Part shown: positions 1-64,000 of the stretch, piece after piece
Layout of the letters: every line of letters begins with the position of its first letter
Position numbering within the stretch: position 1 is the stretch's first letter
Assembly: GCA_020849495.1 (NCBI GenBank)
Contig: JADLGD010000224.1
Location: 1-64,000 of the forward strand
DNA from: Fluviicola sp.
GTDB taxonomy: Bacteria; Bacteroidota; Bacteroidia; Flavobacteriales_D; Crocinitomicaceae
Reading direction: 5' to 3'
DNA length: 64,000 bases
The notes under the pieces: generated by a model
The model's database searches: none
What the model saw: the letters and a program-made list of their open reading frames with translations, nothing else
What the model was told of the DNA's origin: nothing
Position numbers and translations under genes: made by a program

Positions 1-2
1 CA

Positions 3-482
3 TTGATTTTCGTTTCTTGCAAATCAACGCCCGAGTTAACTGAAGACGAGGTTTACACAATCATAAACGAAATAATAGTAGATGACAGTTTGGAAATTGA
101 CAAAGTGTGTTGGAAATTCCAGGAGATCAATTTGACTAGTGAATTGAAAAAAGAATTCACAAAACAAGATCTAAAATTCATCGGTGAACAAAAAAAACTG
201 TATAAGAATATGACAGTTCAACCAAACAAATTGAAATCGTTTAATCGGAGAAAGAAACTATACGAATATTCTACTATTGATTCAATTTGTAATGACGGAT
301 TTTTAACTCACATTTCATTTCCTATAATTTCAGTAGACAGACAAAAAGTTATAATTGAAATTCAATCTTTTTGTAATTGTCAATTAGGTGGATCGGGCTC
401 TAAAAAATTATACGAGAAAAAAAATGGACGTTGGGTTTGTGTGATGAATGAATTTTGGATTAGTCTTAATCAAAAGAAGTAA
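3..482 (+). CDS. Putative lipoprotein, 5' end outside window
   Basis: The frame is already open at the left edge, so the true start lies upstream. The first visible residues read LIFVSCKST, which looks like the end of a lipoprotein signal peptide with the modified cysteine at the sixth visible residue; a start at the visible TTG would leave far too short a signal. The remaining roughly 150 residues are rich in Lys, Glu and Ile and include a cysteine pair (FCNCQLGGSGS). I do not recognise a family. It is probably an envelope lipoprotein. The sequence is AT-rich even for this window. No terminator is visible before the next gene, 97 bp downstream. Confidence 0.6.
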   Translation: MIFVSCKSTPELTEDEVYTIINEIIVDDSLEIDKVCWKFQEINLTSELKKEFTKQDLKFIGEQKKLYKNMTVQPNKLKSFNRRKKLYEYSTIDSICNDGFLTHISFPIISVDRQKVIIEIQSFCNCQLGGSGSKKLYEKKNGRWVCVMNEFWISLNQKK

Positions 483-579
483 AAGCAAAAGCGCAAAAAT
501 GCTTATACTTGTTAGGCGTCTTTGCCTATTGGGGAAACATAATAACCATTCATAAAAAAACCATAACAAACCCATTTAC

Positions 580-1692
580 ATGATACGTCTAGCATTTTAT
601 TTAACACTTCCTTTCATTTTTTCAACCGTTGTAGCGCAATTATCTAATGAATCGATTCATCACCAATTTGATAGCCTCTTCAATTTACATTACGACAAAG
701 GGTTCAACGGGAATGTCCTCTACTCAAAAGGCGAAAAGGTCATTTATACCGGAAATTTTGGAATGACAAAATACGAAGGCGGGGCTCCATTAAATGATTC
801 AACTTTATTCGAATTAGGATCAAACACAAAACAGTTTACCGCACTTGCCATCATGCAATTGGTGGAAAAAGATTCATTCAGTTTGAATTCAGATATCCGA
901 ACCATCCTCCCAGATTTCCCATACCCAGACATTACTGTAGAGCAACTCTTAAGACATCAATCTGGACTTCCAGACTTTATGAAAATTTTCAAGAACAAGA
1001 AGATCTGGAACCGTAAGAATATTGCAGACAATGCCGATGTATATTGTGTTCTAAAAGAACGGAAACCTGAACTTTTGTTTAAGCCAGGAACGAGGTACAC
1101 CTACTCCAATACAGGATATTTGATCCTATGTATGATAATAGAAAAAGTATCAACATTAACTTTCGATGAATACCTGCACAAACATATTTTCGAGCCAGCA
1201 GGTATGGTTCACAGCGCCGTCATTCGAAGAAGATATCAGCCGATCGAAATCCCCAATAATACAGAAGGATATATTAAGATTTCAGGTAAGTATCAAATAA
1301 AAAACACAAACCCTAAATTTTCGTGTACCTATTTAGATGGGGTACAAGGAGACGGGTCTATTTCATCAACATTACTGGACATGAAGTGTTGGATCGATGC
1401 TTTGAGAATGAATGTTTTGATCAGTGAAAAAAGTAAAAACCAGATGTTTTCTCCAAATTCAGTAGCTCCGGGTTATGGATTCGGATTTTTTATTGGAATA
1501 GATGAAAAATGGAAAGACATTATTTATCATGGAGGAAGTTGGGCAGGTTATTTCAGCTGGATGTATTATCAGCGGGATACCGATGAATTTGTTGTCTTAC
1601 TATGTAATAACAGTTATTCTAAAAGCGTTGAGATGTTTATAGCGATGAAAGATATTCTATCAAAATTGCAAAAATCGAATCCATTAAAATAA
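580..1692 (+). CDS. Exported serine hydrolase, beta-lactamase class C family
   Basis: 370 residues of the class C beta-lactamase/penicillin-binding-protein-like fold (Pfam Beta-lactamase, PF00144). An N-terminal hydrophobic signal ends near residue 20 (VVAQ). All three catalytic motifs are present in order and spacing: S81-N-T-K84 (nucleophile and general base), Y175-S-N177, and H317-G-G near the C terminus. Family members include D-aminopeptidases, esterases and peptidoglycan DD-peptidases, so the substrate cannot be told from sequence; beta-lactam resistance is not implied. The protein most likely acts in the periplasm. It stands alone between a lipoprotein gene and a T9SS cargo gene. The ATG at 580 is the natural start because it directly precedes the signal peptide. 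Confidence 0.9.
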   Translation: MIRLAFYLTLPFIFSTVVAQLSNESIHHQFDSLFNLHYDKGFNGNVLYSKGEKVIYTGNFGMTKYEGGAPLNDSTLFELGSNTKQFTALAIMQLVEKDSFSLNSDIRTILPDFPYPDITVEQLLRHQSGLPDFMKIFKNKKIWNRKNIADNADVYCVLKERKPELLFKPGTRYTYSNTGYLILCMIIEKVSTLTFDEYLHKHIFEPAGMVHSAVIRRRYQPIEIPNNTEGYIKISGKYQIKNTNPKFSCTYLDGVQGDGSISSTLLDMKCWIDALRMNVLISEKSKNQMFSPNSVAPGYGFGFFIGIDEKWKDIIYHGGSWAGYFSWMYYQRDTDEFVVLLCNNSYSKSVEMFIAMKDILSKLQKSNPLK

Positions 1693-1964
1693 TACTTTAA
1701 ATGAGTAAACCTGTGAAAAGACTATTTTTAAGCCCATTTGCTAATTTTGATAACCGTTAATCAACATTCATAAACAAACGTTACAAAACGCGTTTGGTAA
1801 TGGACATGCCTATTGAAACATTCGCGTTTAGATTCCACTTACTCACATTCTCGGTCACTACCTTTCATAAACCTGCATGGTTTTATTGTTATCTTTACTA
1901 GCGAATTCTTCATAACAGTTGATTCATTATGCGAAGAATTACAGTTACTTTTTGAATCTATCCC
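1693..1964. other. 272-bp intergenic region, weak promoter candidate
   Basis: No open frame, tRNA or clear hairpin is seen. TATCTTTA at about 1890-1897 resembles the Bacteroidota -7 element TAnnTTTG with one mismatch and lies about 70 bp before the next start codon. No matching -33 element is evident. Confidence 0.3.
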
Positions 1965-3347
1965 ATGAAAATCAGCATTCATCTTTTTCTCCTTTTATTT
2001 GTAGCTTTCAGTGCGAACAATTTTGCACAAGTCATTCATACAACTCATTGGTATTTTGGCAACAATGCTGGACTTGATTTTTCATCTGGAAGTCCCGTTC
2101 CTATTGGTTCATCAGGCATGAGAACAGATGAAGGAAGTGCTTCATTTTCGGATGAAAACGGTAATTTATTGTTTTATTCGAATGGCATCGCTGTTTCAAA
2201 TGACATTGCAGGTGTTTGGAATCGCAACCATCAGCTAATGCCCAATGGTGATTTAACCGATACAACAGGTTATGGCACACCCATGCAATCTTCTATTGTT
2301 GTCCCTGTTCCTGGATCTACAAGCAATTATTACTTGTTCACATTGGATGGATATGAAAATTATTCCAATGCAAACTACAAAGGATTGTGTTACACTATCA
2401 TCGATATGTCATTGGACAATGGTTTAGGTGACGTAACAGAAAAAGCTGTTCCAATTGCTACAACAGCAACGCCTTTTTTATGTGAACAAATGGCTGTAAC
2501 CAAACATGCAAACGGAATAGATTATTGGTTAGTTGTTCACGAAAGCAATTACATCAATCAAAATTCCAATAAGTTCATCCTTTTTTTGATCTCTGAAAAT
2601 GATATCAGTGCACCCATGATACAAAACATCGGAATGGATGATTCACCTGGCATGCAAAGTACCATGCAAATTTCATCCAATGGAAGCAAATTGGCATTTA
2701 ATTGGGAAATTTTTGATTTCAACAATGCTACTGGTGTTCTTTCGAACCCTATACAAGTTGGAGGTTCTTGGGGTTACCGCGAATTTTCAAGAAATGGTCG
2801 CTTTTTGTATGTATCTTCTTGGAGCAATGGTTTGTATCAATTCGATTTACAAGCGTCCAATATTCCAGCAAGCCTTTATCAAGTTTCCGATTATGATCGT
2901 TTTGGTCAAATTCAAATTGGTCCAGATGGTAAGATTTATGTTGCTATGGATTTTATCAATGGTGCGTTTCAACCTTATTTATCGGTTATTCATCAACCCA
3001 ATTTAGCTGGAGCAGCAAGTAATTTTGAGATGAATGCCATCACATTAACCAACGCTACATCCATTTTAGGTCTTCCGAATTTCATCGATTATATTCCACC
3101 CAGTACTGCAAGTATAGCCGATCAATCAATCGAACCAGAGATTGTGGTATTCCCAAATCCTGCAACAGATGATGTAAAGGTGTATTTTGAATCACCAAGC
3201 ACAGTAAAAGTTTTCTCGATTGCAGGTAAATTAATTGCTGAATTTGAAGCTACAACTCAGCTTGATTTGGATGTTTCCAACTACTCAAAAGGAATGTATT
3301 ATTTGTGTATCAACGGAACAAAAACGGTACGCTTTGTAAAAGAGTAA
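1965..3347 (+). CDS. T9SS-secreted beta-propeller-like protein
   Basis: 460 residues. A signal peptide covers residues 1 to about 21 (cleavage after NNFAQ). The mature part opens with HWYFGNNAGLDFSSG and contains SFSDENGNLLFYSNG, wording typical of large Bacteroidota surface proteins predicted to form WD40-like propellers. From about residue 388 the C terminus is a type A T9SS sorting domain: VVFPNPATDDV, then VKVFSIAGKL, then YSKGMYYL, ending at a short basic tail. Such proteins cross the outer membrane through T9SS, after which the C-terminal domain is removed or attached to lipopolysaccharide. The specific role is unknown. The next gene starts 35 bp downstream and could be co-transcribed. 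Confidence 0.85.
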   Translation: MKISIHLFLLLFVAFSANNFAQVIHTTHWYFGNNAGLDFSSGSPVPIGSSGMRTDEGSASFSDENGNLLFYSNGIAVSNDIAGVWNRNHQLMPNGDLTDTTGYGTPMQSSIVVPVPGSTSNYYLFTLDGYENYSNANYKGLCYTIIDMSLDNGLGDVTEKAVPIATTATPFLCEQMAVTKHANGIDYWLVVHESNYINQNSNKFILFLISENDISAPMIQNIGMDDSPGMQSTMQISSNGSKLAFNWEIFDFNNATGVLSNPIQVGGSWGYREFSRNGRFLYVSSWSNGLYQFDLQASNIPASLYQVSDYDRFGQIQIGPDGKIYVAMDFINGAFQPYLSVIHQPNLAGAASNFEMNAITLTNATSILGLPNFIDYIPPSTASIADQSIEPEIVVFPNPATDDVKVYFESPSTVKVFSIAGKLIAEFEATTQLDLDVSNYSKGMYYLCINGTKTVRFVKE

Positions 3348-3382
3348 TTTCATTAGATTTTAAAATACAATCAACTCAACAC

Positions 3383-3919
3383 ATGTCAACAACAAACACC
3401 CTAGCAATTGTAGATTCATTCCAAGAGGATCTAAAAATTGTGAAAGCATTGGTTTATGATATAGGTGGTTTTGTTTTGACTAACTTAAAATGGAATACTG
3501 AAAGTAAGGAATACGCTGCTTGTTCATTTGAACTCAATGGAAAGAAAATTCAACACCGAGTTTCTAAAATTACTCCTACAAAAACGGGACAGTTTGTGAG
3601 CATTTGGAAAAGAAACAGTGACGGGATAACAGCGCCGTATGACATTTCAGACAACATTGATTATATGGTAATCACCTCGAAAAATGGCGACAACTTCGGT
3701 CAGTTCATTTTTCCAATAGCTGTTTTGGCCGATAAAGGAATAATCAGCAGAAACGGAAAAGAAGGAAAACGTGGAATAAGAGTTTACCCGCCTTGGGACA
3801 TTGCTACAAATAAACAAGCTGAGAAAACACAAAACTGGCAAACCAACTATTTTTTGACCATCAAGAAAGACAAGTCAAGCGATCTTGATTTGGCAACGCA
3901 ATTATTTAATAAAAAATAA
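3383..3919 (+). CDS. MepB-like protein
   Basis: 178 residues resembling the MepB family (PF08877), named after the third gene of the Staphylococcus mepRAB multidrug locus; its biochemical function is not established. Supporting features seen here are the conserved stretches ITPTKTGQFVSIWKR, FGQFIFP and RVYPPWD, followed by KTQNWQTNYF. There is no signal peptide, so it is cytoplasmic. The frame is open further upstream, but that extension overlaps the preceding gene and does not match the family, so the ATG at 3383 is chosen. No mepA-type transporter or mepR-type regulator lies nearby, so the name reflects homology only. Confidence 0.75.
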   Translation: MSTTNTLAIVDSFQEDLKIVKALVYDIGGFVLTNLKWNTESKEYAACSFELNGKKIQHRVSKITPTKTGQFVSIWKRNSDGITAPYDISDNIDYMVITSKNGDNFGQFIFPIAVLADKGIISRNGKEGKRGIRVYPPWDIATNKQAEKTQNWQTNYFLTIKKDKSSDLDLATQLFNKK

Positions 3920-4001
3920 TTAAGCTTAAAAAGAACCTTCCTCCTTAAAATTTCATGAAACGGAAAAATGTCGGTATCTTTCTACTTCCCTTTTGTGAAA
4001 A

Positions 4002-5945
4002 ATGACAACTATCAAAAAAATCGAAACCCTATTAGGGATTACATTGGAAGAAAAACGCTATGGAAACGATTATGATGCCAATCAAAAAAACACCTATTCT
4101 GGTTCAGAAGAGCATGTAGATCGTTTGCATCTCGACGATGTCAACATTGAAAGTTTAATTGATTTGGCTGCGTTGACGGGTGAATTGAGTGCATTAACAC
4201 TCGTAAATACTATTATTCCAAACTTTTCGGATCTTCTTGCTTTTAATCCTTATTACTTGACCTTGGATGGTGTAACGATCAAAAACACCGATTGCAAAAC
4301 AAAAGGGACACTTCCATGGCATTTAAAACTGAACAACATGCAATTTGATGCAAGAGCTTTGGATTGCTTTGAACAAAGTTCAAAAAGAGGTTTTCGCCAA
4401 GTGGATGTGCGAAATTGTCACATCGAAAACATTCAATTCATCAGTGCGATGCAACAAGTTTCGTATTTGATACTGGACAAAATCACCTTTAGCTACACAC
4501 CATTGGAAGTGGAACGACGCAGTGGAATTTACCGTATGAGTGTCTATCATTCAAAATTGGAACATGTTTCCTTTCTTCCTTTCAAAAAAGACCTATCGCA
4601 TATTCAGTTTGGAAGTTGTAAAATTGAAAGCTTAGCTGGTCTCGAGGATTTTCCAAAACTTGAAGGCATAACCATCAGTACGGACACACAAGTCAAGGAC
4701 AAAAGTATCCTTCCAAACAAACATGGTAGAAAGATTCATGGTGGTATTTTTCATGTCAAAAAACCCTTTGATTTGGAGAATTTGCTTCCTTTAAAAAACT
4801 ACATCACCAGTTTTGGAATAGATGATTTTAAAAGCAATAAACTTCCGCATTTGAACCAATTCAAACGGATAAAAGAACTCCATTTCAGTGGAGGAAAAGT
4901 GAACTTGGAAGTATTTTTACCACTTGCAAGTCAAATCAAAACGTTGGTTATTGATCGGGCCATTTTTTACAATCATGCCTGTTTATCCCAATTCAAAAAA
5001 CTTACTTCTTTTCAATTGAAAAACTTCTCGAAAGGGAAAAAAGCACTGCAAAGTTTTGAACGAATTCTTCCTCTCAAAAAGCAATTGAAGGAATTGGAAA
5101 TTTATGATTCAAAAAAGATAAAAGACATCCATTTGTTGAAAGCTTTCAAATCATTGGAGAGTATAAAATTGAATGACCTTTCGTTCAACGATGCACAAAA
5201 CCTCTTGGAAATCAAACAATTGAAAAAACTAAAATTGTGTGTTGATTACAAGAAAAACAAAGTATTGAAATTGGGGCAGCTCACACAATTGGAATACCTC
5301 ATTATCGATACTAAAACACGTTTTACTGGCTTGCAACAATTGCATCAATTGAAATCCCTTGAACTGGGCTCTGATTTCACGGAAGCAAAGGTGAATTTGA
5401 GCAAATTACCGCGTTTGAAACGATTGGAACGTTTGAAGATAACCAATTACAATCAAAAGATCAATGGGTTTAAACAATTTCCACGTTTAAAATATTTGTA
5501 TATCAAAGGTTGTCCCGACTTAAAATTGAAAACTTTAATGCAACTAGAAGTTCTTGATTTGGACAATTCCTCAATCAAGGATTTGAGTAAAATAGAAACG
5601 CAACCTAAATTAAAAAAACTGAATCTTTCCAGTCAAGTGAGTCTTCAACATTTAAAAGGAATCGACCGTTTTCCCAACCTAAGAATATTGGATTTAATGG
5701 AATCAACAGTAGAAGACATTTCTGCACTAGAAGCCACGAAAAAATTGGAAATTTTGGATTTGTATTATACGTCTGTAAAAGACGTAAAAGTCATCAATAC
5801 TTTACCGAACATGAAAGAAATTAATTTGGCTACTCGATCTGGAAGTGATTTGGAAAATCAACTGGACCGCCCCGAAATTGCTGTTTATGTTGGATTACCC
5901 ACTAAATACCTTTCCATTTGGAAGGAAGACGAGTTTGGTATTTAA
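4002..5945 (+). CDS. Cytosolic leucine-rich-repeat protein
   Basis: 647 residues with irregular leucine-rich repeats from about residue 40 to the end, most regular in the last third (for example LKKLNLSSQVSLQHLKGI and LRILDLMESTVEDISAL), with a period near 20 to 23 residues. No signal peptide, membrane segment or T9SS sorting domain is present, so it should remain in the cytoplasm, unlike many LRR proteins of this phylum. It is lysine-rich. LRRs bind proteins; no enzymatic domain is visible and the partner is unknown. TATCTTTC at 3975-3982, about 20 bp before the ATG, resembles the -7 element TAnnTTTG. The gene stands alone and its closest family is not recognised. Confidence 0.75.
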   Translation: MTTIKKIETLLGITLEEKRYGNDYDANQKNTYSGSEEHVDRLHLDDVNIESLIDLAALTGELSALTLVNTIIPNFSDLLAFNPYYLTLDGVTIKNTDCKTKGTLPWHLKLNNMQFDARALDCFEQSSKRGFRQVDVRNCHIENIQFISAMQQVSYLILDKITFSYTPLEVERRSGIYRMSVYHSKLEHVSFLPFKKDLSHIQFGSCKIESLAGLEDFPKLEGITISTDTQVKDKSILPNKHGRKIHGGIFHVKKPFDLENLLPLKNYITSFGIDDFKSNKLPHLNQFKRIKELHFSGGKVNLEVFLPLASQIKTLVIDRAIFYNHACLSQFKKLTSFQLKNFSKGKKALQSFERILPLKKQLKELEIYDSKKIKDIHLLKAFKSLESIKLNDLSFNDAQNLLEIKQLKKLKLCVDYKKNKVLKLGQLTQLEYLIIDTKTRFTGLQQLHQLKSLELGSDFTEAKVNLSKLPRLKRLERLKITNYNQKINGFKQFPRLKYLYIKGCPDLKLKTLMQLEVLDLDNSSIKDLSKIETQPKLKKLNLSSQVSLQHLKGIDRFPNLRILDLMESTVEDISALEATKKLEILDLYYTSVKDVKVINTLPNMKEINLATRSGSDLENQLDRPEIAVYVGLPTKYLSIWKEDEFGI

Positions 5946-6119
5946 GGGAAGCAGCTTATTCCATTAAACACACATGAAAGAAACGATTGTACTAGAGCGA
6001 AAGAATGGACTACTTTAATCAAAAAGCTTAAATTCATCTCACAATCTTTTTTTTCAAAACCATGTAACTTTTTAGACCTTTGTCAAACTTACCTATTAGA
6101 AGGCTAAGAACACCCATCA

Positions 6120-6644
6120 ATGACGGAGAAACAACAAGCATTTTTACAACTTTACGAACCCATTCACAATCGGTTTGAGCGTTTCTGCAGGGCGCGTGTG
6201 TACGGCGACATGGATTTCCGGGATTTGATCAATGATACTTTGCTTGTTGCTTTTGAAAAGTTTGAAACGCTGCGTTCGCAACAAGCATTTCTATCGTTTT
6301 TGTGTGGGATCAGCATTCGCTTAATAGGAAATCATCATCAAAAGAAGAAAACGTCGCGCTTTCAAACTTCAGATGCCGTCTTGGACATCCTGGATGTGAA
6401 TGCGAATCCGCAAGAATCAGCTGATGTGCATTATTTACACCGCGCTTTGGCTCAGTTGCCAGAGGAACAACGCGAATGCATCATTTTGTTTGAAATTGTA
6501 GGATTTAGCATCAAAGAAATCGTAGAAATACAAGGTGCCAGTGAGTCGGCCGTGAAACAGCGCTTGAAACGCGGTCGCGAAAAACTCACCGACATCCTCA
6601 CCTTCGAGGCAGTAGTAACAACAGGAGAACAAGATCATGGATAA
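6120..6644 (+). CDS. ECF-type RNA polymerase sigma factor
   Basis: 174 residues with the two-domain layout of extracytoplasmic-function sigma factors. Region 2 (about residues 8-75) binds core polymerase and the -10 element. Region 4 (about 105-155) carries the helix-turn-helix LPEEQRECIILFEIVGFS...ASESAVKQRLKRGREKL. Region 2 is less canonical than in the two other sigma factors of this window (DFRDLINDTLLVAFEKFETL instead of the usual EDxxQ). The last 8 bp overlap the next gene, which encodes a membrane protein with an extracytoplasmic sensor-like domain, the usual layout of a sigma/anti-sigma pair. It should therefore be held inactive at the membrane until a signal is sensed. The target promoters are unknown. 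Confidence 0.9.
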   Translation: MTEKQQAFLQLYEPIHNRFERFCRARVYGDMDFRDLINDTLLVAFEKFETLRSQQAFLSFLCGISIRLIGNHHQKKKTSRFQTSDAVLDILDVNANPQESADVHYLHRALAQLPEEQRECIILFEIVGFSIKEIVEIQGASESAVKQRLKRGREKLTDILTFEAVVTTGEQDHG

Positions 6645-8019
6645 GTTGAACAACATAGACGCTTTCTTTCGTGCAGCACGTGAACAACAAGCTGTGCACT
6701 CTTTTGATGCAGCCAAAGCACAATTCATCGCTTCAAGCATGCAGTTGGCTGAAAACGATCCTATGAAAAAGCACCATTCACTTTCACTAAAAAAATGGAT
6801 CATGGCATTTACAGCAATCACATCAATCATTGTAGCACTTAGTTGGATGAACTTCTCTCCTACTACTGTGCAAAAAGAACCAACTCGACCTTCTATTGCT
6901 AAGCAACAAAGCAGTAGCAATACTTCCCCTCAGCAACAAGCCTCAACGCACACTGTTTCCCTATCAAAATCAAGTAAATCGAAGGTTAATTCCGCTTTTA
7001 CTCCCATAATGGATGTTTTGACATTGGAAAATGCTGTAATTGATGAAACACCGGTTTTCAAAGCATTATCTGAGAACCCACCATTCGAAAAACAGCTCAT
7101 TCCAGCATCCCTTTTCTCAGACGAAGAGCCTTTACCAAAGTTGACCGAAAAAGAAATTGCTTTTGCAGAAAAAACAAAGAAACAGTTGCTGAAAGCATTG
7201 AACAAACGCGACAAAAAAGAATGGGCGTACATTCCAGCAGGATCTTTTCGTTTTCAAGACACGATCGTTTCCGTTCAATCGTTCTTCATGCTGAAAACAG
7301 AAGTCACGAATGCGCAGTACTTGGCTTTCATTTATGATTTAATCATTCAGAACAAGAAAGAAGCCTTCTACAAAGCAAAACCGGATCAGAAACAATGGAA
7401 CACGCATTTCAAATCGAGCATGGAACCCTTTGTAACGCATTATTTTTCCCATCCTGCTTACGCAAATTTCCCCGTGGTGAATGTGAGTCAAGAAGGCGCC
7501 GAATTGTTTTGTCAATGGATCAATGATGAATACAAAAAAATGTATCCAAAAACAGAGAATGCGATCAACCCTGTTCGTTTACCACTATACGCAGAATGGG
7601 GAATGGCAGCGAGCTGTAGAGGAAAATACACCAAGTATCCTTGGACAGGAGAAAGCGTAAAAAATGAAGACGGCTTGGTGCAAGCAAATTTTGTACGCAC
7701 CGATTTACCACCAGTTGCAGATGAAGCATCATCCGATCACGACTTAACAGCACCCGCAAAATCCTACTGGCCAAATGATTTTGGGATTTACAATTTAGCT
7801 GGAAACGTGGCAGAAATGGTTGTAGAAAACACCATCCAACGCGGAATGGTAGCGGTTCCTCAAGACAAAAAATCGGTACGAACCGTTGGAGGAAGTTATG
7901 AGAAATCAGCTGAATACTTGGAAATTGGGGCGAAGGATCCATATGAAGGGAAAGTGAAGGCTTGTCCGGCGATTGGTTTCCGCATTGTGATGACGCATTT
8001 GGGTCCGAATTTGAGGTAG
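6637..8019 (+). CDS. Membrane protein with periplasmic FGE-sulfatase (SUMF1) domain, probable anti-sigma factor
   Basis: 460 residues. A cytoplasmic N terminus of about 50 residues is followed by one membrane helix (about 53-71, WIMAFTAITSIIVALSW), a low-complexity Ser/Gln/Thr linker, and a formylglycine-generating-enzyme-type domain (PF03781) from about residue 194 to the end. Seen motifs are YIPAGSFRF, KTEVTNAQYLAF, LPLYAEWGMAA, GIYNLAGNVAEMV, VGGSYEKS and PAIGFRIV. SUMF1-type domains in this phylum often act as non-enzymatic binding or structural modules (for example GldJ and GldK). The 8-bp overlap with the sigma-factor gene and the type II topology suggest that the N terminus sequesters the sigma factor while the SUMF1 part senses something in the periplasm. 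The anti-sigma role is inference; no canonical zinc-binding anti-sigma motif is visible. Confidence 0.75.
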   Translation: MDKLNNIDAFFRAAREQQAVHSFDAAKAQFIASSMQLAENDPMKKHHSLSLKKWIMAFTAITSIIVALSWMNFSPTTVQKEPTRPSIAKQQSSSNTSPQQQASTHTVSLSKSSKSKVNSAFTPIMDVLTLENAVIDETPVFKALSENPPFEKQLIPASLFSDEEPLPKLTEKEIAFAEKTKKQLLKALNKRDKKEWAYIPAGSFRFQDTIVSVQSFFMLKTEVTNAQYLAFIYDLIIQNKKEAFYKAKPDQKQWNTHFKSSMEPFVTHYFSHPAYANFPVVNVSQEGAELFCQWINDEYKKMYPKTENAINPVRLPLYAEWGMAASCRGKYTKYPWTGESVKNEDGLVQANFVRTDLPPVADEASSDHDLTAPAKSYWPNDFGIYNLAGNVAEMVVENTIQRGMVAVPQDKKSVRTVGGSYEKSAEYLEIGAKDPYEGKVKACPAIGFRIVMTHLGPNLR

Positions 8020-8138
8020 AGAATTCATCTTGACAGAGGGATTCGTTTGCTGACTGAGGCTCTCGAAGTCAGCTCTCAAACCCCGACAAATCCTAGGGAT
8101 TTAATAATATTGTTAAATTGTTTTTTTTTAGAAAATTG

Positions 8139-8224
8139 AACTTCGCAATATCCCGAAGTTGCAAAGTATAGAATTTACGATTTTGCTTTTTCGAGAAATT
8201 TAAACTTCGCAATATTGCGAAGTT
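8139..8224. repeat. Two copies of a 22-bp palindrome
   Basis: The second copy (8203-8224) is a perfect palindrome with half-site AACTTCGCAAT. The first (8139-8160) is the same sequence with two changes in the right arm (cCC for TGC before GAAGTT). Similarity extends a few bases each side (GAAA before, TGC after), so the units look like a duplicated element of about 45 bp with a 64-bp period. They sit between two gene 3' ends, where a transcription-factor operator is unlikely. A repetitive extragenic palindrome or an RNA hairpin is more plausible. Confidence 0.75.
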
Positions 8225-8270
8225 GCGAAATAGCAAATCATCGAAATTCCCAACCCAACCAACTTGAAAA

Positions 8271-8305
8271 AAAAAAAACGGCGCTCCCTTTTGGAAAGCG
8301 CCGTT
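8271..8305 (-). terminator. Rho-independent terminator of the fumarase gene
   Basis: Stem AACGGCGCT (8277-8285) pairs with AGCGCCGTT (8297-8305). On the minus strand it is followed by a run of U, seen as A on the plus strand before 8277. It lies 22 bp after the fumarase stop codon. Confidence 0.85.
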
Positions 8306-8326
8306 CGTTTATTTTAAAGCTTTTAA

Positions 8327-9931
8327 CTACAAATTCTCAAAGAAGTCGTTTCCTTTATCGTCTGTAATAATGAACGCTGGGAAATCTTTAATGGTAATCT
8401 TACGAACTGCTTCCATTCCCATTTCTTCGAAATCAACTACCTCAACTGATAAGATGTTTTCTTTCGCTAAAATCGCTGCTGGTCCACCTACTGAACCTAA
8501 GTAGAAGCCTCCGTATTTCTGACAAGCATTTTTTACATCAGCTGAGCGGTTACCTTTTGCCAACATGATCATACTTCCGCCCAACGATTGGAATTGATCC
8601 ACGTAGCTATCCATTCTTCCTGCTGTTGTTGGTCCAAAACTTCCAGATGGCATTCCTTCTGGTGTTTTCGCTGGTCCAGCGTAATAAACAGGATGATTTT
8701 TAAAGTAGTCTGGCATTGGTTCACCAGCATCAATCATTTCTTTGATACGCGCATGTGCAGCATCACGAGCAACAATCAAAGTTCCGTTTAATTTCAAACG
8801 TGTTTTGATTGGGTATTTAGACAATTCAGCCAATACTTCAGCCATTGGACGATCCAAATCAATCGTTACTGGTGGCTCCAAATGTGGTGGCATTTCAGGT
8901 AAGAAACGACGAGGATTTTGCTCCAATTGTTCGATAAACAACCCATCTTTGGTGATTTTCGCTTTGATATTTCTATCTGCAGAACAAGATACACCCAATC
9001 CTACCGGACAAGAAGCAGCATGTCGCGGTAAACGAATCACGCGTACATCATGTGTGAAGTATTTTCCTCCAAATTGAGCTCCAATGGTTGATTCTTGACA
9101 AATTTTATTCACGCGTGCTTCCCATTCCAAATCACGGAAAGCTTGACCGCCCATGTTACCTTCAGTTGGCAAATGATCAAAATATCCTGCTGATGCTTTT
9201 TTCACAGCAGCTAAATTTGCTTCAGCAGAGGTACCTCCAATCACCAAAGCTAAATGGTAAGGAGGACAAGCAGCTGTTCCTAAATCCTTGATTTTCTCAC
9301 GAACAAATTCTTCCAAGGATTTATCGTTCAACAAGGACTTTGTTTTTTGGTACAAGAATGATTTATTCGCTGAACCACCTCCTTTTGCTAAAAACAAGAA
9401 TTCGTATTTCGCTCCTTGAGTAGCATAAATATCTATTTGTGCTGGCAAGTTTGTACCAGAATTTTTCTCTTCAAACATCGTCAATGGCACCACTTGAGAG
9501 AAGCGCAAATTTTTCTCTTGGTAAGTGTTGTAAATTCCTTTCGATAAGTATTCCGCATCATTGACGCCTGTGTAAACGTCTTCCCCTTTTTTCGCCATGA
9601 TGATCGCTGTTCCAGTATCTTGGCAAGAAGGCAACTGTCCTTCAGCAGCGATGGTTGCATTTTGCAATAAGTTGTAAGCCACAAAACGATCATTATCTGT
9701 TGCTTCAGGATCATTCAAGATTGCTTGTAATTTTTCAAGATGTGAAGCACGTAAATAGAAAGAAACGTCGGCCAAAGCTTCTTGAGCCAACAATTCCAAT
9801 CCTTTCGGATCGACAGTTAGCACTTCGCGGTTTCCCACTTTTTCAACTTTCACATAATCTGAGCTGATTTGTTTGTACTCTGTTGTATCCTTTAAAAGCG
9901 GATACGGGTCTTGATAATTAAACGTTGCCAT
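8327..9931 (-). CDS. fumA: Class I fumarate hydratase (4Fe-4S)
   Basis: 534 residues. It interconverts fumarate and malate in the TCA cycle in the cytoplasm. Both halves of the FumA/FumB type are present. The three expected cluster cysteines are C103 ([10 protein letters not shown]), C222 ([20 protein letters not shown]) and C316 ([10 protein letters not shown]); their spacing of +119 and +94 equals that of the structurally characterised Leishmania enzyme (C133/C252/C346, from memory). The frame stays open upstream to 10018, but that extension is a hydrophobic stretch that does not fit a cytoplasmic enzyme. The ATG at 9931 ([13 protein letters not shown]) is therefore taken. A TATCTTTG promoter element lies 19 bp upstream, which also supports this start. 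The gene is monocistronic, with its own terminator. Confidence 0.95.
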
Positions 9932-9949
9932 GGTGCAAATTTTGTTGCC

Positions 9950-9957
9950 CAAAGATA
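9950..9957 (-). promoter_or_regulatory. TAnnTTTG -7 element of the fumarase gene
   Basis: TATCTTTG on the minus strand matches the Bacteroidota -7 consensus TAnnTTTG, 18 bp before the ATG. TTTG occurs 15 bp further upstream (9976-9973), slightly close for a -33 element. The predicted leader is only about 10 bases. Confidence 0.5.
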
Positions 9958-10024
9958 GTGGTTTTGCAAAGACAAAAAGACGATATAAAAAGGGTAAAAG
10001 CAGAAAATTGATAAACAATAGATA

Positions 10025-11545
10025 TTACTTTGAAAGTTGAAGAGTAACTGTACCTGATTTCGTGTGAACATGAATCAAATAGTTACCATGACTTAGTTTA
10101 CTAACATCTAAAGGAGAAGAAGATGTTTCTTCATCTTGAGTCAAAATCAATCGACCATCCAATGAATATACACTAATTCCTAAAAGCAATTCTTGACTCT
10201 CAATGGTAATAAAATCATTGGCTGGATTTGGATAAATTGAAACAGGATTTTGCAACTGAAAATCATTGTTAGTAGAAAGATGACCATCTGAACAGCTCAA
10301 ACTGTCATCATACAAATTTTGTAATTCGTCGGTTGCAAGCATCAAAGCATTTACATCACGAAAACGAGTAAAAGAATCATTTATATTCCCATAGGCAATA
10401 ACAAAATCAAAACACTTGTAATCATTTGGAGCGAAATTACTTCCTTCAACTGTTGTGAACGATTTACGATCGCCAACGGGATGGTTCAAGCCTACTTCGT
10501 TAAAGCCACCAGACAGGGTGTCTGTATACATTACCAGAGTAGGGGTTCCACTATTGGTTATTGGTGACCCGTTAAAATTCAAGCCTTTATAAGCATTAAC
10601 CATTCCAGCATTACTACTTGGATAATCTGTAAAAACTGTATTGGTATGGAAGGGTTTATTCAATGATTTTAAACCCAATGCAGGCGGATCTGAATTGAAA
10701 TTTACAAATCCAAATGAATCTTCATCAAAACTATCGCCATTGTATACATAATTCAAATTCCTATCGGTATCTGTTCCCATGAAATCGTCGTTAAAATTAC
10801 CCAAATCAAAATCAGTAAATATTCCAAGATTAAAATCGTGAAAGGTTTCTCCTCCTCTATTATAAGCCTTAACATTCATAAAAGTAGATTGGCTGATAGC
10901 AGGTGAACCTATGAATTGATAAAACATGATATGTAATTCAGTTTTAGTAGAAATTGAACCTGTTGTCACTGCTCTTTGACGTTCATCATTTAGGATTAAA
11001 AAACATGCTTGATCACCAGAAATCTTAGGATAATCCCCGTTTTCAGGATCATAAGTTCCATTTTGATTAATGTCCTCATATGGAGCCAAAATTGCAGCTT
11101 CCCCGTTGGCTGTATTTCCATTTCCTGGCCATTCCATGATATTTTGATCAAACACATATCCAGGGGAATCGAAATTTTCAATGTGATCCAAAATTGTTGT
11201 TTTGTTTATCTTCCAAATTTTATTGAAACGCTGAACGTAAGTCGTATCTAAGTAATTCGTTGCTATTGGACCCCATGAAAAATCAGATTGCGAGTAATTG
11301 GTTAATGAAAAACGATCTGCATTTGATGCATCTTTCATAATTGTACTCAGATTCATCTGATAGATAGATTTTGTTGGGGTGAAAAGCCCTACTTTGTAAG
11401 TAGGTAAATTATTTGGTATGTCAGTAAAAAAATGACCTGAATTATTAAGTCTCCCTGAACAGGAATTAAAATTAATAGTCGTACTATATTGACTATATGC
11501 TAATTGCGTTAAAAGACTGAATAAAAAAAGTGATTTATTCTTCAT
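10025..11545 (-). CDS. T9SS-secreted surface protein
   Basis: 506 residues. The signal peptide spans 1 to about 19 (LLTQLAYSQ). The C terminus from about residue 425 is a type A sorting domain: VSIYPNPANDFITIES, ISVYSLDGRLI, SHGNYLIHV. The middle contains an acidic loop EDINQNGTYDPENGDYP (about 157-173), which resembles calcium-binding DxDxDG loops. A second acidic block, about 241-291, has the pattern DDFMGTDTDRNLNYVYNGD and SDPPALG. Both blocks recur in the large T9SS protein at 18087-22061, so the two are distant paralogs. The function is unknown; it is probably cell-surface or released. It is oriented like the fumarase gene, whose start lies 93 bp downstream of this gene's stop. Confidence 0.85.
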   Translation of the reverse strand: MKNKSLFLFSLLTQLAYSQYSTTINFNSCSGRLNNSGHFFTDIPNNLPTYKVGLFTPTKSIYQMNLSTIMKDASNADRFSLTNYSQSDFSWGPIATNYLDTTYVQRFNKIWKINKTTILDHIENFDSPGYVFDQNIMEWPGNGNTANGEAAILAPYEDINQNGTYDPENGDYPKISGDQACFLILNDERQRAVTTGSISTKTELHIMFYQFIGSPAISQSTFMNVKAYNRGGETFHDFNLGIFTDFDLGNFNDDFMGTDTDRNLNYVYNGDSFDEDSFGFVNFNSDPPALGLKSLNKPFHTNTVFTDYPSSNAGMVNAYKGLNFNGSPITNSGTPTLVMYTDTLSGGFNEVGLNHPVGDRKSFTTVEGSNFAPNDYKCFDFVIAYGNINDSFTRFRDVNALMLATDELQNLYDDSLSCSDGHLSTNNDFQLQNPVSIYPNPANDFITIESQELLLGISVYSLDGRLILTQDEETSSSPLDVSKLSHGNYLIHVHTKSGTVTLQLSK

Positions 11546-11693
11546 GATTTCGATTTAAGTTTCTATGAAAATAAGTAAAATCGTGGAGCTTTAAAAGATT
11601 TGTTAATCATTGAATTAAAAAATGATAAACGTTACATTTCTTAACTAAATTCAAAGAGGTTTGAAAAACTGAAAAAAAGTTCTAACTATGTAG

Positions 11694-11722
11694 AGTAAAA
11701 CTAAAATTGGTTCGTCTTCCTA
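11694..11722 (+). promoter_or_regulatory. Bipartite promoter-like motif, copy 1 (before ECF sigma gene)
   Basis: AGTAAAAC (11694-11701), nine unconserved bases, then TTCGTCTTCCTA (11711-11722). The same two blocks with the same spacing occur at 14643-14671 before the small His/Cys-rich genes, while flanking and spacer bases differ. CGTC resembles ECF -10 cores. The AAAAC-to-CGTC gap of 11 bp is shorter than the roughly 16 bp typical of ECF promoters, so the exact box boundaries are uncertain. Autoregulation by the sigma factor is the simplest reading. Confidence 0.65.
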
Positions 11723-11749
11723 CACATGGAAGCAGTAATTCAATTAAAC

Positions 11750-12301
11750 ATGTCAGAACAAAAGCGATTTTCCATTACAGATACAGTACAAGAATTTGGG
11801 AAAAAGCTTTTTGGTTTTATCCGTGGTCGCGTGCAATCCAATGAAGATGCGGAAGATATTTTGCAAGAAGTGTGGTACCAGTTTAGCAATCTCACCGCAA
11901 TTGACGAGTTGGAAAATGTCAGTGCGTGGTTATACCGAGTGGCACGCAACAAGGTAACCGACAAATACCGTAAAAAAACAACCGATTCGCTTGAAAATTT
12001 CGCGTATGAAAACGATGACGAAAGCATTGGTTTCAAAGATTTATTGCTACAAGACGATTCAAACAACCCGGAATTGGAGCAGTTCAAAGAGCAATTTTGG
12101 AACGAACTCTTCATTGCCTTGGATGAATTACCCGATAATCAACGAGAAGTTTTTGTATTGAACGAATTGGAGGACATGACCTTGCAAGCTATTGCCGACC
12201 AAACAGGTGAGAGCATCAAAACCATTATTAGTAGAAAACGCTACGCGACCAATTTTTTGCGCAAGCGCTTGAATGATTTATACAACGATTTAAACGATTA
12301 A
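11750..12301 (+). CDS. ECF-type RNA polymerase sigma factor, probably autoregulated
   Basis: 183 residues from the ATG at 11750 (MSEQKRFSITD). Region 2 has the canonical NEDAEDILQEVWYQF and NVSAWLYRVARNKVTDKYRKK. Region 4 has LPDNQREVFVLNELEDMTLQAIADQTGES and KRYATNFLRKRL. An in-frame ATG at 11726 is open, but it lies only 3 bp after the conserved upstream motif. Using 11750 gives a 27-bp gap from motif to ATG, matching the 28 bp before the co-regulated gene at 14700, so 11750 is preferred. It is followed after 2 bp by a small membrane protein gene, with which it forms an operon. The predicted targets are itself and the 14700-15151 operon (inference from the shared promoter motif). Confidence 0.9.
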   Translation: MSEQKRFSITDTVQEFGKKLFGFIRGRVQSNEDAEDILQEVWYQFSNLTAIDELENVSAWLYRVARNKVTDKYRKKTTDSLENFAYENDDESIGFKDLLLQDDSNNPELEQFKEQFWNELFIALDELPDNQREVFVLNELEDMTLQAIADQTGESIKTIISRKRYATNFLRKRLNDLYNDLND

Positions 12302-12303
12302 CG

Positions 12304-12624
12304 ATGAAACGCTTATTTACAGGAAAAATCAAATGGGTTTCTTTTGGAATCCTTTTCATAGGAATGATCTTTGGCTTAGGAGCGATTGTGATGTGGTTGT
12401 GGAACGCCATTTTACCAGATGTGATTGACGTCGTGAAACCAATCTCTTACTGGCAAGCAATGGGAATTTTAGCTTTAAGCAAACTGTTGTTTGGTGGATT
12501 TGGCAAAGGAAAACACCGTGGAGGCCGACCACCATTTGCTAGAAAAGAACTGAAACAAAAATTCATGGAAATGAACGACGAAGAACGTGCTGCCTTCAAA
12601 GAAAAATGGAAAAACCGTTGTTAA
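12304..12624 (+). CDS. Small membrane protein of the ECF locus
   Basis: 106 residues, 2 bp after the sigma gene. One membrane helix lies at about 9-35 (ILFIGMIFGLGAIVMWLWNAI) and a second hydrophobic, amphipathic segment at about 45-66 (YWQAMGILALSKLLFGGFG). A basic Gly/His/Arg linker and a charged C-terminal helix follow (MEMNDEERAAFKEKWKNRC). I recall similar MWLWN...FWQA...LLFGGFG proteins next to ECF sigma genes in other Bacteroidota, but no function assigned to them. By position it could be the anti-sigma factor or an accessory sensor. Its C-terminal helix resembles that of the protein at 14700 (MSEEEYNQFKNNF). No terminator is visible before the convergent kinase gene. Confidence 0.8.
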   Translation: MKRLFTGKIKWVSFGILFIGMIFGLGAIVMWLWNAILPDVIDVVKPISYWQAMGILALSKLLFGGFGKGKHRGGRPPFARKELKQKFMEMNDEERAAFKEKWKNRC

Positions 12625-12664
12625 AGTTAGACGTAATTCCTAAAAGAAAAGTGAAAGTAACCCA

Positions 12665-14566
12665 TTAGCTCAATGGAACTTGAATGAATGTTTGAAAACC
12701 ACTTTGTCGTTCATCTGAATCAACAATGATTTGTCCGTTGATAAATTCCAAGCGCGATTTCAAGCTTTCAAGTCCAAGACCAGTTTTTTGCTTTGAAGCA
12801 TCCATTCCCGAACCGTTATCATCCATGATTAAAATCAAATTTGCGGCATTTTTTCGCAAGACACAACTTACTTCTGTTGCTCCACTGTGTTTCACAATGT
12901 TATTGATCAGTTCTTGAATGATGCGGTACATACTGATCTCGATCTTCTGAGGTAATCGCTCATCAATTCCAAAAACATCAAAGGTGTGTTGAATTGAAAC
13001 TGGCGTTAAACTACGATTGAACAGTTCTTCCAAGGCTTGAATCAGACCTTTCTCTTGCAATACAATTGGCATCATTTGATGCGAAATCGTGCGCACTTCA
13101 TTTGACGTTTGTTTGATATGTGCTAACAATTGATTTGCTTGCTCCTGATTTTCACCAGATAATTGCTCCACCAAGCGATAGACATTGTGATAAATTGCCG
13201 TCAAATCTTGCGCTACTCCATCGTGTAAATCTTTTGCAATTCGAGCACGTTCCTTTTCTTCGGTATCGATCATCATTTTCAAACTTTGCTGTTTTTCTTG
13301 GAAAAGAAGCGCTTGTATTTTTTGTTTTTGCTTGGATTTCAATCCTAAAAACAAGGCAATTCCAGATATGACAATCAATAAAATGATGATGATCAAACCA
13401 ATGCGGATGGTGGTAGCTTTTTGAATGACTGAACGTTGTTGCTTTATTTTATTGTTCTTCTTCTCGACATTGTATTTGGTTTGCAATTCCAAAAGTTGCT
13501 TATTGGATGATTCGGAAAAAAACTGTTCTTTCTTTTTCTGAAACGATTCCTGAAGTATAAATGCTTGTTTGTAATCACCCATTGCCGAATAAGTTCCAAT
13601 TAAATTTTCCAAGGCGTCCAATTCCACATTTGAAAGTTTGATTTGTCTAGCAATATCAAGTGCTTGTTGATGGTGAAACAATGATTGATCGTATTGTTTT
13701 AAGTCTTTATATAACGCACCAATGTTACTTAATGCCGTACATTCAATGGATTTTGATTTCATTTTTCGCCCCATATCGAGTGCTTTTTTGAAATATTCCA
13801 AAGCTTTGTCTATGTCTTGCAAGTAATAGTAAACTCCTCCAATAGTGTTGTAATTCCAATAAAGTTCTGAATATTCCTTTAACTCTTCTCGTATCCTAGC
13901 AGATTCTTCAAAATAAACCAAAGCACTATCAAAATCTCCTGTTTGTGTAAATGACAAACCATAAGTAAGTTTAGCTGCCCCAAGTAAGGATTTGTCTTGC
14001 TCTTGTTCTGCAATTTTTATCGCCTTTTTAATGAAAAATTGTGCGTTTTTGACTTTGTTGAACTTGATGTAAACGTCTCCCAAATTCACATACATCCGCC
14101 CAATTTTTCGATTGTTATGGAATTTCTCTTGCAGTTTAATGGACTTGAAAACATACCCAATGCCTTTTTCAAATTCTCCATTATCGATTAAATTGGCACT
14201 GATGTTTCCATAAATATCTGCTAACATTTTTTCGTCATGGTGAAGCAGTGCTAACTTTTCTGCTTTGTAATTATTGACCAATGCACTATCATAGGCTCCT
14301 TGACTTTTGAATAGCAATGCTAAATTTCGATATGCTTCAACCGTGTGATAATAACTATTCACTTTTTGTGCTAAGACCAATCGTTTTCTCGACCAAACCA
14401 TCGCTGCTTCAGGGTTTTTCTTCAGATTTGATTCGATTGCTTGTTCGTATAGTTTAAGCTTTTGCGCGTCCGAAGATTGATTGATTCGTTGTTGAAAATC
14501 AGAAGTATTGCTAGAATAAGAAAGCAAGTGGATACTGAGAAAGAATAGAAAAGTTAGAAATTTCAT
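12665..14566 (-). CDS. TPR-containing histidine kinase (HisKA_3/NarX type)
   Basis: 633 residues. The signal peptide is about 1-18. Tetratricopeptide repeats fill about 75-345 (for example YWNYNTIGGVYYYLQDIDKALEYF), followed by a coiled coil and one membrane helix at about 387-409. The dimerisation/phosphoacceptor domain (EKERARIAKDLHDG, H448) and an HATPase_c domain follow, with N box ELINNIVKHSGA, G1 MDDNGSGMD and G2 TGLGLESL. The TPR part is periplasmic or membrane-proximal and the kinase part cytoplasmic. Family members phosphorylate LuxR/NarL-type response regulators, but none is encoded beside it, so it is an orphan kinase. It lies between the sigma factor operon and the small His/Cys-rich operon and is divergent from the latter, so it may belong to the same response. 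Confidence 0.9.
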   Translation of the reverse strand: MKFLTFLFFLSIHLLSYSSNTSDFQQRINQSSDAQKLKLYEQAIESNLKKNPEAAMVWSRKRLVLAQKVNSYYHTVEAYRNLALLFKSQGAYDSALVNNYKAEKLALLHHDEKMLADIYGNISANLIDNGEFEKGIGYVFKSIKLQEKFHNNRKIGRMYVNLGDVYIKFNKVKNAQFFIKKAIKIAEQEQDKSLLGAAKLTYGLSFTQTGDFDSALVYFEESARIREELKEYSELYWNYNTIGGVYYYLQDIDKALEYFKKALDMGRKMKSKSIECTALSNIGALYKDLKQYDQSLFHHQQALDIARQIKLSNVELDALENLIGTYSAMGDYKQAFILQESFQKKKEQFFSESSNKQLLELQTKYNVEKKNNKIKQQRSVIQKATTIRIGLIIIILLIVISGIALFLGLKSKQKQKIQALLFQEKQQSLKMMIDTEEKERARIAKDLHDGVAQDLTAIYHNVYRLVEQLSGENQEQANQLLAHIKQTSNEVRTISHQMMPIVLQEKGLIQALEELFNRSLTPVSIQHTFDVFGIDERLPQKIEISMYRIIQELINNIVKHSGATEVSCVLRKNAANLILIMDDNGSGMDASKQKTGLGLESLKSRLEFINGQIIVDSDERQSGFQTFIQVPLS

Positions 14567-14642
14567 TGGTTCAATCGTGTGTGAATATGATGATAAAAGT
14601 AACTGAAAGTGAATAAGATTACAAATTGTTTCACCAGTTTAA

Positions 14643-14671
14643 AGTAAAACCATGAGTACTTCGTCTTCCTA
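14643..14671 (+). promoter_or_regulatory. Bipartite promoter-like motif, copy 2 (before His/Cys-rich operon)
   Basis: AGTAAAAC (14643-14650), nine bases, TTCGTCTTCCTA (14660-14671); both blocks are identical to those at 11694-11722. It ends 28 bp before the ATG at 14700. Confidence 0.65.
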
Positions 14672-14699
14672 ATAAACAGAACAATTTAAAACATTCAAA

Positions 14700-14963
14700 A
14701 TGACAAAAACAATTTTAAAATCAGCATTCTTTGGGGCATTAGTTGGAGCACTTCTATTCTTTGTTCCAGGATTCATTCTAACGATTCTGATCGTATCACT
14801 CGTATTTAAACTGGTATTCCGCAGAAAAATGCGCAGTGGTAAATTCCAACAACACCGCCTTGCTTTCATGGATAAAGTAAGAAACATGAGTGAAGAAGAA
14901 TATAACCAATTCAAGAATAATTTCTCAAAAGGTCATTGTCACGCTCATTGTCACTCGTGTTAA
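14700..14963 (+). CDS. Small membrane protein with His/Cys-rich tail
   Basis: 87 residues. One long hydrophobic region (about 8-38, FFGALVGALLFFVPGFILTILIVSLVF) is followed by a basic stretch (FRRKMRSGKFQQHR), a short acidic helix (NMSEEEYNQFKNNF) and the terminal sequence GHCHAHCHSC. The tail has three Cys and three His in ten residues and is a likely soft-metal site (copper, zinc or nickel; the metal is not decided by sequence). It is preceded by the same bipartite motif as the ECF sigma gene, and is followed 20 bp later by another tiny His-rich gene. I know of no named family. Proposed role: metal-binding effector or sensor of the sigma factor's regulon (inference). Confidence 0.8.
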   Translation: MTKTILKSAFFGALVGALLFFVPGFILTILIVSLVFKLVFRRKMRSGKFQQHRLAFMDKVRNMSEEEYNQFKNNFSKGHCHAHCHSC

Positions 14964-14983
14964 ACGCTTAAAAACTAATCAAG

Positions 14984-15151
14984 ATGAAAAGAAAAAGAAT
15001 AGCAATCATCACTGCTTTTGCAGCAGCCAGCATCACTTTTGGTTCGTTAATGGCAACCATCGGACATCACCGATTTAACAGACATTGTCATTCACACGCC
15101 ATGCTTTGCTCCCAAACAAATGCGCAGCAGCAACACAACGCTCATCATTAA
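14984..15151 (+). CDS. 55-residue His-rich exported or membrane peptide
   Basis: A short frame of 55 codons, 20 bp after the preceding stop and directly before a good terminator. The peptide begins MKRKRIAIITAFAAASITFG, a typical n-region plus hydrophobic core of a signal or anchor. It continues with GHHRFNRHCHSHAMLCSQ and ends NAHH. About one residue in five of the part after the hydrophobic core is His, with two Cys. The HCHSHAM segment parallels HCHAHCHSC in the upstream protein. Together with the operon position and terminator, this supports a real gene despite its size. The likely function is periplasmic metal binding; no homolog is recognised from memory. Confidence 0.7.
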   Translation: MKRKRIAIITAFAAASITFGSLMATIGHHRFNRHCHSHAMLCSQTNAQQQHNAHH

Positions 15152-15177
15152 ACACAACCAATAACGTTTAAATGAAG

Positions 15178-15213
15178 AAACCGAAGTTCAGGAAAGAGCT
15201 TCGGTTTTTTTTC
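15178..15213 (+). terminator. Rho-independent terminator of the His-rich operon
   Basis: AACCGAAG (15179-15186) pairs with CTTCGGTT (15199-15206) and is followed by a T run to 15212. It lies 27 bp after the stop of the 55-residue gene. Confidence 0.85.
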
Positions 15214-15263
15214 TAATGGTTGATTGCCTTTCATTGTGGCATTCAACAGTTGTTTTATTCGTC

Positions 15264-15455
15264 TTAGATGACTTTTACTTGCGATGCAGATGGTCCTTTT
15301 TTACCATCAATCAATTCGTATTCAACAGTATCACCTTCTTTAATCGTATCTATTAAACCTGAAACGTGAACAAAATGATCATTTCCACTTCCTTCTTCAG
15401 TTATAAACCCAAAACCTTTAGACTCATTAAAAAACTTTACTACTCCTTTATTCAT
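15264..15455 (-). CDS. Cold-shock-domain protein (CspA family)
   Basis: 63 residues from ATG 15455 (MNKGVVKFFNESKGFGFI). The cold-shock domain binds single-stranded nucleic acid and acts as an RNA chaperone. RNP1 (KGFGFI) and RNP2 (HFVHVS) are both present, and the length is normal for the family. The frame remains open 36 bases further upstream, but that extension (MFIFPFEIKFFK) is not part of the fold and is rejected. More than 200 bp of AT-rich sequence lie upstream, enough for the long structured leader many csp mRNAs have; I cannot demonstrate one here. Confidence 0.95.
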   Translation of the reverse strand: MNKGVVKFFNESKGFGFITEEGSGNDHFVHVSGLIDTIKEGDTVEYELIDGKKGPSASQVKVI

Positions 15456-15687
15456 TTTAAAAAATTTTATTTCAAATGGAAAAATAAACATAAAGAACGA
15501 ATATGAACGATTTATTTTTCTTTTTGACCTTTTGAATGCAACTTATCTTGCTTAAAATTCAATCATGACAAACAAATGTCCTTTATTCTGTTTTAATTAA
15601 ATGTAATGATTTGGAAATAGAATTCAAAGAATTTTCACTCATCACAATTTCATCATCCAAACAGCGTTTTTTGTACATTCGCTTCGT
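15456..15687. other. 232-bp divergent promoter region
   Basis: AT-rich region between the divergent csp and kinase genes. TACATTCG at 15674-15681, just before the kinase ATG at 15688, resembles TAnnTTTG with one change. No hairpin or small gene is evident. Confidence 0.35.
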
Positions 15688-17247
15688 ATGAATTTATACT
15701 CCAACAAACAAAAATGGAAAATTGTACTCCTAGTGGTGGCCTTGCTCATGGTAGCAGCTTCACTTTGGGTGTCAAATTCTACCGTCCAAAAAGTTTCTGA
15801 TCGTGAACGTTTACGTGCGAAACAATGGGCAGATGCCATCAAGAAAAAAGCAGAATTGGTTGAATTTACCAACCGCGCGTTCTTGCAATTGCGTGCCTAC
15901 GAACGAAGAAAAGTGCAACTCTACCTCGATGCTACCAAAGAAATATCGAAACCAATTGCAGGAGATTATTTCCCAGATTATTCGTTCCCTTTGGCCATCA
16001 TCAATGAAAACAAAGACATTCCTGTCATCTTAGTGGATGATGAAAACGCCATTTCTGGCTACAACAACATCGATTTTGATACTGCAGATTTACGTCCCTT
16101 ATTTCCTTTGCTCGCGAAGAAAGAATTGATAAAACGCTACGAAGACAGCTTGTTAAAGTTGACCAATGTTTGGGAGAAAAACCACGAACCTTTTCGCATT
16201 GAAGTAGTCGAAGGGTTGACCATGACCTACTTTTACACCGATACCAAGCGCACCATTCAATTGGAACGCGAACGAGATTCCTTGATTCAAGCCTTCAACA
16301 ATGAATTGATCAATGACAAACAGTTGATTCCTGTAGTTTTGATGAATGGGAGCAACGATACATTGATAGCAAGTAACCTGATTAAATCGGAAATTGACAG
16401 CACACATTTGAAGGAAAAACTCAAACAATTGGCCTTGATCAATGATCCCATTTCCATATCCTTTGGGAAAAACAATCAAAACTTGTTGTACTACGACAAT
16501 TCAGTTGAATTGAAACAATTGCAGTATTATCCTTATATTCAGTTTTTGATCATCGGCTTGTTTATTCTCATTGGATACTTGCTCTTCAGTACGTTCCGCA
16601 AAGCCGAACAAAACCAAGTTTGGGCCGGAATGGCAAAAGAAACTGCTCACCAATTGGGAACACCATTATCTTCTTTGATGGCTTGGGTACAATTACTAGA
16701 AACACAAAACATAGATCCATCGATTATCGTTGAAATGCAAAAGGACATTGAGCGTTTGGACAATGTTTCTCAACGTTTCTCAAAAATCGGATCGGAAACC
16801 CAACTCAAACCAATAGACATTCAAACAACTGTGCAACGCGTGATGGAGTACTTGCGTCCAAGAATTTCTCAGAAAGTGAGTTTGGATGCTACTTATCTTT
16901 CCAGTGCTATCATGGTATCCCACAATCCGCCTTTGATGGAATGGGTGATGGAAAACATCATCAAAAACGCCGTTGACTCGATGGAATCAAAGGGGAAAAT
17001 TGAAGTCACGATTTCTACTTCCCCAGAATGGGTTCACATCGATATTGCGGATTCAGGAAAAGGCATTCCACCCAAACAATTCAAAACCATTTTCCAACCA
17101 GGATTTACCACCAAGAAACGTGGTTGGGGACTTGGACTTTCGTTGGTGAAACGCATCGTGAAGGAATACCACAAAGGAAAAGTGTTTGTCTTGCATTCGG
17201 AGGTTGGTAAAGGAACTACTTTCCGCATCAGTTTACCATTCAAATAA
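15688..17247 (+). CDS. Membrane sensor histidine kinase
   Basis: 519 residues. A first membrane helix lies at about 10-30 (IVLLVVALLMVAASLWV), then a roughly 240-residue extracytoplasmic domain without a recognised family, and a second helix at about 279-300 (FLIIGLFILIGYLLF). The H box is AKETAHQLGTPLSSLMAWVQ, and the catalytic ATPase domain shows MENIIKNAVDSM (N box), IADSGKGIPP (G1) and GWGLGLSLVKRI (G2). It autophosphorylates the H-box histidine. No response regulator is adjacent; the next gene is a sigma factor 64 bp downstream in the same direction. A functional link between kinase and sigma factor is possible but unproven. Confidence 0.9.
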   Translation: MNLYSNKQKWKIVLLVVALLMVAASLWVSNSTVQKVSDRERLRAKQWADAIKKKAELVEFTNRAFLQLRAYERRKVQLYLDATKEISKPIAGDYFPDYSFPLAIINENKDIPVILVDDENAISGYNNIDFDTADLRPLFPLLAKKELIKRYEDSLLKLTNVWEKNHEPFRIEVVEGLTMTYFYTDTKRTIQLERERDSLIQAFNNELINDKQLIPVVLMNGSNDTLIASNLIKSEIDSTHLKEKLKQLALINDPISISFGKNNQNLLYYDNSVELKQLQYYPYIQFLIIGLFILIGYLLFSTFRKAEQNQVWAGMAKETAHQLGTPLSSLMAWVQLLETQNIDPSIIVEMQKDIERLDNVSQRFSKIGSETQLKPIDIQTTVQRVMEYLRPRISQKVSLDATYLSSAIMVSHNPPLMEWVMENIIKNAVDSMESKGKIEVTISTSPEWVHIDIADSGKGIPPKQFKTIFQPGFTTKKRGWGLGLSLVKRIVKEYHKGKVFVLHSEVGKGTTFRISLPFK

Positions 17248-17311
17248 TTTTTTTTTTCACGAATGGTGTTACTTTCATTTTGAATCGCATTAAGGAATAA
17301 AAGATCTACTC

Positions 17312-17875
17312 TTGTTTAAACGGAAACCGCATATTGCCCTTTCAGAAGCCGAACAAATTCAGCTCGCCCAAAAAGACCATCGTTATTTTGGTCCTTTGTA
17401 TGAAAAGTACTTCGAAATGATGTACCGTTTTATTTTCAAACGCTTGGGAGGAAAAGAAGAAATTGCAGGTGATTTAGTGCAGCAAACCTTTATCAAAGCA
17501 ATGGCTAACATTGGCAAATACGAAGACCGAGGATTACCATTTAGTGCGTGGTTGTATCGCATTGCGCAAAATGAAGTCAACATGTATTTCCGATCTCAAA
17601 AAAACAATTACACTGTAGAAATTACTGACAGGCAGGTGATTGGAATTTTAGAAGAAGCGGGCGAAAATGAATTTACACAAGAAGATTTACAGCAATTAAT
17701 TGAAATAATCAATAACTTAGAAGAAAGCCAAATAGAAATCATAGAGTTGCGATTCTTTCAAGAAATGAGTTTCAAAGAAATCGCAGACATCTATTCAATA
17801 AGTGAAGCGAATGCAAAAATGCGTTTGTATCGACTGTTAGAGAAGATCAAACAACAATGGAAAAAGCAATCATGA
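17312..17875 (+). CDS. ECF-type RNA polymerase sigma factor, TTG start
   Basis: 187 residues. Region 2 is at about 27-95 (YEKYFEMMYRFIFKRLGGKEEIAGDLVQQTFIKAM and FSAWLYRIAQNEVNMYFR, quoted in part only as family signatures). Region 4 includes SFKEIADIYSISEANAKMRL. A TAA in frame at 17291 and the lack of any ATG before region 2 leave TTG at 17312 as the only reasonable start. AAGGAA at 17292-17297 lies 14 bp before it, rather far for a Shine-Dalgarno site. The stop overlaps the start of the next gene (ATGA), so the pair is translationally coupled. Confidence 0.88.
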   Translation: MFKRKPHIALSEAEQIQLAQKDHRYFGPLYEKYFEMMYRFIFKRLGGKEEIAGDLVQQTFIKAMANIGKYEDRGLPFSAWLYRIAQNEVNMYFRSQKNNYTVEITDRQVIGILEEAGENEFTQEDLQQLIEIINNLEESQIEIIELRFFQEMSFKEIADIYSISEANAKMRLYRLLEKIKQQWKKQS

Positions 17876-18084
17876 GAAAGTTTAAAATCAATTACGAACA
17901 AAAATCGAAAGAGCCTACCAAGGAACAAATGGTAAGGTACAAAGATTTTGCGTCTGTTTCTCATCGCTATGAACGCTTGACAAAACGACCAAAGAAACCA
18001 CTTTACAAAGATCCGAAGCTGTTCTTATTGCTCTTAATCATTGGATTGGTTTTCTTGTTGTTGTTTTTAGAAGAACGCGGTTAA
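17872..18084 (+). CDS. Small membrane protein coupled to sigma factor
   Basis: 70 residues from the ATG at 17872, which overlaps the sigma gene's TGA as ATGA. The N-terminal 45 residues are strongly basic and hydrophilic (many Lys, Arg). A single C-terminal helix LFLLLLIIGLVFLLLFLEERG ends the protein, so it is probably tail-anchored with a cytoplasmic N terminus. That topology and the coupling fit a minimal anti-sigma or membrane tether, but no anti-sigma signature is visible and no periplasmic sensing part exists. The frame is open from an ATG at 17857, which would add five residues; the ATGA junction is preferred. It converges with the T9SS gene 2 bp away, with no room for a terminator. 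Confidence 0.75.
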   Translation: MRKFKINYEQKSKEPTKEQMVRYKDFASVSHRYERLTKRPKKPLYKDPKLFLLLLIIGLVFLLLFLEERG

Positions 18085-18086
18085 TT

Positions 18087-21000
18087 TTAAAACCCTTCCG
18101 AATCAAACTGTCGCATAGCAATAAATGCTTTCCTTGTGGTCTCACCAACTCCTGGCACATCAAAATGGATCATGTAAACTCCTGAACTTACTGGAATCCC
18201 TGTTTTATTCGTCAAAGTCCAATCCATGTATGTCAACGGATTGTCTTTCTTGAATTGATTGACCAGTTTACCACTTAAATTATAAATGGAGATGGTACAT
18301 TGCTCGGGTAAATTTGTAAACTTGATGCGATTATCGACCTTGTTTCGTTCGTATTCTGAAAAAGCATAATACGGATTTGGAACAACATTGATCAAATCCA
18401 ATACACTTGACAATGCCTCTTCGTTTGATAAATCGGTACTGTAAGCGCTCATCGACCAATTGTACATTGGCTGACCATTGTTATCACCTGAAGCAGTGAA
18501 CACTTCGTATTCTTTGTTTATTCGTAAACTGATACGAGCATCATTGCTTAACAACTGTTGATCCTCTGCTAACAAAGGATTTGTCACCCACATACAATTC
18601 ATGTACAAACTTCGGAAACTAAGATTCGTAGCTGTTTTGTATTGGTCGTATACCCAATTATTGACACCATCGTAATACGGACATCCTGTGTTATTGATAT
18701 TCACACCAAAGACGTAAATAGCATGTTGACCGCCCATAACTGGAACACCGTTTTGGTCGTATTCCACACTCGTTGGGTTCCAAATCATGTCTGTTCCATT
18801 CTCGCCACCAAGGAATGAATTTTCTGTAAATGCCATGTGCAAACGATAACCCGATTCAACATCGATGGCATAACCTGGGAACCAACCCATACCTGTTGTA
18901 CCAGATCCATCCGGATTTCCGTATTTATCCACGCTCGCTTGGTTTCTTAAAGTTCCTGAAGCAGCATTACCAATAGCTAAGTTTTGATCCGCACACAAAT
19001 CAATGACGGCACATCTGGTCCATTTGGTTCTATCACTTGTTAGAACAATATCCACACTTTGAGCCCTAGCAATCGTAGCCTGAGCAACAGCCGCACCATT
19101 TGAGGTAAAGAACGAAGGAAACTTCAAAGGCATAAAGTCGCAATCATTCCCAACCAATGAAAAATGGGTGATTCCACCATCTAACAAGCGCGCATATTTT
19201 TGCTCGGGATCCAAACCTATCGCATCCGGATAGCAGGTAGGGTTGTTGTAACCCAAGGCTGGATTGTCTTCATTTGGATCTGGATTGTAATTTCCAGAAC
19301 GGATCCAATTTCGTGGTGAAAACGAATTGTCGTCTTTCACAAATTGCAACCATTGTTTGGAAGAATCCTCAAAAGAAATACTTGAGCGAATTGGCTCTGC
19401 AAACAGTTTGTATTCCGGTGAAGTGACACTTACCGCATAATAAGGATCATTGTAAATCTGCACCGAAACACCCCATTTCGGGATCAATTGTTCGTTGTTT
19501 TGTGCAATCGTCACTTCCGATTTTACGGAATCTAGCAATTCACCACCAGCTGTTGCGTAGCGATAAATGGTCCAGTTAGAAGAATCAATTGGATGAGTGG
19601 TCGATTTTGAAAAAACGCAGGAGAAATAACCGCTCGCTACATTCAAAGGATCTACTATTTTCACTTTGATAGGTCCACCATTGGGTTGATAAGTTGGGTA
19701 ATCCAATTTCCCCATGTTCACGATTAATTCTTCGCTTAAAGCAGATAAATTCAAATCGCTGAATCCATTTCCTCTTCCGTCAATACGCGTAATCGGCGGT
19801 TGAAATCCGTATTCAGCATAATGTTGCGTTCCCATTGCTTCGGGACTTGGATTGTGAGGAATCACCTCAATCGGTTTGATTTCACCAATTGCCGCTTTTC
19901 TACTTGCTAAAAAAGGCAATTTTTGTCCGTCCAAAGCCAATGGGTCATTCGGATTAAAGGTTTGATAGTTGTTGTATGCGTAAGAAATAGCGATGTAGTA
20001 ATAGCGTTTAAAGTTGATCAAACGTCTGTTTCCAGTTGCAAATAAATCTTCTGTAAAGCGGAAAGAGTGCGCAATCCCTTTGTTTTCACCATCCACTCGT
20101 TCAATGGGGAAAGTGGCTTGCAAGTCTTCATCGTATTCAAAATTGATGATTCTACTGACATCGTCTTTGATATCACATTGAGCAGCTAAACGCGCCTTGG
20201 TTGGATCTAGTATATCAGAAACACTGACATCATTGCTCTTCAATTGGAAAATCATGTACCCTTGGAAGCGATAATACTTATCAGCATTCGGAATACTTGT
20301 TGAAATAAAAGGATCAAACTCTTGATAATTCTCGCCTACATTATTGGATGGGGCCGTATTTTTTAAAGTCAGGATGATTTCCTGATTCAATTCTTGAGCT
20401 GCTAAATCTGGTGCATGAGGACCTTCTAAAACGCGGAAACAATTTTCAAACAATGCTTGCGCTTTGTCATCCGCGCGTTGCAAACTTTTCACTGACTCAA
20501 AAGGAGACCCGCCTGGAGAACGAGCCCATACAACTCCAACTGTAATGTTATTGACAGCTCCTGGTTTTAAAATAAATGGCCCAGCAGATTGTAAAAATCG
20601 TCTATCGTAAGGTAAATTATTCGCTGTTTCTTCTGTCCAAAATGGTTGAGGAGTTCCACCTGTACCCCATCCGAGTGGATCCGTATCACCTGGAAACATG
20701 AAATCACAAGGAACAGAAGTGTTTACATCTGGATCTGAGACATGGGCATTTCCACCATAATAAAACGGCGTATTATCTTTCCATCTTCCACGTAAGAAAT
20801 TGTAATAATCTGCGGCATTGGTTGGGTCTGTTTGAGCTGGATGCGCACCACCACCTGTATTAACGTAATACAAAAATCGGCGCATTCCATAACGTTCGTT
20901 ATCAATCACACCATCTCCGTAACCAATTCCGTTCAAAGCTTCATCAACTCCAATTCCGTATGCGTTATCTACAAAATCATTGTCTTGATAAGGTCCTTCA

Positions 21001-22061
21001 AAGAAATCAACTCCAACAGCTGGCGGACTCGAACCGTATCCTTTGAAACCCAGATTATCGGCGTCATAGGCATCTCCGTTATATAAATAGCCTAATCCGC
21101 GTTGCACATCGCAACCAGTAAAATCGTCAAAAGGATCACCTAAAGCACCGTCAATAAAAATTCCGAAGTAAGTATTATACAAGGTTTGCGTTCCACGATT
21201 GATCAATTCATAATTGTAGAAAGTCATGTTATTGACATCATCATTCGTTGCAAAAGCAAAAGATTGAGCGCGGATTTCCATTCCAATGGGATCACCACCA
21301 GTTTCCGTATGAATGTTTCCTTTGTCATTCATGACCCACCACAAATTGTAATCACCGTACAAAGAAACTCTACGATCCACTTTACATTCTTTTTCCAAAT
21401 TCAAATCGTACCAAGGATAATCACCATCTTCCCAGTTGTAATTTCCATCGTCATTGCGATCATAAAAAGGTGCTAAATAATAATCTTGTCCTTTATCAAC
21501 ATCGCCGTGAGCTGGCCACGTTTTAATAAAATCAGGTATTTGATAATTCGGGAAAAGTGTACTTTGGGTGTTGGTTCCATTTTGAAGATCATTCATCCCA
21601 GCATTGTACCAAGCATTGAATTCTGCTACTTTGTCTTTTGAGGTGGTATAATGTTGATCGTATTTCAAACAATCACTTGCATCGATATCAGCCACATCTT
21701 GTGAAAGAGGACCTGTCCAATAATCGGCACCGTCTCGGTAACGTAAAGCAGCTAATTTTAACTGACCATTGATGTCTGTTCCACCCAACCAAAGCGCAGA
21801 AGTAAACAAAGCCATGATACCAGAATTCTTTGGCACTTCGTATTGAGCAAGATTTTGACCAGGTCGTTGCCATAAATTCCCCGCAGTGTGAATCATCGCT
21901 CGCACGTTGTTGTATTCCAAGAAGGTCGTTTTATTGGGTGGAGCACAACCAGCACCTTTTGGCTTAGCAGTAATTGCATTGCTTTTCTCACCTTGATAAG
22001 GTTGAGCAAAAGCAAAAAACGACCAAGAGGCGAATGCTAAAAGCAAGATTTTTTGAGTCAT
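18087..22061 (-). CDS. Very large T9SS-secreted surface protein
   Basis: 1324 residues from ATG 22061 (a GTG one codon upstream is not preferred). The signal peptide ends near residue 19 (FFAFAQ). The C terminus from about residue 1230 is a T9SS type A-like sorting domain: LINVVPNPYYAFSEYE, ISIYNLSGKLV, PVSSGVYMIHF. This version carries an insert between the PNP motif and the core. It has an acidic loop YDRNDDGNYNWEDGDYP (about 200-216) and a block FDDFTGCDVQRGLGYLYNGD followed by SSPPAVG (about 310-351), both shared with the protein at 10025. Proteins of this type are outer-membrane-anchored or secreted; no catalytic domain is recognised. An element CGAAGATA at 22081-22088 reads TATCTTCG on the coding strand, a near match to TAnnTTTG. 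Confidence 0.85.
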   Translation of the reverse strand: MTQKILLLAFASWSFFAFAQPYQGEKSNAITAKPKGAGCAPPNKTTFLEYNNVRAMIHTAGNLWQRPGQNLAQYEVPKNSGIMALFTSALWLGGTDINGQLKLAALRYRDGADYWTGPLSQDVADIDASDCLKYDQHYTTSKDKVAEFNAWYNAGMNDLQNGTNTQSTLFPNYQIPDFIKTWPAHGDVDKGQDYYLAPFYDRNDDGNYNWEDGDYPWYDLNLEKECKVDRRVSLYGDYNLWWVMNDKGNIHTETGGDPIGMEIRAQSFAFATNDDVNNMTFYNYELINRGTQTLYNTYFGIFIDGALGDPFDDFTGCDVQRGLGYLYNGDAYDADNLGFKGYGSSPPAVGVDFFEGPYQDNDFVDNAYGIGVDEALNGIGYGDGVIDNERYGMRRFLYYVNTGGGAHPAQTDPTNAADYYNFLRGRWKDNTPFYYGGNAHVSDPDVNTSVPCDFMFPGDTDPLGWGTGGTPQPFWTEETANNLPYDRRFLQSAGPFILKPGAVNNITVGVVWARSPGGSPFESVKSLQRADDKAQALFENCFRVLEGPHAPDLAAQELNQEIILTLKNTAPSNNVGENYQEFDPFISTSIPNADKYYRFQGYMIFQLKSNDVSVSDILDPTKARLAAQCDIKDDVSRIINFEYDEDLQATFPIERVDGENKGIAHSFRFTEDLFATGNRRLINFKRYYYIAISYAYNNYQTFNPNDPLALDGQKLPFLASRKAAIGEIKPIEVIPHNPSPEAMGTQHYAEYGFQPPITRIDGRGNGFSDLNLSALSEELIVNMGKLDYPTYQPNGGPIKVKIVDPLNVASGYFSCVFSKSTTHPIDSSNWTIYRYATAGGELLDSVKSEVTIAQNNEQLIPKWGVSVQIYNDPYYAVSVTSPEYKLFAEPIRSSISFEDSSKQWLQFVKDDNSFSPRNWIRSGNYNPDPNEDNPALGYNNPTCYPDAIGLDPEQKYARLLDGGITHFSLVGNDCDFMPLKFPSFFTSNGAAVAQATIARAQSVDIVLTSDRTKWTRCAVIDLCADQNLAIGNAASGTLRNQASVDKYGNPDGSGTTGMGWFPGYAIDVESGYRLHMAFTENSFLGGENGTDMIWNPTSVEYDQNGVPVMGGQHAIYVFGVNINNTGCPYYDGVNNWVYDQYKTATNLSFRSLYMNCMWVTNPLLAEDQQLLSNDARISLRINKEYEVFTASGDNNGQPMYNWSMSAYSTDLSNEEALSSVLDLINVVPNPYYAFSEYERNKVDNRIKFTNLPEQCTISIYNLSGKLVNQFKKDNPLTYMDWTLTNKTGIPVSSGVYMIHFDVPGVGETTRKAFIAMRQFDSEGF

Positions 22062-22112
22062 CACAGTACAGAATTCAACCCGAAGATAGTGAAATCGATT
22101 GAAATCAATCGC

Positions 22113-23426
22113 TTATTTTTTCTTTGGTGCTTTATACTTAATCGATGGAATAACTTGCCCAAAGTCGACTAATAAATGAAAAAGATCATTGAATTCGTTG
22201 AACGACAAGTTTTCGTATGTATCACCTACATCGTGGTAATGTTTGTTTGGACCCATGGTGTACATGAAAAAAGCAGGCACTCCTTTTTCAGAGAAAAAAT
22301 AATGGTCGGAATTCGCAGCTGGACCTCTTGATCCCGTTTTCACCACATAATTTTTCGCTTGGTTGATTGCTTCAAACTGCTTAAAGTGTTCTGGAAAAAC
22401 GGTAGCATTGACGATTGTCACTCCATCTTCTCCACTTCCCATGATATCCACATTGAATAAAAACGCAATTTTTTCTAATGGAAACACTGGATTTTCCGTG
22501 TAGTATTTACTACCTAACAAGCCCACTTCTTCTCCTGCAAAAGCAATGAAAACAACATTGATATCCGCTGGATTTTTTGCGTAATAGGCAGCTAATTCCA
22601 ACAACATCGCTGTTCCGCTTGCATTATCATTCCCACCAGGAAAATATGCTTGTTGACCCATTCTACCCAAATGATCATAATGAGCAGTATAGATCAAGTA
22701 TTTTTTAGATTTCTTTTTAGCTGGTACGTAAGCAATCACGTTGCGAGCAGTGTGTTGATCCAAACGAGCTAACACATCGTAATCAACTTGCCATTTTCCA
22801 AGAGTAGCATCAAAAGCACTTTGTTGAACTTGAAAAAACGGAAAATTGGTTTGGCTTTGTTCTACTGACCAGGTGAATTTATCGTTGACCACTTCTATAA
22901 CAGCAAACGTAGAATTGTATTCTTTCGCCAATTGTTTTGCTTTCTTTAAAGTATCCCCTTTCAAATTGGATTCATTGAACAATAGACCTACAAGATTTTT
23001 AGTGCGACCACCATCTTGCATGTTTGCATCTGCCAGTTTGTTTTTGATGTTTTTTGTGTTGAACAAGTCTTCAACTGAGATTTCAATAAACTTTCGATTT
23101 GTTGTTTTACCAGAACAGCTTCCAGGGTCCACAACGAAATCTGTCCCCGGATTGAGTACTTTTCCATCAATGGATAAACTCATGTTTCCCGGAAATGCAT
23201 TCACTTGAAATTGAAACATTTGAAAAGGACCAGCTTCAAAAAAATGACATCCAGCATCTTTAAACCCTTTAGCTATGAATTCAGCGGCAATCGAATCCCC
23301 ACTATTGACATAACCTCTACCATGAAACTCAGGTGAACACAATTGTTCTACCGCGCGCTTTGCCGATTCAACTTGTGCAATTGAAAATAGGGGAAGGAAA
23401 AACAATAACAGGCTGAACTTACGCAT
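22113..23426 (-). CDS. Secreted M28-family zinc aminopeptidase
   Basis: 437 residues. The signal peptide is about 1-17 (LLFFLPLFSIAQ). The M28 catalytic domain occupies the second half. Expected di-zinc ligands are visible in order: His in YTAHYDHLG, Asp in GGNDNASGTAML, the Glu pair in AFAGEEVGLLGS, Asp in LFNVDIMGSG and His in NSDHYFFSEKGVPAFF. A PA-like N-terminal domain probably precedes it. The enzyme removes N-terminal amino acids from peptides in the periplasm or outside the cell. No T9SS sorting domain follows the catalytic domain. The gene overlaps the end of the upstream gene by 8 bp, so they are co-transcribed. Confidence 0.9.
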   Translation of the reverse strand: MRKFSLLLFFLPLFSIAQVESAKRAVEQLCSPEFHGRGYVNSGDSIAAEFIAKGFKDAGCHFFEAGPFQMFQFQVNAFPGNMSLSIDGKVLNPGTDFVVDPGSCSGKTTNRKFIEISVEDLFNTKNIKNKLADANMQDGGRTKNLVGLLFNESNLKGDTLKKAKQLAKEYNSTFAVIEVVNDKFTWSVEQSQTNFPFFQVQQSAFDATLGKWQVDYDVLARLDQHTARNVIAYVPAKKKSKKYLIYTAHYDHLGRMGQQAYFPGGNDNASGTAMLLELAAYYAKNPADINVVFIAFAGEEVGLLGSKYYTENPVFPLEKIAFLFNVDIMGSGEDGVTIVNATVFPEHFKQFEAINQAKNYVVKTGSRGPAANSDHYFFSEKGVPAFFMYTMGPNKHYHDVGDTYENLSFNEFNDLFHLLVDFGQVIPSIKYKAPKKK

Positions 23427-24273
23427 AACGTCTTTCTACTTTTTGAACAAAATCTAATGCTACATCGCTCTCAGTTTCCCATTTGAATTGATAAGCCAAA
23501 CCACTTACTACAGAACGCGCATGTGATTTATTTGGTTGAGCATCTAATACATCCAACGCTTCGTTGAAAGCTTCGTTTTTACCATCAAATAATTCTTGAA
23601 TGATTTGAAGACGTTCGTTGAAACCAAAAGCGCTTTTCAAGGATTCCAAACGCACTGAAAGCAAACGTGTTGCCAACGATTCATCGTCTGTAACCAATCG
23701 TTTGTAAATGGGGTGATCGTGATGTGAATTGGACAATGCATCTTCAGGACCTGGAGCAAAAACAGGTGTTTCATGGATTTCATGCACACTTTGTTCAAAA
23801 GCTGGTTCTTCCATTTCAACCGTTTCTGTATTCATTTCAAAAGCAGGCATATCTGCTTCAATTGGATCATTTGTAACAACTTCAGCTATGGTTTCAACTT
23901 CAATTTGAGGAGTCTCATTTATTACTTCTTCGACTTCATCTTCATCGTCTAGAGAAAACAAATCAAAAGCCATGCTCTCTTCTGTTGAAGAAGCTATTTC
24001 ACTGCTTTCTTCTGCTTCAACAACAAAAGCAGTTTTCATTGGAATGACTTCATCATCATTCGCAATAGGATCCACTACTTCGTGCTGTTTTACGGGTGCT
24101 TCTCCGTAAACTTTTGCTTCGTAAGCTTTGTATTTCAAAACGATTGCACGTTCATTCAATTGTGCAGCAGCGGCAGCGAAAGCTTCCAGTTCACCCAAAC
24201 TAGCACTTCCGTTTTTAATTTTTGAAACCAATGCGTTCAATTCCTCTACCAACGATTGCATATCCATATTCAT
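23419..24273 (-). CDS. Acidic cytoplasmic protein of unknown function
   Basis: 284 residues from ATG 24273 (MNMDMQSLVEELNAL). A GTG at 24339 would add 22 residues of unlikely sequence. The protein has a helical N-terminal part of about 65 residues (ALVSKIKNGSASLGELEAFAAAAAQLNER), a long acidic, probably disordered middle rich in Glu, Val, Thr and Ser, and a C-terminal helical part (about 190-284) with SLKSAFGFNERLQIIQELFDG. The architecture resembles hypothetical proteins seen across Flavobacteriales, for which I know no function. It overlaps the peptidase gene by 8 bp, with no obvious functional link. It lies back to back with tdk. Confidence 0.75.
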   Translation of the reverse strand: MNMDMQSLVEELNALVSKIKNGSASLGELEAFAAAAAQLNERAIVLKYKAYEAKVYGEAPVKQHEVVDPIANDDEVIPMKTAFVVEAEESSEIASSTEESMAFDLFSLDDEDEVEEVINETPQIEVETIAEVVTNDPIEADMPAFEMNTETVEMEEPAFEQSVHEIHETPVFAPGPEDALSNSHHDHPIYKRLVTDDESLATRLLSVRLESLKSAFGFNERLQIIQELFDGKNEAFNEALDVLDAQPNKSHARSVVSGLAYQFKWETESDVALDFVQKVERRYA

Positions 24274-24476
24274 ATCTCTTAATGTTCTGTACTTTTCAAC
24301 AATTCTTAGAACTTGTAAACGAACCCCGTTTTTAAGCACTAGAATTTGACATTTTTGTAAGGAATTGAAACAATCAATTACAAAAAGTCAGGTATAAAAT
24401 TAACCAATCGACAAACTATAAATGAGCTGCATTGAATTAGTTGTTTAAGGTCGATTGTTGATAACGTTGAAGAGGT

Positions 24477-25052
24477 ATGTTTTTAGAGCAATTTCCCATT
24501 GAAGGGAAACAACACGGATGGATTGAAGTGATTTGTGGATCGATGTTTTCTGGTAAAACAGAAGAATTGATTCGCCGTTTGAAACGTGTAGAATTTGCTC
24601 AACAGAAACTACTTTTATTTAAACCTGCTATTGACGATCGTTATCACGAAGAAAATGTGGTGAGTCACAAAGGATCTTCTTTTCAAGCAATCCCTGTAAA
24701 TTCATCTGCTGACATACTCAATCATTGGAAAAAAGAACGCATTGTTGCCATTGATGAAGCGCAATTTTTTGATCATGACTTAGTCCATGTTTGCAATGAT
24801 TTGGCAAAACAAGGTGTACGTGTGATTTTAGCTGGTCTTGACATGGATTATTTGGGAAAACCATTTGGTCCAATGCCTGAATTATTGTGTGCAGCAGAAT
24901 ATGTGACAAAAGTGCACGCCATTTGCGTTTCATGTGGTAACTTAGCTCAGTTTTCGCACCGCACTATCAAAACGGACGGACAAGTGCTTGTAGGAGCAGT
25001 TGAAACGTATCAACCACTTTGTAGAGCGTGCTACAATAAAATTGCACATTGA
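24477..25052 (+). CDS. tdk: Thymidine kinase
   Basis: 191 residues, the usual length for the type II (tetrameric) enzyme. It phosphorylates thymidine with ATP in the pyrimidine salvage pathway in the cytoplasm. The P-loop is GSMFSGKTEEL (about 21-31), the Walker-B-like DEAQFF lies near 98-103, and the C-terminal structural zinc site is formed by CVSCG and CRACY. The lasso and substrate segment is conserved (LDMDYLGKPFGPMPELL). The stop codon overlaps the start of murF-alr, so translation of the two is coupled. Confidence 0.97.
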   Translation: MFLEQFPIEGKQHGWIEVICGSMFSGKTEELIRRLKRVEFAQQKLLLFKPAIDDRYHEENVVSHKGSSFQAIPVNSSADILNHWKKERIVAIDEAQFFDHDLVHVCNDLAKQGVRVILAGLDMDYLGKPFGPMPELLCAAEYVTKVHAICVSCGNLAQFSHRTIKTDGQVLVGAVETYQPLCRACYNKIAH

Positions 25053-27331
25053 AATTAGCATATACAATAGCATCTTGTTCACGCATTCTTCATGCAACAG
25101 TAGTAGGTGATTCGAATACCACCTTGCAGCATGTGTTATATGATTCCAGAAAAATTCACGCTCCAGAAAACGCGTTGTTTTTTGCCTTTCACGGCGCAAA
25201 ACGTTCTGGTGAACAATTTGTTGAAGATGCCTTTTCAAAAGGTGTTCGCCATTTTGTTGTCACGAATAAATTAGATATTTCCTCCTACAAAGACGCTTGT
25301 TTTTTGATTGTCAATGATCCCTTAGTAGCATTGCAAACATTAGCAAAACACCACCGTTCACAGTTTACTTATCCAGTCATTGCGATTACAGGAAGTGTGG
25401 GAAAAACCACCTTCAAAGAATGGGCATTTCAGTGTTTATCCTCTTCGTTTCATATTGTTCGAAGTCCGAAAAGTTTCAACTCACAAATTGGAGTAGCACT
25501 TTCTTTATTGGAGATGCATGCCGATGCCAATTTAGCATTGATTGAAGCAGGGATTTCAGAAGCTGGAGAAATGGAACGTTTGGAAGCGATGATTCAACCC
25601 GATTATGGAATTTTTACCGCTTTTGGGAATGCACACCGCGAACATTTTACAGATGCCAATTCTCATTTAGACGAAAAACTCAAACTTTTCAAAAACTGTA
25701 AATTGGTTTTTGCAAGTGCACAACTCACCGAAATCGCTGATTTTCTACCTGGTAATTTTGAAATTTGTGCTTCTGAAATAGATCAACGTTTTCCAAAAGG
25801 ATATGCTGGAATGCTAGGTGTTTTGAGAAAACTATCCACTTTTCTTCAAGTACCAAAAGAGTTGTATGAATCGCGCTTAAAAAGTTTACCCATCCTTGCA
25901 TTGCGCATGGAATCGTTTGACGGTGTCTTTGGAACAACGATCATCAACGATACTTACAATCTCGACAAAGACGCTTTGGTTGAAGCCTTGAATCATCAAT
26001 TGCAAGTTGCAGGAACAAGAAAAAGAGCTGTTGTTTTGGGGATTGCAAAAACACATGATGCTCAGAAAGAAACTTTGCAACAAATCGTTGCTTCTTTTCA
26101 TCCAGATGCTTTTGTAATGATTGGTGAACATGAACAGATCGATTGGAAGCAATTTGAAAACATGGTTGTGTTGGTGAAAGCAAATCGTGAATTGAACTTG
26201 GAACATGAAGTAGCAAGAGGAAAAGCTATCAAACACCGAACAGTTGTAGAAATCAATTTGAGTGCAATCCAGCACAATATCAATTTGTATAAAAACCGTT
26301 TACCCAAACACGTGCAGCTACTTGCAATGGTGAAAGCTGCTTCCTATGGATCAGGAGCTGAACGCGTAGCGCCATTTCTTGAACAGTTAGGAGTCAATTA
26401 TTTTGGTGTCGCATTCGCCGATGAAGGTGTTGAATTGCGTAAAATCGGAATTCTGTCGCCTATTGTGGTCATGAACCCAGATCCCGAGCATGCCGATTTG
26501 ATCATAGAAAACAGATTAGAACCAGCGATCTACAGTTTTGAGCAATTGGATGAATTTATCAAAGAACTGATCTCTAGAGGACTGGAAGCTTACCCTGTTC
26601 ATTTAAAATTTGATACGGGAATGCATCGCCTTGGTTTTGCTCCAAATGACAAAGAAAAAGTCCTTGCAATGATCAATGCGCAACCCGAAATTCGAGTTCA
26701 AGGCATTTATTCGCACTTAGCGGACGCAGACAACGAAGCACATCAAACATTCACACTGAAACAGATTTCAATTTTTGATGAAATCGTTCAGTATTTCAAA
26801 CAACAGTTATCCAATCCTTTCCTTGCCCACTTGATGAATTCGGAAGGAGCACTTCGCTATCCAGAACACGCTTATGATATGGTACGCTTGGGAATTTCCA
26901 TGTACGGCTATACAGAAAACGCACTTTTGAAAAAAGCATTTCAACCAGCTGTTGCTTGGTACAGTGCTGTATCTCAAATCAAAACAAGCCCTGCTGGAGA
27001 CACTGTTGGTTACGGTTGTACATTTGAAGCAGACACAGAAATGCAAATTGCGATCATTCCAGTTGGTTATGCTGATGGATTTAGAAGAAGTTTGAGCAAT
27101 GGTGTTGGAAGTGTCTATATCAACAATCAATCCTGTTCAGTTGTTGGACGTGTATGCATGGACATGATCATGGTGGATGTGACCAATAAAAATATTCAAG
27201 CAAACGACAAAGTAGAGATCATTGGGAACAACATTCCAATGGAAACCTTTGCGGCAAGATTACAAACAATTCCTTACGAAGTGATGACGAGCTTAAGCAA
27301 GCGTATGCATCGCGTTTACATTACAGATTAA
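25049..27331 (+). CDS. Bifunctional MurF / alanine racemase
   Basis: 760 residues. The N-terminal part (1 to about 380) is UDP-MurNAc-tripeptide:D-Ala-D-Ala ligase, with P-loop ITGSVGKTT (115-121) and INDTYNLDKDALVEAL. The C-terminal part (about 385-760) is a PLP-dependent alanine racemase. Its PLP lysine is K429 (LLAMVKAASYGSG) and the catalytic tyrosine segment is VGYGCTF, followed by IPVGYADGFRR. The fusion supplies D-alanine and joins D-Ala-D-Ala to the peptidoglycan precursor; it is a known arrangement in Bacteroidota. The start is TTG at 25049, overlapping the tdk TGA (TTGA); no ATG fits. The ligase half is somewhat shorter than stand-alone MurF (about 450), mainly in its C-terminal domain. 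Confidence 0.95.
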   Translation: MKLAYTIASCSRILHATVVGDSNTTLQHVLYDSRKIHAPENALFFAFHGAKRSGEQFVEDAFSKGVRHFVVTNKLDISSYKDACFLIVNDPLVALQTLAKHHRSQFTYPVIAITGSVGKTTFKEWAFQCLSSSFHIVRSPKSFNSQIGVALSLLEMHADANLALIEAGISEAGEMERLEAMIQPDYGIFTAFGNAHREHFTDANSHLDEKLKLFKNCKLVFASAQLTEIADFLPGNFEICASEIDQRFPKGYAGMLGVLRKLSTFLQVPKELYESRLKSLPILALRMESFDGVFGTTIINDTYNLDKDALVEALNHQLQVAGTRKRAVVLGIAKTHDAQKETLQQIVASFHPDAFVMIGEHEQIDWKQFENMVVLVKANRELNLEHEVARGKAIKHRTVVEINLSAIQHNINLYKNRLPKHVQLLAMVKAASYGSGAERVAPFLEQLGVNYFGVAFADEGVELRKIGILSPIVVMNPDPEHADLIIENRLEPAIYSFEQLDEFIKELISRGLEAYPVHLKFDTGMHRLGFAPNDKEKVLAMINAQPEIRVQGIYSHLADADNEAHQTFTLKQISIFDEIVQYFKQQLSNPFLAHLMNSEGALRYPEHAYDMVRLGISMYGYTENALLKKAFQPAVAWYSAVSQIKTSPAGDTVGYGCTFEADTEMQIAIIPVGYADGFRRSLSNGVGSVYINNQSCSVVGRVCMDMIMVDVTNKNIQANDKVEIIGNNIPMETFAARLQTIPYEVMTSLSKRMHRVYITD

Positions 27332-27363
27332 GAACAACAATTACATTTTAGTACATTCCGTTT

Positions 27364-28584
27364 ATGAAACAAATTGGCCGTTTTTCGCCCTATCAAAAAG
27401 TCATTACCCTAACTTTAGCACTCATTCAATTTTGTGTTGTTTTAGATTTCATGGTACTTGCTCCACTTGGAACGTTTGTTATGAAAGATTTGCACTTAGA
27501 ACCAAGTCAATTTGCAATTGTCGTTTCTGCTTATGCCATCAGTGCCTTCGTTTCTGCTTTGCTCACAGCTGGATTTGCAGACAAATTTGACCGTAAAAAA
27601 TTATTGGTTTTCTTTTTCAGTGGCTTCATCATTGGTACGCTTTTTTGCGCCATGTCGACCAACTATTATGGATTGTTGGGTGCACGAATCTTTACCGGAT
27701 TGTTTGGAGGAGTGATGAGTTCCATTAGTTTCGCCATCATCACCGACATTTTTGAAGTTGATAAACGTGGCCGCATCATGGGCTTCATTCAAATGGCTTT
27801 TGGTGTTAGTCAAATTGTGGGTATTCCTTTGGGATTGATGCTGACCAATTGGGTCAATTGGCATTTACCGTTTTATGCAATTGTTGGTTTTGCAATTTTG
27901 GTATTGGCTTTTGTACTGATTTTCATGAAACCAATCACCGCTCATTTAGCCATTAAATCCGAATCGAATGCCTTTCAACATTTGATGAAAACAGTTCGCA
28001 ACAAACGTTATGTGACCGGATTTTTAGCTACGACCCTTTTGGCTACTGGAGGATTTATGCTGATGCCTTTTGGGAGTGATTTTGCAGTTCAAAATTTAAA
28101 ATTGACAACCGACGAATTGCCGTGGATGTATATTTTGACAGGCGTTTTCACCTTTATTTCCGGACCTTTAGCTGGAATCATCAGTGACAAATTTGGGCGC
28201 ATGAAATTATTTGTCAGTGGTACTTTCATTTCCATTTGTATCGTATTGATTTATACGCAACTTGGAGCATCTCCATTGTGGTTGGTCATTTTGTTAAATG
28301 TGATTTTATTCATGGGTATCCAAGCGCGAATTGTTCCTGCTCAAGCAATGATGACAGCAGTTCCAAGTCCACAAGACAGAGGTGCTTTTATGAGTATTAA
28401 TTCTGCTGTTCAACAATTATCTGGTGGTATTTCATCTTTCGTAGCTGGTTTGATTGTCTACAAAAGTGCCAACGGTGAAATTCAAAATTATCCCATATTG
28501 GGGTTTGTAGTTACAGGAACGATGATTGTTGCTATGATCATGATGAATCGATTACATAAACTGTTGAATAAAGACGCTCACTAA
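27364..28584 (+). CDS. MFS transporter
   Basis: 406 residues with 12 predicted membrane helices and a hydrophilic central loop around 190-215. The motif between helices 2 and 3 reads GFADKFDRKKLLVF, the DHA1-type A motif, and the same pattern repeats in the second half as GIISDKFGRMKLFV. Helix 4-5 shows GRIMGFIQMAFGVSQIVGIPLG. DHA1 members are mostly proton-coupled drug or metabolite exporters; the substrate is not predictable. The gene starts 32 bp after murF-alr in the same direction, so read-through is possible. It converges with the MGMT gene, with only 13 bp between them. Confidence 0.9.
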   Translation: MKQIGRFSPYQKVITLTLALIQFCVVLDFMVLAPLGTFVMKDLHLEPSQFAIVVSAYAISAFVSALLTAGFADKFDRKKLLVFFFSGFIIGTLFCAMSTNYYGLLGARIFTGLFGGVMSSISFAIITDIFEVDKRGRIMGFIQMAFGVSQIVGIPLGLMLTNWVNWHLPFYAIVGFAILVLAFVLIFMKPITAHLAIKSESNAFQHLMKTVRNKRYVTGFLATTLLATGGFMLMPFGSDFAVQNLKLTTDELPWMYILTGVFTFISGPLAGIISDKFGRMKLFVSGTFISICIVLIYTQLGASPLWLVILLNVILFMGIQARIVPAQAMMTAVPSPQDRGAFMSINSAVQQLSGGISSFVAGLIVYKSANGEIQNYPILGFVVTGTMIVAMIMMNRLHKLLNKDAH

Positions 28585-28597
28585 CAGCAAACGTATT

Positions 28598-29413
28598 TTA
28601 TCGTTCAATGGCTAACAACAATTGTTTGCGCCAAGTTCCCCATCTAAAATGTCCAATTTTCCCTGATTGATGCACCACTCGATGGCAAGGAATGAGCACG
28701 GCAATTGGATTCGCACCAACGGCAGTTCCAACTGCACGAGAAGCGTTTGGGTCGCCCAATTTTTGAGCGAGTTCACCATAAGTGGACAACTTACCTTTTT
28801 GCACTTCTACTAATTCAGACCAAACTGCCAATTGAAAAGGAGTTGCTTTCACCGCTACTGGTATGACAGGATGCGTTTCTTTGTTAGAAAAACAATCCAT
28901 CAAAGCGAGATAGGTCATGATCATCAGGTCAGTTGATTCTTCTTGGAGAGTTGCTGTTCGATAGCTTTTTTTCAAACGAAGCAAACCGTTTTCACTATCT
29001 TGAAAAGTAATTTGACAAATTCCTTGATCCGAAGCAGCAATCAATACTTCACCCAAAAAATGGGGGAAAATGGCAAAATAAATAGTGGAAGGGTCTTTAT
29101 CTAAAAGTTGAAAATCCACATCAATAAAAGTCGTTTCATTTTCAAGTTTGTCATCTGGGGGAAAATCAAAAATAGACAATTGAGAAGGTGGAAGTGCATG
29201 GGCCAAAGCTGGCGAAAACACATCTTTCACAAAATGAATCGGATCTTTTGCAAGGTATTCTTGAAAGAGGTGTTGCACTTCCCATTCATTCAATTCCAAA
29301 CGATTAGCAAGATCTGCAAGAGAAACGCCAATTTGTTGCGCATACACCATCCATTTCAGGGTGTCAAAGAGCAGTTGCATTCGCTGCGCATGGTATGCAA
29401 AATCGGGTTCCAT
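28598..29413 (-). CDS. HTH-fused methylated-DNA-protein cysteine methyltransferase
   Basis: 271 residues. An N-terminal helix-turn-helix-like segment of about 70 residues (GVSLADLANRLELNEWEVQHLFQEYL) precedes a ribonuclease-like and an active-site domain. The methyl acceptor is C243 in AVLIPCHRVV, preceded by TPFQLAVWSEL and SRAVGTAVGANP, all family hallmarks. It repairs O6-methylguanine by transferring the alkyl group irreversibly to the cysteine. The layout recalls Ada without its N-terminal zinc methyl-phosphotriester domain. It could be a repair enzyme that also binds DNA as a regulator, but no adjacent target is evident. It converges with the MFS gene. Confidence 0.93.
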   Translation of the reverse strand: MEPDFAYHAQRMQLLFDTLKWMVYAQQIGVSLADLANRLELNEWEVQHLFQEYLAKDPIHFVKDVFSPALAHALPPSQLSIFDFPPDDKLENETTFIDVDFQLLDKDPSTIYFAIFPHFLGEVLIAASDQGICQITFQDSENGLLRLKKSYRTATLQEESTDLMIMTYLALMDCFSNKETHPVIPVAVKATPFQLAVWSELVEVQKGKLSTYGELAQKLGDPNASRAVGTAVGANPIAVLIPCHRVVHQSGKIGHFRWGTWRKQLLLAIER

Positions 29414-29461
29414 CGTGGGTTTGAAATTAGGGAAAAAGAGTGATTAAAAAATTTTAAAACT

Positions 29462-29469
29462 TATTTTTG
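29462..29469 (+). promoter_or_regulatory. TAnnTTTG -7 element
   Basis: TATTTTTG lies 15 bp before the ATG at 29485. No TTTG or TTG is found at the expected -33 distance, and the region is A/T-rich, so the match carries limited weight. Confidence 0.35.
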
Positions 29470-29484
29470 TAAAAAATAATATAA

Positions 29485-30909
29485 ATGAAAAGTTACTTCC
29501 ACCTATTAATTTTATGCTTGATTTCTACTCAATCTTTAAGTCAAAAAATTATTGAGTTAGGACCGATAGAAAAACCTAAAAAATCCGATCCATATTTTGA
29601 AGAATTTTATGGGAATAAATTGTTTTTCAAATTGTCAGGAAAAACATATTTAATAGATAATTCAAACAACACAAAAGTTTTTGAAAATGAAGTAGCAGCT
29701 TCGGATTTTCGAATCTTAAAATCATTTCGTATTGGTGATTCAATTATCAATTTTACATTTATACAAAAATATAACGTATCTAATTATAATTGTTCTTTTG
29801 GAATTCAAACGATTAATGCTGAAACGAATAAAGCTATTGATGAAAATAAAATTATAGCAACACATAAATTTCAAGACCCTCAACAATACAGAAGTGTTCA
29901 GTTTGAAAAGTTTTATGATGGTTTCGTCTTAGTTGAGCTTTCGAAAGAAGTTGGTACTGTCACTTTTTTTTCAAACTCTTATGAAGTTGTTTCAAAACTA
30001 AACGTAAACAAAAATATTTTAGCTGAGATTGATTGTTATGAATGTTATGTTATTAATGTGAATGAGGATCATAGTGTCATTATTCATCCTAGAACAATGA
30101 AAACTAAGGATGTAACAAACAAATTTATTTATGTTCTTCCAAATAGGGAAGAAATTACTTTTCACAAATTTCCGTTTGTTTTAAACGAACCTCACACTCT
30201 ATTTGAATACAAATATGCCTATGACAACGATTTGCAAATTATCAATTGTGCATATACAATAACAAAAAATGAAACCAATGAATGTGGAGTTGGTATCTAT
30301 TCTATGAATTTAATGAATGAAAGGGTAACAAACCGTACTCATTATATTAAATTTAATGACGTATTAAAAGACAATGCTCTACTTGAAACTTATTCTAAAT
30401 ATTTGCAAAGCAAAAAAAAACAAGTAATCGATAACTACTATGCAAAGCTTGAATACTTTATTCATGAAGGTTTTCATTATATTATAATTAAAACACCTAT
30501 TTTATCTGATGAACTTTCATCCGCAATTTATCTAATGCAACTTGATAAGGAAGGTGAAATGAACTGGATTACTCCAATAATATCAGGAATGAACTATAAA
30601 TTTGAAAATTTATATGTTTATCCGTATGTGAAAACTGGAAAAATAGGTGCTCTTATTGCCGACTATTCTTCTAATTCAGATAATGGAGAACATTATTTGA
30701 ACTCATTGAGTCTAGAAAAAGGACCTATTTCATTTTTTAACCTAGAATTAAATGTGAAAGACGGTTCTATCATTTCAAACAAGAAACTAGATCTTGTAAT
30801 AGAAGAAAAGGATCTTTTTAATAAAATTATCACCAATACAACTGATAAACAAGCTATTATTGAAGTTATTAAAGACAATAAACTTTATTTCGAAATAATA
30901 ACATTTTAG
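29485..30909 (+). CDS. Exported protein of unknown function, AT-rich
   Basis: 474 residues. A signal peptide covers about 1-19 (LLILCLISTQSLSQ). The mature protein is rich in Lys, Asn, Ile and Tyr, with beta-strand-like alternation throughout and no recognised domain, T9SS sorting signal or repeats. Cysteines appear as DCYECY near residue 190. Codons are biased to A and T at the third position more strongly than in neighbouring housekeeping genes, which may mean recent acquisition or relaxed selection (judged by eye, not computed). It probably resides in the periplasm or outer membrane. A bidirectional terminator follows the stop. Confidence 0.7.
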   Translation: MKSYFHLLILCLISTQSLSQKIIELGPIEKPKKSDPYFEEFYGNKLFFKLSGKTYLIDNSNNTKVFENEVAASDFRILKSFRIGDSIINFTFIQKYNVSNYNCSFGIQTINAETNKAIDENKIIATHKFQDPQQYRSVQFEKFYDGFVLVELSKEVGTVTFFSNSYEVVSKLNVNKNILAEIDCYECYVINVNEDHSVIIHPRTMKTKDVTNKFIYVLPNREEITFHKFPFVLNEPHTLFEYKYAYDNDLQIINCAYTITKNETNECGVGIYSMNLMNERVTNRTHYIKFNDVLKDNALLETYSKYLQSKKKQVIDNYYAKLEYFIHEGFHYIIIKTPILSDELSSAIYLMQLDKEGEMNWITPIISGMNYKFENLYVYPYVKTGKIGALIADYSSNSDNGEHYLNSLSLEKGPISFFNLELNVKDGSIISNKKLDLVIEEKDLFNKIITNTTDKQAIIEVIKDNKLYFEIITF

Positions 30910-30920
30910 CTAAGTGAAAC

Positions 30921-30950
30921 AAAAAAGGCGCAATTTCTTGCGCCTTTCAG
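30921..30950. terminator. Bidirectional terminator
   Basis: AAAGGCGCAA (30924-30933) pairs perfectly with TTGCGCCTTT (30938-30947), loop TTTC. An A run lies on the left and T-rich sequence on the right, so it serves both converging genes. Confidence 0.85.
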
Positions 30951-30954
30951 TTTA

Positions 30955-32916
30955 TTATTCTTTTTTAGGTTCGTTTGGTTTTTTCGGAGCTTCAACCGTT
31001 TTTTCCGGTTTCACCTTTTTGTCATCCTTTTTTTCAGGATCCATCATTTCCATCAGTTTCAAACCTAACAAACCGTCCATTGCTGAACCTTGTTGACCAT
31101 TGCCACCAATCAACACATCTGGGATGAGTTTGATATTGCCTTTCGCCAACTCTTCAGTGATTTTGTAGCGTGTGAAGTTTTCACCTCCCAAAGCACTCAC
31201 CGCCAATTCGTAGGCTTCGGCTGTTGATTTACCAATTGCAAGAATTTTGGTTGCTTCTGCAGAACCGGTTTTAGAAATGCGTTCAGCTTCTGCATCGGCT
31301 TTCAATTTCACCGCTTCCGAATCTGCTTTTGCTCTTGCTCTTGTAGCTTCTGCTTCTGCTAAAGCGCGCATTTTGGTTGCTTCTGCTTCTGCATTAACAG
31401 CTAATTTTACTCCTGCTGCATCACCTTCCGCCTTTTTCACTGCGGCATTTGCTGTTCGTTCTGCAATTTCAACGCTCTGTTGCGCTTTTACAATGTCTTT
31501 CTGCATATCAGCGATGGCAGTTTCCTTTTCCATCCCTTGACGCGTTTCCTGCGCTTGTTTTTGCGTTTCGTAAGTCACTTTTTGTTCTTCTGCAATCTTA
31601 CGATCAGTCAACGTTTTCATTAAGGACTCTGGCGGAACAATGTCACCAATCAAAGTATCAACAGCATTCACGTTGTATTCATCCAATACTTTCTTGATGT
31701 GTTCTTTGGCAGAATCTTGTCGTTCTTTACGTGTACTCAAGAAGGCAATCACATCACTGTCTTGAGCCGAGTTACGGAAATAGTTACCAATCGTTGGCTC
31801 CAATACTTGAGAAACCAAGTTCACCATGTTACCAAAACGCGCGATCACTTTTGGTGCTTCATTCGTTGGTACATGAATGATTTGCGACACATCTAAGTTG
31901 AAAGGGAAACCGTCTTTCGAACGCACCGTGATGGTCGATAAGTTTTTATCCAAATTGTGTGATTCACTTCGAGCTGTAGCCCAATTCAACACCAAGTTGG
32001 TCGTTGGTACCAATTCCACTTTCATGACGTATTTGTTCACAGGATATTTTCCTGGTCCAAAAGGTTCCAACCAGACTCCTTTAAATCCTTTTTCAACAAT
32101 GTTTCCATGTTTGAATTCAGAACCTGTAAGGTCTTTTCCTTCTTGACCGATGAATGAAATAACCACTCCTACATATCCAATTGGAATTTCGGTCATTGGC
32201 GTTTCTTCTACTTGAACAGCCCAAGGATTTAAGTTGTAAGAACCAGCTAAAATAACGGTTGGTTGCAAACCACGATTTCCTCCATTTTCCAAAAACTGAT
32301 CGAAATTTTGGAAATTATTGTGTCCTTCCACAACGCGACCAGCAATTTGTCCCGCTTCAATTGGCTGACCATCCAAAGTAGTGACGATTCCCACCATGCT
32401 TTCATGAATGCGCACCATATCGGTGATGGAGATCTGAAACAACATCGTATTGATACGGTAAGATCCGGCTGTTATATAATTCGTTTGACGACCACGTTGA
32501 CCATGGTTATTCAAGAACAATTCTGCATCTTGAAAGTTGTCACATTCCACTCTTCGGCCTAAGATGTTTCCAGTTGGGATTTCAGAACCATCCTTTGCCA
32601 AAACCAAACCGATTTTACCTTCTGGGATGATCGTAAACGATTCCATGGTAATTTCAAATTGCCACACCCATTTCCAAAAGTACAATCCCGGAGCTAATGT
32701 TTTCGCTTGAAAACCTGCCTCGCCTTGCGTTGCGATGATGCGACCATCAGGTAACTCTTTGTTGTCACCAAAAAGTACAAATTTCTTGGTGACCAAACCA
32801 ATTTTATCTTCTGGAACGATTACCATCCCGAAAAGAAAACGCAAAATAAATTTGTAGAGCACTAAGCAAAGTACCACCACAAAAATCCACCAATAGTTTA
32901 ATAAAAAATGTTCCAT
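30955..32916 (-). CDS. SPFH/band 7 membrane protein with four N-terminal repeats
   Basis: 653 residues. An N-terminal membrane anchor (about 8-34) is followed by four related modules of 60-75 residues (about 33-95, 96-168, 169-243, 244-305), each starting like IPEGKIGLV. The middle two share DGxxIxxGxIxGRxVExxNFQ and an AGSYxxN ending. An SPFH (stomatin/flotillin) domain follows at about 310-440, then a long Ala/Glu/Lys coiled coil (about 440-575) and a Lys/Pro/Glu tail. SPFH proteins assemble into membrane-associated cages that organise lipid domains or proteases. The repeat-SPFH-coiled-coil order is also that of major vault protein. The partner is unknown; no NfeD-type protease gene is adjacent. 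The ATG at 32916 starts directly before the anchor. Confidence 0.85.
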   Translation of the reverse strand: MEHFLLNYWWIFVVVLCLVLYKFILRFLFGMVIVPEDKIGLVTKKFVLFGDNKELPDGRIIATQGEAGFQAKTLAPGLYFWKWVWQFEITMESFTIIPEGKIGLVLAKDGSEIPTGNILGRRVECDNFQDAELFLNNHGQRGRQTNYITAGSYRINTMLFQISITDMVRIHESMVGIVTTLDGQPIEAGQIAGRVVEGHNNFQNFDQFLENGGNRGLQPTVILAGSYNLNPWAVQVEETPMTEIPIGYVGVVISFIGQEGKDLTGSEFKHGNIVEKGFKGVWLEPFGPGKYPVNKYVMKVELVPTTNLVLNWATARSESHNLDKNLSTITVRSKDGFPFNLDVSQIIHVPTNEAPKVIARFGNMVNLVSQVLEPTIGNYFRNSAQDSDVIAFLSTRKERQDSAKEHIKKVLDEYNVNAVDTLIGDIVPPESLMKTLTDRKIAEEQKVTYETQKQAQETRQGMEKETAIADMQKDIVKAQQSVEIAERTANAAVKKAEGDAAGVKLAVNAEAEATKMRALAEAEATRARAKADSEAVKLKADAEAERISKTGSAEATKILAIGKSTAEAYELAVSALGGENFTRYKITEELAKGNIKLIPDVLIGGNGQQGSAMDGLLGLKLMEMMDPEKKDDKKVKPEKTVEAPKKPNEPKKE

Positions 32917-33185
32917 AATTGTAAAATAATTAAATAATAGAAGGCAAGAATTCTGACGGGAGTCTTAGGGGAATGGCGGTTTCCATAAGGCAGCAATCGG
33001 AATGATTACATTCACGGGATAAATGTATATAACGCTAGAAATTTTTATTGAAATTTAGGAAATTTTGACAATTCGCAGTGTTAGAAGTTTTCAATAACAC
33101 CTACTGCTAGGTTAATTTTTAAATTTAACAGTCAACAAATACAACCATTTAAGACAAATGAATCATGTTAGTAAAATATAGAAAG
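32917..33185. other. 269-bp divergent intergenic region
   Basis: AT-rich and holds the promoters of the divergent SPFH and T9SS genes. I found no TAnnTTTG match in either orientation, no hairpin longer than 6 bp and no small gene. Confidence 0.3.
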
Positions 33186-34151
33186 ATGAAACAACAAATA
33201 CTTCTCATTTCGTTTTTTAGTGCTTTTATAAGCTGGGGACAAATGCCATACAAACCCCTTCCTGAGACAAATGCAGCTTGGATTCAAGCTGACTTTCTAT
33301 ATTCGGCATACAATGGTCATCAACACGCAACGGTAACTTCCGTTGTTTATACATTAGAAGATACATTGATACAGGGGAATTCGTACCGCAAATTTGGCAG
33401 TCATGGAATTGCTGATTGGATTGATAATTTTGGTTCGCAACAAAATCAAACTTCTGGCACCGATAACATTTCAACATCTTTTGGTTATTTCAGACAGGAT
33501 AGTGCTGCCAAAAAAGTATTCCTTTGGAATGACGCCACTCAATCGGATGATTTATTGTATGATTTTGACAACTTGGTCATCGGTCAACCTTATCCAGCAA
33601 CTGTAAGTAACGTGAACTACCCCAATTTGTTGGTAATGGCAGAAGATTCAGTACTGTTACTAGATGGAAATTATTACAGACGTTGGGCACTAGGAACAAA
33701 TGCATCCGATTCAGCTTACGTATCAGTGATTGAAGGTGTGGGTGGCACCAATGGATTCAACAATCTTATTTATCCGCAATTTGAACAAAGCTCTAATTTA
33801 CAATGTCACCGTTTAAACACGCAAAGTATCTATGAAAATTGGCTTTCAGTTTTAATGGCTCCACACTATTCAGCAGATTGTTCCAGTACACTTTCGATTG
33901 ACGATTACGAGCAAGTTGATATTTCCTTTTATCCAAATCCAACTACTGATTTACTTAACATTACCTCTTCGAAAGCCATTCAAAGCATCGAAGTGTACGA
34001 TACAAGAGGTGTGTTGATCTTGAATAAAACGGTACAACAAGCAACCAGCATTCAACTGGATTGTTCGACGCTTGAAAACGGGATGTATTATTTGAAAATT
34101 GGTGGATTTGATCAAACTTCCCAATTGCAATCCTTTCAAGTAATTAAATAA
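33186..34151 (+). CDS. T9SS-sorted secreted protein
   Basis: 321 residues from ATG 33186 (MKQQILLISFFSAFISWGQ), which begins directly at the signal peptide; an ATG seven codons upstream is less suitable. The mature part has no recognised domain. The C-terminal sorting domain from about residue 245 reads ISFYPNPTTDLLNIT, IEVYDTRGVLIL and LENGMYYLKI, a complete type A T9SS signal. It is probably secreted or surface-attached. The gene 18 bp downstream, for a putative outer membrane protein, is likely in the same operon. Confidence 0.85.
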   Translation: MKQQILLISFFSAFISWGQMPYKPLPETNAAWIQADFLYSAYNGHQHATVTSVVYTLEDTLIQGNSYRKFGSHGIADWIDNFGSQQNQTSGTDNISTSFGYFRQDSAAKKVFLWNDATQSDDLLYDFDNLVIGQPYPATVSNVNYPNLLVMAEDSVLLLDGNYYRRWALGTNASDSAYVSVIEGVGGTNGFNNLIYPQFEQSSNLQCHRLNTQSIYENWLSVLMAPHYSADCSSTLSIDDYEQVDISFYPNPTTDLLNITSSKAIQSIEVYDTRGVLILNKTVQQATSIQLDCSTLENGMYYLKIGGFDQTSQLQSFQVIK

Positions 34152-34169
34152 CCCCTAAGCTTTCCACCT

Positions 34170-34835
34170 ATGAAATCTGTTTTAGTTCAAATCAGTTCAA
34201 TCGTTCTTGTGATGGTATTTTGTTCGCATTCTATTGCACAAGATGAAAACTCAAGCCCACAAAGAAAACAGCATTTTTCTACCACTAAAAATCATTTTTC
34301 TGTTGGCATCAATGATATTGCAAGGGGTTGTGCCATCATTCACTACGAACGCGTTTTCAAAGGTGTCTACGGACTTGAATTAGGAGCGGGACTGACGTTT
34401 GATGACCTTTATGCATTGCGTTATTGGGATGGGGATCAATATGTAAAAAGAGACAAACCTCAAGATACGCGCTTTACGTTTTCAATTAATTATAGAATTG
34501 CTCCTTTTCATAAAGTGTCCTTTATCTACTTTGGAGCAGGATTGCAGTACCGCAAATTTTACAGTGCAGATAAAGATGCCTTTTTTCAATACAATGGGCA
34601 TTGGGTTGGATCAAACAGAAACGAATTAGATGGAACGATTAAACTAGGCAATTTCTTCCTTATAGGTAAGCACTTTATTTTGGACTACTATGTAGGAATT
34701 GGATTCAGACAGCAAAAGGATCGTTGGTCTTTTGATCACAAGAATAATCTTGGGCAAACCTATTTTGTAAGTGGAGAAGAAAACTCACTTAAATTAAATC
34801 CTGTTTTAGGTTTGAAATTAGGTTTTGGTTTTTAG
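34170..34835 (+). CDS. Putative outer-membrane beta-barrel protein
   Basis: 221 residues with a signal peptide to about residue 24 (VFCSHSIAQ). The mature chain alternates hydrophobic and polar residues with many aromatic and Gly residues (YGLELGAGLTFDDLYAL, IYFGAGLQYRKFYS, DYYVGIGFRQQKDRW). It ends LNPVLGLKLGFGF, a C-terminal Phe as in small outer-membrane barrels. About eight strands are plausible. The function is not recognised. It follows the T9SS cargo gene after 18 bp and ends at a bidirectional terminator. Confidence 0.7.
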   Translation: MKSVLVQISSIVLVMVFCSHSIAQDENSSPQRKQHFSTTKNHFSVGINDIARGCAIIHYERVFKGVYGLELGAGLTFDDLYALRYWDGDQYVKRDKPQDTRFTFSINYRIAPFHKVSFIYFGAGLQYRKFYSADKDAFFQYNGHWVGSNRNELDGTIKLGNFFLIGKHFILDYYVGIGFRQQKDRWSFDHKNNLGQTYFVSGEENSLKLNPVLGLKLGFGF

Positions 34836-34837
34836 TC

Positions 34838-34880
34838 CAAAAAAAAATCCTGATACATCGGAGACATACCAGGATTTTAA
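34838..34880. terminator. Bidirectional terminator
   Basis: AAAATCCTG (34844-34852) pairs with CAGGATTTT (34870-34878) around a 17-base loop. The A run before and the T-rich side after suit both the barrel gene and the ATP synthase operon that converges on it. Confidence 0.75.
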
Positions 34881-34894
34881 ATATTGCTAATTGA

Positions 34895-35770
34895 CTATTT
34901 TCCTTTCAAAGCTTCAGCACCACCTACGATCTCAAGGATTTCGTTTGTAATAGCAGCTTGACGCGCTTTGTTGTAGCTCAATTTAAGGTTACGTTGCAAT
35001 TCTGACGCATTGTCTGTTGCTTTGTGCATTGCAGTCATACGTGCACCGTGCTCAGAAGCATGTGAATCCAATACCGCTTTGAACAATTGAATTTTCAATG
35101 ATTTTGGAATCAAATCCTCAACGATTTCCTCTTTAGAAGGTTCGAAGATGTAATCACCGATTTGAGCACCTTCTGATTGCGTTGCTTGAATCGGTAACAA
35201 TTGTTCCGCTTTCACCAATTGAGAAGCAGCATTTACGAATTGATTGTAAACAACAACGACTTTATCGAAACGTTTGTCCAAGAACGCATCCATTGAGAAT
35301 TGCGCAATTTGAGCAATTGTATCAAATGAAAGGTTAGCAAAAACATCTTCAGCAATCCCTGTTCCTTCAATGTTGAAGTACATATCAGAACGTTTGAAAG
35401 CGTCTTTTGCTTTTTTACCTAAACACAACAATTGTACATTTTGACCAGCAAAATCTTCAATCACCAATTGGTTCACGCGTTTAATGATGTTGTTATTGAA
35501 ACCACCACACAAACCTCTGTTAGAAGTAACAGCAATGATCAACACATTTTTTGTATCGCGTTCAGCTGCCAAAGCATTTTCTGAAATATCCAAAGAAGCA
35601 CTTAAGTTCCCTAATATTTCTTGCAATTTTTCAGCATAAGGACGCATTTGCGTAATTGCATCTTGCGCACGTTTCAATTTCGCAGCAGAAACCATTTTCA
35701 TTGCAGAAGTAATCTGCATCGTAGATCCTACTGACGTAATTCGATTGCGTATTTCCTTTAAACTTGGCAT
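34895..35770 (-). CDS. atpG: ATP synthase F1 subunit gamma
   Basis: 291 residues, normal length. The gamma subunit is the central rotor stalk linking c-ring rotation to the catalytic hexamer at the cytoplasmic membrane. The N-terminal helix MPSLKEIRNRITSVGSTMQI and the C-terminal AARMTAMHKATDNA-like segment (here GARMTAMHKATDNASEL) are diagnostic. It is the last gene of the operon, 68 bp after atpA. That gap holds a strong 16-bp hairpin, annotated separately. The operon lacks beta and epsilon, which in Bacteroidota are commonly encoded elsewhere. Confidence 0.98.
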   Translation of the reverse strand: MPSLKEIRNRITSVGSTMQITSAMKMVSAAKLKRAQDAITQMRPYAEKLQEILGNLSASLDISENALAAERDTKNVLIIAVTSNRGLCGGFNNNIIKRVNQLVIEDFAGQNVQLLCLGKKAKDAFKRSDMYFNIEGTGIAEDVFANLSFDTIAQIAQFSMDAFLDKRFDKVVVVYNQFVNAASQLVKAEQLLPIQATQSEGAQIGDYIFEPSKEEIVEDLIPKSLKIQLFKAVLDSHASEHGARMTAMHKATDNASELQRNLKLSYNKARQAAITNEILEIVGGAEALKGK

Positions 35771-35783
35771 ATTCCTAATTTAG

Positions 35784-35826
35784 AATTGAGAATGTAAAAT
35801 TGAAAAGACCTTTTACATTCTCAATT
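35784..35826 (-). repeat. 16-bp inverted repeat between atpA and atpG
   Basis: AATTGAGAATGTAAAA (35784-35799) and its exact complement TTTTACATTCTCAATT (35811-35826) flank an 11-base loop. No T run follows on the minus strand, so it is unlikely to terminate transcription. It may stabilise or mark a processing site in the atp mRNA. Confidence 0.8.
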
Positions 35827-35838
35827 TTCAATTTTCAA

Positions 35839-37413
35839 TTAATATTTCGAAGCGATCTCTTTCGCAACTTTTCCTAACACATCTGTATCAGCATCTTCGT
35901 ATTTTCCAGCTTTCAAGCGAGTCAATACATCTTTGTGAGTAGCCTCTAAGAAATCTAAATACTCTTTTTCGAACTCTTTCACTTTGTTCACTGGTACATT
36001 TTGCATCAATCCTTTTGTACCTACGTAGATGATAGCAATTTGCTTTTCTACTGGATAAGGATCTCCTTCGCGTTGTTTCAAGATCTCTACGTTGCGAGCA
36101 CCTTTATCCAAAACAGATTTAGTTGCAGCATCTAAGTCAGAACCGAATTTAGCAAACGCTTCCAACTCGCGGTATTGAGCTTGATCCAATTTCAAAGTAC
36201 CTGCTACTTTCTTCATGGATTTAATTTGCGCGTTACCACCTACACGAGATACCGAGATACCAACGTTAATTGCAGGACGGATACCAGCGTTGAATAAATC
36301 ACCTTCCAAGAAGATCTGACCATCTGTAATCGAAATTACGTTCGTCGGGATGTATGCAGAAACGTCACCAGCTTGTGTTTCAATGATTGGCAAAGCCGTC
36401 AATGATCCACCACCTTTAACGATACCTTTCAATGATTCAGGTAAGTCATTCATTTGAGCAGCAATTCCATCATCAGCGATGATTTTTGCAGCACGCTCCA
36501 ACAAACGAGAGTGTAAGTAGAATACGTCACCTGGGTAAGCCTCACGACCTGGAGGACGACGTAGTAACAAAGAAACCTCACGGTAAGCTACCGCTTGTTT
36601 TGATAAATCATCAAATACGATCAAAGCTGGACGTCCAGAGTCACGGAAGAACTCACCAACAGCTGCACCAGTCATTGGAGCATAGAACTGCATTGGAGCT
36701 GGATCTGAAGCATTCGCAGCAACGATTACTGTATAAGCCATTGCACCAGCATCTTCTAATTTCTTAACGATACCTGCTACAGTTGACCCTTTTTGTCCGA
36801 TTGCAACATAAATACAGAAAACAGGTTCCCCACGATCGTAGAATTCTTTTTGATTGATAATCGCATCGATTGCTACGGTTGTTTTACCTGTTTGACGGTC
36901 ACCAATGATCAACTCACGTTGTCCACGACCGATTGGAATCATCGCATCTACCGCTTTGATACCTGTTTGAAGAGGCTCAGTTACTGGTTGACGGAAGATA
37001 ACTCCTGGAGCTTTACGCTCGATTGGCATTTCGTATAATTCACCAGCAATTGGTCCTTTACCATCGATTGGGTTACCGATTGTATCGATAACACGGCCAA
37101 CCAATCCTTCACCAACTTTCACTGATGCGATACGGTTCAAACGTTTTACAGTATCACCTTCTTTTACAGAAGTTGAACGTCCTAATAAAACGACACCTAC
37201 GTTATCTTCTTCTAAGTTCAACGCGATTCCTTGCAAACCACCGTCAAACTCAACCAATTCACCGTATTGAACTCCTTTAAGTCCATATACACGTGCGATA
37301 CCATCACCAATTTGCAATACGGTACCAACTTCTTGCAATTCAGCTTCTGTACGGAAACCTGATAATTGCTCTCTTAAAATTGCAGAAACTTCTGCTGGTT
37401 TAACATCTGCCAT
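35839..37413 (-). CDS. atpA: ATP synthase F1 subunit alpha
   Basis: 524 residues. The alpha subunit forms the F1 hexamer with beta and holds the non-catalytic nucleotide site. The Walker A motif [13 protein letters not shown], the segment [17 protein letters not shown] and the N-terminal [18 protein letters not shown] are fully conserved. It follows atpH after a 129-bp gap containing repeats and hairpins, the longest gap inside this operon. The start ATG at 37413 gives the family's usual N terminus ([17 protein letters not shown]). Confidence 0.98.
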
Positions 37414-37456
37414 GTTTTTCTTTTTTAATAAGAATAGACTTATTGCTTTTTTAGTG

Positions 37457-37540
37457 CATCAGCTTGTGAGCTAAATTTAACTTGCACTTGACCAATCATC
37501 AGCTTGTGAGCTGATTGATTAAATCGAAAGCTTCGCTTTC
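37457..37540 (-). repeat. Direct repeat and hairpins between atpH and atpA
   Basis: CATCAGCTTGTGAGCT occurs twice (37457-37472 and 37497-37512), 40 bp apart. Around the second copy, AATCATCAGCT/AGCTGATTGATT forms a stem with one bulge. A further perfect hairpin GAAAGC/GCTTTC with loop TTC lies at 37526-37540. These structures fill the atpH-atpA gap. Confidence 0.7.
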
Positions 37541-37542
37541 TC

Positions 37543-38076
37543 TTATCTTGTTAAACGTTGTTTTAATTGACCTAATTGTGACGCTACAGATGCATCGATT
37601 TGGAAATCGCCCATACGAACAATAAATCCTCCAACTAATGCTTCATCGATTAACTCTGTAACTTCTAATTTTCCTTCTACGGAACCTTGTACTTTCGCCA
37701 AGATTGATTTCTTTACTGAATCAGCTAATGGTTTTGCGCTCACCAAAGTGATTGGCAAAATTCCATTGTGCGCTTTCAACAAGTCACTGAAAGCGATTGC
37801 TATTTGTGGTAGCATTGCCTCACGACCGTTGCGTGTGATTAATTCAGCAAATGATTTTGACAAGGGATGGAATTGCTCAAAGATTGCATTGATGACTGCA
37901 ATTTTCTTGTCAGCCTTCACAATTGGGCTTTCCAACATCACCTCAAAGTCGCGATTTGCTTCGCACACTTCAGTAAAGTAATTCATGTCCGCAGAAATCG
38001 CCTCTAAATTATTTTGCTCGATTGATAACTCAATCAAAGCTTGGGCGTAACGCGTTGCAACTTTAGAACTTTTCAT
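37543..38076 (-). CDS. atpH: ATP synthase F1 subunit delta
   Basis: 177 residues. Delta joins the top of the alpha/beta hexamer to the peripheral b stalk. The N-terminal helical domain starts MKSSKVATRYAQALIELS, the classic delta/OSCP opening, and the C-terminal part contains KLEVTELIDEALVGGFIVRMGD, matching the family (quoted in part). Eight bp separate it from atpF upstream. Confidence 0.96.
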   Translation of the reverse strand: MKSSKVATRYAQALIELSIEQNNLEAISADMNYFTEVCEANRDFEVMLESPIVKADKKIAVINAIFEQFHPLSKSFAELITRNGREAMLPQIAIAFSDLLKAHNGILPITLVSAKPLADSVKKSILAKVQGSVEGKLEVTELIDEALVGGFIVRMGDFQIDASVASQLGQLKQRLTR

Positions 38077-38083
38077 CCTTTGA

Positions 38084-38578
38084 TTAGTTCATATTAATAT
38101 CTTCAGCCAATTTCTCAGCCAATGCTTTTTGCTTATCATCAGAAGACAATTCACCGCGAATAATTTTCTCAGCGATTTCCAAAGACAATACAGCAACTTG
38201 TGTTTTCAATTCAGCAATTGCAGCCGTTTTTTCAGATGCAATAGCAGCACGCGCAGCAGCAACCACTTTATCAGATTCTGATTTTGCAGTAGCTTTTGCT
38301 TCCTCGATCATACGAGTAGCTGTTTCTTTTGCGTCTTTTACGATTGCATCACGCTCGATACGTGCTTCTTTCAACAAGTTCTCGTTTTGAGCTTGCAAAG
38401 CAACCATCTCTGCTTTTGTTTTTTCTGCCAACTCCAATGCATCTGAGATTTTTTGCTCACGTGCATTTACCGAAGTAAGAATTGGTTTCCAAATAAACTT
38501 TGTCAAAATGACAAGTAACAAAACAAAAACAAGTCCTGTCCAAAATAAAAGACCTAAATCTGGTGTAATTAAATCCAT
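38084..38578 (-). CDS. atpF: ATP synthase Fo subunit b
   Basis: 164 residues. The b subunit forms the peripheral stalk. One N-terminal membrane helix (about 8-27, LGLLFWTGLVFVLLLVILTK) is followed by FIWKPIL and a long charged coiled coil rich in Ala, Lys and Glu, ending in the delta-binding region. Length and layout are standard. It is separated from atpE by 77 bp that carry a terminator-like hairpin. Confidence 0.97.
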   Translation of the reverse strand: MDLITPDLGLLFWTGLVFVLLLVILTKFIWKPILTSVNAREQKISDALELAEKTKAEMVALQAQNENLLKEARIERDAIVKDAKETATRMIEEAKATAKSESDKVVAAARAAIASEKTAAIAELKTQVAVLSLEIAEKIIRGELSSDDKQKALAEKLAEDINMN

Positions 38579-38612
38579 TGTATCGTATTTAAAATTTTAA
38601 TCTTTTTGTTGT

Positions 38613-38644
38613 AAAAAAGCCTGTTGCAACCAACCGTTACAACA
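38613..38644 (-). terminator. Terminator-like attenuator after atpE
   Basis: On the transcript, UGUUGUAAC pairs with GUUGCAACA (one G-U pair; plus-strand arms 38636-38644 and 38622-38630) with a 5-base loop. It is followed by GGC and six U. The stem is modest, so partial termination is likely, which would lower atpF-H-A-G relative to atpE. Confidence 0.5.
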
Positions 38645-38655
38645 AGCCTCTTTAA

Positions 38656-38868
38656 TTACTTCGCGTTTCCTAGTAGACCAACTACTACACCGAAAAGAGC
38701 AACACCTTCGATTAACGCTGCTGCGATAATCATAGCTGTTTGAATTTTTCCAGAAGCTTCTGGTTGGCGAGCGATTGCGTCCATTGCTGAACCACCGATT
38801 TTACCAATACCTAATCCTGCTCCTAAAACTGCAAGACCTGCTCCGATTGCTGCGATACTTCCGTACAT
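38656..38868 (-). CDS. atpE: ATP synthase Fo subunit c
   Basis: 70 residues, a two-helix hairpin with a polar loop (AIARQPEA). The ion-binding carboxylate is the Glu of IIAAALIEGVALFGVVVG. The residue after it is Gly rather than Ser/Thr, and the full sodium-binding signature is missing, so a proton-driven ring is likely. The Gly-rich first helix (AIGAGLAVLGAGLGIG) packs the c-ring. Many copies are needed per enzyme, which fits the attenuator just downstream. Confidence 0.97.
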   Translation of the reverse strand: MYGSIAAIGAGLAVLGAGLGIGKIGGSAMDAIARQPEASGKIQTAMIIAAALIEGVALFGVVVGLLGNAK

Positions 38869-38894
38869 ACTATATGTATTTAAAAAATTACTAA

Positions 38895-40004
38895 TTAATG
38901 ATGCGCTTCTTCAACAGCTGCACCGATAAACAAAGCTGACAACATTGCAAACAAGAACCCTTGTAAGAACGCTACCAACAACTCTAAAACCGAGATGAAC
39001 AATGCCATTGGCACTGACAATCCACCCCAAGCCATATTTTGATTGATGAAAATGATTGAAATCAAAGCCAACACAATGATGTGGCCCGCTGACATGTTTG
39101 CAAACAAACGCACCATTAAGGCAAAAGGCTTCGTGAAAATTCCAACGATTTCAATCGGAATCATAATAAGCAACAAAGGCTTAGGAACACCTGGCATTGC
39201 AAAAATATGCAACCAGTAGTTTTTATTAGCTGAGAATAAAGTCACCAACAAAGTACAAACAGCCAAGAACAATGTCACTGTGATGTTCCCTGTTAAGTTT
39301 GCTCCACCCGGTAAGAAAGGAACCAAGCCCAATAAGTTATTGATGAAAATAAAGAAGAAGATCGTCAATAAATAAGGAACGTATTTTTTGTATTTATGCT
39401 CTCCAATGTTTGCTTTCGCAATATCATCACGCACCATCACGATCAACACCTCTAAGTATTTAGCCAATCCTTTTGGAGCAACCGGTCCGTTCTTTTTGTA
39501 GAAACGTGCAACAATAGACATCAACACCAAAATCAGAATTGCCCCCATGAACAAAGACAAGACGTTTTTAGTGATTGAGAAATCTAAAGGTTTTTCAGCA
39601 TGAGCATGTCCATCTTCAAAACTCAACTCACCGTTTTCTAATTTGTAGATTTTCTCGTGAAACATCGCGTATCCTGCAGCAGGACCAACACCTTTCACAT
39701 AATGAACTTCTTCATTTGTTTTGTGATCATGCCCAGTAGCTGGTTCACCGTGGTAAAAATGAGAAGACGAAAATGTTTTCACACCTCCATCGATTAAGAT
39801 AATTGGCAAATAGATTGTTTTTCCTCCATGTTCTCCACCCCACAAGTGCCATTCATGTGCATCCTTGATGTGATGCATAATCATTTCACCTACATTGAAT
39901 TCTTTCTTCTCACCCGACTCATGCCCTGAAGCAAAAGCAGTTGAAAATAGAAGGATTCCTGCTACTAGAGAGAAAAATCGTTTTGCACTGTAAATTAGAG
40001 ACAT
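38895..40004 (-). CDS. atpB: ATP synthase Fo subunit a
   Basis: 369 residues. Subunit a forms the proton half-channels against the c-ring. The conserved arginine lies in LMVRLFANMSAGHIIV. Compared with enterobacterial AtpB (about 270 residues), the protein has a long N-terminal extension with a signal-like segment (LVAGILLFSTAFASG) and a His-rich periplasmic stretch (FYHGEPATGHDHK), a common feature of Bacteroidota AtpB. Five to six membrane helices follow. The gene has its own promoter, TTTG-18 bp-TACCTTTG, just upstream. Confidence 0.95.
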   Translation of the reverse strand: MSLIYSAKRFFSLVAGILLFSTAFASGHESGEKKEFNVGEMIMHHIKDAHEWHLWGGEHGGKTIYLPIILIDGGVKTFSSSHFYHGEPATGHDHKTNEEVHYVKGVGPAAGYAMFHEKIYKLENGELSFEDGHAHAEKPLDFSITKNVLSLFMGAILILVLMSIVARFYKKNGPVAPKGLAKYLEVLIVMVRDDIAKANIGEHKYKKYVPYLLTIFFFIFINNLLGLVPFLPGGANLTGNITVTLFLAVCTLLVTLFSANKNYWLHIFAMPGVPKPLLLIMIPIEIVGIFTKPFALMVRLFANMSAGHIIVLALISIIFINQNMAWGGLSVPMALFISVLELLVAFLQGFLFAMLSALFIGAAVEEAHH

Positions 40005-40042
40005 CGCTTATTAATCTTTAGATTCTTACCCGAAATTTGGCG

Positions 40043-40072
40043 CAAAGGTAGTCAATCTTTCAGAAAGTCAAA
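40043..40072 (-). promoter_or_regulatory. Bacteroidota-type promoter of atpBEFHAG
   Basis: On the minus strand, TTTG (40072-40069) is followed after 18 bp by TACCTTTG (40050-40043). This matches both the -33 and -7 consensus with suitable spacing. The predicted transcript would start near 40037, about 33 bases before the atpB ATG. It is the best promoter match in the window. Confidence 0.65.
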
Positions 40073-40163
40073 CAAAAAATGTCGCTACAATGTGGAATAT
40101 TTGGAAGAAATATATGCTTTTTATTCACAATGTGTGAAAGTGAATCGGTGTCTTCGTGGAAAA

Positions 40164-40526
40164 CTAGGCCTTTTTACGCACAGTGAGCACCATCCAAAGT
40201 GCCTGAATAGCAAGTAACGACGCGAATAAAATCATGAAATGAACCACAAATGGTTTGAAGACAGCGCCCATTTTGTACTTAATAATCAACACAAAAAACA
40301 AAGCCAACAACATTTGGATAGAAGTTCCCAAAATAAATCGTTGAGTGCGAGCTTCTGCATCAGGATTCTTTCCACTCAACATGACAAAAGTGCTCAACAA
40401 AAAGATAATGCCATTTCCTATCACAGCTACCAAATGATGTGTCAAAAGTGGATAACCTTCAAAGACCAATACACCAATGATGTACAAACAAACAACTGTA
40501 GCAATGAGCAATAAACCTTTTAACAC
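40164..40526 (-). CDS. Four-helix membrane protein in the ATP synthase locus
   Basis: 120 residues with four predicted membrane helices (about 3-20, 32-50, 66-84, 93-115) and short loops. It starts at GTG 40526, 8 bp after the atpZ stop, and no ATG fits. The position between atpZ and atpB is that of AtpI in other bacteria, a helper for c-ring assembly and ion supply. The topology suits such a role, but I see no clear AtpI sequence motif, so the assignment is by context. Confidence 0.7.
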   Translation of the reverse strand: MLKGLLLIATVVCLYIIGVLVFEGYPLLTHHLVAVIGNGIIFLLSTFVMLSGKNPDAEARTQRFILGTSIQMLLALFFVLIIKYKMGAVFKPFVVHFMILFASLLAIQALWMVLTVRKKA

Positions 40527-40534
40527 TTTGAATT

Positions 40535-40759
40535 TTATTTATCGTCTTTCGACATATTGATAACTTCCTTGATGACCAAATACATTCCTCCAAAAACACC
40601 TGTGAGCGTACAAATGAGTGTGTACATATTGCCTTTTGGATTGTACTTCCCATCTAACCAAACGCCCAACCAAGCACTTAAACCAATCACAGCTCCCATT
40701 TGGATAGCAACGCCAGAAAACCGAACGTATTTGTTGAATTGATTTTTTGGATCTTCCAT
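40535..40759 (-). CDS. AtpZ/AtpI-family protein
   Basis: 74 residues with two membrane helices and the short family pattern FSGVAIQMGAVIGLSAWLG, then WLDGKYNPKG, LICTLTGVFGGMYLVI. Members of the AtpZ/AtpI family (putative F0F1-ATPase subunit) sit at the head of atp operons and are proposed to assist assembly or magnesium/calcium uptake for the synthase. The ATG at 40759 lies 8 bp after the sprE stop, indicating one transcript. Confidence 0.88.
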   Translation of the reverse strand: MEDPKNQFNKYVRFSGVAIQMGAVIGLSAWLGVWLDGKYNPKGNMYTLICTLTGVFGGMYLVIKEVINMSKDDK

Positions 40760-40767
40760 GTTGACGA

Positions 40768-43416
40768 TTAATAGAACTCGTCAAAAAACAACTCGTATTC
40801 AGCTAGTTTTTGCGTTTCAAATAAGAGTTTTAAGTTGTCTTGCGAAATGTAAATGATCTTCATTTTCTGCAAGTCTAACAAATGTTTTTTCGTGCGTTTG
40901 TAGGTACTCAAATAAGAAGCAGCTTCCGTTTCAGAAGGGAATTCTTTCACTAAGATGATATTCGTTTTCTCTCCGTAAATTTTAGAAGAAGTATTCAAGC
41001 GATCACGACCAAAGAATTCTTTATTGAAATCTACCACGCGTGATTTTGCCACACTTATGTTCACTTTTTCTTCTAAGAAAATAATCACCATCATCGGCTC
41101 ATTCTCGACGAATTTGTAAATGCTCTTATTGGTAAAATCAACTGCTACGTTTGTAGAGTAACCACCTTCAATGATGCGTTTCATTTCAGCCGCTTTAGTT
41201 GCTTCAGGAGAACCTGGGTATTCAGCAATCAACTCATTTAAAGTCGGCAACAAGGTTGTTTTGTCGTCATTTAATTTTGCTTGAGCACGCGCTTTCAATA
41301 AGTAATATTTAGCACGATAAGGATTCTCTTTTTGCTCTGCAATGACATTGTTTGATTTCGTAACCACCAAATAGTACATCCCTTTTTCGTAACGGTCCAA
41401 ATCGGTCAAGTATTCTTGCTCCGTTTGGCGTTCACGTTCTTTCTTTTTCAAGAAATAATCTGGATCTCTCAAGTAACCTGCAAAATCGGAGGTTGGATAA
41501 TTGGTAAGAATGTAATCTTTTTGAGCTATCGCAGCAGCATCGGTTGCTGGATACATGCGATAAATTTGATAAGCTGCTAGCAATTTGTAATCGCTCTCAA
41601 ACGGTTTTGAAATAATGGTGTTGAATTGCGATTCTGCCAATTGTTGTTCGTTCAATTGATCTTGGTAAATCTTACCAGCATCAAAATAAGCAGACATCAT
41701 GCGGTCTCTCGAAATTTTCAATAAAGAATCTGTTAGTGGCAAATCTGCTAAAAGTGATTCTGCAGTAAGTGAATCTACTGGCGCTTCCACTTCCGTTGTA
41801 GGTTTATTGATTGAATCTTTGTCGTTTTCATCAAAAGTGGCGAACACTATTTTGTCCGATCGACGCCAGTCATTTTCATTGGTACGCTGTCCCCACTGAC
41901 GTTTGAACTCTTCAAATCCTTCTGTTTTGGCTTTCGTATTATTCCAATACCACTTGGATCCGTTCGGGTCATCGCCTTTGGTTTGTTGTTGTTTTTGAAG
42001 CGCTAATAATTTCTCAGCTTCTTGTTGTTTTTTAATGCGGTTGTCCTCTTTGATCTTCTTTGCCAATTTTTCAGCAAATTCTTCTCGTTCAGATTCCGAC
42101 ATCGCTGCCACACGTTGAACGCTGTCTTCATAGTAAGCGGTTTCAACAGCAATCACCAATGCTTGTAATTTTTCAGCTTTGTTCTTTACGCCTTCGTAAT
42201 TCGGATAATCTTCTGGAATGTTCGTTGCACAAGAGTCATAGTATTTTTGCGCTTTGACATAATTCTTTTTTGTGAAATAAATATCCCCCATTTCCTCATA
42301 CGCCATTCCTTTCTGACGTTTGTTGGATGTAGAATAAAAAGCACTATTGGTGAAATTTTCCAAGGCTTTATCTTCATTTCCTTCGTTTTGAGCGATCAAG
42401 GCAAGGGTGAAATAAATTTGATCTTTGAACTCCGCGTTTTTGGTGTCACGCAATAATTTGTTCAAATCCTTTTTCAATTTTTCCCCTCCGCCATTCAAGG
42501 CCATTTTCAAACGCGCATTGAAGTCCATCTCGAAAGGAGCATTGTATTTCAACACTTTCTTGTAATGCTCACTTGCTTCTACACGTTGACCGTTTTTCTC
42601 GTGCAACTGTCCTAAAATGTAATGAATACGCGCTTTATCCTTGGATTTTTTAGCATGTTCCAATGCTTCATCCAAAGATTTTATCATTTCTTTATCGTCC
42701 TTTTTCTCTTCAAAGAACAAAGCTTTGGTGATGGCGAAATCGTAGAATAAATTTTTCGGGAAAGTTGCTGGTTCTTTTCCACCATCTTCTTTCTCTTTTT
42801 TACCTTTTTTAGATTTTGTTTTCTTCTTCTTTTCTGTTTTACCAGCAGCTTCGTCAGCGTATTTCTGCAAATTAGCAATGGCAAAACCAGCTTCGGTCAT
42901 TTTACCTTCTTCAATGTAGGTACGTGCCATCCACATTTCTGCAACAAAGGCCGATTTATCGGAAGCAAAAAAGCGTTTTGCATATTCGAAATTCTTTAAA
43001 GCCAAAGAATAATCTCTTCTGTAGTAATTCGCTACTCCAATCGTGATCCAGTTTTCATCGATCCAGCTGTTGTGTTCTTGCTTTTTCTGAGAAGGTTTGT
43101 CCATGGACGGCATTGCGTGGCGCTGAATAACTTTCGTGCATTTAGCAATAGCTGTATCGATTGGTGTGTATAACGATTTCACCTCTTCCTCAGTAGGCAA
43201 AGGTCTTAGTTGAAGGGTGTTGTAATAATCTTCTTTTAAGCTTGCACGGTAATTTGTGATTGCTTCTTTGAGCAAATCATTTGCATTGAAATAACCGTTG
43301 TAATGTGCTGTTGTACTGTGGTAAGCTCTACTGATAAAGGTGTTCTTTTCAGTGGAACACGAATATATCACTAGCGCAACGACGCAGGTTGTAATAATAA
43401 GATGCCATTTTCTCAT
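40768..43416 (-). CDS. sprE: T9SS/gliding-motility lipoprotein SprE (PorW)
   Basis: 882 residues from ATG 43416 (MRKWHLIITT); a TTG two codons upstream is discarded. The lipoprotein signal ends VALVIYSC with the lipid cysteine at residue 20. Typical SprE/PorW wording follows: RAYHSTTAHYNGYFNAND, then TPR-like repeats to about residue 420, a charged low-complexity Lys/Gln/Glu region with a WYWNN segment, and a second helical-repeat part. In Flavobacterium and Porphyromonas this lipoprotein is required for T9SS secretion and, where present, gliding, linking the trans-envelope PorLM motor to the outer-membrane parts. It is the first gene of the unit leading into atpZ. Confidence 0.88.
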   Translation of the reverse strand: MRKWHLIITTCVVALVIYSCSTEKNTFISRAYHSTTAHYNGYFNANDLLKEAITNYRASLKEDYYNTLQLRPLPTEEEVKSLYTPIDTAIAKCTKVIQRHAMPSMDKPSQKKQEHNSWIDENWITIGVANYYRRDYSLALKNFEYAKRFFASDKSAFVAEMWMARTYIEEGKMTEAGFAIANLQKYADEAAGKTEKKKKTKSKKGKKEKEDGGKEPATFPKNLFYDFAITKALFFEEKKDDKEMIKSLDEALEHAKKSKDKARIHYILGQLHEKNGQRVEASEHYKKVLKYNAPFEMDFNARLKMALNGGGEKLKKDLNKLLRDTKNAEFKDQIYFTLALIAQNEGNEDKALENFTNSAFYSTSNKRQKGMAYEEMGDIYFTKKNYVKAQKYYDSCATNIPEDYPNYEGVKNKAEKLQALVIAVETAYYEDSVQRVAAMSESEREEFAEKLAKKIKEDNRIKKQQEAEKLLALQKQQQTKGDDPNGSKWYWNNTKAKTEGFEEFKRQWGQRTNENDWRRSDKIVFATFDENDKDSINKPTTEVEAPVDSLTAESLLADLPLTDSLLKISRDRMMSAYFDAGKIYQDQLNEQQLAESQFNTIISKPFESDYKLLAAYQIYRMYPATDAAAIAQKDYILTNYPTSDFAGYLRDPDYFLKKKERERQTEQEYLTDLDRYEKGMYYLVVTKSNNVIAEQKENPYRAKYYLLKARAQAKLNDDKTTLLPTLNELIAEYPGSPEATKAAEMKRIIEGGYSTNVAVDFTNKSIYKFVENEPMMVIIFLEEKVNISVAKSRVVDFNKEFFGRDRLNTSSKIYGEKTNIILVKEFPSETEAASYLSTYKRTKKHLLDLQKMKIIYISQDNLKLLFETQKLAEYELFFDEFY

Positions 43417-43463
43417 GCGCAAGAAAAAACTTTCAAGTTAGAATTGTAAAAACTTACAACTCA

Positions 43464-43471
43464 CAAATATA
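43464..43471 (-). promoter_or_regulatory. TAnnTTTG -7 element before sprE
   Basis: TATATTTG on the minus strand, 47 bp before the sprE ATG. No convincing -33 TTTG at 17-23 bp. It is the likely promoter of the sprE-atp transcript. Confidence 0.45.
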
Positions 43472-43536
43472 TTGTTTCAAAGTGAGAAAAAGCGTGTGAA
43501 ATTTGAAAATTCCTGCTTCAATCAAAAAGAATGCAA

Positions 43537-44175
43537 CTACTTATCACCGTATTTGTCGTGAATTTCTTTGATTTTTTGTGCATCAGAAGCATCGATCCCC
43601 AAACTATCAGCCACTTCTTTTGCACGCAGCACTTGATCGATGGTCAAGCCTGTACTGTCTGTTTCAGCTTTCATGGCGTTTTTAAGGAAGATGGTACTAT
43701 TGGATAAAGCAGGAACTGTTGTGGTGGAAATAGCTTTCACTGGCGAATACAACAAACTTTCGCTTTTGGTTTTTTCAGGAAAAAAGTCGCCTTTTTCATC
43801 ATAGGATTCAATCAAGACCAATAAAACACTTAGTATGTAAAGCATTTTTAAGCTGGAGAAAATGATTCCAAACACTTTGTTCACTGGACTTAACTGCACC
43901 ACCTTCACCATTTTCTCCACCATCTTTCCACCGAAGTAAATCATCGCGCCGACCCCTAAAAAAGTAATCGTAAAGGCAATGACCGGCAAATAGGTTGATT
44001 CAAAAGAAAAAGTCTCTTTCAGCCAAGAAGCTGTGGCATCGGAAAAATGAATGCCCACGTAAATCCCGACCAATAAAGCCAATAGCGTAAATAGCTCAAT
44101 GATGAATCCGTGCTTAAATCCTTTGTAGGCAGCATAGATTAGGGGAATAATCAACAGAATATCTAAAAAATTCAT
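43537..44175 (-). CDS. CvpA-family membrane protein
   Basis: 212 residues with four membrane helices in the first 130 residues and a helical, charged C terminus. The start MNFLDILLIIPLIYAAYKGFKHGFI is the CvpA pattern (short hydrophobic helix, then a YKGFKxGFI turn). CvpA was named for colicin V production; family members are linked to envelope homeostasis and stress resistance, but the mechanism is unclear. It lies 120 bp before sprE in the same direction and may share its transcript, although a promoter element lies in between. Confidence 0.88.
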   Translation of the reverse strand: MNFLDILLIIPLIYAAYKGFKHGFIIELFTLLALLVGIYVGIHFSDATASWLKETFSFESTYLPVIAFTITFLGVGAMIYFGGKMVEKMVKVVQLSPVNKVFGIIFSSLKMLYILSVLLVLIESYDEKGDFFPEKTKSESLLYSPVKAISTTTVPALSNSTIFLKNAMKAETDSTGLTIDQVLRAKEVADSLGIDASDAQKIKEIHDKYGDK

Positions 44176-44263
44176 GCTGCAAGTTAGTCAATGCAAGTTC
44201 GAGCAAATTATTCAAGGATTGAAAGATGTGAACGAAGCGATGTGAAAACCGCACTTTTGGGTC

Positions 44264-44291
44264 ATAAAAAAACCGACTCAAAGAATCGGTT
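44264..44291 (-). terminator. Terminator of yebC
   Basis: On the transcript, AACCGAUUC pairs with GAGUCGGUU (one G-U pair) around a UUU loop, followed by seven U. It lies just after the yebC stop. Confidence 0.85.
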
Positions 44292-44299
44292 CGTTTGCT

Positions 44300-45010
44300 T
44301 TAAGCAATATTTGTAAAGACTTGTTGAATATCGTCGTCGTCTTCAATTTTATCTAGCATTTTTTCAATGTCCACCAATTGCTCTTCCGTAAATTCAACCG
44401 GACTAGTTGGTAGGCGTTGTAAATTGGATTTAGCAACTTCCAATCCTTTTTCTTCGATTGCTTTTGCCAAAGAACCAAAGGCAGTATAATCGCCGTAAAC
44501 AAATACACGATCATCTGTGATCTCAATTTCATCACAACCAGCATCGATCAATTCCAATTCCAATTCTTCAGCATCCAAACCGTCTGTTTTCACAATTTCA
44601 AATACCGATTTGCGGTTGAACATGAATTCCAATGAACCATTTGGCACTACACCTCCACCTGCTTTGTTGAAATACGATTTAACATTGGCAACAGTTCTTG
44701 TTGGGTTGTCAGTAGCACATTCTACATACACCAACACACCGTGAGGCCCTTTTCCTTCGTAATCCACTTGCGTGAAAGAAGCCACATCTTTTGCATCTGC
44801 ACGTTTAATTGCAGCTTCGATGTTGTCTTTTGGCATGTTTTCAGCCTTCGCATTTTGAATCGCAGTACGCAACTTTGCATTCGTAGATGGATCTTGACCA
44901 CCTTCTTTTGCTGCCATTGTAATCGCCTTTCCTAGTTTAGGAAACAATTTTGACATCTTGTCCCAACGCTTTTCTTTTGCTGCTCTGCGGTATTCAAACG
45001 CTCTTCCCAT
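44300..45010 (-). CDS. YebC/PmpR-family protein
   Basis: 236 residues from ATG 45010 ([19 protein letters not shown]). The family opening (usually MAGHSKWANIKHRK) appears in its Bacteroidota form; then [25 protein letters not shown] and [25 protein letters not shown] are strongly conserved (quoted in part). Members were described as transcription factors; more recent work on family members points to relief of ribosome stalling at proline-rich stretches. The 8-codon upstream extension is rejected. A CAAATGTA (TACATTTG on the coding strand) promoter element lies 22 bp upstream. Monocistronic with its own terminator. Confidence 0.95.
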
Positions 45011-45031
45011 TGTTCTTGAATTTGATTTGCG

Positions 45032-45039
45032 CAAATGTA
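45032..45039 (-). promoter_or_regulatory. TAnnTTTG -7 element of yebC
   Basis: TACATTTG on the minus strand, 21 bp before the yebC ATG, a full match to the -7 consensus. No good -33 element is visible. Confidence 0.5.
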
Positions 45040-45140
45040 AGAAGTTTCTTTTTCTGTGAAACTTTCACCTCTTAAAAAGTTCATTTTTTCAACTTAATCT
45101 ATCTGAATCCTTGATTTCATTACTTTCGTATTTAGAAATC

Positions 45141-46556
45141 ATGAGGTTCCTTTTTAACTTACTTGTCAGTAGTTTACTTTTCTGTTCCCTTCATGCACAA
45201 GAGAACAGTAGTAAACGTCCGCAGTTTTTGCACACTGCCGGATTGGCAACGTATTATTTTTGGGAAGAAGATAGCAATGGTTTCATCGTTCCCAATTCCA
45301 TGGTTAAGCCTTACATTTTAAACGCAAACGTTGCTTACACTGGAAAAGAGCGAAATCATCACTTTGACACAAAAACACTCATCGAAGCCACAAAAGCCTT
45401 CGTCAATGACCATTCAGCTAAAGACGAAGATGTCTACAAATGGAAAACGGATTCTTCGAAAGTAAAAATTGGATTCAAGCGCGAACCAGCAAGTGATTAT
45501 TGCAGTATGTTGTTTACCAAGAAAAATGAATCATGGACAAGTACTCAACAGCAATCTGTGCTTTATTTTTCAGCTGAGACCAATGGAAGCATTCGTTTTA
45601 CGGGCAGTTCAGATTCCATCAAGCTTTCTCGTGAAGGCATTCAAGTAAAATTGAACGGCCATTTTGTGGTCTATTCGTTTCTAGATGATCAACTACAAGT
45701 CAGTGCGCAGCGGGTTTACAATTATTACGGTGAAGATGTGACCGAACAATTGACCCAACAACAAGCGACAGCTCCCATTCGCGCTTTATTGTTCATCAAC
45801 GGTTACAGAGGTCCACAAAGGGAAAAGGATCCGAGTGATAATTTGGTGCAGCAAAACGATCGTTATACCTACTGGTTCAAGTTTGATGAACGCATGAAAC
45901 AACGCATGCAGCCAGCAGTAACATATTATTTAGACGCAAGTTTTTCAGTGAAAACATCTACGCATCAATCAGAAATTGGATTTGCATGGAGTTGGTTGAA
46001 AACCAAATTAACTCGAAACAGTAACAAAAGTAAACGCGCTTACCAACGTTTGAACACTTCCGAAAATGTAGAAGGATTCAATTACCGAAAAGAACAGGGG
46101 AAAATTGCTGGAAAAGCCTTTTTGTATGCCATCGGGAATTCCCCTGCTGCTTTGCAAGCAAAAGACACGATAGATATTGTCTGCCACAGTATGGGTTATT
46201 CTTACATGTTGGGGCTGTTGGAAGTCATTCAAGACAAAGTGGTGTTGGGAAAATGTTTCATCATGGCACCAGAAAACGCCTTCATTGAAGGCTACGATTG
46301 GAACAAATTCATCAGTGTGTGGCAATACGGTTCCAATTTGGATCAAACTAACCCGGATCCCGTGAAAGAGCAAGACGGTGTAGCCCCACAATTTGCAGTG
46401 AAAGGAATTGAGCACTTGACTTATCCGAAAGGAGGACGTGTTTTTATTCCAAGCGATTGGCCCAACAAAGCATTTATTCATAGCCACATGGTTTACAGCT
46501 ACGATTGGATGTTTGACCGCATATTCAAAGGCATGCCAGGCTATGTGGGGAAGTGA
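45141..46556 (+). CDS. Exported alpha/beta-hydrolase-like protein
   Basis: 471 residues from ATG 45141 (MRFLFNLLVSSLLFCSLHAQ), directly at a signal peptide; an ATG ten codons upstream is less suitable. In the C-terminal half, ALLFINGYRGP resembles the oxyanion-hole strand of lipases and DIVCHSMGYSYMLGLLEV resembles a nucleophile elbow with Ser as nucleophile. The elbow reads C-H-S-M-G rather than the usual G-H-S-M-G. A later His in FIHSHMVYSYDWM could complete a triad. The function is probably a periplasmic or outer-membrane esterase/lipase of unknown substrate. TACTTTCG at 45121-45128 resembles a -7 element. Confidence 0.7.
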   Translation: MRFLFNLLVSSLLFCSLHAQENSSKRPQFLHTAGLATYYFWEEDSNGFIVPNSMVKPYILNANVAYTGKERNHHFDTKTLIEATKAFVNDHSAKDEDVYKWKTDSSKVKIGFKREPASDYCSMLFTKKNESWTSTQQQSVLYFSAETNGSIRFTGSSDSIKLSREGIQVKLNGHFVVYSFLDDQLQVSAQRVYNYYGEDVTEQLTQQQATAPIRALLFINGYRGPQREKDPSDNLVQQNDRYTYWFKFDERMKQRMQPAVTYYLDASFSVKTSTHQSEIGFAWSWLKTKLTRNSNKSKRAYQRLNTSENVEGFNYRKEQGKIAGKAFLYAIGNSPAALQAKDTIDIVCHSMGYSYMLGLLEVIQDKVVLGKCFIMAPENAFIEGYDWNKFISVWQYGSNLDQTNPDPVKEQDGVAPQFAVKGIEHLTYPKGGRVFIPSDWPNKAFIHSHMVYSYDWMFDRIFKGMPGYVGK

Positions 46557-46616
46557 AAGAAAAGCTAACAAATCTAAAAATCACTACCATTTCATCAATT
46601 AGCGAAAGTTTGAATG

Positions 46617-46624
46617 TAACTTTG
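46617..46624 (+). promoter_or_regulatory. TAnnTTTG -7 element, possibly leaderless transcript
   Basis: TAACTTTG ends 4 bp before the ATG at 46629, so transcription would start at or next to the start codon. No -33 element is evident. Confidence 0.4.
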
Positions 46625-46628
46625 CACC

Positions 46629-46988
46629 ATGGATTACGCACTTGAAATGCGCTTTCAGGCTTTGAAAAAACAGCTTGAAACGACCTTTGGACCTGGGATT
46701 GACTTACAAATCATGTTGTTTTTGATTGGTGTAGAAGAATTGGGACAAGGGTACCGCAACTTTAAAAAACACGAGAAAACTGACTTGATGCATGTTGCCA
46801 TTTGCACCTTGTTGGAACCTTATGGATATTACAAATACATTGGCAACGACGAGGAAAATTGGCCGCATTTTGAATTGGTGAAGGAAATACCTCCATTGAC
46901 AGAAGAAGAGCAACAAGCCTTGATGAAAGAAGCCATTGTGGAGTATTTTGAACACCACGATTATTCTACAATCGCTGTTCAACCCTGA
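46629..46988 (+). CDS. Conserved hypothetical protein
   Basis: 119 residues, acidic, probably all helical, with no signal peptide or membrane segment. Visible features are an N-terminal helix (ALEMRFQALKKQLETTFG), GVEELGQGYRNFKKHEKTDLMHVAICTLLEPYGYY and a C-terminal acidic helix with EEEQQALMKEAIVEYFEHH (both quoted as landmarks). It resembles small hypothetical proteins common in Bacteroidota, without known function. It is cytoplasmic. It stands alone before the tandem-repeat region. Confidence 0.75.
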   Translation: MDYALEMRFQALKKQLETTFGPGIDLQIMLFLIGVEELGQGYRNFKKHEKTDLMHVAICTLLEPYGYYKYIGNDEENWPHFELVKEIPPLTEEEQQALMKEAIVEYFEHHDYSTIAVQP

Positions 46989-47064
46989 ATCTCCTAAACA
47001 AGAATTCAAAAGACTACTTTTTTCTTATCTATTTTATAATCTAAAACGTAATTTTTAAGAATAC

Positions 47065-47259
47065 AATTTAGTCTTCAAAAGTTAAGTTCTCCTAAATTAT
47101 TTCCGCTCTGACGTTTGTCATAATTTAGTCTTCAAAAGCTGCGCTCTCCTAAATTACTTCCGCTCTGACGTTTGTCATAATTTAGTCTTCAAAAGCTGCG
47201 CTCTCCTAAATTACTTCCGCTCTGACGTTTGTCATAATTTAGTCTTCAAAAGCTGCGCT
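47065..47259 (+). repeat. 57-bp tandem repeat, 3.4 copies
   Basis: Units start at 47065, 47122, 47179 and 47236 (the last cut after 24 bases). Units two and three are identical; unit one differs at about six positions. Each full unit contains AATTTAG and, 20 bases later, its complement CTAAATT, with AGC/GCT inside, so each can fold as a hairpin. Each also has TTCCGCTCTGACGTTTGTCA. There are no variable spacers. Confidence 0.9.
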
Positions 47260-47265
47260 TTTTCT

Positions 47266-47273
47266 TATATTTG
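47266..47273 (+). promoter_or_regulatory. TAnnTTTG -7 element of rseP
   Basis: TATATTTG, 19 bp before the rseP ATG, immediately after the tandem repeats. No TTTG at the usual -33 distance, so activation through the repeat region is conceivable. Confidence 0.5.
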
Positions 47274-47292
47274 TCTTCATTAAATTTTTAGC

Positions 47293-48633
47293 ATGGATTT
47301 TTGGGTACGCGCCGCACAGTTAATTCTGTCACTTTCAATATTAATTGTCTTACATGAGTTTGGACACTTTCTTCCTGCAAGATGGTTCAAAACCCGCGTA
47401 GAGAAATTCTATTTGTTTTTCAATCCTTATTTCTCATTGTTTAAAAAGAAAATTGGCGAAACTGAATGGGGAATTGGTTGGTTGCCACTAGGAGGATATG
47501 TGAAAATTGCTGGAATGATCGATGAATCGATGGACAAAGAGCAAATGGCTCAGCCGGCTCAACCATGGGAATTCCGTTCAAAGAAAGCTTGGCAACGCTT
47601 GATCATCATGATGGGTGGTGTGATTGTAAACGTGATTGTTGGTTTCATCCTTTTCATTATGGTTTTGGCTGTTTGGGGAGAAGACAAACTGGATCAATCC
47701 AAAATGAAAGACGGTTTAGCAGTAAATCCTTACATGGAACAATTTGGTTTCCAACAAGGTGATAAAGTCTTAACTATCAATGGGGAAAAAGTAGACGATG
47801 TTCCACACAAATTAGGCAATGAGATCTTGATTTTTGGAAAACGTCAATTCAAAGTACAACACCAAAACGGCAAAATTCAAAACATCACATTACCAGAAGA
47901 CATTGGATCCAAATTGTGGGAAAACAATGCCGAAGGAGATGCTTTTAGTTTCAGACGTTTCATTGAACCAATAGACAGTGTTGTTGACAAAACCATTGCA
48001 TCGGCGATTGGCTTGAAGAAAGGCGACAAGATTTTGGCTGTAAATGGAAAAGATTTGACTTTCCACGACGAGATGGTTTCCAGTTTATTCAACAACAAAG
48101 GAAAAACAATTGAGATATCGTTCCAATCTGGTGATACGGTATTAACACGCAAAGCAAAAGTGGGTAAAAATGCTCTTTTGGGTATTACTACATCATCAAA
48201 AATTTCAACGGATACGGCAGCATTGTATGTGAAAGATTATTCGTTGGGTGAAAGTTTTGCTTTCGGAATTGGCAAAGGATTGAAAACGATGTACGGAAAC
48301 GTTGCGCAATTCAAATACGTCTTTACGGCGAAAGGTGCTAAATCTGTTGGTGGTTTTGGAAGTATTGGAAAACTATTCCCGACTACTTGGGATTGGCAAG
48401 CATTCTGGACATTGACCGCGTTTTTATCCATGATGTTGGCCGTGATGAACATGTTACCTATTCCTGCTTTGGATGGTGGACACGTCATGTTCTTATTGTA
48501 TGAAATCATTACTGGTCGTGAACCGGGACAAAAATTCATGGAAATTGCTCAATACATTGGTTTCTTCTTGTTGATTGGTTTGCTCCTTTTTGCGAATGGA
48601 AATGACATTGTCGATCTCTTCACTGGAAAATAA
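47293..48633 (+). CDS. rseP: RseP-type site-2 zinc metalloprotease
   Basis: 446 residues. An intramembrane protease of the M50 family that cleaves membrane-bound anti-sigma factors after a first periplasmic cut. The active site HEFGH (H21, E22, H25) lies in the first membrane helix, and the third zinc ligand is in the C-terminal LPIPALDGGHVMF. Two PDZ domains lie between (about 140-215 with GFQQGDKVLTING, and about 225-300 with GLKKGDKILAVNG). It could process anti-sigma factors such as those proposed in the first 18 kb, but no direct link is visible. A terminator follows. Confidence 0.95.
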   Translation: MDFWVRAAQLILSLSILIVLHEFGHFLPARWFKTRVEKFYLFFNPYFSLFKKKIGETEWGIGWLPLGGYVKIAGMIDESMDKEQMAQPAQPWEFRSKKAWQRLIIMMGGVIVNVIVGFILFIMVLAVWGEDKLDQSKMKDGLAVNPYMEQFGFQQGDKVLTINGEKVDDVPHKLGNEILIFGKRQFKVQHQNGKIQNITLPEDIGSKLWENNAEGDAFSFRRFIEPIDSVVDKTIASAIGLKKGDKILAVNGKDLTFHDEMVSSLFNNKGKTIEISFQSGDTVLTRKAKVGKNALLGITTSSKISTDTAALYVKDYSLGESFAFGIGKGLKTMYGNVAQFKYVFTAKGAKSVGGFGSIGKLFPTTWDWQAFWTLTAFLSMMLAVMNMLPIPALDGGHVMFLLYEIITGREPGQKFMEIAQYIGFFLLIGLLLFANGNDIVDLFTGK

Positions 48634-48664
48634 CCAGTTATAGTCTTATTGACCCTTTTATGCA

Positions 48665-48703
48665 AAAAATGGCACAGTTTCAATGAATTGTGCCATTTTT
48701 GTT
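48665..48703 (+). terminator. Terminator of rseP
   Basis: AATGGCACA pairs with TGTGCCATT and is flanked by five A on the left and TTTTTG on the right. It lies 31 bp after the rseP stop. Confidence 0.85.
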
Positions 48704-48753
48704 TACTTTAAGGCAATTAAAACCGCATTTACTGAATGCAAAAAACTGAAAAA

Positions 48754-49404
48754 ATGAATAAAAACGTATTAAACCTATTGTTGTTTTTAAGCTTGTCATT
48801 AACAGCAGTAGCACAATTGAAAAAAGGAGTTGTTTCTTATGATGTTACTTTTTCATCGGATAAAGAAGAAATGGCAATGGTTTCAACAATGATGGCTGGT
48901 TCAAAAATGATAATGTCATTTATGCCTGGAAAATCACGTACTGACATTTCTATGGGTATGTTAGGAAATGTTTCTACAATCAGTGATTCAAAAACGAAAA
49001 AAACGTTGACATTGACTGAAATGATGGGGACGAAAAATGCTGTTGAATCAAAAATAGAATCAACTGAAAGCAAACCCAACGATCAAACAATTGAAATAAC
49101 CAATGAAACAAAAACAATTGCTGGTTATAACTGTACAAAAGCAAATGTTACAACTGCTGATGGCAATACATTGGTGATTTGGTTTACAAAAGACATTGTA
49201 GCATTTACCCAAGGTCAAAACTACATGAACAGCAAAATCCCAGGATTTCCGATGGAAATGACAATTGTTCAAGATGGATTAACGATTGAATTTAAAGCAA
49301 CTTCTGTAGAAACGAAAGTCGATAAGAAACTTTTCAAACAGTCAATCCCTGAAGGGTATGAAATTAAAACAGAAGAAGAAATGAAAAGTATGGGTGGACA
49401 ATAA
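48754..49404 (+). CDS. Exported DUF4412/GLPGLI-like protein
   Basis: 216 residues from ATG 48754 (MNKNVLNLLLFLSLSLTAVAQ), directly at the signal peptide; an ATG six codons upstream is less suitable. The mature protein is Met/Lys/Thr-rich, with GVVSYDVTFSSDKEEMAM at its start and ETKTIAGYNCTKANVTTADGNTLVIWFT in the middle (landmarks). These resemble the GLPGLI and DUF4412 families, where a lone Cys follows IAGY. The function is unknown; probably periplasmic. It ends at a strong bidirectional terminator. Confidence 0.7.
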   Translation: MNKNVLNLLLFLSLSLTAVAQLKKGVVSYDVTFSSDKEEMAMVSTMMAGSKMIMSFMPGKSRTDISMGMLGNVSTISDSKTKKTLTLTEMMGTKNAVESKIESTESKPNDQTIEITNETKTIAGYNCTKANVTTADGNTLVIWFTKDIVAFTQGQNYMNSKIPGFPMEMTIVQDGLTIEFKATSVETKVDKKLFKQSIPEGYEIKTEEEMKSMGGQ

Positions 49405-49420
49405 TCCACTTTTCGATAAT

Positions 49421-49450
49421 AAAAAAACGGAGGCTTTGGCCTCCGTTTTT
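49421..49450. terminator. Bidirectional terminator
   Basis: AAAACGGAGGC and GCCTCCGTTTT form a perfect stem around a TTTG loop, with an A run left and T run right. It serves the DUF4412-like gene and the converging DUF1501 gene. Confidence 0.9.
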
Positions 49451-49454
49451 AGTT

Positions 49455-51008
49455 TTAGATATTTTTCACTTTGATAAAGCGCTTGGTGAAGTTTCCAGAT
49501 TGTTTGAAAACTGACAGCATATATGTTCCGCTTGCTAAATCATTTGTTTCAATCAGGATATCATGATTTCCTGCAGTCAATGTTTTCGAACAAACATCGA
49601 TCATTAATTTTCCACTGATATCGCGTACCTGAACGCTAACTTTCTCATTCATACAAGTAAAACGAACAGTGGTAGATTCAGCACAAGGGTTGGGATAAAC
49701 CATGATATCTGCTGCTGCATCGTGTTCGGTAATTCCTAAGTTACAAGCATCCAATACTGGAATGAAGTTAACGGTATGTTCGAACATACTTTGAATCGTT
49801 GTTGGATCCGCTTCGAACCAATCTTTCAAAATAGACGCATACACATCTCTAAAATCTATTTGCATTGGTATGCCTGCTTGATCCACAATTTGATCGGAAA
49901 TCACTGGATTTGGACCAATTATACCAGAACTGATACATGTTCCAAACATAAACAAAGGAGCTGCATCACCGTGATCTGTCCCTTCAGATGCATTGGAAGC
50001 TATTTGTCGACCAAATTCAGAGAATGTGATTCCTGCTACACGCTGTTCAATACCCAATAAATTCAAATCATCTTGGAATGCGGCAATCGCATTGGAAACA
50101 TTTGCTAGTAGGTTCGCATGATTTCCCGTAGTTGGAGACCCTTGAACCACTTGCGCATTATGGGTATCAAATCCATTGATGTTTACAATGTAAATTTTAG
50201 TTTGCAAACCACCAGAAATCATTTGAGCCACATAACGCAATTGAACCGCCAATTCATTGTTCGCATCGTACATGGTAGAAAGCGTGTTTCCAGCATTGGC
50301 AGCTGCGTTTACACGGGCTCCATAATCATTGGTTTGTGCAATCATGGTTGCCAGGTATTCCATGTGAGAACCGTAGTAGGTTCCATCATTTAATGTTGCC
50401 GTTTCTTGCAAGTTAAACGTGTCAAATGGATCATTGATTGTTAGAGAGAAATTCGCTAACAAACCTTGACATGTTGCAGAAACTTCGTAGCCCATTGAAA
50501 TCGCAAATGGATCTGGATATGTTGCATTGGGATAATTATCTGGAAATCCAGGATACAAATCATCCATGTGTCGTCCTAGCCAACCTGTAGATGCAGTTGG
50601 ACTCATTAAACCTGTTGACCAAATATCCATGGATCTAAAATGCGAACGGTTTTGTTCAGGATAACCTACATTTTGAATGATGCCCAATTTCCCATCTAAA
50701 AACATATTTTGCATTCCTGTCATGGAAGGGTGGAACGCATTCGTTGTGGTTATATTTAACAACTGGTTTTCTGGAATGATGATGTTGGATCGTTGCAATG
50801 CTAAATTATCGTAAGAATCCAAGGGGAATAAGGTACTTAAACCATCGTTACCTCCATTCAAACGCACCAAAACCAATACACGGTCTTCGGCAGATTTAGA
50901 GGTTTCGAATAATTCTTTTGATACGGCTCCAAAATTAAAATTCTTCAAAATCAAAGGCGCCCCGATGGAGGATAATGCTACCGACTGTACAAAATTTCTT
51001 CTTTTCAT
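49455..51008 (-). CDS. DUF1501 protein with T9SS sorting domain
   Basis: 517 residues. The N terminus MKRRNFVQSVALSSIGAP has twin arginines like a Tat signal. The DUF1501 body (PF07394, distantly sulfatase/phosphatase-like) shows LVLVRLNGGNDGLSTLFPL, then SHFRSMDIWSTG, and FSEFGRQIASNASEGTDHGDAAP (landmarks in part). From about residue 430 the C terminus is a type A T9SS domain (IMVYPNPCAESTTVRF, DISGKLMIDV, LASGTYMLSV). The protein is probably exported and placed on the cell surface. It is encoded 27 bp after a DUF1800 gene; this pairing is common in Bacteroidota and Planctomycetota, but the function is unknown. Confidence 0.88.
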   Translation of the reverse strand: MKRRNFVQSVALSSIGAPLILKNFNFGAVSKELFETSKSAEDRVLVLVRLNGGNDGLSTLFPLDSYDNLALQRSNIIIPENQLLNITTTNAFHPSMTGMQNMFLDGKLGIIQNVGYPEQNRSHFRSMDIWSTGLMSPTASTGWLGRHMDDLYPGFPDNYPNATYPDPFAISMGYEVSATCQGLLANFSLTINDPFDTFNLQETATLNDGTYYGSHMEYLATMIAQTNDYGARVNAAANAGNTLSTMYDANNELAVQLRYVAQMISGGLQTKIYIVNINGFDTHNAQVVQGSPTTGNHANLLANVSNAIAAFQDDLNLLGIEQRVAGITFSEFGRQIASNASEGTDHGDAAPLFMFGTCISSGIIGPNPVISDQIVDQAGIPMQIDFRDVYASILKDWFEADPTTIQSMFEHTVNFIPVLDACNLGITEHDAAADIMVYPNPCAESTTVRFTCMNEKVSVQVRDISGKLMIDVCSKTLTAGNHDILIETNDLASGTYMLSVFKQSGNFTKRFIKVKNI

Positions 51009-51035
51009 GTTTCGTTCTTTTGGTAATGATTCGCC

Positions 51036-52649
51036 TTAAATTGTTTGGAATTCTGGCATTTGAAATAAGCGGTAAAGCACAAACTCTACGCGCTGTCTGA
51101 TAGGATTACTCAAGGTAATGTTTCCTGGATCAGCTTGGTAATCGGTGTATTGCAAGGTCCACTCAAAATCAGGCTGGCCATTGGTCAGAATGAATTTTAA
51201 CGTCAATTTATTTGCTGCAGACAAACCTTTAGGAGTGAAAACATCCGCCATATCGTCGATCACTGCAGGAGCTGAACTTGGCAAAGAAAGTCCATTTACA
51301 AAACCTAAAGCATCAATTTTAAAGTTATTGGTTCCAGATGCAATACCTGTTGTCAAAGTCAAGTAAGTTGACAAATCAAAACGCAATTTGATGTAACTGG
51401 AATTGGCCCACAATTTAGAATAACTTGGTGTTTGATAATAAGCGGTCCAACCACCCACACTTGGAGGTCGGAAGTAATGCATTCCTAACACCATGTTAAA
51501 AGCAAAAATCTGTAAATAGATTTCGTAGTTGGAAGCCAAGCTAAAATTAGGTGCAGAACTTGTGGCGTTCAACATAGAGAACATGTGTTCAATTGGATTT
51601 TTAATGATGGCTCCACGAACAGACATGTCGTAAAAATGTTCACTTTTTAATAATTCATCCATTACAGGTTGAATCACAAAATTATTCGCTTCCAAAGTAG
51701 CTGCCATATCTGCAATGACAGTAGATTCTACTGCTGCTGTTAAATCGTAATTGACGAACCAACGATACAACTTTCTACAAATGTGTTTGGCCATATCGGG
51801 CTGTTGGAAAATCACATTGATGTAATCCTCGTATTCTGCCGCACCATTGTTGGAAATTACAGCGTTTGCAAAATAATTGGAAAGCGTTTTATTGTTTGCA
51901 TCGTGCAAAATGGCATAGAAATTAGCAACTGGTGAAGGTGCCGTTGAACTAAACAATTCTTCAACAACCCATCCCGTTAGAATTTTAGCACTTTCAAAAA
52001 TATCCGTTTCAGTATACGTTGAGTAGTCACCTGGTCCTACTTGCAAACCTTTCCCTACTGAAAACAGTTCCAACAATTCTCGCGCATAATTTTCATTGGG
52101 AGAAAACGCATTGTTTGTTGTTCCATTCAGGAAGATCAACATCATGGGTTCGATGGTGATATCTTTTACCAGTTGTCTAAAATCACCTAGACAATTTTGA
52201 CGGTACAAATTATGCAAGTTGTAAATAGCTCTTGCATCAGATGAACCTTCAACGCCAAAATGATTGTTCCAAAACAAACACATTTTCTCTTGAATACTCA
52301 CTGTTTGCTGATTGCAGCGTTCCATCATCCATGCCCCAAGCGAATTACCCCTTGCGTTATCCGTTACGGATTGATTGGAAGATGGATAAACAGAAGTCAC
52401 CCAAGTAGTACCAAAAGCTGCCACTGCTTCATCTGGTGAATAAGTTAAAGGTGGATTTGTTGTTGGCAAAGTCAACAAGGATGCAACAGTTGCATTCATG
52501 CCATCCGTAACGGCTTGTTGGATCTGTTGTAGCGTAGGACCAAACATCGTTCTTCGCAACAAATGAGCTGCTTCCGCTTTTGTCCATGTTCCGGTATACG
52601 GCGTTAGACTCAAGGAAATAGGTTCCTCAACGTGTTCTTCTGGTATCAT
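51036..52649 (-). CDS. DUF1800 family protein
   Basis: 537 residues from ATG 52649 (MIPEEHVEEPIS), the first ATG in frame; a TTG six codons upstream is not preferred. The DUF1800 (PF08811) body starts TKAEAAHLLRRTMFGPT and includes QEKMCLFWNNHFGVEG, NYARELLELFSVG and HYFRPPSVGGWTAYYQTPSYSKLW (in part). No signal peptide or membrane helix is visible, although its partner DUF1501 protein is clearly exported. Either it stays in the cytoplasm or it travels with its partner. Function unknown. Confidence 0.88.
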   Translation of the reverse strand: MIPEEHVEEPISLSLTPYTGTWTKAEAAHLLRRTMFGPTLQQIQQAVTDGMNATVASLLTLPTTNPPLTYSPDEAVAAFGTTWVTSVYPSSNQSVTDNARGNSLGAWMMERCNQQTVSIQEKMCLFWNNHFGVEGSSDARAIYNLHNLYRQNCLGDFRQLVKDITIEPMMLIFLNGTTNNAFSPNENYARELLELFSVGKGLQVGPGDYSTYTETDIFESAKILTGWVVEELFSSTAPSPVANFYAILHDANNKTLSNYFANAVISNNGAAEYEDYINVIFQQPDMAKHICRKLYRWFVNYDLTAAVESTVIADMAATLEANNFVIQPVMDELLKSEHFYDMSVRGAIIKNPIEHMFSMLNATSSAPNFSLASNYEIYLQIFAFNMVLGMHYFRPPSVGGWTAYYQTPSYSKLWANSSYIKLRFDLSTYLTLTTGIASGTNNFKIDALGFVNGLSLPSSAPAVIDDMADVFTPKGLSAANKLTLKFILTNGQPDFEWTLQYTDYQADPGNITLSNPIRQRVEFVLYRLFQMPEFQTI

Positions 52650-52715
52650 AGTGTCAAATTTTCGCAAGGAATATACGAAAAAAAATGAGACAGCATCAAT
52701 TCAAGCTACTAGCTG

Positions 52716-53654
52716 TTAAGAATTTAATGTTTTGATAAACTGAATGTTTCGTTTCAAGCCTTCAAACTTTGCGCGTTTCACAGCGCTGCCTCGAAACAAT
52801 TCACGGTAAAGTTCTTCTGTTAAGTCTTCCCAATCGTTTTTAGTTAAATCAAACAACATTGGATGGGGTTGAAATTGAGGTTCGTTGTGCGGTTTAGAAA
52901 AACGATTCCATGGGCAAACATCTTGGCAAATGTCGCATCCGTACATCCAATCATCCAACTTTCCTTTAAAAGCTGAAGGTAGGAGTTGATCTTTTAATTC
53001 GATGGTCAAATAGGAAATGCATTTGGAACCATCGACCACATAAGGTTCTACAATCGCATCTGTTGGACAAGCATCGATACAGCGAGTGCAAGTGCCACAA
53101 TAATCGCGAATCGGTCCATCAGGTTCGATGTCTAAATCACAAATCCACTCAGCTAAGAAATAAAACGAACCCGCTTTTGGATGAATCAAATTCGCGTTCT
53201 TACCCATCCAACCCAAACCGCTTTTCTTTGCCCATGCTTTTTCCAAAACGGGAGCACTGTCCACAAAAATGCGTCCTTCTACATCGCCGATTTCTGCTTT
53301 TACACGATCCATCAGTTTCCGAAGTTGGTTCTTGATCACATCGTGGTAATCCTTGCCATAGGCATACTTGGAAAGTTGATAGGTATCTGAAGGTTGTTGT
53401 TGCTCTGGGAAATAATTGTACAAAAAGGAAATGACCGTTTTAGAACCTGGAACCAATAAACGCGGATCCAAACGCATGTCAAAATGGTTTTCCATGTAAG
53501 CCATCTTTCCGTGCTGTTGTTTGTTCAACCAATTTTCCAACCGTGGCGCTTCTTCAGCTAAAAAGTCGGCTTTTGAAAAACCGACACTGAAAAACCCGAG
53601 ATCTTGGGCAATTTGCTTGATGCGTGATTTTATATCCGAAGACTGCAAAGACAT
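52716..53654 (-). CDS. queG: Epoxyqueuosine reductase
   Basis: 312 residues. It reduces epoxyqueuosine to queuosine in tRNA, using cobalamin and two 4Fe-4S clusters, in the cytoplasm. Cluster motifs are [16 protein letters not shown] and [11 protein letters not shown]. The N-terminal catalytic part has GFSKADFL and [17 protein letters not shown]. The length is slightly below that of enterobacterial QueG, which carries a C-terminal HEAT extension; here the protein ends shortly after the second cluster. One base separates it from the ruvB stop, so the two are co-transcribed. Confidence 0.95.
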
Positions 53655-53655
53655 C

Positions 53656-54678
53656 TTAAAACAATCCTCCTTGCGACCAACCAGAAGTATATCCTAAATG
53701 GATGAATGCTTTTTCTGTCACTTTTCTTCCTCTTGGTGTTCGCATTAAAAAACCTTCTTGAATCAAAAACGGTTCATAGACTTCTTCAAGTGTTCCAGCA
53801 TTCTCACCAATTGCAGTTGCGATGGTTGACATACCAACCGGACCACCTTTGAACTTGTCAATGATGACACGAAGAATACGGTTATCCATTTCATCCAAAC
53901 CGTATTTATCAACATTCAATGCATCGAGCGCATGTTGTGTGATGTCTAAAGTAATGGTTCCATCACCTTTCACTTGTGCAAAATCACGCACACGTCTTAA
54001 AATGGCATTGGCAATTCTGGGTGTACCTCTACTTCTTCCAGCAATTTCATAGGCCGCTTGTTCGTTGATCGCAATGTTCAACAAATCAGAAGAGCGTTCT
54101 ACAATCATCGACAATGTTTTGATGTCGTAGTATTCTAAACGCGAATTGATTCCAAAACGTGCCCTTAAAGGAGCTGTGAGCAATCCAGAACGTGTGGTAG
54201 CACCAATGAGGGTAAAAGGATTCAAAGCGATCTGTACGGTGCGTGCATTCGCTCCAGAATCGATTAATATGTCGATCACATAATCTTCCATTGCAGAATA
54301 CAAGTATTCTTCCACAACGGGACTCAAACGATGGATTTCATCAATAAACAATACATCACCCGATTCAAGATTCGTCAATAAGCCAGCAAGATCGCCTGGT
54401 TTATCTAAAACAGGACCGCTGGTCACTTTAAAACCAACATTTAACTCATTGGCAATGATGTTTGCCAAAGTGGTTTTACCTAAACCTGGAGGACCGTGTA
54501 ATAAAACATGATCCAAAGGTTCTCCTCTTTGAGTAGCTGCTTTAACGAAAACTTCGAGATTATCCACCACTTTTGGTTGACCAGCAAAATCCGTCAAGCG
54601 TTTAGGACGAAGGACTTTATCATAGTCTTTTTCCTGACTATTGACTTCACTTCTATAATCAAACGAATCGTCTTCCAA
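53656..54678 (-). CDS. ruvB: Holliday junction helicase RuvB
   Basis: 340 residues. It is the AAA+ motor that drives branch migration with RuvA during recombinational repair. Walker [10 protein letters not shown], Walker [10 protein letters not shown], sensor 1 GATTRSG and the winged-helix C terminus ([17 protein letters not shown]) are intact. The start is TTG at 54678: an in-frame stop lies 11 codons upstream with no ATG between, and no other ATG precedes the conserved [21 protein letters not shown] element at 54701-54694 would give a leader of about 10 bases. Confidence 0.96.
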
Positions 54679-54731
54679 TGTGTGTATTTTTTGTAAAGAT
54701 AGGAGAATTCAAGTTTCAAAAAATAGGCGCA

Positions 54732-54761
54732 TAAAAAAACCCTGATGTTTCCATCAGGGTT
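54732..54761 (-). terminator. Terminator of the act-cox operon
   Basis: AACCCTGATG (54738-54747) pairs with CATCAGGGTT (54752-54761). On the minus strand it is followed by seven U. It lies 18 bp after the cytochrome oxidase subunit I stop. Confidence 0.92.
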
Positions 54762-54778
54762 CGTATCTATCGTAAAGA

Positions 54779-56584
54779 CTAATGTTCTTCTTCACCTTCC
54801 ATTAAGGGAACAATTTGAGGAATGAAATCTTCTTCTGCTCCTGGTTTAGAATAATCATAAGGCCAACGGTGAACTTCTGGAATAGCTCCAGGCCAGTTTC
54901 CGTGAATGTGTTCTACAGGAGTTGTCCACTCTAAAGTATTCGATCTCCAAGGGTTTTGAACCGCTTTCGGACCACGAGCAATACTGTAGAAGAAGTTGAA
55001 CAAGAAAATGATTTGACCAAATGCTGCGATAATAGCAAACACTGTAATGATTTCGTTCAAGTCCATCATCATGTCTAAAGAGTCTTGGTTGAAATCACCG
55101 TAAACTGAATAATCATAATAACGACGTGGCGCACCTGCTAATCCAACAAAGTGCATTGGGAAGAATACACCGTAAGCTCCTACCAATGTTACCCAGAAGT
55201 GAGCATAACCTAAACGAGTATTCAACATTTTACCGTACATTTTAGGGAACCAGTGGTAAACACCAGCAAACATTCCGAATACAGCTGACATACCCATTAC
55301 AATATGGAAGTGAGCTACAACGAAATACGTATCATGTACAGCGATATCCAAAGCTGAATCGGCAAGGATAATACCAGTTACACCACCTGTAATGAACGTT
55401 GAAACCAAACCAACAGAGAATAACATTGCTGGTGTGTAAACGTTAGCACCTCTCCAAATTGTTGTCAAGCAGTTAAATACTTTTACAGCAGATGGAATTG
55501 CAATCAACAATGTTGTAAATACGAATACAGAACCAATGAATGGATTCATACCTGTTACGAACATGTGGTGACCCCATACGATGAACGAAAGGAAACCAAT
55601 TGCTAAGATAGAACCAATCATCGCACGGTAACCAAAGATCGGTTTACGTGAATTGGTAGATATAATTTCAGATGATAAACCTAATGCAGGTAATAATACG
55701 ATGTATACCTCAGGGTGACCTAAGAACCAGAATAAATGTTGGTAAAGAATTGGAGAACCACCGTGATTTTCTAACATTTCAGAACCAACAATGATATCAG
55801 ATAAGTAGAAAGATGTTCCAGCTAAACGGTCCATCAACAACAACAAAGCAGCTGATAATAACACTGGGAAAGATAATACACCCAAAATTGCTGTTACCAA
55901 GAATGCCCAAATTGTTAATGGCAAACGTGTCATTTTCATTCCTTTTGTACGCAAGTTCATTACTGTTACGATGTAGTTCAAAGAACCAATCAAAGAAGAA
56001 GCAATGAATATAGCCATAGAAACCAACCACATGGTCATACCCAAACCTGAACCTTCAATTGCATCAGGTAAAGCAGATAATGGAGGATAAACTGTCCATC
56101 CTGATGAAGCAGGTCCTGTTTCAATAAACAAAGAACACAACATGATCAATGCAGAAAGTACAAATAACCAGAATGATAACATGTTCAAGAAACCGGAAGC
56201 CATATCGCGTGCTCCAATTTGCAAAGGAATCAAAATGTTTGAGAATGTACCAGATAAACCACCTGTTAACAGGAAGAATACCATGATTGTACCGTGAATG
56301 GTAACCAAACCAAGGTACATACTTTCTTTCATAACTCCACCTGGAGCCCAAGTTTCACCTAAGAAGAATGATAAGAAATCAGACTCTTCACCTGGCCAAG
56401 CTAATTGAATACGGAATAGAATCGAAAGCATCATTGCAACCAATCCCATAAAGATCGCAGTCATCAAGAACTGCTTACCAATCATCTTATGATCTTGGGT
56501 GAAGATATACTTTGAAATAAAACCTTCTTCATGGTGTTCATGTCCATGAGCGTCGTGATGTGCGTGTGCTTCGTGAGCTGCCAT
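54779..56584 (-). CDS. ctaD: Cytochrome c oxidase subunit I
   Basis: 601 residues, 12 core membrane helices. It reduces oxygen to water and pumps protons. Expected metal ligands are visible: the low-spin heme His in VTIHGTIMVFFLL, the CuB His and cross-linked Tyr in WFLGHPEVYIVLLP, the CuB pair in VWGHHMFVTGMNP, and the heme pair in DTYFVVAHFHIVMG. The N terminus is very His-rich (about 9 His in 20 residues). It is the last gene of the act-cox operon. The oxidase partner is probably the complex III cytochrome subunit rather than a bc1 complex. Confidence 0.96.
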   Translation of the reverse strand: MAAHEAHAHHDAHGHEHHEEGFISKYIFTQDHKMIGKQFLMTAIFMGLVAMMLSILFRIQLAWPGEESDFLSFFLGETWAPGGVMKESMYLGLVTIHGTIMVFFLLTGGLSGTFSNILIPLQIGARDMASGFLNMLSFWLFVLSALIMLCSLFIETGPASSGWTVYPPLSALPDAIEGSGLGMTMWLVSMAIFIASSLIGSLNYIVTVMNLRTKGMKMTRLPLTIWAFLVTAILGVLSFPVLLSAALLLLMDRLAGTSFYLSDIIVGSEMLENHGGSPILYQHLFWFLGHPEVYIVLLPALGLSSEIISTNSRKPIFGYRAMIGSILAIGFLSFIVWGHHMFVTGMNPFIGSVFVFTTLLIAIPSAVKVFNCLTTIWRGANVYTPAMLFSVGLVSTFITGGVTGIILADSALDIAVHDTYFVVAHFHIVMGMSAVFGMFAGVYHWFPKMYGKMLNTRLGYAHFWVTLVGAYGVFFPMHFVGLAGAPRRYYDYSVYGDFNQDSLDMMMDLNEIITVFAIIAAFGQIIFLFNFFYSIARGPKAVQNPWRSNTLEWTTPVEHIHGNWPGAIPEVHRWPYDYSKPGAEEDFIPQIVPLMEGEEEH

Positions 56585-56614
56585 GATTTTATTTTTTGTT
56601 AGTTTTTTAATAAA

Positions 56615-57895
56615 TTAATTTGCTGCAACCGCTGTAGAATCTGCTGGCTGACCTTCAGCTGCAGGAGCTTCTACTTTCTTAGGTTTACCTACTGCGTAGA
56701 TGTTCTTAAATGTTTTACAAGCATCAGGTGCTGCTGGATTCAATTTTGAAACTTTAGCGTACCATGCTTTGTAAGAAGGTTTGTCTAATACAACAACCAT
56801 CAATTTCATCTTGTAGTGAGAAGAACCACAAATCTTGTTACACATCAAAATGTAATTGAATTTGTTGTTGTTCATCTTTTTACGCATATCATTTGTAGTG
56901 ATTGTAGGCGTAAATTTGAAACGAGTTGTCATCCCAGGTACCGTATTCATTTGAGCACGGAAATGAGGGAAGAATGCTGAGTGAATAACGTCTTTTGCAC
57001 GGAAATTAAATTCATACTCTTGACCTTCACACAAGAACAACGTATCATTTGCATTGAATACAACATCATCCATTGCACGAGCATCTAACCCTTTATTATG
57101 ACGCGCTTTCATTTGGTATAACAAACGAACCAAACGTTCTTTACGACCAAGCGTAGTAATCATTTTTTGGCGATCTTCAGGAATCATCATCAAACGTCCA
57201 TTGTTCAATTTCTTTTCCATTGCTTTGATACCAGTTGATCCCATTTCCATAGAATCGATTGCATCTTGAATGGTTTTAGTTGTCAACAACGCTAATGGAT
57301 TGTTTTCATTCGTCAATTTGTAATCAAAATAACCCAATGCATTGTCTTCACCAGCCATACGAACCGTCCAGTCAAATTGCTTAGAGAACAATTCAATGCG
57401 AACAGCGTCTTTATTAGCATCAGAAGTTTGCTCATTCCAAGATTTCAAACCTAAGATGATAATTACAGCTAAAACAATAGCAGGAACAACTGTCCACAAT
57501 AACTCCAATCGGTTATCATGTGGGAAGTAATAAGCTTTTACTCCTGGTTTACGAACATATTTGTAAGCAAAACCAAACAAAAGACCATTCGTTAAGAAGA
57601 ACACTGCAGAAATGATGATGAAGTTCAAATTCAATAAAGAATCAGTTTCTACACCATGAGCTGAAGCAGCATCACCTCTACCAGTCCATCCATATTCTAA
57701 CATCAAATAGATGAAACTTGCAAAGAATGCAAACATGAAAACCAACAATAAAGTAGCATTCAAACGGTTTTCACGGTTTGGAATATCCTCTTCACGACGG
57801 TTTCTCAATTTAGAAGAAAGCTCGTACAAACGCACTAATTGTGCGAGAGCTAAAACTCCTATAACGATAACGATTAATACGATTAGCTTTGTCAT
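56615..57895 (-). CDS. ctaC: Cytochrome c oxidase subunit II with insertion
   Basis: 426 residues, longer than usual. There are four N-terminal hydrophobic helices (about 3-22, 47-66, 91-110, 133-151), where two is the classic number. The periplasmic cupredoxin domain follows, with CuA ligands H305 (KDVIHSAFF), C352 and C356 (MCNKICGSSH), H360 and M363. Between the strand FDWTVRM (175-180) and the strand NANDTLFLCEG is a charged helical stretch (about 200-277) that normal subunits lack. The CuA motif has Lys in place of the usual Glu between the cysteines. Electrons enter here and pass to subunit I. Confidence 0.94.
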   Translation of the reverse strand: MTKLIVLIVIVIGVLALAQLVRLYELSSKLRNRREEDIPNRENRLNATLLLVFMFAFFASFIYLMLEYGWTGRGDAASAHGVETDSLLNLNFIIISAVFFLTNGLLFGFAYKYVRKPGVKAYYFPHDNRLELLWTVVPAIVLAVIIILGLKSWNEQTSDANKDAVRIELFSKQFDWTVRMAGEDNALGYFDYKLTNENNPLALLTTKTIQDAIDSMEMGSTGIKAMEKKLNNGRLMMIPEDRQKMITTLGRKERLVRLLYQMKARHNKGLDARAMDDVVFNANDTLFLCEGQEYEFNFRAKDVIHSAFFPHFRAQMNTVPGMTTRFKFTPTITTNDMRKKMNNNKFNYILMCNKICGSSHYKMKLMVVVLDKPSYKAWYAKVSKLNPAAPDACKTFKNIYAVGKPKKVEAPAAEGQPADSTAVAAN

Positions 57896-57928
57896 TTTCT
57901 TTAATTTATCGTAGCGATTACAGCGTTA

Positions 57929-59128
57929 TTAAATTTCGTGGTGAATACTTTCGTCCAAGAACGGGTGATTCACTGGTGTTAAAGGTGCTTTGGTTAAGTT
58001 TGTTAAAATAACTCGAATAAAGAACCCTAAGAAGAAGATTGCCATTCCAATTTCCAATGCACCGATGTATGCATGGTGACCCATTGAACCTCCCATGATC
58101 ATCAAGTAAACATCTACCCAGTGACCAGCAAAGATGATTAGACCAACTGCAGTTAATACTCCAGCATGACGTTTTGCATCACGAGACATTAACAATAACA
58201 TTGGGAAAGCAAAATTGATGAAGAACATTCCAAAATACAATCCTTTGAAATGCTCAATACGCGTTAAGTGGTAAGTTACCTCCTCAGGAATGTTTGCATA
58301 CCAAATCAACATGTATTGTGAGAACCACATATATGACCACAAGAAAGAAGTTGCAAATGTCCATTTTCCTAAATCGTGGATATGGTTTTCATTTACTTTA
58401 CTCAAGTATCCTTGTTTTTTCAAATACAATGTCAAAGTCACCAATACAATCATTGTAGAACACCACATTCCAGCGAATACGTACCATCCGAACAATGTAG
58501 AGTACCAGTGTGCATCAACTGACATGATCCAGTCCCAAGCAGAAGTTGAGGAGAATACAGCGAAGAACACTAAGAACACAGCCGCTTTACGGTAGTTTTT
58601 AAAGTGAATATCTGTTCCACCTACTTTATCTTCTAACAATGAACGTTTTTTGAATCCCATCCAGAAGATCATGTACACAGCCATGTAAGCCAATGTTCTA
58701 ACCCAGAAGAAAATTTGATTCAAATAAACAGATTTTGCTGTTAAGATCTCATCGTGTTTTACATGTTCTGGATCCATCCATACATAGATGTCAGCACCTT
58801 TCAATAAGGAAATTGTCAATAAGGTAATCAACATAAATCCAACACCGTAAGGCAAATATCCAGCAACACCTTCGATAACACGCTTAACAGATGCGTACCA
58901 ACCAGTTTCTGTTGCATATTGCAATGCTAAGAAGTACAAAGCACCCAATCCAATTGCAAAGAAGAAAAAGCTATCAATCAACAAGTTTCCTAAGAAACGT
59001 TGTGTAAAGCGAGCACCATTATCATGATAACTAAACTCCAACCACGCACCCAACGCAATTCCCACAATTCCTAATATCATTAGGACAAGTGTTAGAGTTT
59101 TTGCTTTTGAAGAAATTGTAAATTCCAT
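57929..59128 (-). CDS. actF: Alternative complex III subunit ActF
   Basis: 399 residues with about ten membrane helices. ActF is an NrfD-like quinol-binding membrane subunit of alternative complex III (quinol:cytochrome c oxidoreductase), related to but shorter than ActC. Landmarks are SSTSAWDWIMSVDAHWYST and WFSQYMLIWYANIPEE, which match the Bacteroidota quinone-binding subunit 2. Its place between actE and the oxidase genes is the canonical gene order. Confidence 0.93.
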   Translation of the reverse strand: MEFTISSKAKTLTLVLMILGIVGIALGAWLEFSYHDNGARFTQRFLGNLLIDSFFFFAIGLGALYFLALQYATETGWYASVKRVIEGVAGYLPYGVGFMLITLLTISLLKGADIYVWMDPEHVKHDEILTAKSVYLNQIFFWVRTLAYMAVYMIFWMGFKKRSLLEDKVGGTDIHFKNYRKAAVFLVFFAVFSSTSAWDWIMSVDAHWYSTLFGWYVFAGMWCSTMIVLVTLTLYLKKQGYLSKVNENHIHDLGKWTFATSFLWSYMWFSQYMLIWYANIPEEVTYHLTRIEHFKGLYFGMFFINFAFPMLLLMSRDAKRHAGVLTAVGLIIFAGHWVDVYLMIMGGSMGHHAYIGALEIGMAIFFLGFFIRVILTNLTKAPLTPVNHPFLDESIHHEI

Positions 59129-59152
59129 TTCTAATTATTTACTTAATTATCA

Positions 59153-59902
59153 TTATTTATTTGCAGTTGAATCAGCAGGAGCAGATGCTGTAGCAGCTAC
59201 TCTGTTTCCGTTCTCATCAAACATACCGTAGTTTGCATCTTGGAAACGTTTGATGTAATGAACCAAAGTCCAAATCTCACGTTTGTTCAACAATGATGCG
59301 TGAGATCCCATCATGTTTCGACCATAATAGATTGAGTAGAACATTTGTCCTTCAGCAATTGTTAGGTTTTTGTAATCAGGAACACCTGTGTAAGCACCAG
59401 ACGCAACCATTGGACCGTTACCATCACCTTTTTCACCATGACAGTGATTACAGTTGATTTGGTACAATTTTTTTGCTTGTTCAAACAATTTATCAGCTTG
59501 TTCTTTCGAAACCAATTTAATAGGATTCAAATCCGCTGCTGCTGCTTTGTATTCAAAATCCACATCAGGATTCATGGATAAATCATTTGCGTACAAACCA
59601 TGTGTTTGTCCGAATGCACTACCAGCTTTTCTCCAATAAGGTAACATCGTGTGTACCGTCGCAGAATCCGTTCCCCAATAAGGAATCGTATACTTTGGAG
59701 GAGTCATAGCCGAAAGGCGCATTTTAAAGTCTTTATTTTCTTGACCGCGCACTTCACCATAATCAACATACGGTTCGATAGCAGGAGAGCGATACATATC
59801 AGGCATGTATTCTAAACCTGAACTATCAGGATCAGAAGTACATGCAGCTGCTAAAAGCGCTACTACGGAAATCTGTGCAAATGCCTTGAATTTTACTTTC
59901 AT
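59153..59902 (-). CDS. actE: Alternative complex III cytochrome c subunit ActE
   Basis: 249 residues from ATG 59902 (MKVKFKAFAQ); an ATG ten codons upstream would spoil the signal peptide. It is a lipoprotein signal with SVVALLAAAC (lipid Cys near residue 21). The single heme motif is CNHCH, followed by GDGNGPM, and an axial Met is likely in YYGRNMMGSHASLL. It passes electrons from the complex to the oxidase. Typical ActE is a monoheme protein of this size. Confidence 0.95.
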   Translation of the reverse strand: MKVKFKAFAQISVVALLAAACTSDPDSSGLEYMPDMYRSPAIEPYVDYGEVRGQENKDFKMRLSAMTPPKYTIPYWGTDSATVHTMLPYWRKAGSAFGQTHGLYANDLSMNPDVDFEYKAAAADLNPIKLVSKEQADKLFEQAKKLYQINCNHCHGEKGDGNGPMVASGAYTGVPDYKNLTIAEGQMFYSIYYGRNMMGSHASLLNKREIWTLVHYIKRFQDANYGMFDENGNRVAATASAPADSTANK

Positions 59903-59947
59903 CTGTCTTGGTCTTTTAGTTCTGTCAGACAAACTATCTACAGCTAA

Positions 59948-60484
59948 TTAATGAATTTCTTTTTGATCAACTTCAATCACTCCTGTCTCGTTCAACATAG
60001 ACATTAACTCAGATTCAGAGAATTTTGAGTTGTCTGATAAACGTAACTCCATGACAAACTTGTCATCGGTTGTTCTAGGATCAGGATTGGAAGCTGGCAT
60101 ACCTGGTAAAGTCTTATTCAACAACAAGTACGTAATTGCCATTCCGTGAGCAGCACACAAAACTGTGAACTCAAACGTAATTGGAATAAACGCTAATACG
60201 TTGTCTAAGTAAGTCTCGTTTGGCTTACCACCAACATTCATTGGCCAATCTTCAATCATGAAGTAACGCATCCCTACTGTTGCAAGTGTCAAACCTGTCA
60301 AACCGTACAAAAACGCCATAATCCCCAAACGTGTGTGGCGCACCCCAATAATCGGATCAATACCGTGAATTGGAAATGGTGAGAACACGTCAGCTACTTT
60401 AACACCTTTTGCCACCAACTTCTTTGCGCCATCTTTTAGCACATCGTCGTCGTCATACATTGCATAAATTACTTTCTCTGCCAT
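59948..60484 (-). CDS. actD: Alternative complex III subunit ActD (DUF3341)
   Basis: 178 residues with two membrane helices (about 50-70 and 95-118) and a cytoplasmic N-terminal domain. The DUF3341 pattern is seen in VFSPFPIHGIDPIIGVRHTRLG and in the GM(R)YF...DWPMNVGGKPN segment (in part). ActD is a small structural subunit of alternative complex III. It starts 7 bp after the actC stop. Confidence 0.94.
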   Translation of the reverse strand: MAEKVIYAMYDDDDVLKDGAKKLVAKGVKVADVFSPFPIHGIDPIIGVRHTRLGIMAFLYGLTGLTLATVGMRYFMIEDWPMNVGGKPNETYLDNVLAFIPITFEFTVLCAAHGMAITYLLLNKTLPGMPASNPDPRTTDDKFVMELRLSDNSKFSESELMSMLNETGVIEVDQKEIH

Positions 60485-60491
60485 GTCTCAA

Positions 60492-61937
60492 TTAATGATT
60501 GTGAGTATTATCGTGGTCATCATGCCCATGACTATGACCATTTTTTGCAAAATAAGGATGAACCGGAGCCGTATCGTTTTTGTACGATTCACCTGAAGAT
60601 TTCAAGATTGTTTTCAATTCGTTCAATGCCAATACTGGGAAGAAACGAGCAAACAATAAGAAGAATACGAAGAATAATCCGATTGTTCCAACGTATACAC
60701 CTAAGTCAATATGGCTTGGGTAATGCATCGACCATGCAGATGGTAAGTAATCGCGGTGGATAGAAGTAACGATAATTACGTAACGTTCGAACCACATACC
60801 GATGTTTACTACAATTGAAATAAAGAATGTAAACAATAAGCTACGACGTAATTTGCGGAACCACATCAACTGTGGAGAAATTACGTTACATGTCATCATT
60901 GACCAGTAAGCCCACCAGTAAGGACCAGTTGCACGGTTGATGAATGCGTATGCTTCGTATTCAACACCTGAGTACCAAGAGATGAATAACTCAGTGATAT
61001 AAGCTGTACCTACAATTGAACCTGTAACCATGATTACAATGTTCATGTATTCTACGTGTTTTGTGTGGATGTAAGCTTCCAATTTCATCGCCTTACGCAT
61101 CACTAACAAGAGTGTTTGTACCATCGCGAATCCAGAGAATACCGCACCAGCTACGAAGTAAGGAGGGAAGATTGTTGTATGCCATCCAGGAATAACCGAT
61201 GTAGCAAAGTCAAATGATACAATCGAGTGAACCGAGAATACCAATGGAGTTGCAACACCCGCTAAAACCAATGAAACCAATTCGAAACGATTCCAGTGTT
61301 TTGCGCGACCAGACCATCCGAAAGATAAAATGGAATACATTTTCTTTGGAATCGGTTTTTTAACGCGGTCACGAATCGTTGCGAAGTCAGGAATCAAACC
61401 AATGTACCAGAACACCAACGATACTGACAAATAAGTCGAGATCGCGAAAACGTCCCATAACAATGGTGAGTTAAAGTTAACCCACAAAGATCCGAAATGG
61501 TTTGGCAATGGTAAAGTCCAGTAACCTACCCATAAACGACCCATGTGAATCAACGGGAACAAACCAGCCATGAATACAGCGAAAATTGTCATCGCCTCAG
61601 CAGAACGGTTAATCGCCATTCTCCATTTTTGACGGAACAATAACAATACTGCCGAAATCAAGGTTCCAGCGTGACCGATACCTACCCACCAAACGAAGTT
61701 GGTAATATCCCAAGCCCATCCAATGGTCTTATTTAATCCCCACACTCCAATACCTGTTCCTAACAAGTAAAAGATACATCCTACGCCATATAGACCGATG
61801 ATTAAAGCGATTGAGAACAAGATGTACCACATGCGTGGCGCTTTGTCTTCAATTGGCTTACAAACGTCCTCAGTAATCTCATGGTACGTTTTATGACCTA
61901 TGATGAGGGGTTCACGAATTGCAGCTTCCTTATGCAT
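60492..61937 (-). CDS. actC: Alternative complex III subunit ActC (NrfD-like)
   Basis: 481 residues with ten membrane helices. ActC belongs to the NrfD/PsrC family and holds the quinol-binding site next to the Fe-S subunit. Landmarks: WAWDITNFVWWVGIGHAGTLISA, FGSLWVNFNSPLLWDVFAI, HSIVSFDFATSVIPGWHTTIFPPYFVAGA (in part). The C terminus is His-rich. The gene starts 19 bp before the actB stop is passed in the transcript direction, so it is tightly linked to actB. Confidence 0.96.
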   Translation of the reverse strand: MHKEAAIREPLIIGHKTYHEITEDVCKPIEDKAPRMWYILFSIALIIGLYGVGCIFYLLGTGIGVWGLNKTIGWAWDITNFVWWVGIGHAGTLISAVLLLFRQKWRMAINRSAEAMTIFAVFMAGLFPLIHMGRLWVGYWTLPLPNHFGSLWVNFNSPLLWDVFAISTYLSVSLVFWYIGLIPDFATIRDRVKKPIPKKMYSILSFGWSGRAKHWNRFELVSLVLAGVATPLVFSVHSIVSFDFATSVIPGWHTTIFPPYFVAGAVFSGFAMVQTLLLVMRKAMKLEAYIHTKHVEYMNIVIMVTGSIVGTAYITELFISWYSGVEYEAYAFINRATGPYWWAYWSMMTCNVISPQLMWFRKLRRSLLFTFFISIVVNIGMWFERYVIIVTSIHRDYLPSAWSMHYPSHIDLGVYVGTIGLFFVFFLLFARFFPVLALNELKTILKSSGESYKNDTAPVHPYFAKNGHSHGHDDHDNTHNH

Positions 61938-61956
61938 TAGACTCTGTTTTTAGCAA

Positions 61957-64000
61957 TTAATGATTTTTATTATTTCCGTGTTCTTTCTTCGCATCATGTC
62001 CACCTTCATGGTGAGCTGAATGCTCTGCTTCAAACGCGTTAGCTAACTTCGACAACTCTTTGTTGTCTTCGTTACGTACTTTCACTTTGTACCAGATGTT
62101 TGGTTTCACACCTACCTCTTCCAAAGCTTGGTAAGCACGTTTCTTATCGTCAGCAGATTTGCGGATGATAGAATTAACATCATTCCAGTCACCAACAATG
62201 ATTGCATTTGTAGGACAAGCATCTTGACAAGCTGTCACAACATCACCATCTTGAACAGGGCGACCTTCTTTCTTAGCAACCAATTTACCAGCTTGGATAC
62301 GTTGAACACAGAACGAACATTTTTCCATTACACCACGTGTACGAACTGTTACATCTGGATTCAATACCATACGACCTAAATCGTCTTGTGCTGGGTTGAT
62401 TTCAGTAAATTTCTTGTATGATGGGTAATTAAACCAGTTGAAACGACGCACTTTGTATGGACAGTTGTTCGCACAGTAACGAGTACCGATACAACGGTTA
62501 TACGCCATTTGGTTCAATCCTTCATTTGAGTGATTTGTTGCTGCCACCGGACAAACCGTCTCACAAGGAGCGTGGTTACAGTGGTGACATAACATTGGCA
62601 TGTGAACTACTTTCGGATTCTCAGATGGCTTTTCAGCAGCATCAAAGTATTCCATTTTGCTCATGCCATGATCTTTGCGTTGACCTGGTGCAGCTTCAAC
62701 ATCAGAAGCAAAATAACGATCGATACGCAACCAGTGCATTTCACGACCTCTACGTACTTCGTCTTTACCAACTACAGGTACATTGTTTTCAGCTTGACAA
62801 GCAACCAAACAAGAACCACATCCGATACAGTTTGACAAATCGATTGTCATACCCCATCTGTGACCAATGTTTTCAACTGGATGCGCATCCCACAAATCGA
62901 ATTCTTTGATTGGAACTTCACCTTCATGTGTATGTAAAACATGAGGAGCGTTGTACACTTTCGAATCGAATTTGTTATAAATATCCAATGTCGTTTCTTT
63001 CACAATTGAATGACGACCCATCACCGTGTGGTGAATTTGAGTAGCAGCAATTGGATGAACTCCAGCAGCTTTTACTAAAGATCCAGAAACATCATAAGAA
63101 TAAGAACCGTTTTCAACAGCTAAGAAACGGTAAACATTTTGTCCAACTGGAACACGATTCCCTTTTTCATCTAATTTGAAACCACCGTATTCTAATGTTT
63201 GGAAAGCAGCATTACCTACTTCTTCGTTTCCAGCACCACGACCATAACCAAGTGCGATACCAATTGTACCAACCACTTGTCCTGGACTAGGATAAACTGG
63301 TAAAGTCAACTTGTTACCATTTACAGTAACAGTTGCCATGTTCAATCCATTCTCTTGGTCAAAAGTAACAGCATAACCGCCTTTTGCCATTTCGTCAGGA
63401 TTCATTGTAATGTAGTTGTCCCAAGTAACTTTAGTAATTGGATCTGGCAACTCTTGCAACCATGGGTTAGCAGTGTGTGAACCATTACCAATTGCCATTT
63501 TTTGGTACAATACCACTTCAACCCCACTCGCTTTAGGCAATTTACCAGCAATACCAGCTAAGGCACCTTCATTGAAAGTCAATGTAACAGCAGGCATTGC
63601 CATTTCCATTGTACTGTTGTGTACAGCAATTCCCCAATAAGTTTGGAAGTCAGTGTATGTTGTTTGTTGAGGGAATCCGTATGTTTCCCAAGTTTTTGAG
63701 ATGTAATCAAATGCTACTCGTGAATCTTTACCACCACGTGCTGCTTTTCCAGCCCAAACCAAGATTGATTCTAAAGCGGAAGCTGTATCGTGTAAAGGAC
63801 GAATTGTTGGTTGTGCTACTGCATAGTGACCAGCTTTTGCATTGTAATCAGCCCAAGCTTCTAAAGCGTGGTGATCAGGAGCAATGAATTTACAGTTAAC
63901 AGCTGTTTCATCTGCATGAGATGAAGTTGTAACGGTTAAACGTACTTTCGACAAAGCTTTTGCAAATGCATCACCGTTTGGTAAAGAGTAAGCTGGGTTC
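61957..64000 (-). CDS. actB: Alternative complex III Fe-S subunit ActB, cut by window edge
   Basis: About 680 residues of the C-terminal part are visible; the frame runs open through the right edge, so the N terminus is missing. The first visible residues read NPAYSLPNGDAFAKAL. The earlier part belongs to the molybdopterin-oxidoreductase-like domain, which in ActB carries no molybdenum. The C-terminal ferredoxin-like part binds iron-sulfur clusters through CIGCGSCLVACQAENN, CHHCNHAPCETVCPVA, CIGTRYCANNCPYKVRRFNW, CSFCVQRIQAGK and CQDACPTNAI. It takes electrons from quinol via ActC. The His-rich tail (EHSAHHEGGHDAKKEHG) is likely cytoplasmic or periplasmic depending on Tat export. Confidence 0.96.
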   Translation of the reverse strand, partial: NPAYSLPNGDAFAKALSKVRLTVTTSSHADETAVNCKFIAPDHHALEAWADYNAKAGHYAVAQPTIRPLHDTASALESILVWAGKAARGGKDSRVAFDYISKTWETYGFPQQTTYTDFQTYWGIAVHNSTMEMAMPAVTLTFNEGALAGIAGKLPKASGVEVVLYQKMAIGNGSHTANPWLQELPDPITKVTWDNYITMNPDEMAKGGYAVTFDQENGLNMATVTVNGNKLTLPVYPSPGQVVGTIGIALGYGRGAGNEEVGNAAFQTLEYGGFKLDEKGNRVPVGQNVYRFLAVENGSYSYDVSGSLVKAAGVHPIAATQIHHTVMGRHSIVKETTLDIYNKFDSKVYNAPHVLHTHEGEVPIKEFDLWDAHPVENIGHRWGMTIDLSNCIGCGSCLVACQAENNVPVVGKDEVRRGREMHWLRIDRYFASDVEAAPGQRKDHGMSKMEYFDAAEKPSENPKVVHMPMLCHHCNHAPCETVCPVAATNHSNEGLNQMAYNRCIGTRYCANNCPYKVRRFNWFNYPSYKKFTEINPAQDDLGRMVLNPDVTVRTRGVMEKCSFCVQRIQAGKLVAKKEGRPVQDGDVVTACQDACPTNAIIVGDWNDVNSIIRKSADDKKRAYQALEEVGVKPNIWYKVKVRNEDNKELSKLANAFEAEHSAHHEGGHDAKKEHGNNKNH

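Follow-up and report, generated by a model that had tools for sequence, protein, structure and literature searches.

Two copies of a bipartite element in a 64,000-nucleotide stretch of DNA from Fluviicola sp. (the window) are, with high probability, promoters recognized by the ECF sigma factor whose gene adjoins them (Table 1). The case is built on the observed conservation of the sites, gene linkage, co-occurrence and specificity, from which binding by the sigma factor, the points at which transcription starts, a role for the neighbouring protein A and an inducing signal are predicted. The regulon would be tiny, consisting of the sigma gene with gene A, an operon for two further small membrane proteins (B and C) and, probably, a gene of TolC type.

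Table 1. Features of the sigma factor locus, in window coordinates
Feature	Position	Strand	Basis or remark
Promoter 1 (sigma gene's own)	11690..11719	+	conserved before sigma orthologues; 29.0 bits
Predicted transcription start, sigma operon	11726	+	tenth base after CGTC; inferred
ECF sigma factor gene	11750..12301	+	Pfam cut-offs exceeded for Sigma70_r2 and Sigma70_r4_2/r4
Protein A, 106 aa, two-TM hairpin and a basic C-terminal tail, predicted to be cytoplasmic	12304..12624	+	next gene; co-occurrence
Promoter 2 (before B-C)	14639..14668	+	29.1 bits; second site at 75/80 related loci
Predicted transcription start, B-C operon	14675	+	A ten bases after CGTC; inferred by analogy
Protein B, 87 aa, small membrane protein with His/Cys-rich tail end	14700..14963	+	position kept in related loci
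Protein C, 55 aa, short His-rich membrane-type protein	14984..15151	+	order and similar sequence in relatives

The motif from which the analysis started had been described in an earlier note on this DNA, and its description was exact: AGTAAAACTAAAATTGGTTCGTCTTCCTA at 11694-11722 and AGTAAAACCATGAGTACTTCGTCTTCCTA at 14643-14671, both read in the window, are identical at 20 of 20 block positions and 3 of 9 spacer positions, and end 27 and 28 bp before the ATGs at 11750 and 14700. It was also correct in finding the motif before no other gene of the window, since a search allowing up to three mismatches returned these two sites (chance mean 0.01) and no third copy, and none of 100 shuffles gave two matches. 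The whole genome (3.69 Mb, in 265 contigs) held one extra match, with three mismatches; a reversed control pattern gave one match as well. The motif is real, and its two copies in the window are far above chance. To attribute them to chance, or to recent duplication of a functionless stretch, one could point to the complete identity of the blocks, but the spacers and flanks of the two copies differ from each other, which led us to reject recent duplication as their source, and in distant genera the pattern is found again at both positions; the probability that we allow such an origin is negligible. An RNA element was likewise considered and rejected, as there was no Rfam match (two chance matches were far below gathering scores).

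A scan of contigs yielded 80 related loci, from Fluviicola, Emticicia, Lacihabitans, Kaistella, Chryseobacterium, Sphingobacterium, Chitinophagales and others. In 75/80 of them a strict form of the element (GTAAA-N13-15-CGTC) precedes the sigma gene by no more than 160 bp, most of the other five having a degenerate upstream form, and at least one further site occurs downstream in 75/80, typically before the gene for B. Because this collection is dominated by Chryseobacterium, an independent, even sample of the phylum Bacteroidota was taken, comprising 395 genomes, 84 of them with the sigma family at E<=1e-35 (a cut-off at which members of neighbouring groups may be counted too). Here the element was present within 110 bp upstream in 27 of 30 loci (the window included), as against 26 of 600 random stretches of the same loci. 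A few loci, L060, L183 and L184, have no clear upstream site. One and the same element stands before the sigma gene and before its putative targets, and the orthologues of the sigma gene keep it. Such conservation before sigma orthologues, with a second site downstream at related loci, backs the original suggestion that the motif is a promoter element.

The blocks as first drawn are exact in sequence, but the functional element suggested by divergent relatives has other boundaries. Its -35 block, TTAAAGTAA(A/T), begins four bases before the block of the earlier note and is followed, after N13/14, by CGTC and then WWC, which is the form in which the TTCCTA at the end of the earlier motif is partially conserved. 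CGTC is present in nearly all sites, and the spacer has 13 bp, or 14 in the majority of the sigma promoters of Chryseobacterium. At promoter 1, the -35 block is GTAGAGTAAA (11690-11699), differing at two places from the consensus TTAAAGTAAA, and a 13-bp spacer leads to CGTC (11713-11716), then TTC; promoter 2, with TTAAAGTAAA itself (14639-14648), a 13-bp spacer, CGTC (14662-14665) and TTC, is an exact match to the phylum consensus.

The spacing of ECF promoters has a reference value of 16-17, and GGAAC is not used by every ECF group. The present element lacks the classic GGAAC at -35, having TTAAAGTAA in its place, and as GGAAC is not universal we read TTAAAGTAA as a group-specific variant; the -10 sequence CGTC stands at an ECF-like distance from it. 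If the A-tract of TTAAAGTAA is set on that of the E. coli RpoE -35 box, GGAACTT (PMC8103513), TAAAG and CGTC are 17-18 bp apart across the sites. The earlier note had seen a gap shorter than in classic ECF promoters, and had suggested an atypical element or the involvement of a second DNA-binding protein. The gap appeared short because the -35 block had been truncated: once the block is extended, TAAAG and CGTC stand 17 bp apart, a usual distance in ECF promoters, and therefore neither an atypical reading nor a second protein is needed.

The tenth base after CGTC is A in 22 of 26 divergent loci, and we predict that transcription begins about there, which would give 5' UTRs of 24 and 25 nt, from 11726 and 14675, to the ATGs at 11750 and 14700. 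The 5' UTRs of Flavobacterium psychrophilum have a median of 24 nt, and a CGT box occupies the -10 region of its mapped ECF promoters (PMC9723704). Another ATG in the frame of the sigma gene begins earlier, at 11726, 3 bp past the first copy of the motif, and an in-frame ATG at the predicted sigma start (here 11726-11749), 7-12 codons before the family Met, is found in 12/26 divergent loci; it may permit leaderless translation of a longer form of the sigma factor. Just upstream of the ECF promoter, at 11660-11690, is a sequence (TTTG-N19-TAACTATG), seen by eye, that resembles the Bacteroidota housekeeping promoter (TTTG / TAnnTTTG) and may serve the sigma gene as a second, basal promoter.

Might the element be instead the operator of a separate DNA-binding regulator acting on both operons? 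The sequence of the blocks is in itself no proof of binding by a sigma factor, and the -35 block departs from the classic GGAAC; yet the two blocks are asymmetric, with fixed spacing and no dyad, CGTC is at the place of a -10 sequence with a conserved A ten bases on, and the constant companion of the element is an ECF gene, no separate regulator gene being common to the loci that were read. We consider an operator very improbable.

The gene preceded by promoter 1 encodes a sigma factor of 183 aa (from the ATG at 11750; 191 aa from that at 11726), the second Met being aligned in 12/12 representatives. With regions 2 and 4 alone and a length in the range of about 180-190 aa, the protein belongs to the ECF (group IV) factors, and it scored above the cut-offs for Sigma70_r2 (42.5 bits, cut-off 24), Sigma70_r4_2 (34.8, cut-off 25.7) and sigma70-ECF TIGR02937 (76.1, cut-off 42.9). 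Three more narrowly defined NCBIfam models, TIGR02985 (Bacteroidetes), PRK12513 and GFO_1088/PG0214, represent the same sigma-70 ECF superfamily and align over most of its length, but the scores are below their curated cut-offs (83.7/126.4, 109.8/206 and 68.7/130, respectively), so it is not a member of any of the three. Its closest relatives by sequence in the PDB include SigW and RpoE. Searches of the literature turned up no account of this sigma factor or of the family.

A weight matrix was made from 39 training sites, without any Fluviicola sequence, and its expectations were taken from a first-order model of the window. After the two promoters (scores in Table 1), the next best score in the window was 13.4 bits, and at the score of either promoter about 7e-4 matches are expected per genome. 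The sigma gene is present in 3 of 14 genomes of the genus (G000, G009 and G011), and within the genus the pair of sites is confined to these three; the seven matches in other genomes of the genus are all within coding regions. Eleven further genomes that carry the sigma gene contain 16 exact matches, 14 of them at the sigma locus; one of the remaining two is in a coding region and the other is 38 bp upstream of a gene read as encoding a metallo-beta-lactamase-fold protein. The latter site, an exact consensus in Kaistella soli (G065:C12:521512, L207), marks a possible extra target. The window contains a second ECF gene (17312-17875), and promoter use can overlap between ECF factors, a point taken up in PMC9723704, so that the element could conceivably be read by another ECF factor, such as this one, which would control our sigma gene in a cascade; but the site pair occurs in the genus only where our sigma gene does, and tracks it across the phylum, and we regard a cascade as more improbable even than an operator.

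The genome-wide search also bears on how many genes the sigma factor would control. A small set of envelope genes had been anticipated, and the targets are indeed few, although even fewer than was thought: the two promoters of the locus and, probably, that of one TolC-type gene. A many-gene envelope regulon was rejected, since the search gave a single further plausible site. This site (G000:C61:35464, locus L203) is flanked by a TetR-type gene and one of TolC type, within which the contig ends; its score is 22.4 bits, at which 0.09 matches are expected genome-wide. No comparable site was found before the orthologous TolC-type gene in the 13 other genomes of the genus, including the carriers G009 and G011, and the tetR-tolC gap is some tens of bases in the three upstream stretches read. 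The extra DNA at L203 resembles the beginning of gene B (3 of 1000 shuffles were as good) and also its end (0 of 1000), as if an internally deleted copy of B had brought the promoter to tolC. Promoter capture of this kind at 35464-35626, in this species alone, is suggestive only, because the match to the end of B partly overlaps the ancestral tolC leader. We conclude that the TolC-type gene probably belongs to the sigma regulon of this species.

Gene A starts 2 bp after the sigma gene and follows it in most related loci. A occurs in 11/59 relatives, namely in 10/10 of those with a strong match to the sigma factor (E<=1e-33) and in one other; the membrane protein is encoded beside the sigma gene and co-occurs with it. 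It matches no Pfam or NCBIfam anti-sigma family, indeed no Pfam family at all, and has no relative by sequence in the PDB; AlphaFold models it as helical, though with low confidence (mean pLDDT 64.5, pTM 0.28). The distribution of charges suggests that both its ends are cytoplasmic. From linkage and topology, A is a candidate membrane anti-sigma factor. A periplasmic sensor like CpxP or Metal_resist was considered and not adopted, because just one of 12 members weakly matches Metal_resist (E 0.0078) and the charges place the tail in the cytoplasm.

Proteins resembling A in G017, G023 and G035 have a different tail and adjoin a different ECF gene. At L215, L216 and L217, A-like proteins with the different cytoplasmic tail KWKxYxxFWxEEG are beside a different ECF sigma gene, and the next gene encodes a conserved small protein (about 72 aa). 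A may conceivably found an undescribed Bacteroidota family of anti-sigma factors, comprising a two-TM hairpin with the core LWNxxLP...ITFWQAxGLLVLxKILFGG and interchangeable cytoplasmic tails that correspond to different ECF factors, and B, which would be made from the sigma-dependent second promoter and carries the tail motif of A, would then close a second feedback loop; we offer this tentatively, rating it at somewhat less than an even chance.

The motif in question is a 25-residue C-terminal one common to A and B (hhalign 95%, 25 columns). The order and similar sequence of C are kept in L006, L020, L021, L024, L027, L028, L029 and L060. A gene read as encoding an Hsp20-like small heat-shock protein comes after B-C in L021, L022, L024, L027, L040 and L066, but does not do so in the window. 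Between the sigma and B operons there is a gene for a TPR-containing HisKA_3 histidine kinase (12665-14566, minus strand), which does not belong to the locus in the other genera read.

Taken as a whole, these features are consistent with the following scheme. RNA polymerase with this sigma factor would recognize TTAAAGTAA(A/T) at -35 and CGTC 13-14 bp further on, and would begin transcription some ten bases after CGTC, making an autoregulated transcript of the sigma gene and A from promoter 1, and one of B and C from promoter 2. The tail of A may hold the sigma factor at the membrane until envelope stress frees it, whereupon free sigma factor would bring about synthesis of more sigma factor and A, and induce B, C and, in this species, probably the TolC-type gene.

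An autoregulated pair of ECF promoters with a minimal regulon is a known arrangement, the details of which are new here. In the RpoE system of E. coli and the SigW system of B. subtilis, the sigma gene is likewise transcribed from its own promoter, through a bipartite element with a -10 sequence of the CGT/GTC type, and the spacing found here is within the usual range; but their -35 sequences are GGAACTT or TGAAAC rather than TTAAAGTAA, and their partners are RseA and RsiW, whereas the 106-aa, two-TM protein A is not RseA- or RsiW-like by Pfam. The SM6 promoters of Flavobacterium psychrophilum, in the same phylum, have a CGT box at -10 and include an ECF/anti-sigma pair among their targets, but the SM6 set, which takes in T9SS genes among others, does not include this locus (PMC9723704). 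Few ECF promoters have been defined in Bacteroidota, and the present analysis defines, from sequence alone, a promoter specificity for an ECF family found in about one fifth of the Bacteroidota sampled (84/395), and it provides both a small regulon that can be tested and a candidate for a new family of anti-sigma factors.
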